8,079 nucleotides of DNA, taken from contig CANOBT010000218.1 in assembly GCA_947564305.1 (NCBI GenBank), positions 1-8,079 on the forward strand, in the 5' to 3' direction. Shown here piece by piece: positions 1 to 8,079 of this stretch. A program made the position numbers and the translations under genes. Source of the stretch: an uncultured Lachnospiraceae bacterium. Its GTDB lineage: Bacteria > Bacillota_A > Clostridia > Lachnospirales > Lachnospiraceae. Each line of letters begins with the position of its first letter. The first letter of the stretch is position 1. The notes beneath the pieces were generated by a model. The model saw nothing but the letters and a program-made list of their open reading frames with translations. It was not told the DNA's origin and ran no database searches.

Positions 1-404
1 TCCTCCTCTATCCCTGTCTCATATCCATTTCTTATATGAAGGTAATATACAATATATGCCTCATTCTTCCCTATATCCTGTCTCGTTGCTTTCTGGATAA
101 AAAGCGCCCCTGCGATCAATAGCTGCAGATAATTGAAAAGACTTTCCGGACAACTGACAGACGCCAGCAGTTCAATACCCGCCGCGATTGCCTTTTTGAA
201 ATCCATTCTGATATTTCCGAATTTATAAGAAACAGCTTCATTTCCCAGAAAAACCATCCCTTTTCTCGCATCATCCGGAATTACCATAATATAATTATCT
301 ACAATACTGTTCCCTGTACTTTCTTCTAACCCAAGCATATCAGCTTCCAGAGCCAATTTGTTCTTTAATTCATTGTCATAATCTAACGCTTCCTGCCTCG
401 TCAT
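1..404 (-). CDS. Uncharacterised protein, fourth gene of the NACHT operon (3' end outside the window)
   Basis: The reading frame is open from an ATG at 402-404 to the window edge, giving 134 residues with no stop seen. I do not recognise the family. The N-terminus (MTRQEALDYDNEL) is charged and helical-looking. A middle part reads like mixed strand and helix (DNYIMVIPDD, then GNEAVSYKFGN), followed by an alanine- and leucine-rich helical stretch around residues 70-105. That stretch could be a packed helix and is not a convincing membrane segment. No catalytic motif is visible in the portion present. Its start overlaps the stop of the metallopeptidase gene as ATGA, and an AGGAG lies 7 bases upstream of the ATG inside that gene, so translation is probably coupled. 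The tight coupling suggests it works with the peptidase, for example as a partner, substrate or regulator. That role is inference. Confidence 0.8.
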   Translation of the reverse strand, partial: MTRQEALDYDNELKNKLALEADMLGLEESTGNSIVDNYIMVIPDDARKGMVFLGNEAVSYKFGNIRMDFKKAIAAGIELLASVSCPESLFNYLQLLIAGALFIQKATRQDIGKNEAYIVYYLHIRNGYETGIEE

Positions 405-1483
405 AGCTGCTCTCCTCTCATCTGATTTCTTCTTTTTATATGAAGAACCTTATCAAGCTTCCCCTTTTCCATTTTCAGGAGTACCTGATCTTTATATTCA
501 TCATATACATCCAAAAATCCGCTATACAGATGATTCCCATCTACCGTATCGAAATCATATTCATCTTTATTAACAATCGCAAACAGCCTGTTCTTTCTGT
601 CACCCGGCAGAGGATGCTGCGGATCATAAAATCTGGTCTTATACAGCACCCTGTCTGTATAATAATATAAATCAAAGAAATCCATATACATCATGGGTGC
701 AAGGTATGTATATTCTTCCAAAATCCGCTTATCTCCATCGTTTTCTATGATAATTCTCAGCACAATATGATATGCTATCATGTCTGCATCATACTCTTCT
801 TTCTCCGGATGCCGCTCGGAATACGTTTTCCCAATGCTTGCCAGATACGCATGTGCAACCTCATGCGCCAGGCTGAAAACTACAACAGTCCAGTAACAAT
901 CCTCTGCAAGCTGCAGTATCTGCACATCGCCGGATACCAACTGCAGCAGCACATCGTTTGCATACTGTCCCTGCATTTCTCCAAAAATACAGACGTTATT
1001 CATCAGAAACAGGATATATCGGAAGCACTCACTATAAACATCCAGATTCTCAAACTCCTTTGACCATTTAAGCATGGCAAGAAAAAATGCGATCACTGTT
1101 GATTCAAACAACTCATCAATATGAACAAACGCCGGATTTTCTTTGTCGTTGTATATATAGCTGTTAATCGTCTGCTGATAGCGGTTGCTTAAGGTTATCC
1201 CATCCCCCTCATATCCGTATTCCTTTTTAAAATATTCTTTCACTACGGCAAACATGTTTTGCAGATTATATCTCTCCATGTTTTTCCGTAACTGTTCTTC
1301 TGTAAAATCGTTGGAAAAATACTGCAGCATTCTTTGGATCTCTCTTTCGCCGTCCTTCACGCTGCTTCCTCTGAATTTGAACAGGTCATACATCTGCGGA
1401 ACCATGAACTTTTCCATGAATGGTATTTCAGGCTGATTTGGAAATATATCCTTGCTATCCTTTTCCATCATTCTTGTCCTCAT
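401..1483 (-). CDS. Putative zinc metallopeptidase (HEVAH...ExxAD), third gene of the NACHT operon
   Basis: This 360-residue protein carries HEVAH at residues 207-211. It is followed about 19 residues later by EYDAD (230-234), matching the HExxH...ExxAD arrangement of gluzincin-type peptidases such as M48 and, more loosely, ImmA/IrrE-like proteins. H207, H211 and E230 would bind zinc and E208 would be catalytic. I cannot assign a named family outside this core. The roughly 200 residues before the motif and 125 after it look soluble and mainly helical, with no signal peptide. A hydrophobic patch at 129-139 (TVIAFFLAMLK) sits within a helix-rich region. The ATG at 1481-1483 has GAGG 7 bases upstream. 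The gene begins 43 bases after the DUF2806-like gene and its stop overlaps the next start by 4 bases. In this operon a cytoplasmic protease could be the effector or an activator of another component; the target is unknown. GC content is uneven and higher than in the NACHT gene in places. Confidence 0.85.
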   Translation of the reverse strand: MRTRMMEKDSKDIFPNQPEIPFMEKFMVPQMYDLFKFRGSSVKDGEREIQRMLQYFSNDFTEEQLRKNMERYNLQNMFAVVKEYFKKEYGYEGDGITLSNRYQQTINSYIYNDKENPAFVHIDELFESTVIAFFLAMLKWSKEFENLDVYSECFRYILFLMNNVCIFGEMQGQYANDVLLQLVSGDVQILQLAEDCYWTVVVFSLAHEVAHAYLASIGKTYSERHPEKEEYDADMIAYHIVLRIIIENDGDKRILEEYTYLAPMMYMDFFDLYYYTDRVLYKTRFYDPQHPLPGDRKNRLFAIVNKDEYDFDTVDGNHLYSGFLDVYDEYKDQVLLKMEKGKLDKVLHIKRRNQMRGEQL

Positions 1484-1499
1484 ATTGTTTCCTCATATT
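1477..1499 (-). repeat. Tandem 10-base repeat across the metallopeptidase start site
   Basis: AATATGAGGA occurs twice with a period of 13 bases, at 1490-1499 and 1477-1486 on the minus strand. The upstream copy supplies the GAGG that serves as ribosome binding site, and the downstream copy contains the start ATG used by the metallopeptidase. The ATG in the upstream copy is in another frame and reaches a stop after 13 codons. It may be a simple small duplication. Confidence 0.6.
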
Positions 1500-1526
1500 A
1501 TTGCCCCAAATCAAACGGCAATTCTT

Positions 1527-2498
1527 TTAGCTCTCTTCTTTCAATAAATCAGCACTTAAATCATTTTCATCCAATCGTGAAAATGCACCAACATAAAACT
1601 TCGGATTCTGCTTTTTTATTTCCTGCAGACATAATAAAGCATATTCTTCATCAGCTTCATACTCAGCAACATCATGAATGACATGAAACAGCTCTTTTCC
1701 ACTATAAGTAAGGAAATATGCTTCTCGCTGAAATAAAATCGGCTTATCATCATAGCTCATAACAACACCGCATAATTTATCATTATGAAATTCCAAGTTA
1801 TTATCTTTACTAATATAAATTGCCAAGTCATGATCTATACTAAGCGCGCCTGCCTCCAGCAAAGGCACAATATGTTCTTCATATGACAGTTTTAATTTTT
1901 GTATATACTCACGGCACTCTTGATGACCATCTTCTTCACAGAAAAAACCAGCCGAATCAATATAATATGAGTCTCCACTCTGCATGACATATCGGCACAA
2001 AAGAGAAAAGGTCTTTGCTTCTTCCGGCGGCATATTCCGAACCATATCTAATGTCCGGAGGGCGCATGATTTTGGTCTTGTAATTTCATTTGCCAATACT
2101 TTCCCCCATAATCTCTGTAGCTCATCATTACTAATATTCCCTACCGCATCAAAAAAGCGCATCAACCAGTCAAAACTAAATTTATCTTTATTGCCGCTGC
2201 TTTGCTCTGATTCTGTGTCATCGTTACGCAGATCAGCAATCACTTCGTCCGCCCGTTTGGCTACTTTTAAAAAGTTCCTGCATTTATAAAGCTCAACATA
2301 TGATAACTTTCCTTCATTTAATAATTCATTTGCAACTTTTTCAAATTCACGCGCCTTAAAAGCTTCTATTGCTTTAATATTTTCTCCTCTTCGGACAAAT
2401 AATGTTGTTATTAACGAAGATACAACGCCCTGAACGGCCGGAGAAGTTATTACTATCTTTCCTATATGTAAACCTGTGTTAAGCAGTTCCATATTCAT
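1527..2498 (-). CDS. DUF2806/TIGR03899-like protein, second gene of the NACHT operon
   Basis: A 323-residue protein of unknown function. The central block at about residues 107-160 (SFDWLMRFFDAVGNIS, then ELQRLWGKVLANE, then an RTLDMV helix and PPEEA) resembles the core of the DUF2806/TIGR03899-like family as I recall it. The late LTYSGKEL (263-270) matches that family's 'LTxxGxEL' ending. Residues 10-35 are hydrophobic (HIGKIVITSPAVQGVVSSLI) and could be one membrane helix or an amphipathic segment. An acidic, glutamine- and serine-rich linker lies around residues 90-104. I chose the ATG at 2496-2498 because GGGAGG ends 8 bases upstream; a GTG three codons earlier overlaps that ribosome binding site and cannot use it. 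Only one base separates this gene from the NACHT stop, so the two are almost certainly co-translated and likely act together. AT-rich like the NACHT gene. Family assignment comes from memory of motifs, not a search. Confidence 0.75.
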   Translation of the reverse strand: MNMELLNTGLHIGKIVITSPAVQGVVSSLITTLFVRRGENIKAIEAFKAREFEKVANELLNEGKLSYVELYKCRNFLKVAKRADEVIADLRNDDTESEQSSGNKDKFSFDWLMRFFDAVGNISNDELQRLWGKVLANEITRPKSCALRTLDMVRNMPPEEAKTFSLLCRYVMQSGDSYYIDSAGFFCEEDGHQECREYIQKLKLSYEEHIVPLLEAGALSIDHDLAIYISKDNNLEFHNDKLCGVVMSYDDKPILFQREAYFLTYSGKELFHVIHDVAEYEADEEYALLCLQEIKKQNPKFYVGAFSRLDENDLSADLLKEES

Positions 2499-2499
2499 C

Positions 2500-5277
2500 C
2501 TACTCACCTCCCTTTATCAGCAATCTCTTTTTTTCTTCACTTACGCCAGTCCAATCCGCAAACTCTAAATCTGCTTCCGCAAGCATCTCCACAATATTGA
2601 GATCATCCAGATCAAACTGCGCTATTTTTACACCATTTAACTTTGTCATTTCCATAATGCAATTTCTCCAATCAGCACTCTCTATCTCTACATTACTAAA
2701 ATCAGCCCTCGTAAGATCTGCCCCATGGAAATCCGCATCTATAAGCACCGTCTCATCAAAGTTCGCGGCAGTCAAATTGGCAGAAGCAAAATTTGTTTCT
2801 TTTAATTTTGTGCCACAAAAATAGGCTCCTTCCAAATTACTAATCTCGAAAACCGTTCTTTCCAGTAACGCTCCTGTAAAATTAGCAGCACACAACTGTG
2901 CACCGGAAAAATCTGCATCACATAAATCTGCGTTGTTAAATTCCGCTCTGTCAGCAACTCCGGAAAGCATAATACAATTCCGCATGATACAATTTCTGAA
3001 TGATGCACCCGAAATAATACTTTCTTCAAAATGACTTTCATTCAATATTGTATTATCAAATACCCACCACATCATATTTGCTTTGGAAAACTCCGCACAT
3101 GACAAATCCAACATCTCGTCTTCTGTTTTATCTGTTTCTAACCCAACAAACATCTTCAATAATTTACTTAAATTATTCTCATAAACTCGAACCTTTTCCT
3201 CTAATTCATGGTAAGAATTCACGCAAATTTTGCTGCACCGCCTATTCTCATCAGTAATAAAAAATGGATAATTCGTGTTAAATCCCTGAGTAAACACATC
3301 TGTAAGAATATCGGAAAAATGCTGTTTTGTTATTCTAACTCCATCCACTACAAAGCTTTCATTTAACAATATCTCTTCTATAAATTTAAGAATTTCATCC
3401 TCTAAAATGTTATCTGAAAAAAGATAAAGCAACATCTTTAACTGTTTCGCAGGAATCAGCTCTTTAGAATTCCTGTAGAGGAATTCAATAATCGCAACAG
3501 CCGCCAAATATTCATAAAATGTTTTATGAATAAACTCAATCTCTGACTGTTGCCAATCCATTTCATTATAAGCCTCCCGCAGGAAGAACAACAAAACCAG
3601 TTTAGATGGATTATCCTTCTTATGAAGCTGAATCCAGTTTTCACACATTTCTGCCTGTCCCATACATTGACAATAATAATAAATTGCCCGAATCGCCACG
3701 GCCCGACTATGTTCTTTATATGCACAGCCCCCTAAATATCGAAGCATTTGTTGATATTCTTTATATTCCTTTGACTTAAAATATATTTCTCGTTCTGTCT
3801 CACGGTTATACTCTCTTGTATAGATATGCCTGAATATGGTCTCATATAGTTTTGCCGTATTCTTAAAATCCTCAAATCTGCTTCCTGCATGTTTCATCGT
3901 CCAGACGACCAAAAATAACAGCAAGGGTGATTTACTTAATTCATCAAATTGTTCATTTCCCATCGGGAGCTGTTGCTCTATATGAAATGCATTCGTCAAT
4001 TTATTCCAATAAATTCCCCTTAAATCTTCCTTTAGCATTTCTTTCGGATCTTCAGCTTCTCCGGCTCGTTTTGTCAGTTCATACTCATCCAGAAAAAGCG
4101 GAAGCATCTCCAATTCTTCGCCCCTGACTTCTTCTATTGCTCTTTTCATCACCTGACTTCTCCCACTTATAATACCAGCCCACGGTATTCCCCAATCACA
4201 GTTCTCCAGCCCCCTTATCAATTCAAGAGAATTATCATATACCATGTGACGGATTTCGTCTAACCCATCTATGATCAGAAGCCTTTTTTCTTTCAGTCTT
4301 TTATTAAAAAACCACGGGTAGTGATTCTTTATATATTTTTCCAATACCGATAATGCATTCTCCTTTTCTCCAAATCCCAGGCGATGCAGCTCTATAAATA
4401 CAACAAATCCATTTGTCTTTGCAGTCGCAGTCATAGTAGCAGCAACTAACTTTACCAGGGAAGATTTTCCTATACCTGGTTCACCGTGTAAAAATAAAAG
4501 CGGTGCCTGATTTCGCTCATACCATTCCCATATATAACTTGTCGTATCCACAATAAGTGATGACTCTTTTAGTCTCCCATTCAATAAATTACGCTCTGAT
4601 AATTTACCATGAAGCGAAATATAAATCTGCTTCAGACAAATATCCTCTTTTAATATCTGCTGGAATATTAAATCCCTTAAACGTTTCTGTGATTCCAGCC
4701 TTTCTTTTTCTTCTTCCTCTACCATCTGTATTTGTTGTTGACCTACATAATAAGAAACCTTTTCATCGATTTTTTCATCTCTCTTCTGTATCTGCTCATG
4801 AAAATCCTGCGTCGTATGTAATATGTACCACCGGTACAATAACTCTCTTTTTATGATCTCTTCATAAAACTGCCTGTACCACACTTCTAAATTTCTCTGT
4901 GCAACATAATATGGATTTACCTGAAGCAATGCAGCTTTCACATCTCCTTCTGTTAAATGTCCATTTTCTATCCAGGTTCCATAAAGCATTTCACAGGCGG
5001 CTGCCATTTGTTCCTGCTTATTTACACACAATCCCATATATCTTTTTACACTGGCTTCTATTGCATCATAAAGCTGGCCCTCCAGTGATTCTTCCTTTCC
5101 TGGCAGCCTGCGCTTGATTTCTTTCCACAATAATCCGCTTCCAATGTCTGCGGATTTTGATATTACATAGTCTCCAACCGAAAAGCCTAAAAGCTCAACA
5201 CCAAGCAATGCGGCTATTCCTGTCACGATTCCCACCTCTTTTACTAGTTCAATTAAAATAATTGCTCGGAAAGTCAT
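2500..5277 (-). CDS. NACHT-type STAND NTPase with C-terminal pentapeptide repeats
   Basis: A 925-residue protein built like a bacterial NLR-related (bNACHT) sensor. Numbered from the chosen start, residues 1-150 are an unassigned N-terminus with a hydrophobic stretch at about 5-40. A charged, coiled-coil-like segment covers about 160-205 (VEEEEKERLESQK). The NACHT NTPase begins near 255: Walker A GEPGIGKSS at 265-273, Walker B LLIIDGLDEI at 333-342 with the NACHT-typical DGxDE, and a sensor-like IISGRS at 369-374. FIHKTFYEYLAA at 582-593 matches the conserved helix found C-terminal to NACHT domains. Residues 723-910 are pentapeptide repeats of the A(D/N)LxxAxF type, expected to form a right-handed beta helix. 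bNACHT proteins are known antiphage proteins; that this one is, and that the repeats sense the trigger, is inference. The N-terminus would hold the effector or adaptor part but matches no nuclease, TIR or protease motif I know. The ATG at 5275-5277 is preferred over GTG 5301, which has no ribosome binding site. First gene of the four-gene operon; AT-rich. Confidence 0.93.
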   Translation of the reverse strand: MTFRAIILIELVKEVGIVTGIAALLGVELLGFSVGDYVISKSADIGSGLLWKEIKRRLPGKEESLEGQLYDAIEASVKRYMGLCVNKQEQMAAACEMLYGTWIENGHLTEGDVKAALLQVNPYYVAQRNLEVWYRQFYEEIIKRELLYRWYILHTTQDFHEQIQKRDEKIDEKVSYYVGQQQIQMVEEEEKERLESQKRLRDLIFQQILKEDICLKQIYISLHGKLSERNLLNGRLKESSLIVDTTSYIWEWYERNQAPLLFLHGEPGIGKSSLVKLVAATMTATAKTNGFVVFIELHRLGFGEKENALSVLEKYIKNHYPWFFNKRLKEKRLLIIDGLDEIRHMVYDNSLELIRGLENCDWGIPWAGIISGRSQVMKRAIEEVRGEELEMLPLFLDEYELTKRAGEAEDPKEMLKEDLRGIYWNKLTNAFHIEQQLPMGNEQFDELSKSPLLLFLVVWTMKHAGSRFEDFKNTAKLYETIFRHIYTREYNRETEREIYFKSKEYKEYQQMLRYLGGCAYKEHSRAVAIRAIYYYCQCMGQAEMCENWIQLHKKDNPSKLVLLFFLREAYNEMDWQQSEIEFIHKTFYEYLAAVAIIEFLYRNSKELIPAKQLKMLLYLFSDNILEDEILKFIEEILLNESFVVDGVRITKQHFSDILTDVFTQGFNTNYPFFITDENRRCSKICVNSYHELEEKVRVYENNLSKLLKMFVGLETDKTEDEMLDLSCAEFSKANMMWWVFDNTILNESHFEESIISGASFRNCIMRNCIMLSGVADRAEFNNADLCDADFSGAQLCAANFTGALLERTVFEISNLEGAYFCGTKLKETNFASANLTAANFDETVLIDADFHGADLTRADFSNVEIESADWRNCIMEMTKLNGVKIAQFDLDDLNIVEMLAEADLEFADWTGVSEEKKRLLIKGGE
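2505..2512 (-). promoter_or_regulatory. Ribosome binding site that fixes the start of the DUF2806-like gene
   Basis: GGGAGGTG lies inside the last codons of the NACHT gene, 8 bases before the ATG at 2498 (counted from GGAGG). It rules out the GTG at 2505-2507, which falls inside the site itself. The NACHT stop TAG sits between the site and the ATG, an arrangement typical of terminating-ribosome coupling. Confidence 0.75.
2524..3111 (-). other. Pentapeptide-repeat coding region of the NACHT gene
   Basis: This stretch codes for about 190 residues with a five-residue period, seen as runs such as ADLCDADFSGAQLCAANFTG and, later, ANLTAANFDE and ADFHGADLTRADF. Leucine, phenylalanine or isoleucine recurs every fifth position, with alanine or a small residue two positions before. 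The first repeats (SCAEFSKANM, then ESHFEESIISGASF) are looser, and the last (AEADLEFADWTG) ends 13 residues before the stop. This is the expected signature of a stacked beta-helix domain. Confidence 0.85.
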
Positions 5278-5281
5278 TTTG

Positions 5282-5286
5282 CCTCT
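5282..5286 (-). promoter_or_regulatory. Ribosome binding site supporting the ATG start of the NACHT gene
   Basis: AGAGG followed by CAAA and the ATG at 5275-5277. The spacing of 4 bases is a little short but workable. The longer GTG form starting at 5301 has only an A-rich run upstream of it and sits a few bases after a -10-like box, so it would have almost no leader. Confidence 0.55.
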
Positions 5287-5307
5287 ATATCCTAATATCA
5301 CTTTTTT

Positions 5308-5318
5308 ATTGTATCATA
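5308..5318 (-). promoter_or_regulatory. Candidate -10 region of the NACHT operon promoter
   Basis: On the minus strand two overlapping boxes resemble a sigma-A -10 element: TATGAT (5313-5318, five of six to consensus) and TACAAT (5308-5313). I could not find a good -35 box at 16-18 bases from either, so this is a weak candidate. Transcription starting near 5300 would give a leader of about 20-30 bases before the ATG at 5277. Activation by another factor would fit the poor -35, but that is speculation. Confidence 0.3.
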
Positions 5319-5408
5319 TTTTCACTACAATTCACCTAAAATCTTTATTTGTAAAAATATAAGGTAACTTCCGAAGCAATCTGCATTCAAAAAGTGCAAA
5401 ACGCAAAA

Positions 5409-5434
5409 TTGCCAACGAGAATGTCCGCTGGCAA
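5409..5434 (-). terminator. Hairpin terminator after the exporter/tocopherol-cyclase-like operon
   Basis: On the minus strand TTGCCAGCG and CGTTGGCAA form a 9-base-pair stem (one G-T pair) around the 8-base loop GACATTCT, followed by TTTTGCG and then more T-rich sequence. The T run is short and interrupted, so termination may be partial. It lies 64 bases after the stop of the tocopherol-cyclase-like gene and about 130 bases before the NACHT start, and therefore separates the two operons. The same stem can form on the plus strand, but no gene points that way. Confidence 0.6.
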
Positions 5435-5497
5435 ATCAATTTTATATGAGACTAATAAGAATTCATTATAATTAATTTATAAACACTGTAATAACAT

Positions 5498-6343
5498 TTA
5501 CTCCAATAATTCATATTCAAAAGAAGCCCTGTCCGTCGTAAAAGAAAAGATAGGGTATTCTCCTTTTCGGAATCTGTAAAATGCCCGGCAGGCCGCATTT
5601 TCATGAATCGTCCTTACCATATCCCCATTAGCCGGAGCATTCAGAGGGCTTCTGACCTTTTCTAACAGCCTGGCTTCTAATTCCAGATTCCCCTGCACAA
5701 TCCGAAGCCTCCCATTCCGAACCTGCACCGCTTTTGCCCCCAGATAAGTTGCCAGCCGGTATTCTCTGCCCTTCCACAGCACAACACCAATGATGCCCCG
5801 AAAATGAAAGCCGGCAACCGGGACATCTGCCACAGCCAGCATCAGCGAGCCTCCCGGAAAGCTGCATTGCGTCCACGCATATTCCCTGGGAAAAGAATGT
5901 CCTTCGTCTCCCTCCCAGTATCCCACTGCATTCTGAAACAGATATTCCTTCCCATTCACCTTCATCCTTCCATAGACCAAATGCCGCATACTCCGCACAC
6001 TATGCCGGCATTCCAGGAAAGGAAATATGGAAAACGGCCCCATGATGTCATATTTCAAAGGAAAAAGGGAGCCAAACCTCAATTCTCCGCTTATATCCAG
6101 CTTTGGCGTATGTACTGCCAGAAGAATCCCCCTCTCTCCAAACCGACTCCTTCCGATCCAAATATCCTTTCCTGTCCGGTGGAATGCCGCAGCAGGATAA
6201 TCAACGTTCCACGCATGATTCTCCGTAATGACCTGAATGGAACAAGATTTCTTTTGTCCTGACCTGTGAACCGCAGGGATGATTGACAAGGTCTGGGTTT
6301 CCGACTGGCATTTAAAATACCAGCCGTAAAAATAATTGCGCAT
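5498..6343 (-). CDS. Tocopherol-cyclase-family protein (PF14249-like)
   Basis: A 281-residue protein that resembles the tocopherol cyclase family, whose plant and cyanobacterial members close the chromanol ring of vitamin E precursors. Firmicutes make no tocopherol as far as is known, so the substrate here is unknown. Family features, numbered from the chosen start: YFYGWYFKCQ at 4-13, MGPFSIFPFLECRHSVRSM at about 101-119, YWEGDEGHSFP at 142-152 where I recall YIEKDWGxSFP in most members, and ATYLGAKAV at 198-206. No signal peptide or membrane segment is seen, so it is probably cytoplasmic. I chose the ATG at 6341-6343, preceded by GGAGG with 9-base spacing. A GTG at 6419-6421 would add 26 residues and overlap the permease by 10 bases, but it has no good ribosome binding site and the family motif begins right after the shorter start. 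It follows the permease by 68 bases and probably belongs to the exporter operon. Confidence 0.85.
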   Translation of the reverse strand: MRNYFYGWYFKCQSETQTLSIIPAVHRSGQKKSCSIQVITENHAWNVDYPAAAFHRTGKDIWIGRSRFGERGILLAVHTPKLDISGELRFGSLFPLKYDIMGPFSIFPFLECRHSVRSMRHLVYGRMKVNGKEYLFQNAVGYWEGDEGHSFPREYAWTQCSFPGGSLMLAVADVPVAGFHFRGIIGVVLWKGREYRLATYLGAKAVQVRNGRLRIVQGNLELEARLLEKVRSPLNAPANGDMVRTIHENAACRAFYRFRKGEYPIFSFTTDRASFEYELLE

Positions 6344-6351
6344 ATCTTCTG

Positions 6352-6357
6352 CCCTCC
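6352..6357 (-). promoter_or_regulatory. Ribosome binding site that favours the short start of the tocopherol-cyclase-like gene
   Basis: GGAGGG lies 9 bases (counted from GGAGG) before the ATG at 6341-6343. The in-frame GTG at 6421 has only GGTGAAATG-like sequence upstream, a poor match. This supports the 281-residue form. Confidence 0.6.
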
Positions 6358-6411
6358 ATAGAAAGATACCTTTATTTTTCCACAAATGGCTTTCATTTAT
6401 ACGCAGCTCCC

Positions 6412-7155
6412 TTATTCCCACTTAAAACATTTCACCGCAATTCCCATGCAAACAATGGTAACAACTACCATAACCAATACCGGCTGCCACAGATTCCCCG
6501 CCGGCAGTCCAAGCGAAGCCGATTTCATAAGCTGTATCCCCTGTGTCAGAGGGAACAATCTGACAATCTTCTGCATCATCCCCGGCATAACCTCAAGCGG
6601 AACGGTTGCCCCTGAGAATATCAGCATTGGAAAATACAGGACGCTGGCTATCACACTGGCTATTTTCGTGTCTTTTGCAATCCCGCCTACCATCATACCG
6701 ATACTTAAGGTAGAAACCAATGTAAGAAGCCAGCTCCCAATAAATGCAGGCCAGCTCCCGCGAAGAGCCACTCCCCAGAAGCAGGCGGCTGCCGGGAAGA
6801 GAAGAACCATAGAAGCAAGAGCATATAATACATAAATCGTAAATTCTACCACCAGCAACATAACCGGGCTTACAGGAGTCACCTGAAAACGTTTCAGGAT
6901 TTTACGTTCCCGGTATTCCGATACCACAATCGGCAGACCCATAAGGCCCCCGGCACAGATTGAAATCGTACACACCGCACTCATAGACTGTTCCAGAAAT
7001 GTATATTCTGCTCCGGGAAAAGCCGGCTTGGACTGGTAAATAATTCCAAGGACGGCCAACACCACTACCGGCATAATTACCGCAAAAATAACCATATTCA
7101 TGTTTCGTATATTCAATTTCAGTTCTGTTTTCAAAAGCTTTGTAAATGTCCTCAT
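6412..7155 (-). CDS. ABC-2 type transporter permease
   Basis: A 247-residue integral membrane protein with about six predicted hydrophobic segments: roughly 21-40, 57-78, 99-122, 138-158, 166-184 and 223-241. Between the second and third lies the cytoplasmic motif ExRERKILKRFQVTPVSP, typical of ABC-2 exporter permeases (drug, bacteriocin and polyketide exporters of the BcrA/DrrAB kind). FPMLIFSGATVPLEVMP at 175-191 is the other hallmark, the short re-entrant loop before the last segment. It would form the channel as a homodimer with two copies of the ATPase encoded just before it. The ATG at 7153-7155 overlaps the ATPase stop as ATGA, and GGAGG lies 7 bases upstream. Substrate cannot be told from sequence; export of a lipid-like or antibiotic molecule is the family norm. 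Length is usual for the family and no defect is visible. Confidence 0.92.
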   Translation of the reverse strand: MRTFTKLLKTELKLNIRNMNMVIFAVIMPVVVLAVLGIIYQSKPAFPGAEYTFLEQSMSAVCTISICAGGLMGLPIVVSEYRERKILKRFQVTPVSPVMLLVVEFTIYVLYALASMVLLFPAAACFWGVALRGSWPAFIGSWLLTLVSTLSIGMMVGGIAKDTKIASVIASVLYFPMLIFSGATVPLEVMPGMMQKIVRLFPLTQGIQLMKSASLGLPAGNLWQPVLVMVVVTIVCMGIAVKCFKWE

Positions 7156-7883
7156 ACATCTGCCTCCTCATCTGAAAATTCTAAATAAGCGTCCTCAAAT
7201 TTTTCACATCCGCTCTGTTCTTTTGCCTGCTCTACGGTGCCGCAAAATACTGGTTTCCCTTTCTTCAGGATACAGATCTCATCACAGAGCGCTTCCACCT
7301 CATCCATAAAATGCGAAGTGAGGAATATAGTCAGCCCCTGCATTTTTAGCTCTTCCAGAATCTTCCATACCGTCCGCCTTGCCTTGGCATCAAGCCCAGT
7401 TGTCAGCTCGTCTAAGAATACCAGCTCTGGCGACGGGATAAGTGCCAGGACAATAAACAGCCTCTGTCGTTCACCTCCGGACAGACTTTTTACCGCATTC
7501 TTTTGCTTGTCTCCGATTCCGAACCGCTCACAGAGCTCCCTCCAGTCAGCCGGATTATCATATAGACATGCGATTTCCTCGCATATCTCGGAAACCTTAA
7601 TCTCCGGCTGATAATCTCCTTCCTGGAACTGGACGCCTACCTTTTGGAACAATGCCCGCCGTTCTTTTCTTGGGTCACACCCCAGCACAAGAGCCGTTCC
7701 CTGTTCTGCACGCTTAGTTCCCAAGATACATTCAATCGTTGTACTCTTCCCCGCACCGTTTGCCCCCAGCAGCCCAAAGACCGTGCCGTTCTTAACAGAA
7801 AGATTCAAGCCGTCCAACACCTTTTTCCCATTATAGATTTTCGTAAGGCCGCTTACTCTGATGGCTTCTTTCGCTTTTCCCAT
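7152..7883 (-). CDS. ABC transporter ATP-binding protein (exporter type)
   Basis: A 243-residue cytoplasmic ATPase of the BcrA/CcmA class that powers the ABC-2 permease encoded next. Walker A GANGAGKST at 40-48, Q-loop glutamine in GVQFQEGD near 85, signature LSGGERQR at 134-141, Walker B LVFLDE at 154-159 and the switch histidine H191 in LTSHFMDE are all present, so it should be active. The residue after the catalytic glutamate is leucine (DELTTGLD), where most members have proline (DEPTTGLD); this is unusual but unlikely to stop catalysis. The start ATG at 7881-7883 has AAGGAG at ideal spacing. An in-frame extension upstream to 7982 adds 33 residues that match nothing in the family and crosses the promoter, so I reject it. 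First gene of the exporter operon. Confidence 0.94.
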   Translation of the reverse strand: MGKAKEAIRVSGLTKIYNGKKVLDGLNLSVKNGTVFGLLGANGAGKSTTIECILGTKRAEQGTALVLGCDPRKERRALFQKVGVQFQEGDYQPEIKVSEICEEIACLYDNPADWRELCERFGIGDKQKNAVKSLSGGERQRLFIVLALIPSPELVFLDELTTGLDAKARRTVWKILEELKMQGLTIFLTSHFMDEVEALCDEICILKKGKPVFCGTVEQAKEQSGCEKFEDAYLEFSDEEADV

Positions 7884-7889
7884 TTTTAT

Positions 7890-7895
7890 CTCCTT
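7890..7895 (-). promoter_or_regulatory. Ribosome binding site of the ABC ATPase gene
   Basis: AAGGAG lies 6 bases before the ATG at 7881-7883 and fixes that start against the longer in-frame reading from 7982. Confidence 0.75.
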
Positions 7896-7918
7896 TCTTA
7901 TTCCTGTTTTCAGATTGC

Positions 7919-7927
7919 AGTATAGCA
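7919..7927 (-). promoter_or_regulatory. Probable extended -10 promoter of the exporter operon
   Basis: The minus strand reads TGCTATACT, a TGn extension plus a -10 box with five of six consensus bases. Transcription would start near 7912, giving a leader of about 28 bases with the ribosome binding site. The -35 position at 17-base spacing (7942-7947, GAGAAG) is poor, which is acceptable for an extended -10 promoter or one that needs an activator. Confidence 0.5.
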
Positions 7928-7937
7928 TTACCCGTAA
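7928..7937 (-). promoter_or_regulatory. Small palindrome next to the -10 box, possible operator
   Basis: TTAC-GG-GTAA is an inverted repeat lying directly upstream of the extended -10 element, in the spacer where MerR-type activators or simple repressors bind. Ten bases are few and could occur by chance. No regulator gene is in the window; one could lie beyond 8079. Confidence 0.25.
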
Positions 7938-8005
7938 ATATCTTCTCGACTTTTTTTGGCATGTTTGAAAACGCAGACACAATCATACATACGGAAATAT
8001 AAAAA

Positions 8006-8027
8006 CCGGGGTGACTAAACACCTCGG
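8006..8027 (-). terminator. Hairpin terminator of the upstream transcription unit
   Basis: On the minus strand CCGAGGTG and CACCCCGG pair (one A-C mismatch) around the loop TTTAGT and are followed by TTTTTATATTT, a good intrinsic terminator for a minus-strand gene ending at or beyond the window edge. On the plus strand the same stem pairs fully with one G-T pair and is followed by a T-rich run, so it could work in both directions. The window begins too close to say which gene it serves; sequence 8040-8079 carries stop codons in all three minus-strand frames. Confidence 0.7.
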
Positions 8028-8079
8028 CTTTCATTTTTATTTTTATTCTTATTCTATTGATTTATGTCCGTTCAGCCGA

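Follow-up and report, generated by a model that had tools for sequence, protein, structure and literature searches.

The stretch of DNA analysed here, referred to as the window, comprises 8,079 nucleotides of an uncultured Lachnospiraceae bacterium (contig CANOBT010000218.1) and contains an apparent operon of four open reading frames, all on the minus strand. In the direction of reading, these encode a NACHT-pentapeptide STAND NTPase of 925 aa starting at ATG 5277 (2500..5277), a DUF2806 protein of 323 aa (1527..2498), an HExxH zincin resembling Lit, M48 and M78 peptidases, designated PEP (401..1483, with an alternative start at 1468), and its partner G4, which starts at ATG 404 and is truncated by the window edge (1..404), so that the C-terminal winged helix of its relatives falls outside the window. 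A single base separates the NACHT end (2500) from the DUF2806 ATG (2498), 43 bases lie between the DUF2806 end (1527) and the PEP start (1483), and the PEP stop and the G4 start share an ATGA overlap (401..404, minus strand, as read from the sequence). This arrangement on one strand had been described in the first-pass annotation and is confirmed in every detail, as are the gene identities given there, with both the NACHT and DUF2806 proteins exceeding their Pfam cut-offs and PEP being the HExxH protein. By eye, a GAGG is seen a few bases 5' of the NACHT ATG 5277, and a terminator-like hairpin followed by T residues on the minus strand (5409..5434) divides the four-gene set from the upstream genes. 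Terminator-like sites in positions 1–5700 were more numerous than in shuffled sequences (7 observed, 2.9 in shuffles), and promoter-like sites were not above chance (19 observed, 20.2 expected). As judged solely from the spacing, the operon is probably transcribed as one common transcript. Apart from it, positions 5498–7982 of the window encode an ABC transporter ATPase and permease together with a protein resembling tocopherol cyclase (36.4 bits, cut-off 26.6).

The NACHT-pentapeptide protein belongs to the NACHT STAND proteins according to its Pfam score (PF05729, 30.0 bits, cut-off 26.7) and carries a Walker A motif, GEPGIGKS (4462..4485, minus strand), and a Walker B-like motif, LLIIDGLDE (4255..4281, minus strand). 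Its pentapeptide repeats (residues 752–882; 2656..3048, minus strand; 86.1 bits, cut-off 20.2) form a putative sensing or scaffold end. In NACHT proteins, effector domains are N-terminal and sensing is C-terminal, as set out in PMC12169576, and the assignment of the pentapeptides as the sensing end would fit this layout. The N-terminal domain (4762..5196, minus strand; residues 36–180 when numbered from GTG 5301) had no match in the Pfam scan and no convincing PDB relative by sequence; it is homologous to the N-terminus of a 1050-aa P-loop protein of locus L108 (37 % identity, E 3e-23), the C-terminal half of which appears by eye to consist of TPR-like repeats. In that locus (L108 950-6854, genome G005), a full-length relative of the window NACHT protein (53 %) lies 28 bases downstream of the P-loop protein. 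Of the 15 genomes that contain PEP, intact or as a remnant, only G005 encodes such a relative, and neither DUF2806 nor PEP was found within the 20 kb read around it, PEP–G4 of G005 being encoded on a different contig (L008). The NACHT protein is rare, its portion preceding the pentapeptides having a distant match in two of 392 genomes of the order. As two STAND-like architectures have one N-terminal domain in common, proteins of this type may act pairwise.

The second gene product is a member of the DUF2806 family (PF10987; 78.0 bits in the Pfam scan, cut-off 24.5), which is encoded in 2 of 16 PEP genomes and 12 of 397 genomes of the bacterial family. In 40 DUF2806 loci, which fall in 39 separate places (including 24 viral contigs) and reach about 1.5 kb per side for the loci from genomes, no match to the other three window proteins was observed at E <= 0.001; the comparison covered relatives other than the nearest ones, which share 86–99 % identity and lie on metagenome contigs. 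Some DUF2806 relatives adjoin genes known from conflict systems, the neighbours in five loci of the family, picked by eye and without a control, being AbiH (twice), HsdM, a TIR protein, and an AAA protein together with RloB; in contrast to the window, no comparable NACHT gene accompanied the relatives whose neighbours were read. The Abi_alpha label is carried by 5 of 109 DUF2806 relatives. In seven of the 24 viral loci (L066, L067, L071, L075-L077 and L079), the DUF2806 gene adjoins an ogr-like gene, by eye, in what we take to be P2-like prophages, where it may occupy a cargo slot. DUF2806 matches are also found in 299 plasmid records, including 215 from Escherichia and 51 from Salmonella, and on an IncX4 plasmid (L051 4860-5489) the gene lies directly upstream of mcr-1.1. 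In the literature searched, the papers that name DUF2806 are, judged by their titles, works on mcr plasmids.

PEP contains the zinc-binding motif HEVAH (residues 207–211; 851..865), the EEYDAD motif in the region of the third ligand (residues 229–234; 782..799) and an HPxxxxR motif (residues 290–296; 596..616) that aligns with Lit, all on the minus strand. H207, E208 and H211, as well as E229, E230, A233 and D234, are invariant in all 21 PEP members aligned, so that the HExxH and downstream ExxAD-type ligand typical of Lit/Peptidase U49 are both present and aligned with Lit. A protein search yielded 277 PEP relatives, and among those listed 114 of 120 bear a precomputed label of Peptidase U49 (PF10463.16). 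No U49 match was obtained in local Pfam scans of the window protein or the PEP alignment, and PF10463.15 matched neither the PEP-carrying genome G006 nor any control genome, which marks it as a weak search; different releases of the U49 model may not detect the same range of relatives, given that PF10463.16 labels PEP relatives and PF10463.15 or the local scan do not. When PEP was aligned with Lit by hhalign, the probability was 4.5 % for a single Lit sequence and 16 % and 43 % for seven. Taken as sequence comparison, these results are suggestive of PEP belonging to the Lit family. PEP relatives occur on plasmids and in a prophage.

The fourth gene had been left as an unknown in the first-pass annotation, and the truncated G4 of the window indeed lacks a Pfam match, but it proved to be the conserved partner of PEP. 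Its relatives are 180–192 aa long and have a predicted C-terminal winged helix. A genome scan recovered 26 PEP loci, 15 of which carry Lachnospiraceae in their record titles; G4 directly follows PEP in 23 of these, and in the remaining three (L024, L025 and L026) PEP is shortened or fragmentary. In all 21 loci measured, the PEP frame overlaps that of G4 by 4 to 35 bases; this set excludes L019, whose PEP is rearranged, and L015, which nearly duplicates L016, and G4 starts were placed where they align to that of the window. Pairwise distances of PEP and G4 are correlated (r 0.939, with none of 5000 permutations equally high), although genome kinship inflates such a coefficient, and natural PEP–G4 fusions exist (P0084 on 28 contigs and P0091 on one contig). 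In a sample of 378 genomes at the family level, PEP and G4 were each matched in three genomes and together only in G006, the centre of the sample, which was known beforehand to have both; in genome G284, a G4 remnant interrupted by stops occurs with no match to PEP, and in G267 a remnant of PEP occurs with no match to G4. So few matches suggest a sparse distribution, like that of mobile accessory genes. PEP and G4 are one unit, in which G4 is an obligate partner, and the pair seems to be undescribed, as far as the literature searched goes. The obligate pairing, the overlap and the fusions suggest that G4 may act as a restraint or an adaptor of PEP. At locus L019 (9786-10732), an intact G4 follows a PEP gene whose 5' portion runs in the opposite orientation to the remainder.

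The four genes had been proposed to constitute a dedicated conflict system. A conflict role is plausible for each gene, but the four are rarely neighbours: NACHT and DUF2806 stand beside PEP in one of 26 loci, solely as a decayed relic. This relic (L026 8682-10114, genome G016) preserves fragments of NACHT (34 aa, 88 %), DUF2806 and PEP (38 aa, 92 %) in the order of the window, with a small gene pair resembling a toxin-antitoxin module by eye between DUF2806 and PEP. The upstream flank of the window has no DNA match in the 20-kb G016 locus, which, together with the shared order, shows that a NACHT-DUF2806-PEP block has existed in two settings. NACHT, DUF2806 and PEP–G4 are each found without the others, and within the DNA examined the four genes are not a recurrent system. 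The further suggestion that the set may be undescribed holds for PADLOC-DB 2.0.0 (2023), in which no model is strong for any of the four proteins, the best matches being TRIP13 for NACHT (0.0015) and Lit for PEP (0.002), with nothing for the DUF2806 protein or the truncated G4.

An enrichment of known defence genes, which the first-pass annotation had named as a test, did not emerge from the surroundings of PEP–G4. The neighbour set consisted of 88 proteins from 22 loci, hand-picked nearest first out of 178 candidate ORFs, with L015 excluded because it nearly duplicates L016. For the control set, 13 regions of the same genomes were requested, of which 9 were used, the contigs of the other four being too short; it comprised 88 of the 92 control ORFs that these 9 yielded. 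At E <= 1e-30, the neighbours matched 52 families, those listed including type I restriction-modification (RM), Wadjet I, ShosA, HEC-06/Orf5, Stk2 and mad2, and the controls 19, including Wadjet II A-D, a homing endonuclease, a reverse transcriptase (RT) and Cas1. A strong match to a named system was present in about 4 of 22 PEP loci and in 1 to 4 of 9 control regions, loci being tallied through gene size and order with the matches left unassigned to individual proteins, and this is no convincing excess; the defence role of PEP–G4 is accordingly argued from likeness and from single cases. Three genes in L010, which end 52 bases upstream of PEP, have the sizes of type I restriction genes, the type I RM matches being attributed to this locus by gene size and order rather than protein by protein. 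The gene directly upstream of PEP in L022 is a weak match to ShosT (7.7e-8), with a ShosA match present in the same neighbour set, and L004 has a strong HEC-06/Orf5 match about 4 kb downstream of G4. DUF4062, reported in PMC13174449 as a TIR-like NADase antiphage system, occurs in two PEP neighbours. Upstream of PEP, ten proteins from nine loci include seven with a Pfam family, each different (methyltransferase, DUF4885, subtilase, AgrB, sugar transferase, phosphoribosyltransferase domain and integrase), and the 88 neighbours contain matches to mobile elements, namely integrase (4), recombinase (2), resolvase (2) and MobL (2).

It appears slightly more probable than not that two conflict modules lie side by side in the window, NACHT-DUF2806 and a coupled PEP–G4, the latter being portable and a restrained, Lit-like protease. 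The first module would comprise the NACHT-pentapeptide STAND protein followed by the DUF2806 protein and serve as a STAND alarm in its own right, sensing through the pentapeptide end and acting through either the N-terminal domain or DUF2806. The second, the translationally coupled zincin and G4, presumably portable and seen mainly in Lachnospiraceae, would have docked 43 bases downstream of the first, probably on its transcript. G4 may keep PEP inactive or recruit its trigger or target; upon phage infection, PEP would be released and would cut an essential protein, and the infection would be aborted. By analogy, PEP–G4 most likely aborts infection in the manner of Lit; for this pair we infer the defence role, the proteolysis, the function of G4 as a regulator and the target. 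A bolder and rather doubtful version holds that PEP–G4 docks behind unrelated defence operons and provides each with an abortive last step, the examples being NACHT-DUF2806 in the window, the type I RM-like genes of L010 and the ShosTA-like pair of L022, with the shared domain of L108 suggesting paired STAND sensors.

That all four genes form a single system, in which NACHT senses the phage, PEP and/or DUF2806 are effectors and G4 is an adaptor, is unlikely. The tight spacing on one strand argues for it, as do the like-ordered NACHT, DUF2806 and PEP fragments of G016, where the window flank is unmatched, and the gasdermin operons of bacteria that PMC9612521 depicts with Peptidase U49, NACHT and NLR genes. 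However, the combination recurs at one of 26 PEP loci, as a relic, DUF2806 is present in few PEP genomes (2 of 16), and the NACHT relative of the single such genome (1 of 15) lies on a different contig from PEP–G4, without a DUF2806 or PEP neighbour.

Quite unlikely, too, is a switch of a mobile element resembling ImmA/ImmR, in which PEP would cut a repressor and the winged-helix G4 would bind DNA or be the repressor itself. M78/IrrE is the best Pfam likeness in 21 of 21 PEP members (best 1.6e-5), a winged helix is predicted in G4, and integrase, recombinase, resolvase and MobL matches lie near PEP; nevertheless, the window PEP, whose only Pfam match is M78 (PF06114, 17.1 bits), falls below the cut-off of 22 for that family, no helix-turn-helix family was detected when the PEP alignment, fusion P0091 included, was scanned, and the genes directly upstream of PEP are varied. 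It is very improbable that G4 is a substrate from which PEP cleaves off an active fragment. Operons combining gasdermin and protease follow a logic, given in PMC9612521, that would suit such a role, and so would the obligate pairing and co-divergence with PEP, but the fusions hold both proteins in a single chain and the truncated G4 has no gasdermin match. A moderately hydrophobic helix region of G4 (KD 1.33 across 19 residues) would also agree with a substrate, although this value lies below the usual threshold for membrane segments.

Several described systems resemble parts of the locus. Lit, the phage exclusion peptidase of the E. coli e14 prophage (Pfam U49), cleaves EF-Tu on phage infection and thereby aborts the infection. 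HExxH, EExxAD and HPxxxxR occur in the same order in Lit and PEP, although the profile match is weak and, unlike PEP, lit has no G4 match in the surrounding 9 kb of MG1655. The window NACHT protein resembles the bNACHT/NACHT STAND antiphage proteins in its Pfam score and its Walker A and B motifs, but differs in its pentapeptide C-terminus, an N-terminal domain without a Pfam match and the DUF2806 gene downstream. ImmA/IrrE (M78) pairs and PEP–G4 each combine an HExxH zincin with a protein predicted to contain a winged helix; in contrast to those pairs, PEP scores below the M78 cut-off and no XRE-type match was seen in the scan of its alignment. Bacterial gasdermin operons, as depicted in PMC9612521, have a U49-labelled protease near a NACHT gene, as here, whereas no gasdermin is found among the four window proteins, of which G4 is partial as taken from the window DNA. 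The guessed four-gene system gives way to a testable two-gene PEP–G4 unit, and a coupled protease-partner pair with Lit-like motifs in gut Lachnospiraceae would extend protease-based abortive infection.

Two distant PEP relatives, which share 38 % identity, are encoded in L049, a phage record from human faeces, and in L103, with no G4 match seen beside either. In both (L049 2120-3533 and L103 5862-7194), the 5' end of the PEP relative overlaps a small upstream gene for a protein of 133–157 aa with a hydrophobic centre, and the two small proteins are unlike each other by BLAST. PEP-like proteases may thus generally have a small protein as partner, the identity of which changes. An OLD-type nuclease gene is also located near the PEP relative of L049.
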